Assembly: GCA_027021085.1 (NCBI GenBank) | Contig: JALUVB010000031.1 | Coordinates: 1-12,298 of the forward strand | Length of the DNA stretch: 12,298 nt | Origin: a bacterium | Lineage (GTDB): Bacteria; CAIJMQ01; JAADFP01 | Reading direction: 5' to 3' | In this document: piece by piece, positions 1 through 12,298 of the stretch | How the letters are laid out: every line of letters begins with the position of its first letter | Numbering within the stretch: the stretch's first letter is position 1 | The notes under the pieces: model-generated | Seen by the model: only the letters and a program-made list of their open reading frames with translations | What the model was told of the DNA's origin: nothing | The model's database searches: none | Made by a program: the position numbers and the translations under genes

Positions 1-241
1 CTTCCAGGCCTACGATTTCCAGTGATGGCGCAAGGTTTTGCAGGTAACAGGATACTTCCCCCTTCCCGCAGCCTACATCCAGCAGGCGGGCATGTTTAGG
101 TAAAAGAGGGAGTAGAGCCTGTGCTTTTTTCAGGTTATAGCCAGGGAGTAGATATTTTTCCAGGAAAAGCCTGAAAGGTAACAGGAAAAATCCCCCGGGA
201 GTGTTTAACTGCGCCCAGATTAGATTAAAATAATATGGCAA
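1..241 (-). CDS. SAM-dependent methyltransferase, C-terminally truncated by window edge
   Basis: Only the first 80 codons are inside the window; the gene continues past base 1. The visible product has a hydrophobic, aromatic N-terminal stretch and then, near residues 53-63, the class I methyltransferase motif I 'LLDVGCGKGE', the glycine-rich loop that binds S-adenosylmethionine. An acidic residue follows at the end of strand 2 ('IVGLE'). I chose a TTG start at 241-239 because AGGAG lies 6 bases upstream and no ATG occurs in this frame nearby. It is the last visible gene of the leftward hydrolase/phosphorylase/MBOAT/SGNH operon. The acceptor substrate cannot be told from this fragment. The reading frame stays open upstream of the TTG into the end of the preceding gene, so a longer or frameshifted N-terminus is possible (see the 25-codon ORF at 244-321). 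Confidence 0.8.
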   Translation of the reverse strand, partial: MPYYFNLIWAQLNTPGGFFLLPFRLFLEKYLLPGYNLKKAQALLPLLPKHARLLDVGCGKGEVSCYLQNLAPSLEIVGLE

Positions 242-243
242 TC

Positions 244-321
244 TTATCTCCTGGCAATACCAAATCCTGAGACAAAACTCACTGGATAAAGCAGGGGTGA
301 TTTGTTTGCATCGCTTTTCAT
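244..321 (-). other. 25-codon ORF linking SGNH gene to methyltransferase
   Basis: An ATG at 321-319 overlaps the TGA stop of the SGNH gene as ATGA, with GGGAG a few bases upstream. It opens a 25-codon frame ('MKSDANKSPLLYPVSF…') that stops at 244, two bases before the TTG start of the methyltransferase. That stop overlaps the methyltransferase ribosome binding site. Such spacing fits either a translational-coupling mini-ORF or the true N-terminus of the methyltransferase broken by a one- or two-base frameshift, real or from sequencing. The peptide has no recognisable domain. It is listed so the unusual junction is visible, not as a confirmed gene. Confidence 0.3.
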
Positions 322-1385
322 TTCTCCCATCCCTCTTTCTCCAGCCATTGGGCAAGTTCCCGGCTGAATTTTACTGCTCCTTTTTTGTTCAAATGGTTGG
401 CATCGTAAAACTCGTTTTCTTCCACCTTAAATGCTTTGCCTCCTTCCAGTACAGTATATCCCCTGCTTCTCAGGAAGGGTTTTACCTTTTCCTGGAAGAA
501 TTTATAGAGGGCGGGGTCCTCATTAAGCACTTTCTCTTCGGCTTCCCTCTGTACCGGCATCTCTATAAACAAAATTTTTAATTGCTCTTTTTCTGCCAGG
601 CGGATAATTTTAATAAAGTTTTTCCATTCTTTTTCTTTGTTTGAGGGGTGGGGAAAGAGTTTTCTATCCATGAGGTCTATTCCTTTCCATTTTTCTTCCA
701 GGTGCCCAATAGCTGCCACCCATCCCCTGCCCATGGCGTGAAAATCTTTTATCATGAATTTAGTGGAAGGTTCCCATTCCTGCACGGTATTAGGCCTGAC
801 AAGTTTTCCCGCTAACCTGCACCACCTGAGAATGTATCCCCGCAGGATATCCCTTTTTCGGTAGCTGATAAAAAAGCTTCTGGTCAGCATGTGGAAGTCA
901 TGGTAGTTAAATGACCAGGTAAGTTTTTCTGCCAGATTGCCCTTTTCCTCAATGTAAGGAGAGTAAGGGTAGTAAAACTGGAGAGGGGAAATCTCAATTA
1001 TCAGGAGTGGTATAGGTTTTACCTTTTCTATATGGTCATTTAATATGGTGTAAATATCCAGATATGACTCGGCGGGAAGGCTGAAATTAAGCAGTGTCCC
1101 GGGAGGGAGGGATAGCTCTTTTGCAATTATCCGGGGAGATATTCCGGTGAGAGTACGGGAAGTGCCCAGGACAAGAATCTTAAGGTTTTTGTTGATTTGT
1201 GGCTCCAGGTTATTTAGCCTGCTATGGATAAATTTTTTGTATACTATATTCTGGTAGAGAGGCTCCTGCATCTCGTATGGATAGGGAATCAGGTCAACGC
1301 GATAAATCACCAGCCGGTCAATGGCAAAGAACAGGGCAAGAAAAAATAAAATATAGAAGAGCCTTTTAAAATTGGAAGTAGACAA
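318..1385 (-). CDS. SGNH-hydrolase-like, AlgJ/DltD-type partner of MBOAT acyltransferase
   Basis: A 355-aa protein with an N-terminal membrane anchor (about residues 9-24, 'LFYILFFLALFFAI') followed by an extracytoplasmic domain. Residues 74-78, 'GTSRT', are the nucleophile block with Ser76. 'DANHLNKKG' near residues 328-336 supplies the Asp328/His331 pair typical of the SGNH/GDSL fold. In alginate (AlgJ/AlgX), D-alanine (DltD) and similar systems, such proteins take an acyl group passed through the membrane by an MBOAT protein and place it on a polysaccharide. The MBOAT gene lies immediately upstream and overlaps by 20 bp. The start is a TTG at 1385 with GGAGG 8 bases upstream, inside the MBOAT coding end; the next in-frame Met (residue 39) lies beyond the anchor. 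The acceptor polymer is not known. Family assignment rests on these motifs and the pairing. Confidence 0.82.
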   Translation of the reverse strand: MSTSNFKRLFYILFFLALFFAIDRLVIYRVDLIPYPYEMQEPLYQNIVYKKFIHSRLNNLEPQINKNLKILVLGTSRTLTGISPRIIAKELSLPPGTLLNFSLPAESYLDIYTILNDHIEKVKPIPLLIIEISPLQFYYPYSPYIEEKGNLAEKLTWSFNYHDFHMLTRSFFISYRKRDILRGYILRWCRLAGKLVRPNTVQEWEPSTKFMIKDFHAMGRGWVAAIGHLEEKWKGIDLMDRKLFPHPSNKEKEWKNFIKIIRLAEKEQLKILFIEMPVQREAEEKVLNEDPALYKFFQEKVKPFLRSRGYTVLEGGKAFKVEENEFYDANHLNKKGAVKFSRELAQWLEKEGWEK

Positions 1386-2781
1386 ATTCCTTCCCTCCGG
1401 TTATGCCAAAAGAGATAATCATAAAAGCTAAAATCAAGTAAAATATCCCACGCCAGCAAGGTGAGATATGTAAAATCAAATCCAGGTCACCTTTCTTAAA
1501 TTGCATTACCTCTATTACTATAAGGAACCAGGAAAAAAAGAAGAGCTGTCCCAGCCAGTATATAGAAAGGGGGGTAATCTGAAAATTGCCAAAAAGAGAA
1601 GAAGACAACGAGATTATCTGGTTTAACGAGGTGCTGCGGAATAGTAAGTAGCCAAAGGTAACCAGGTGAAAGGTGACTACCATGCTGAGAAACCCGGTAA
1701 ACCTGTTAGTCCGGTCTTTAATCCCGTTCGGCTTGAAAATTAGCCTATAGATGACCAGAAGAATTCCCCAGTAAAATCCCCAGAGAACGAAATTCCATCC
1801 GGCCCCGTGCCACAACCCTCCCAGGAGCATGGTAATCATAATGTTCCGGTAAGTGATGATTTTTCCTTTCCTGTTGCCACCCAGGGATATATACAGGTAA
1901 TCTTTCAACCAGGTGGATAGGCTTATGTGCCATCTTCGCCAGAATTCCCTCAGGTTGCGGGCAAAATAGGGAAGGTTAAAATTGAGCATGATATCAAATC
2001 CCATCAATCTTCCCAGCCCGCGTGCAATATCCGAGTAGCCGGAGAAATCGCCGTAAATCTGCAGGGAAAAGGCATAAAGAGAAATAAGTATTTCACTCCC
2101 ATAAAACGTGGCATGGCCGGCAAACACCTTATCTACTATGCGGGAAAGGTTGTCTGCTACCACTACCTTTTTATAGAGCCCCCAGATTATCAGGTAGATG
2201 CCTTCCCTCAGGAAACGGGGAGTAATCTGGCGGGGATTGAGAATCTGGGGCAGTAAATGCCGGGCTCGTTCAATAGGCCCTGCTACTAATTGCGGGAAGA
2301 AGGATACGAAAAGAGCAAAATTCAAAAAATCCCGGGTAGGGCGCATTTTTCCCCGGTAAATATCAATTGTATAACTCATGGTCTGGAAAGTATAAAAAGA
2401 AATCCCAATGGGTAAGGCAATTCTCAGAAAATAATCAGGAGCAGGCAATCCAATCCTCTGGAGAAGCCAGGTGGTGCTCTCTACAAAGAAATTAAAATAC
2501 TTGAAAAACCCAAGTATGGTGAGATTTCCTGCCACGCTTAAAATAAGAAATTTCTTCCCCGCCGGCTGTGTGGGAGAGTGATAGATTTTCAACCCGCAGA
2601 AGTAGTCCAGGACAGTGGAAGTTAAAAGAAGGGCGAGGAATCTCCAGTCCCAGTATCCGTAAAATATATAGCTTGCTATAAGAAGCAGGATATTCTGAGC
2701 ACGCAGGTGTTTGCGGAAAAGCAGATACAGCAAGTAAACCAGGGAAAAGAAAGCCCAGAATACTAAGGTATTAAAAAGCAT
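1366..2781 (-). CDS. MBOAT-family membrane-bound O-acyltransferase (AlgI-like)
   Basis: A 471-aa polytopic membrane protein of normal AlgI-type length, with about ten hydrophobic segments. Diagnostic features are 'WDWRF' near residue 44, 'PIGISFYTFQTMSYTIDIYRG' around 124-144, 'FPQLVAGPI' at 162-170, 'WRRWHISLSTWLKDYLYI' at 281-298, and 'GGLWHGAGWNF' at 321-331 with the presumed catalytic His325. Members move acetyl or other acyl groups from a cytoplasmic donor across the inner membrane to an extracytoplasmic transferase. Here the partner is the SGNH protein encoded directly downstream. The start ATG overlaps the upstream stop as TAATG and has no strong ribosome binding site, which suggests translational coupling to the phosphorylase-like gene. 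The transferred acyl group and the acceptor polymer cannot be read from sequence; no polymer synthase is visible nearby. Confidence 0.93.
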   Translation of the reverse strand: MLFNTLVFWAFFSLVYLLYLLFRKHLRAQNILLLIASYIFYGYWDWRFLALLLTSTVLDYFCGLKIYHSPTQPAGKKFLILSVAGNLTILGFFKYFNFFVESTTWLLQRIGLPAPDYFLRIALPIGISFYTFQTMSYTIDIYRGKMRPTRDFLNFALFVSFFPQLVAGPIERARHLLPQILNPRQITPRFLREGIYLIIWGLYKKVVVADNLSRIVDKVFAGHATFYGSEILISLYAFSLQIYGDFSGYSDIARGLGRLMGFDIMLNFNLPYFARNLREFWRRWHISLSTWLKDYLYISLGGNRKGKIITYRNIMITMLLGGLWHGAGWNFVLWGFYWGILLVIYRLIFKPNGIKDRTNRFTGFLSMVVTFHLVTFGYLLFRSTSLNQIISLSSSLFGNFQITPLSIYWLGQLFFFSWFLIVIEVMQFKKGDLDLILHISPCWRGIFYLILAFMIISFGITGGKEFVYFQF

Positions 2782-3410
2782 TAGCTATAAAAGTACTTCT
2801 CAAGAAAAAGAGAGATAGATTTAATTACCTGCTTCCTGCTTCTTCCCACTTTCCATATTAGTTTTGGCAGGTAAAAAGGAAGAAGAAGCCTGCTGCGAGA
2901 TGTAATATTGTCACTTACTGCTTTCACAATTGCGGTGGGAATTGCTCTTTCCCGGCAAATTTTCATCACCCAGAAAGACTCCATGTCTACGAAGGGAGGT
3001 GTTTCCTTTTCTTTCAATAATTCCAGCTTATCCAGGCACTCTATCTCTTCTTTCACCCGGGGAAAGGGAAAATTTTTGCATGTTTCTGCTATTTCTTTTA
3101 GGTAATCTTTCTCTATTTCTAATTTCTCACTGCCGTAAATGACAGCCTTTCCCAGGACCAGGGTGCCCGGGGGGAACTTTTCTCGCCTGGCTCCACAAAA
3201 CCCGGAGAGAATCACCCGGCAGGGGGAAAACCTGTCCAGTACATGAGGCAATTTTTTTATTATGTTAGCCTTCCCTACGCCGGAGAGGAAAAGGAGCACC
3301 TTTCCCTTCTCTGTCTCTCGCAGCGAAAAAGGGGTAAAGGGAGAAAGGAGAAAGAAGGAAGGAGTTTCCCAGCGGGAAGGGATAATAATGAGATAGTCAA
3401 CTCCCCTCAT
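2781..3410 (-). CDS. Nucleoside phosphorylase superfamily protein (MTA/SAH nucleosidase-like)
   Basis: A 209-aa soluble protein without a signal peptide. It carries the hallmarks of the PNP/UDP phosphorylase fold: a glycine-rich 'SGVGKANI' at residues 43-50, 'SGFCGA' at 69-74, 'PGTLVLG' at 81-87, the ribose-binding 'VDMES' at 141-145, and 'VSDN' at 165-168 with the base-contacting Asp. Members cleave glycosidic bonds of nucleosides such as methylthioadenosine or S-adenosylhomocysteine. A divergent branch (HpnG) acts on adenosylhopane. The N-terminus is shorter than in canonical MTA/SAH nucleosidases, so substrate is uncertain. The ATG at 3410 overlaps the end of the upstream hydrolase gene by 14 bp, and the stop overlaps the MBOAT start. 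The neighbouring methyltransferase makes SAH disposal conceivable, but that is inference. Confidence 0.78.
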   Translation of the reverse strand: MRGVDYLIIIPSRWETPSFFLLSPFTPFSLRETEKGKVLLFLSGVGKANIIKKLPHVLDRFSPCRVILSGFCGARREKFPPGTLVLGKAVIYGSEKLEIEKDYLKEIAETCKNFPFPRVKEEIECLDKLELLKEKETPPFVDMESFWVMKICRERAIPTAIVKAVSDNITSRSRLLLPFYLPKLIWKVGRSRKQVIKSISLFLEKYFYS

Positions 3411-4539
3411 TACTTTTCTTTGTTCCCGGGTCAGCTTCGAAAAGAAACAGGCGCGGGTCTGAATGGGTTAGTATCTTTTCTGCCGCATAGTCATCCATCA
3501 GGTAGCGCCGAAAGAAGGCAATAGAGTACTTGTTTACCACCCCTGTCACCGGGTCTTTTTCTCGCACCTCCCGCGTGGAGAAGGATTTCCCCATCTTGAG
3601 ATTAAATGTTCCGGCTCCGCCAAAGTTGAGATGTTTTGCTCCCTTTACCCCCAGGAGAAACTTGGGAGGATTAGCCAGTATGTACTCCTGCTTCATCCCT
3701 TCGCTCTTCCCGGGGCTGGTGGGGTCAAGTAGGACCATGGTTTCCTTTTCTCCAAATACAATCATCACTGGTATTTTTAGGCGCGAGATGCCTGTTCCCC
3801 AGCGAGATTTGCCAGGGTTTCCGGCAATGGGGATGGCAGCCTTGATTCTTTTATCGTGGTACCAGGGGATGCTTCCTGAAACTGCCAGGGTAGTCCATGC
3901 TCCAAACGATACTCCCATCATGCCAATCTTTTCCGGAAGCATGGTATGGTAAAAAGGGCTTTTTGAATCGGCATTTAGCTTCAGCAGGTAATCTATGGTG
4001 GCAGATATTTCCACTGGCCGGTGTTTGTATTTCATTGCCTGCCTGTCTCCCTGCGAGACTCTCTTGCTTCCCCTGCGTGCCCACCTGAGCCAGTCCATAA
4101 CTTTAACGTTGAGCTTTCTATCCGAGCGGGAAGCAATAAATTCATCGCTGTGGTCAGGCCCGGCTGCGATAAAACCAGACGAGGCTAATTCTTCCGCGTA
4201 AACTGCCAGGGAGGTGGCAGATACACCAGCGCCGTGCGAAAGAATAACCAGTGGAAACGGCCCCTTTAGAGGAGCGGCATCTTTTGCCACATCCGCAGCG
4301 AACTCTCTTCCCACTGAAAAGTATTTCATGGGCGCAGGTTTCTCCCTGGTAGGATACCAGATGGCTATGGTTAACGGTTCCTTGCCGGGACGTGGTGCCT
4401 TGAGAATCCGAAAACCCGCGTTGTAGCGAGCTGTTGCGTGTACATCTTTTTCTCCCGCAATACCACCGGAACATAATCCGGATAGCAAGAGGAAAGCAAT
4501 AAAGAGCTGGATAAAGAATTTCTTGTTCAACATCTTCAT
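3397..4539 (-). CDS. Exported alpha/beta hydrolase, dienelactone hydrolase / PAF-acetylhydrolase-like
   Basis: A 380-aa protein from the ATG at 4539. Residues 1-28 form a Sec signal peptide with a lysine-containing start, the hydrophobic core 'FFIQLFIAFLLLSGL' and probable cleavage after 'GIA'. The Cys at 23 is not in a good lipobox, so a lipoprotein is unlikely. The mature part has an alpha/beta-hydrolase core: 'VILSHGAG' (98-105, oxyanion hole), nucleophile elbow 'GVSFGA' (Ser211), 'PVMIVFGEKE' (257-266, acid-residue strand) and 'GAKHLNF' with His303. This arrangement resembles secreted PAF-acetylhydrolase or dienelactone-hydrolase-like esterases. An in-frame GTG at 4632 would add 31 residues before the signal peptide, which is less likely. 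The ATG lacks a good ribosome binding site but overlaps the stop of a 39-codon upstream ORF as ATGA. It is the first functional gene of the operon; substrate unknown. Confidence 0.85.
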   Translation of the reverse strand: MKMLNKKFFIQLFIAFLLLSGLCSGGIAGEKDVHATARYNAGFRILKAPRPGKEPLTIAIWYPTREKPAPMKYFSVGREFAADVAKDAAPLKGPFPLVILSHGAGVSATSLAVYAEELASSGFIAAGPDHSDEFIASRSDRKLNVKVMDWLRWARRGSKRVSQGDRQAMKYKHRPVEISATIDYLLKLNADSKSPFYHTMLPEKIGMMGVSFGAWTTLAVSGSIPWYHDKRIKAAIPIAGNPGKSRWGTGISRLKIPVMIVFGEKETMVLLDPTSPGKSEGMKQEYILANPPKFLLGVKGAKHLNFGGAGTFNLKMGKSFSTREVREKDPVTGVVNKYSIAFFRRYLMDDYAAEKILTHSDPRLFLFEADPGTKKSNEGS

Positions 4540-4655
4540 AGGGTAGCCAGGGGAACTTTTACGGCTTTCCCCCGGCTTATTCTGCCGGCAAAACCTTCCT
4601 GAACGGGTGTCCTTCTTACTGGGCAGGTACACTTATTCCACTCTTCCCCATGCAT
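4536..4655 (-). other. 39-codon leader ORF upstream of hydrolase
   Basis: The ATG at 4655-4653 is preceded by a good AGGGAG ribosome binding site and lies about 46 bases after the predicted transcription start. The frame encodes 39 residues ('MHGEEWNKCTCPVRRTPVQE…') and its TGA overlaps the hydrolase ATG as ATGA. The hydrolase start has no obvious binding site of its own, so this ORF could deliver ribosomes to it. The peptide has a CxC motif and many basic residues and matches no family I recognise. It could also be chance. Confidence 0.35.
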
Positions 4656-4707
4656 GACTTCTCCCTTTGCTGGCTCGGCAAGGAATTGCTACAGGATTCT
4701 GTAAAAG

Positions 4708-4736
4708 AGTATAAGGTAATTTTCCCTTTTTTTCAA
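4708..4736 (-). promoter_or_regulatory. Sigma-70-type promoter of hydrolase–MBOAT operon
   Basis: Reading leftward, TTGAAA (4736-4731) and TATACT (4713-4708) are separated by exactly 17 bases. This is close to the sigma-70 consensus. Predicted transcription starts near 4701, leaving a short 5' leader before the 39-codon ORF and the hydrolase gene. It marks the start of a transcription unit separate from the iron operon, although read-through from the glycosyltransferase gene is possible because no convincing terminator lies between. Confidence 0.7.
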
Positions 4737-4792
4737 GCAACCGAGTTGTGTCTCGCAGGTTCTTTTCTCTTCGCGTATATAAAACTGCCGGA

Positions 4793-6361
4793 TTACCTGC
4801 GGGGTGCATAGATAAAAACTTCTTTACCTTTGATATTTTTCCTGTAGAGTAAAAAGAGGTTTTCCTGCTGGATTATTTTTCTCAATTTTCTCGCTTCGTG
4901 AGATTGGGGAGAGTAATAAATAATATCGTAATCCATTCCTTTTTTGTAATTATCCAGGTAAATTACCTGGTAGGGGCCGTGGACATAGCCGGTCTCAGGG
5001 ATAGTTAATTCAATAACCTGCGGCCAGGTAGTGAGAACCGTGGCTCCCGGGAATTTAGTCTCTATGTAGCGGTCAGCCGAAAGATGGCTTTTTACCAGGT
5101 GTGCATACTCCAGGTTATTTTCAAGTTTTGCTCCACTCCCCTCCCCGCTTACCTGCCTGGTACCGCTCCAGCCGGTTATCTCCAGAAGCATAACCAGCGC
5201 AACAAGAATTATCTTTTCCCGGGAGCTAAAGTATCCCCGGCGCGGACGGTGTTTCACACTCTCTGCCATCCCGGAGAGAAGGGATGCGGACTTTGATGCA
5301 GGAAGCTCCCCCAGGGAAAGGGAGAAAACCAGGAAGAAAAAGGGGTAAAGGGGAAGAAGGTAGCGAGGCAGGGAGGAGGTTAAGAGAGAATAAAAAGAAA
5401 GAGTAGTTATAAAGAAAACGAAAGTGAACAAGTATACAAAGGATGCTGATGCTTTTTTTGAGAGGTAGATAAGGAAGAGGATAAAAACCAGAACAGCAAG
5501 CGGAAGAGATGCGGGTAAAAATATAATGAGAAGAGAGAAAAGTATTGCTAAAAGCAAAAGCGTAATTCCCGGCAGCTTGTTCTTCCAGGTAAGCAGGGCA
5601 AGAAAAGAAAAGGGTATAATCAGGGAAAGTTTGGCAGGCAGTTCCTTCATGTTCTGGAGAAAAAGAAAGAGAATTTCTTTCAGGTTGAAGGTAATTTTTC
5701 TCTGGAATGCCAGGTAGGGCGGATAAAGTGCCCAGCCTGTTTTAAGTTGGTGGATTAGTAGCCAGGCGGATATGAGCAATAAAGGAAAGAATATCCAGGG
5801 GAGGTCATTCTTTCTTAATTTTCCCCGGCTGGTTACCAGATGAGCAATGAGAAGGGAAAGGAAAAAGATAATCCCGCTGATTTTGGTAAGGAGAAGCAGG
5901 GTTAACCCGAAAGTAAGCAAGGTTTTATTACCCTTAAGGTATTGGTAAAAAGAGAAAAGCATGAATGTGGTGAGAGGTATTTCCAGGTTTAATATTCCGG
6001 ACTGGGCAAAGAAAAGAGGGGAAATAAAAAGCAGGAGAGGCGGTGCCCAGGGAGGGATGTTAATCTTTAATTCTTTTCCTATGAGGTAGGTATAATAAAG
6101 TGCTCCTGCTACAAAAATAAAGAGAAGAAGGCGGGATGACCAGGGATGAACTCCCAGGATTTTCCAGGTGGAAGCAAGCAAAAAGTAAAACAAGGGCGGA
6201 TGGCCGACATCATAAGGGGAGACAAAGGGATTAAAGTTGTTCTTGTATATACTTAAGGCGTGAGGAATGGTAAACCCCAGAGCATCCCAGTGATAGGGAA
6301 AGTTCAAAAATGGCAGCTTAAAAAGAAAAACAAGAAAGATGAAAATCAGAGGAATTATCAT
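4793..6361 (-). CDS. Integral membrane glycosyltransferase, GT39/ArnT-like (GT-C fold)
   Basis: A 522-aa protein with about ten hydrophobic segments through residue ~410 and a soluble C-terminal tail of about 110 residues. The N-terminal loop has 'FPYHWDALGF' (Asp26), followed by 'GHPPLFYFLLAS' (53-64) and 'SGILNLEIPLTTFMLFSFY' (121-139, Glu127). This order is that of the GT-C superfamily, which includes protein O-mannosyltransferases and ArnT and uses polyprenyl-phosphate sugars on the outer face of the membrane. Sugar and acceptor are unknown. The ATG at 6361 lies 15 bp after the DtxR-type gene, with AAGGGA some 11 bases upstream. It therefore probably shares a transcript with the iron genes, although a functional link to iron is not evident. 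The next gene downstream has its own promoter. Confidence 0.85.
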   Translation of the reverse strand: MIIPLIFIFLVFLFKLPFLNFPYHWDALGFTIPHALSIYKNNFNPFVSPYDVGHPPLFYFLLASTWKILGVHPWSSRLLLFIFVAGALYYTYLIGKELKINIPPWAPPLLLFISPLFFAQSGILNLEIPLTTFMLFSFYQYLKGNKTLLTFGLTLLLLTKISGIIFFLSLLIAHLVTSRGKLRKNDLPWIFFPLLLISAWLLIHQLKTGWALYPPYLAFQRKITFNLKEILFLFLQNMKELPAKLSLIIPFSFLALLTWKNKLPGITLLLLAILFSLLIIFLPASLPLAVLVFILFLIYLSKKASASFVYLFTFVFFITTLSFYSLLTSSLPRYLLPLYPFFFLVFSLSLGELPASKSASLLSGMAESVKHRPRRGYFSSREKIILVALVMLLEITGWSGTRQVSGEGSGAKLENNLEYAHLVKSHLSADRYIETKFPGATVLTTWPQVIELTIPETGYVHGPYQVIYLDNYKKGMDYDIIYYSPQSHEARKLRKIIQQENLFLLYRKNIKGKEVFIYAPRR

Positions 6362-6376
6362 CTACATAGTCTTCCC

Positions 6377-7021
6377 TTAGATGACCCTTACATAAATGCA
6401 AGAGGCTAATTCCTTATCCACGGCAAACTTGCTTTTTCCCACCTGGAATACATAGGAGGGAAACCTCTGCAGGAGAACAATTTCTGTCATGGGTAAGGCG
6501 CCCATAGCGATTAATTTTTGCAGGATATTACGGTCCTGTGTCTGCAGGTAGGAAATTCGCGCTTTCCTGTTTATTTCCAACTCTGTTAAGGGCATAATCA
6601 GCTTCTCCGGTTTTCTCCTGGCATCTTTGCAGCAAGGCCCTTCCGGGATAGGTTTTCCATGTGGACAGGTGCGGGGATGCCCCAGGAGAGTGCAGATATT
6701 ATCATCCAACCCCTTATGGAGAAAATGCTCAAATTTGCAGCTTGTTTCATGCACCAATTTTTTCTTGCAGTCAAGGATATCTACCAACAGCCTTTCTGCC
6801 AGACGATGGCGTCGGACACAACTTCTTGCTTCTGCCTCGCCCTTCTCAGTTAGTTGTATCTGATTTTGCGGAGGTTTAATTTCTATGTACCCCAGGCGGG
6901 CTAAATTTTTTATCGCTTCGTCGTCTTTTAATATGCTTACCTTGCATGTCCCTTTTTTCTCTTCTACCACTTCTATCCAGAGGGCCTCCAGTATCTCTTC
7001 TGCCCTATCACTAAGCGTCAT
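6377..7021 (-). CDS. DtxR/MntR-family metal-dependent regulator with FeoA-like C-terminal domain
   Basis: The start at 7021 gives 214 aa and has GGAG 8 bases upstream. A longer frame to 7138 merely runs through the upstream zinc-ribbon gene. Residues 1-60 form a winged-helix domain. Residues 65-130 form the metal-binding and dimerisation domain: 'RRHRLAERLL' with His72 and Glu76, and 'HETSCKFEHFLHKGLDD' with Cys95, Glu98 and His99 correspond to the DtxR ligands. 'TCPHGKPIPEGPCC' follows, a segment common in this family. From about residue 143 to the end is an SH3-like FeoA-type domain. Such proteins repress iron or manganese genes when loaded with divalent metal. The gene is in the feo operon and overlaps the zinc-ribbon gene by 11 bp. 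Whether the cognate metal is Fe or Mn cannot be decided. Confidence 0.92.
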   Translation of the reverse strand: MTLSDRAEEILEALWIEVVEEKKGTCKVSILKDDEAIKNLARLGYIEIKPPQNQIQLTEKGEAEARSCVRRHRLAERLLVDILDCKKKLVHETSCKFEHFLHKGLDDNICTLLGHPRTCPHGKPIPEGPCCKDARRKPEKLIMPLTELEINRKARISYLQTQDRNILQKLIAMGALPMTEIVLLQRFPSYVFQVGKSKFAVDKELASCIYVRVI

Positions 7022-7193
7022 CTTCTCTTCTCCTTTTCTTTTTAAGTTTTTTAATAAATTCCGGCTCTTTCGGCACCTCGTACCCGCAGTTGGGACATTT
7101 AACCAGATTGCAGCCTTTTGCCAGGGGGCACCCTGCACACGCCTTCTGGGCGTGCTCCGGGTTGAATTCCATGCCGCATAGGGGACACTTCAT
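7011..7193 (-). CDS. Small seven-cysteine zinc-ribbon protein in the feo operon
   Basis: A 60-aa protein. Its ATG overlaps the feoB stop as ATGA, and its end overlaps the start of the DtxR-type gene by 11 bp. That strongly supports it being a real, co-translated gene. Cysteines lie at 3, 6, 19, 22, 28, 33 and 36: 'CPLCG' and 'CPNCGYE' knuckles flank a 'CAGCPLAKGC' segment. The C-terminus is a lysine/arginine-rich tail ('KKLKKKRRR'). The pattern suggests zinc binding, and possibly iron sensing or an Fe-S site through the central cysteines. It could be an accessory to FeoB, comparable in position but not in sequence to FeoC. The function is not established; the name describes only what is visible. 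Confidence 0.85.
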   Translation of the reverse strand: MKCPLCGMEFNPEHAQKACAGCPLAKGCNLVKCPNCGYEVPKEPEFIKKLKKKRRREDDA

Positions 7194-9121
7194 AAGCTCA
7201 CCCCCAGGGTAGTTAGTATTAGATTCACTATTCCGCCCACCAGGAAGGCAAAGGGAAAGATAAACCCTGCCATAAGCAGGGCAGTCTTTAATCCACGTTC
7301 TTTCACGGTCATGGAAAACTGGGCAATACAGGGAATAAAGAGAGTCATGGTTATCACCGCTACCAGGAGGGGAACCCCGCTGAGCACTCCTGAACTTTTC
7401 AAATCAAAGAGCCCGGCTGCTCCGAAGTCTCTGCGGAAAAAGCCGAATAAGAAGGCTACGGCCGATTCCTTTGGTAGCCCTATCCACTGCACTGGATATG
7501 CCATTAAACGCAGTAATAAATCAAAAAGTTTGGTTACTTTGCCTATCCAGATAAACACACTGGCCATAATAAAAAGCGGAAATACTTCTTTTAGATACCA
7601 TTCCACCCTGGTGTAGGTTTTGGTCAACACATTGGAGAGCTTGGGCAGTCTCAAAGGAGGAACTTCCATATAAAATATGGGGTTTTCTCCCGGCATTAAC
7701 CTGGAAGTTAAGTATCCAATGAGAACAAATATGGAAGCTGTTACTCCCACCCAGATGGCAAACAAGGTTGCATTACCGGATAAAAGCGCCAGAATTACAC
7801 CTAATTGGGCTGAACAGGGGATAGCCAGAGCCAGAAGGAAGGAAGCGATGATACGTTCCCTTTTGGTTTCCAGGGTACGAGTTACCATGACTGCCATGGT
7901 GTCACATCCAAATCCCAGGACAATTGGTATTACTGCTCTCCCATTAAGCCCGATTTTCTTAAACATCCTATCGATAAGCATGGCCAGGCGGGGAAGGTAG
8001 CCTGTGTCCTCAATAATGGAAAAGGCAATAAAGAAGGTGGCAACGATAGGCAGAATTATTGCTACTGCATATCTTATTCCCAGGGTGATAATTCCATACT
8101 CGTTTACAAATAAATCCTGCACCACTTTCCAGGGGATAAAAGAAGTAACAATCTTGGTTACAAAAGGATTGATATATTGACCGAATATGGTTTTTTCCAG
8201 GAAATCCACCGATATCTGCGCCCCAAATACCCCTACAAATTCGTAAAGCAGGTAAATTATCAGCAAAAATATAGGGAATCCGGTAAAAGGATTCATGGTA
8301 AGCCGACTCAGTATTTCCTGGAAGGTAACCTTAGCTTCTTTCAGCTTTACTACCCCATCTACAATTTCTCTTACTTTATGTTGTCTTTCCAGAGCCACTT
8401 CATAGGAAATAGGATTCACGTAGCGGTCCCTGGCTTTTTCCAGAACCTGGTTAATGGAAAAGAAGTTGTTTTTTTCTCTTTCTTTTACCATTTCCCTTAT
8501 CTCTTCGTCTTCCTGCAGTAGTAAAAGCGCTACCATCCGTTTGGATAGAGGATAAGAAGAAGTCAGGAGACTCTCGATTTTTTCTATCTCATCTTTTAGA
8601 GAGTAGGAGATGAAATTCTCGTAACTGCGCATAGCTTGTGAGAAAGAGAGGATTCTCTTTTTCAACTCCTCTATCCCCTCACCTGTTATGGATACTGCTC
8701 CTACCACGGGTATACCCAACTCTTTCTCCAGTAAATTCCTGTTGATAATGATGCCTTCTTGCTCTGCTTCATCCATAATATTGAGAACAAGAATAGTGGG
8801 AAAACCCGATTCCAGCAATTGTATGGTAAGCGGCAACATCCTCTCCAGGTTCTTGGCATCTATTACGTGAATTACCAGGTCTGGTTTTTCTTCCAGCAAA
8901 ATCCTGCGGGCAACCCTTTCCTCCTCGGTAATGGGAAGAAGGGAATACATGCCCGGCGTATCAATTATCTGGCAGGCTATTTCACCTATTTGCGCTTTGC
9001 CCCGGGATACTTCCACCGTGGTCCCCGGGTAATTGGATACGGTAACATATTTTTTCGTAAGAGCATTGAAGAGAACGCTTTTCCCTACGTTGGGGCTTCC
9101 GACCAGTACAATCTTTTTCAT
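7190..9121 (-). CDS. feoB: Ferrous iron transport protein B
   Basis: A 643-aa protein of normal FeoB architecture. The N-terminal G domain shows G1 'GSPNVGKS' (8-15), a switch region with 'YPGTT' (31-35), G3 'DTPG' (54-57), G4 'NIMD' (114-117) and G5 'SITGEG' (144-149). A helical linker follows to about residue 275, then a polytopic core. The core includes 'IPIVLGFGCDTMAVM' (398-412), 'AIPCSAQLGVI' (433-443) and 'FFRRDFGAAGLF' (561-572), the two-fold gate motifs of this family. It takes Fe2+ into the cytoplasm at the inner membrane, driven or gated by nucleotide hydrolysis. No separate feoA gene is present; a FeoA-like domain exists only on the DtxR-type protein. The start has only GGA close to the ATG and follows the Fur-box-like operator by 16 bp. 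Confidence 0.97.
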   Translation of the reverse strand: MKKIVLVGSPNVGKSVLFNALTKKYVTVSNYPGTTVEVSRGKAQIGEIACQIIDTPGMYSLLPITEEERVARRILLEEKPDLVIHVIDAKNLERMLPLTIQLLESGFPTILVLNIMDEAEQEGIIINRNLLEKELGIPVVGAVSITGEGIEELKKRILSFSQAMRSYENFISYSLKDEIEKIESLLTSSYPLSKRMVALLLLQEDEEIREMVKEREKNNFFSINQVLEKARDRYVNPISYEVALERQHKVREIVDGVVKLKEAKVTFQEILSRLTMNPFTGFPIFLLIIYLLYEFVGVFGAQISVDFLEKTIFGQYINPFVTKIVTSFIPWKVVQDLFVNEYGIITLGIRYAVAIILPIVATFFIAFSIIEDTGYLPRLAMLIDRMFKKIGLNGRAVIPIVLGFGCDTMAVMVTRTLETKRERIIASFLLALAIPCSAQLGVILALLSGNATLFAIWVGVTASIFVLIGYLTSRLMPGENPIFYMEVPPLRLPKLSNVLTKTYTRVEWYLKEVFPLFIMASVFIWIGKVTKLFDLLLRLMAYPVQWIGLPKESAVAFLFGFFRRDFGAAGLFDLKSSGVLSGVPLLVAVITMTLFIPCIAQFSMTVKERGLKTALLMAGFIFPFAFLVGGIVNLILTTLGVSL

Positions 9122-9137
9122 TCCGACAATATCAAGC

Positions 9138-9156
9138 GAAATTGAATTTCAATTTC
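9138..9156. promoter_or_regulatory. Fur-box-like operator before feoB
   Basis: GAAATTGAATTTCAATTTC is a perfect 9-1-9 inverted repeat, the same geometry as the classical Fur box (GATAATGAT A ATCATTATC). It lies in the 40-bp gap between the Fur-family gene and feoB. On the minus strand the repeat is extended by a further GAAATT-like hexamer. A weak promoter, TTGAAA then an 18-bp spacer then TGATAT, may overlap it. Binding by the adjacent Fur protein is inferred; it would block an internal feoB promoter when iron is sufficient. Confidence 0.75.
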
Positions 9157-9161
9157 AATTA

Positions 9162-9620
9162 TTAAGCAAAAACATTCCCTTCCCTATCGCTGATAGCTCT
9201 GCATTTTTTGCAAACGCCGAATATCTCCAGCTTATGTCTTTTGGGTAAAAACTCAAATTTTTCACAGAGGGCATTCTGGAGCTTTTCTATGTTAACATCA
9301 ACCACCTCAATAAACCTGCCGCATTCTATGCAGACAAGGTGATCGTGGTGCGGATGCCCGTATTTATGTTCGAACCTTATTTTCTTATCTCCCAACTCCA
9401 CTTCCTTGGCAATACCAGCTGCACAGAGCAGTTTTAAAGTTCTAAAAACAGTAGCCTGTCCGATGTCACTGTTTCTTTTTTTTATGAGGTTATATAACTC
9501 TTCCACGGTAAGATGCTGGTTAGTTTTCAGGAATACCTGTAAAATCTTCTCTCTCTGCGGGGTCAAACGCAGATTCTTTTTCCTGAGAAATTCAACGAAT
9601 ATGTCTTCTTCCTCTCTCAT
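9162..9620 (-). CDS. fur: Fur-family metal-responsive transcriptional regulator
   Basis: A 152-aa protein from the ATG at 9620, with GGAG 10 bases upstream. A longer frame to 9683 would run through the predicted promoter and is rejected. The N-terminal winged helix spans about residues 1-80 ('RLTPQREKILQVF', 'GQATVFRTLKLL'). The dimerisation domain has the histidine cluster 'HKYGHPHHDHLVC' (85-97), regulatory-metal ligands in this family. The structural zinc cysteines are C97/C100 and C137/C140. It is the first gene of the operon, 40 bp before feoB, with a palindrome of Fur-box geometry between them. Fur itself is the best guess, but PerR- or Zur-like specificity cannot be excluded from sequence alone; linkage to feoB favours iron. 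Confidence 0.9.
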   Translation of the reverse strand: MREEEDIFVEFLRKKNLRLTPQREKILQVFLKTNQHLTVEELYNLIKKRNSDIGQATVFRTLKLLCAAGIAKEVELGDKKIRFEHKYGHPHHDHLVCIECGRFIEVVDVNIEKLQNALCEKFEFLPKRHKLEIFGVCKKCRAISDREGNVFA

Positions 9621-9639
9621 AATATTACTTCTCCGATTT

Positions 9640-9650
9640 TCTGATTCAGA
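9640..9650. promoter_or_regulatory. Short palindrome at predicted fur transcription start
   Basis: TCTGATTCAGA is a perfect 5-1-5 inverted repeat that overlaps the expected transcription start (about 9648) of the fur promoter. It could be an operator, for instance for the DtxR-type regulator encoded in the same operon. An 11-bp palindrome can also arise by chance, and no second copy was noticed. Confidence 0.25.
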
Positions 9651-9654
9651 GTCA

Positions 9655-9683
9655 AGAATAACAGAAACCCCGCTTGCTGTCAA
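9655..9683 (-). promoter_or_regulatory. Sigma-70-type promoter of fur–feoB operon
   Basis: Reading leftward, a perfect -35 TTGACA (9683-9678) and a -10 TATTCT (9660-9655) are separated by 17 bases. Predicted transcription begins near 9648, about 28 bases upstream of the fur ATG. This supports the 9620 start. No comparable promoter is seen before the DtxR-type or glycosyltransferase genes, so this one may serve the whole operon. Confidence 0.7.
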
Positions 9684-9773
9684 AAGAAAAGAACGTTCCG
9701 CACAGTACCCCCCTCGCTACTCACTACTAACAGAGAGTTACCCGTTGTCAGTCCTGAGTTGCCAGTTCTCTGT

Positions 9774-9790
9774 CCCGGCATGTGTCGGGG
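9774..9790. repeat. Hairpin 'cccggcatgtgtcgggg', copy 1
   Basis: CCCGGCA and TGTCGGG can pair (one G·T) around a tiny loop. The flanks 'tgtcccggc' and 'ggggcacctatt' recur at 10107-10131 around a second hairpin of the same type, so these are diverged copies of one element. Confidence 0.55.
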
Positions 9791-9966
9791 CACCTATTTC
9801 CCCATATTAGACTTTAGACCTCAGACTTTAGACATTAGGCGAGAAAGACACATGATACGGGGGACCAATTCACTATTTACTGTTTACTATCTCTTCCCCT
9901 CCACTACCCGCTACTCACTACTATTCACTATCCTCCCGGTCTATAGTCCAAGAGTGGTGAGTTGCT

Positions 9967-9982
9967 CCCGATGTCCATCGGG
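9967..9982. repeat. Hairpin CCCGATG-TC-CATCGGG
   Basis: A perfect 7-bp inverted repeat with a 2-base loop, placed between two GAGTTG heptamer tracts. It appears to be one more of the small hairpins interspersed in the mosaic. There is no T-run after it, so it is not an intrinsic terminator. Confidence 0.55.
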
Positions 9983-10025
9983 ATGAGTTGCGAGTTCCAC
10001 CTATCCCCCCACCTGTATCCTGGAA

Positions 10026-10060
10026 GAGTTGTGAGTTGCCAGTTGTGAGTTGCGAGTTCC
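10026..10060. repeat. GAGTTGY heptamer array (inverted relative of CTCRCTA array)
   Basis: Exactly five 7-bp units: GAGTTGT, GAGTTGC, CAGTTGT, GAGTTGC, GAGTTCC. Its reverse complement reads CTCGCAA, CTCACAA, CTGGCAA, CTCACAA, CTC. This parallels, unit by unit, the array at 10384-10411 (CTCGCTA, CTCACTA, CCCGCTA, CTCACTA), with A replaced by T at position 6 of each unit. Confidence 0.8.
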
Positions 10061-10108
10061 GCCTATTCCCCCGCCTATATACGGGGAGAGTTGCGAGTTA
10101 TTAGTTGT

Positions 10109-10125
10109 CCCGGCGCATGCCGGGG
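10109..10125. repeat. Hairpin CCCGGC-GCAT-GCCGGG, copy 2
   Basis: A perfect 6-bp stem with the 4-base loop GCAT, flanked by the same 'gtcccggc … ggggcacctatt' context as 9774-9790. It has no poly-T tail and sits inside heptamer repeats. Confidence 0.55.
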
Positions 10126-10210
10126 CACCTATTCTCCCGCCTGTGTTCCGCATTCTGCATCCCCTCTCCTCATCTAAAGTCTCAAGTCTATAGTCTAAAG
10201 TCTTGCGTGG

Positions 10211-10230
10211 ATGCCTGCTTTCGCAGGCAT
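10211..10230. repeat. REP-like hairpin ATGCCTGC-TTTC-GCAGGCAT, copy 1
   Basis: A perfect 8-bp stem with a 4-base loop, within the longer conserved 'gtggatgcctg…caggcatgacag' sequence. A second copy at 12039-12058 has a T-A closing pair where this one has C-G, so the stem is kept while the sequence changes. Similar short elements are frequent in bacterial genomes and give spurious 'MPAFAGMT'-like translations. The arms cannot serve as a Rho-independent terminator, as no T-run follows. Confidence 0.75.
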
Positions 10231-10276
10231 GACAGGTAGGCTGGTCTACATTCTGCAAGAGTTACCAGGATACCAA

Positions 10277-10374
10277 TTCACTGTTCACTGCTTACTGTTC
10301 ACTGTTTACTATTCACTGTTCACTATTTACTGCTTCCCCAGTCTAACGTCTAAGGGCTATAGTCTAAAGTCTAA
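10277..10374. repeat. Fourteen in-phase heptamers, two families joined
   Basis: Eight YTYACTR units (10277-10332), then CTTCCCC, then AGTCTAA, CGTCTAA, GGGCTAT, AGTCTAA and AGTCTAA, occupy exactly 98 bp with no break in the 7-bp register. The same junction (TTTCCCC, AGTCTAA, CGTCTAA, GGTCTAT) recurs at 12265-12292. Confidence 0.85.
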
Positions 10375-10383
10375 TATGCCCCC

Positions 10384-10411
10384 CTCGCTACTCACTACCC
10401 GCTACTCACTA
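10384..10411. repeat. CTCRCTA heptamer array
   Basis: Four 7-bp units (CTCGCTA, CTCACTA, CCCGCTA, CTCACTA) immediately upstream of the DUF362 gene leader. Related units occur at 9713-9726, 9907-9920 and 12201-12228. Confidence 0.75.
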
Positions 10412-10430
10412 CTGGGCATTAATATTTTGT

Positions 10431-10436
10431 TAAAAT
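10431..10436 (+). promoter_or_regulatory. Possible -10 element (TAAAAT) of DUF362 gene
   Basis: An AT-rich stretch lies directly before the gene. TAAAAT ends 7 bases before the ATG at 10444, so transcription from it would begin at or next to the start codon and give a leaderless mRNA. No good -35 is visible at 16-18 bp upstream (that position is in the heptamer array) and there is no ribosome binding site. The call is tentative. Confidence 0.3.
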
Positions 10437-10443
10437 ATATACC

Positions 10444-11517
10444 ATGCAGGAAATTCATTTATTACCCTGGAGAGAAAAAGAAAGGCTTGCGCTTCTTTTA
10501 AAGAGCAGCGGGGTTCTGGACGTGATTGGAAAGGGAGACTATGTAGGATTAAAAATACATTTCGGAGAAAAGGGAAATAAGCACTTTATCCCCCCTACCC
10601 TGGTAAAAATCATCGGGGATGCTATTAAAGACATAGGAGCAAATCCTTTTCTCATAGATACCAATGTTTTGTACAAGGGAGCAAGGGGAAATACCTATTC
10701 GCATCTTCAGATTGTGAGAGAACATGGATTCTCCGAGCTGGGGATACCAGTGGTCATTGCAGGAGGAATCAAGGAGAGTAGCAGGAAAGAAGCAAAAGTA
10801 ATGGTTAATTTAAAGCATTTTGCTGAGGTATACATCGCGGAGGATTTTTTAATCTTTAATTTCCTCCTGGTTCTTAGCCATTTCAAGGGACATATGATGA
10901 GTAGTTTTGGCGGGAGCATTAAAAATGTGGGCATGGGCTGTGCCTCTCGCCGGGGAAAGTTTCTCATGCATTCCTCTATCGTACCCCGGGTAAACAGGGA
11001 AATATGTACAGGTTGCGGGAGATGTGTGGATAATTGTCCTGGGAAGGCAATGAAACTGACGAGCAAGAAAGCAGAGATTTCTCCGGAAAAGTGCATAGGA
11101 TGCGGAGAATGTGTCCATATATGCCCGGTGAGTGCAATATCTATTCCCTGGGACAGCGTAAAGCCAGGGGAATTCCAGGAAAGGATAGTGGAATATGCAT
11201 ACGGCGTACAAAAAGAGCGAAAGGGTAAGACAGGCTTTATGAATTTTCTTTATGCCGTATCACCGGACTGTGATTGTGTGCAAAATGCAAAGTCTCCCCT
11301 GGTGCCGGATTTAGGGATTCTTTTTGCCTGGGATATGGTAGCTATTGACCAGGCTTCCCTGCATCTGGTAACAAAGGCAAAAGGTTTTCACCTGCCGGCA
11401 GGAATAAACAAATTCCATAAGGTGCGACCGGATATACCTCCGGAGAGACAGCTGGAATATGGCGAGGAAATAAACCTGGGGAAAAGAGAATACACTATCA
11501 TTCCCTGCAAAATCTAA
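10444..11517 (+). CDS. DUF362 domain protein with two 4Fe-4S ferredoxin clusters
   Basis: A 357-aa, apparently cytoplasmic protein. Residues 1-180 match the DUF362 style: 'VGLKIHFGEKGN' (34-45), 'PFLIDTNVLYKG' (68-79), 'LSHFKGH' (144-150) and 'NVGMGCASRRGK' (161-172, Cys166). Two ferredoxin motifs follow: 'CTGCGRCVDNC' (Cys188, 191, 194, 198) and 'CIGCGECVHIC' (Cys217, 220, 223, 227), each ending in CP, as for two [4Fe-4S] clusters. A later 'DCDC' (Cys276/278) is also present. Redox or electron-transfer roles are expected; the substrate is undefined for this family. The ATG is the first usable start, since a stop lies in frame at 10420. No ribosome binding site is visible. It is a lone rightward gene, convergent with the flavoprotein gene and flanked by repeat blocks. 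Confidence 0.9.
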   Translation: MQEIHLLPWREKERLALLLKSSGVLDVIGKGDYVGLKIHFGEKGNKHFIPPTLVKIIGDAIKDIGANPFLIDTNVLYKGARGNTYSHLQIVREHGFSELGIPVVIAGGIKESSRKEAKVMVNLKHFAEVYIAEDFLIFNFLLVLSHFKGHMMSSFGGSIKNVGMGCASRRGKFLMHSSIVPRVNREICTGCGRCVDNCPGKAMKLTSKKAEISPEKCIGCGECVHICPVSAISIPWDSVKPGEFQERIVEYAYGVQKERKGKTGFMNFLYAVSPDCDCVQNAKSPLVPDLGILFAWDMVAIDQASLHLVTKAKGFHLPAGINKFHKVRPDIPPERQLEYGEEINLGKREYTIIPCKI

Positions 11518-11544
11518 CCTAATAGCATCAAAAAAAGTTGCGAT

Positions 11545-11961
11545 TCATAATTTTATAAATTCCTTGGGAGCAAAATTGGTTTCCATGCTCCATATTGTGG
11601 CAGTGCCATTTTTTAAGCGGTAAACTGCCAGCATCCCGTATCCACTTTCTTCTACCCAGGGCTTAAGAAATGCCCTGTGTTCTACTATCTCTTTTTTGAA
11701 GTCCAGGTCATCCACAAGCTCAACTGACCCGCTTACCCGTATCTGGATATTGGTTTGATAGTTGTTAAAACATAGCTCTACTTGCGGATTGACTGACAAC
11801 TGCTTGTTTACATCCTTCATTGTTCCCGTGTGGAATACAATCCCATCTTCATCGGCACGGTATAGTAACATGGCCCGAACGTGCGGTTTGTTTCCTTCCG
11901 CCGTAGCCAGATGGAATGCCGGGTTGGCATTCAAAAACGCAAATATCTCGCTTTTATCCAT
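11545..11961 (-). CDS. Pyridoxamine 5'-phosphate oxidase-family (FMN-binding split barrel) protein
   Basis: A 138-aa protein of the compact split-barrel type. 'AFHLATAEGNKPHVRAM' (15-31) is the typical first strands, where the family reads 'LATv…g.PhvR'. 'ADEDGIVFHTGTMKDVNKQL' (36-55) and 'VELCFNN' (61-67) follow, then 'IRVSGSVELVDD' (73-84). Members bind FMN or F420 and reduce or oxidise small molecules; true PdxH is longer, so vitamin B6 synthesis is not implied. The ATG at 11961 has a full AAGGAGG ribosome binding site (11973-11967) 5 bases upstream, the clearest in the window. It converges on the DUF362 gene with a 27-bp gap that holds no clear terminator. No close partner gene is present. 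Confidence 0.88.
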   Translation of the reverse strand: MDKSEIFAFLNANPAFHLATAEGNKPHVRAMLLYRADEDGIVFHTGTMKDVNKQLSVNPQVELCFNNYQTNIQIRVSGSVELVDDLDFKKEIVEHRAFLKPWVEESGYGMLAVYRLKNGTATIWSMETNFAPKEFIKL

Positions 11962-12038
11962 ACTAACCTCCTTGTTTTGCAGTTAAATTACCTAAAAAAG
12001 CTTGTTCATCCCAACCTATTGTCTAAAGTAGTATGTGG

Positions 12039-12058
12039 ATGCCTGTTTCCACAGGCAT
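12039..12058. repeat. REP-like hairpin ATGCCTGT-TTCC-ACAGGCAT, copy 2
   Basis: A perfect 8-bp stem with a 4-base loop in the same 'gtctaaagt…gtggatgcctg…caggcatgacag' context as copy 1 at 10211-10230. The closing base pair is changed from C-G to T-A on both arms. It sits about 80 bp upstream of the flavoprotein gene start. Confidence 0.75.
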
Positions 12059-12157
12059 GACAGTTGGACCGGTCTTGTATTGCGGATTCACACTTTGCTT
12101 GCCATCTCTGCTTATTATCCCGTTCTCCTATCCTTTCTCTTACTCGCTTATTCACAA

Positions 12158-12298
12158 CTTACTGCTTACTATTTACTGTTTACTATTTACTACCCTTCCC
12201 CTCGCTACCCACTACTATCTACCCGCTACTTACTGGTTCACTATTCACTGTTTACTGTTCACTATTTCCCCAGTCTAACGTCTAAGGTCTATAGTCTA
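12158..12298. repeat. Second heptamer mosaic block, running to window edge
   Basis: Five YT(T)ACTR units (12158-12192), an 8-bp pyrimidine spacer, five CTCRCTA-like units (12201-12235), one extra G, then TTCACTA, TTCACTG, TTTACTG, TTCACTA, TTTCCCC, AGTCTAA, CGTCTAA, GGTCTAT and a partial AGTCTA to base 12298. It repeats the module order of 10277-10374. The stretch 11962-12298 otherwise holds only the flavoprotein gene leader and the hairpin at 12039-12058. Confidence 0.85.

Follow-up and report, generated by a model that had tools for sequence, protein, structure and literature searches.

According to statements quoted in PMC4679880 and PMC4692102, heptanucleotides are, in many bacteria, the long repeats of greatest abundance, and the polymerase is proposed to have a 7-nt footprint. 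TAACTGA direct repeats occur in Beggiatoaceae and in Microcystis, the latter with several heptamers intermixed (PMC4679880), while GGGAATC and GGGGAYT repeats are present in Xanthomonas and Nostoc (PMC4692102, where Calothrix heptanucleotides are also cited). Two Xanthomonas species have most of their heptamer repeats in the same intergenic intervals, with extensive variation in length and sequence (PMC4692102). The GTAG- and CGTC-tagged palindromic repeats (REPs) described in BMC Genomics in 2013 include dRS3 of Neisseria and RPE-6 of Rickettsia, and among them are CGTC REPs without a dedicated transposase (PMC3733652).

The window analysed here, a stretch of DNA of 12,298 nucleotides, is contig C31 of a 1.93-Mb draft genome (G000; 307 contigs, 93.9% complete), the host being a Caldisericota-like MAG. 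Its closest named relative is the MAG "Caldisericota bacterium isolate M_MaxBin.041", which belongs to the same genus and provides the sister genome (G001). Both MAGs are fragmented, contigs frequently ending within the repeats described below, and genome-wide statements are based on targeted loci together with contigs C1–C92.

At nucleotides 10277–10374 one heptamer family gives way to another, and this junction belongs, probably (at roughly 0.7), to a modular repeat mosaic dispersed over intergenic sites, of which it is one copy. The modules are the heptamer families A (YTYACTR), B (RGTCTAW), C (KAGTTGY) and D (CTACYCR), an 8/9-bp module E (ACCAGGATTACCAAGATACC) and REP hairpins of the CGTC type. 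Like bacterial heptanucleotide SSRs (PMC4679880, PMC4692102) the mosaic contains intergenic tandem arrays of period 7, and its turnover between G000 and G001, with sites retained and contents varying, is similar to that of the Xanthomonas heptamers (PMC4692102). Unlike those SSRs it has at least four degenerate families ordered with REPs and the 8/9-bp module in dispersed blocks, and identical neighbours are avoided, not enriched. The dominance of period 7 and the mixing of heptamers within arrays are thus already known (PMC4679880, PMC4692102); no earlier description was found of an ordered multi-family mosaic with REPs, of its turnover between sister species or of neighbour avoidance, and a literature search on the heptamer words yielded nothing relevant.

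The repeat cluster of the window

The A-type array at 10277–10332 (plus strand; TRF, sequence) has eight units, namely TTCACTG, TTCACTG, CTTACTG, TTCACTG, TTTACTA, TTCACTG, TTCACTA and TTTACTG. These are followed by CTTCCCC (10333–10339, plus strand) and by a B-type array of five units (10340–10374, plus strand; TRF, sequence), AGTCTAA, CGTCTAA, GGGCTAT, AGTCTAA and AGTCTAA. The 14 consecutive heptamers reported in the earlier note are therefore exact in the sequence. The same family junction is indeed present again at 12237–12298 on the plus strand, where nine heptamers (TTCACTA, TTCACTG, TTTACTG, TTCACTA, TTTCCCC, AGTCTAA, CGTCTAA, GGTCTAT and a final AGTCTA) run to the contig end. BLAST gave 89% identity to the first junction over 63 bp, and the two are copies of one dispersed block rather than two independent events. 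Because CTTCCCC is a spacer that belongs to neither the A nor the B family, and is represented elsewhere by TATCTCCC, TATTTTCCC, TATCCTCCCC and others (junction comparison), the statement that register is kept across unrelated families depends partly on the unit boundaries chosen.

Lag-7 identity was 0.45 at 9690–10420 and 0.43 at 12000–12298, as against 0.26 in the remaining window. The first of these regions contains, on the plus strand, a D-type array fragment CGCTACTCACTACTAAC (9711–9730; sequence) and a C-type array GAGTTAC/CAGTTCT, recorded by TRF as a 21-bp repeat (9735–9776). A short palindrome without strand, CCCGGCATGTGTCGGG, adjoins the linker CACCTATTTCCCC (9774–9789; sequence), and a related sequence, CCCGGCGCATGCCGGG, near 10112–10130 folds as a hairpin. 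A B-type array in reverse, TTAGACTTTAGAC (9805–9838, minus strand; TRF), precedes four plus-strand elements: an A-type array (9868–9890; TRF, pattern match), a D-type array and then one A unit (9902–9930; sequence), C-type arrays with CACCTATCCCCC linkers and a 62-bp duplication (9955–10109; TRF period 62 at 9984–10108), and a B-type array, TCTAAAG (10173–10203; TRF). Between the last of these and the junction lie a CGTC-1-type REP hairpin on the minus strand, TGTC-ATGCCTGC-GAAA-GCAGGCAT-CCA (10208–10234; assigned by fold and the published definition, folding −14.3 kcal/mol, z −4.4), and a plus-strand fragment of module E, TTACCAGGATACCAA (10261–10275; sequence), the full module being found at other loci. 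A D-type array, CTCGCTACTCACTACCCGCTACTCACTA, follows the junction at 10384–10413 (plus strand; TRF, pattern match). The second region holds another REP-type hairpin, GGATGCCTGTTTCCACAGGCATGACAG (12035–12062, minus strand; sequence, and a BLAST copy of the element at 10208), and plus-strand A-type (12148–12191; TRF) and D-type (12203–12233; sequence) arrays ahead of the second junction.

The segment 9600–12298 gave zero matches in Rfam, even at E values up to 1. RNA folding of the A and B arrays revealed less structure than in shuffles (z +1.3), and by this measure the arrays were rejected as a structured RNA. Fur lies on one side of the cluster and a divergent DUF362 ferredoxin-type gene on the other, and the cluster adjoins iron-metabolism genes at 6377–9626 which specify a FeoA-domain/DtxR-like repressor, FeoB and Fur.

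Organization and distribution of the mosaic

The sequence 10200–10400 has 96 BLAST matches in its own genome, 12236–12298 being among them. When array loci were oriented, a recurring order emerged, in which D (CTACTCGCTACCCG) is followed by A (TTCACTGTTTACTR), a short pyrimidine spacer and B (AGTCTACAGTCTAAAG..AAAAT). Located 3′ of B is either D again or the hairpin CCTGGATGCCTGCTTTCGCAGGCATGACAGG, with module E (ACCAGGATTACCAAGATACC) and another A array after it. C (GAGTTGTGAGTTG) comes after B, and has linkers and hairpins of its own. An order such as D, A, B, REP, E, A, B, D is seen across loci with a single orientation per locus, and orientation was uniform in 66 of the 71 clusters having at least two arrays. 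As in other heptanucleotide repeats the location is intergenic, 93/95 clusters lying outside ORFs. A repeat-blind sample of 388 kb contained 31 clusters, which scales to approximately 155 intergenic sites in the genome.

In 392 kb of contigs picked regardless of repeats, the period was 7, 14 or 21 in 66/98 tandem arrays; period 7 dominates, as the earlier note had anticipated, and other periods are not as common. That all the families in the window have this period is correct for the four heptamer families and not for module E of the same loci, with its 8/9-bp units. The note was also right in rejecting independent microsatellites, as the 96 matches and the recurring module order demonstrate, though the reason differs from phase, since the arrays are parts of copied, shared blocks. 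AGT or ACT is present in each of the four heptamer families (AGTGAAC, AGTAGCG, AGTTGTG, AGTCTAA), as it is in TAACTGA of Beggiatoaceae, possibly by chance.

Phase was examined for every junction type by measuring between adjoining arrays, from the final conserved core of the first to the initial core of the second. The A-to-B distances were 10 (1 copy), 11 (19), 12 (26) and 13 (5) bases, with 18, 20, 27, 28, 33 and 42 also represented. The window junctions fall in the 12-base class, and the 11-base class (spacer TATCTCCC), one base out of register, is nearly as frequent. Among same-type junction pairs of unequal length, the difference was a multiple of 7 in 358/2,517 (14.2%) in G000, the chance value being 14.3%, and in 40/258 (15.5%) in G001. 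The sole locked type was B-to-C, in phase in 12/12 cases at distances of 7, 14, 21 and 28, which is expected because one seamless junction varies in unit number. The proposal that phase is kept across family junctions thus fails genome-wide, where phase modulo 7 is random, and with it the argument from shared period and phase to a single 7-bp generating process. The register at 10277–10374 would then reflect the descent of one junction and not an active 7-bp process, and since register is not kept at family junctions across the genome, no special 7-bp copying machine is needed.

The REP hairpins comprise an 8-bp stem starting with AT, a 4-nt loop and a CCA tail, with a CGTC or TGTC tag at one end in 45/51, in agreement with the published definition of CGTC-1 REPs; tag, stem, loop, tail and the lack of a dedicated transposase are common to both (PMC3733652). 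Here the hairpins are one module between heptamer arrays, whereas most published REPs are without other repeats, and the published CGTC families belong to five phyla, Caldisericota not among them (PMC3733652). A second GC-rich hairpin, GCAGGCCTGCCCGCCCTCCGGGAGCAGGCGGGCATGACA, is inserted in the 3′ part of some REP hairpins (L035, L044, L052). The strand of the GNRA hairpin relative to that of the array, opposite versus same, was 30:17 in G000 and 6:11 in G001, and hence inconsistent between the species.

Two Y1 transposase matches were detected in G000, the longer on C45 and a second, partial one on C298; none was detected in G001. The C45 gene, examined as a possible dedicated transposase, specifies a protein of 226 amino acids and is flanked by hairpins TTACACCCCGGGGGTGTAA that are unrelated to the mosaic REPs. 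A RAYT as mobiliser of the mosaic was rejected for this gene, bounded as it is by its own hairpins. The REPIN/RAYT system, as outlined in PMC3116915, likewise consists of short dispersed intergenic palindromes, at times in inverted pairs; in contrast to it, the Y1 gene on C45 is flanked by hairpins of a different kind. This Y1/RAYT-like gene (L084, approximately 560–1370), with TTACACCCCGGGGGTGTAA hairpins on both sides, is apparently a separate REPtron-like element, and adjoins sequence with weak Pif1-like and WYL-domain matches.

Outside the genus, three perfect units of the A word were present in 19 of 288 genomes (scrambled word, 3), of the B word in 8/288 and of the D word in 5/288; A and B occurred together in only two of these genomes and A and D in two. 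A search of 84,980 named species with the exact A-to-B junction pattern recovered, apart from the sister Caldisericota MAG, only one stretch from Methylococcaceae, which is without arrays, lies inside a gene and is apparently a chance match. A horizontally acquired composite was rejected on this basis. Related heptamer words thus recur in distant bacteria, and the mosaic is genus-specific as far as searched. In unrelated bacteria, B-word arrays were also seen as inverted pairs with a T run (AGACCTTAGAC...GTCTAAAGTCTTTTTT; L229 in G237 and L224 in G176), resembling intrinsic terminators made of heptamers.

Unit variation and alternative explanations

The cores of the units are 97–100% conserved and two to three positions are free to vary. 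Such near-invariant cores beside free positions are what would be expected if a sequence-reading protein or an RNA-level function (7-bp-spaced binding, translation stops) conserved both the cores and the step of 7; jointly these functional readings, which include the putative 7-bp-reading protein of the earlier note, are unlikely. Reverse-strand stops in all three frames were found in 97–100% of A, B and D arrays in G000 and 80–100% in G001. Array orientation is biased with respect to co-directional flanking genes (20:8 in G000, P 0.036; 21:4 in G001, P 0.0009), such that the stop-bearing reverse strand is sense to co-directional neighbours in 20/28 and 21/25 cases, respectively. The stop content, however, follows from the cores used for unit detection, a stop is present on a given strand in 41% of random AT-rich heptamers, divergent gene pairs (12/52) are not avoided although stops would be useless there, and family C does not fit; for these reasons a stop-codon function is kept as a minority reading. 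The orientation bias could also reflect the direction of replication, and no protein that binds the arrays was identified.

Slippage of the polymerase, independent or ongoing and with a preference for steps of 7 nt, would make and extend each array. It accords with the dominance of period 7, with the reported abundance of heptanucleotides and the proposed 7-nt polymerase footprint, and with pure tandem runs such as those of TTTACTG in other lineages. Against it are the recurrence of the same family-to-family junctions at many loci, and the make-up of the arrays. Under a position-controlled null, in which the composition of each unit position was kept, identical adjacent units numbered 60 versus 131.6 expected in G000 (845 pairs) and 11 versus 30.4 in G001 (253 pairs), and runs of three identical units were absent from both. 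Neighbour avoidance was evident in every family tested and in both species, with counts that are not fully independent because paralogous arrays share ancestry. Since slippage growth predicts identical neighbours, which are here at about half the expected number, it is disfavoured, and template slippage as the generator of the present-day arrays, one of the mechanisms named in the earlier note, is unsupported and rather improbable; it may still have been the first origin of the arrays. With a tandem period of 7 and no runs of identical units, the arrays are a degenerate variant and not a classical SSR. A periodicity of 21 bp (two helical turns) was considered and rejected, the lag-3 enrichment seen in a simple shuffle being mostly gone under the position-controlled null.

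An assembly artefact, whereby short-read assembly created or shuffled the arrays, might be suspected from contigs that often end inside them, as this window does; it is very improbable, given that the same modules and neighbour avoidance appear in the separate sister MAG, many arrays are well away from contig ends and have intact genes on either side, and arrays of 28–56 bp are short enough for read-through. A retro-type, terminal-transferase-like or telomerase-like copier adding heptamers in register can be dismissed as hardly credible, as it has in its favour only the shared period and two window junctions that are copies of each other, while junction phase is random and RVT_1 was matched in none of five genomes of the class (G000–G004, own included; controls 3/14 matched), the 93.9% completeness of G000 leaving a small opening.

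Turnover and the block-copying model

At the window locus the flanks align to G001 with 82–84% identity. Of the 16 array sites with both flanks aligned, most carry repeats in G000 and G001 alike, while in G001 at least two are empty or almost so. Arrays of G000 score 0–111 bits, mostly 40–55, against their true G001 orthologs, and unrelated G001 arrays score about equally, whereas the best G000 paralogs score 102–293 bits. The intergenic sites have thus been retained and their content homogenised within each genome, a pattern of concerted turnover. At one near-empty ortholog, 303 bp of G000 (L045, 1231–1533) correspond to 54 bp of G001 (L128, 15631–15684), with repetitive edges that hide any target-site duplication of the kind expected for a transposable element (MITE). 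The G000 array at L045 ends directly at TTTTTTTGACA, which together with a TATAAT-like box further on resembles a promoter. G001 also has an extra heptamer family, AAACCCTAAACACTAAATAAATCC, missing from the window and resembling the plant telomere word CCCTAAA (L121, L146, L135); it occupies sites which in G000 carry A, B, C or D arrays.

We suggest that blocks of several modules are copied between loci. The simplest route would be ordinary homologous recombination, or gene conversion, among the dispersed copies, and this would homogenise the arrays within a genome. Slippage would mainly delete perfect 7-bp neighbours, so that the surviving arrays would be imperfect, their cores conserved and their variants alternating. 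As a whole this model is given the same probability as the mosaic itself, the copying step being inferred from sequence comparison; no target-site duplication, donor or enzyme for it was identified. Selection for binding or for stop codons could also account for the invariant cores, and block copying within one genus leaves unexplained the same-word heptamer arrays of unrelated phyla. A wider and decidedly speculative reading, improbable on present evidence, would have the degenerate cores as a "vocabulary" recognised in distant bacteria, a host factor reading 7-bp-spaced words that contain AGT/TAG or sense-strand all-frame stops, with block copying and the loss of perfect neighbours keeping imperfect, alternating arrays at chosen intergenic sites.

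Heptamer repeats are usually ascribed to slippage, and a common register at a repeat junction is, on its own, no evidence for a 7-bp machine. In the two genomes studied here the arrays stand at long-retained intergenic sites, blocks turn over within the genome and perfect neighbours are avoided, and with these genomes the contributions of slippage loss and block copying become testable.
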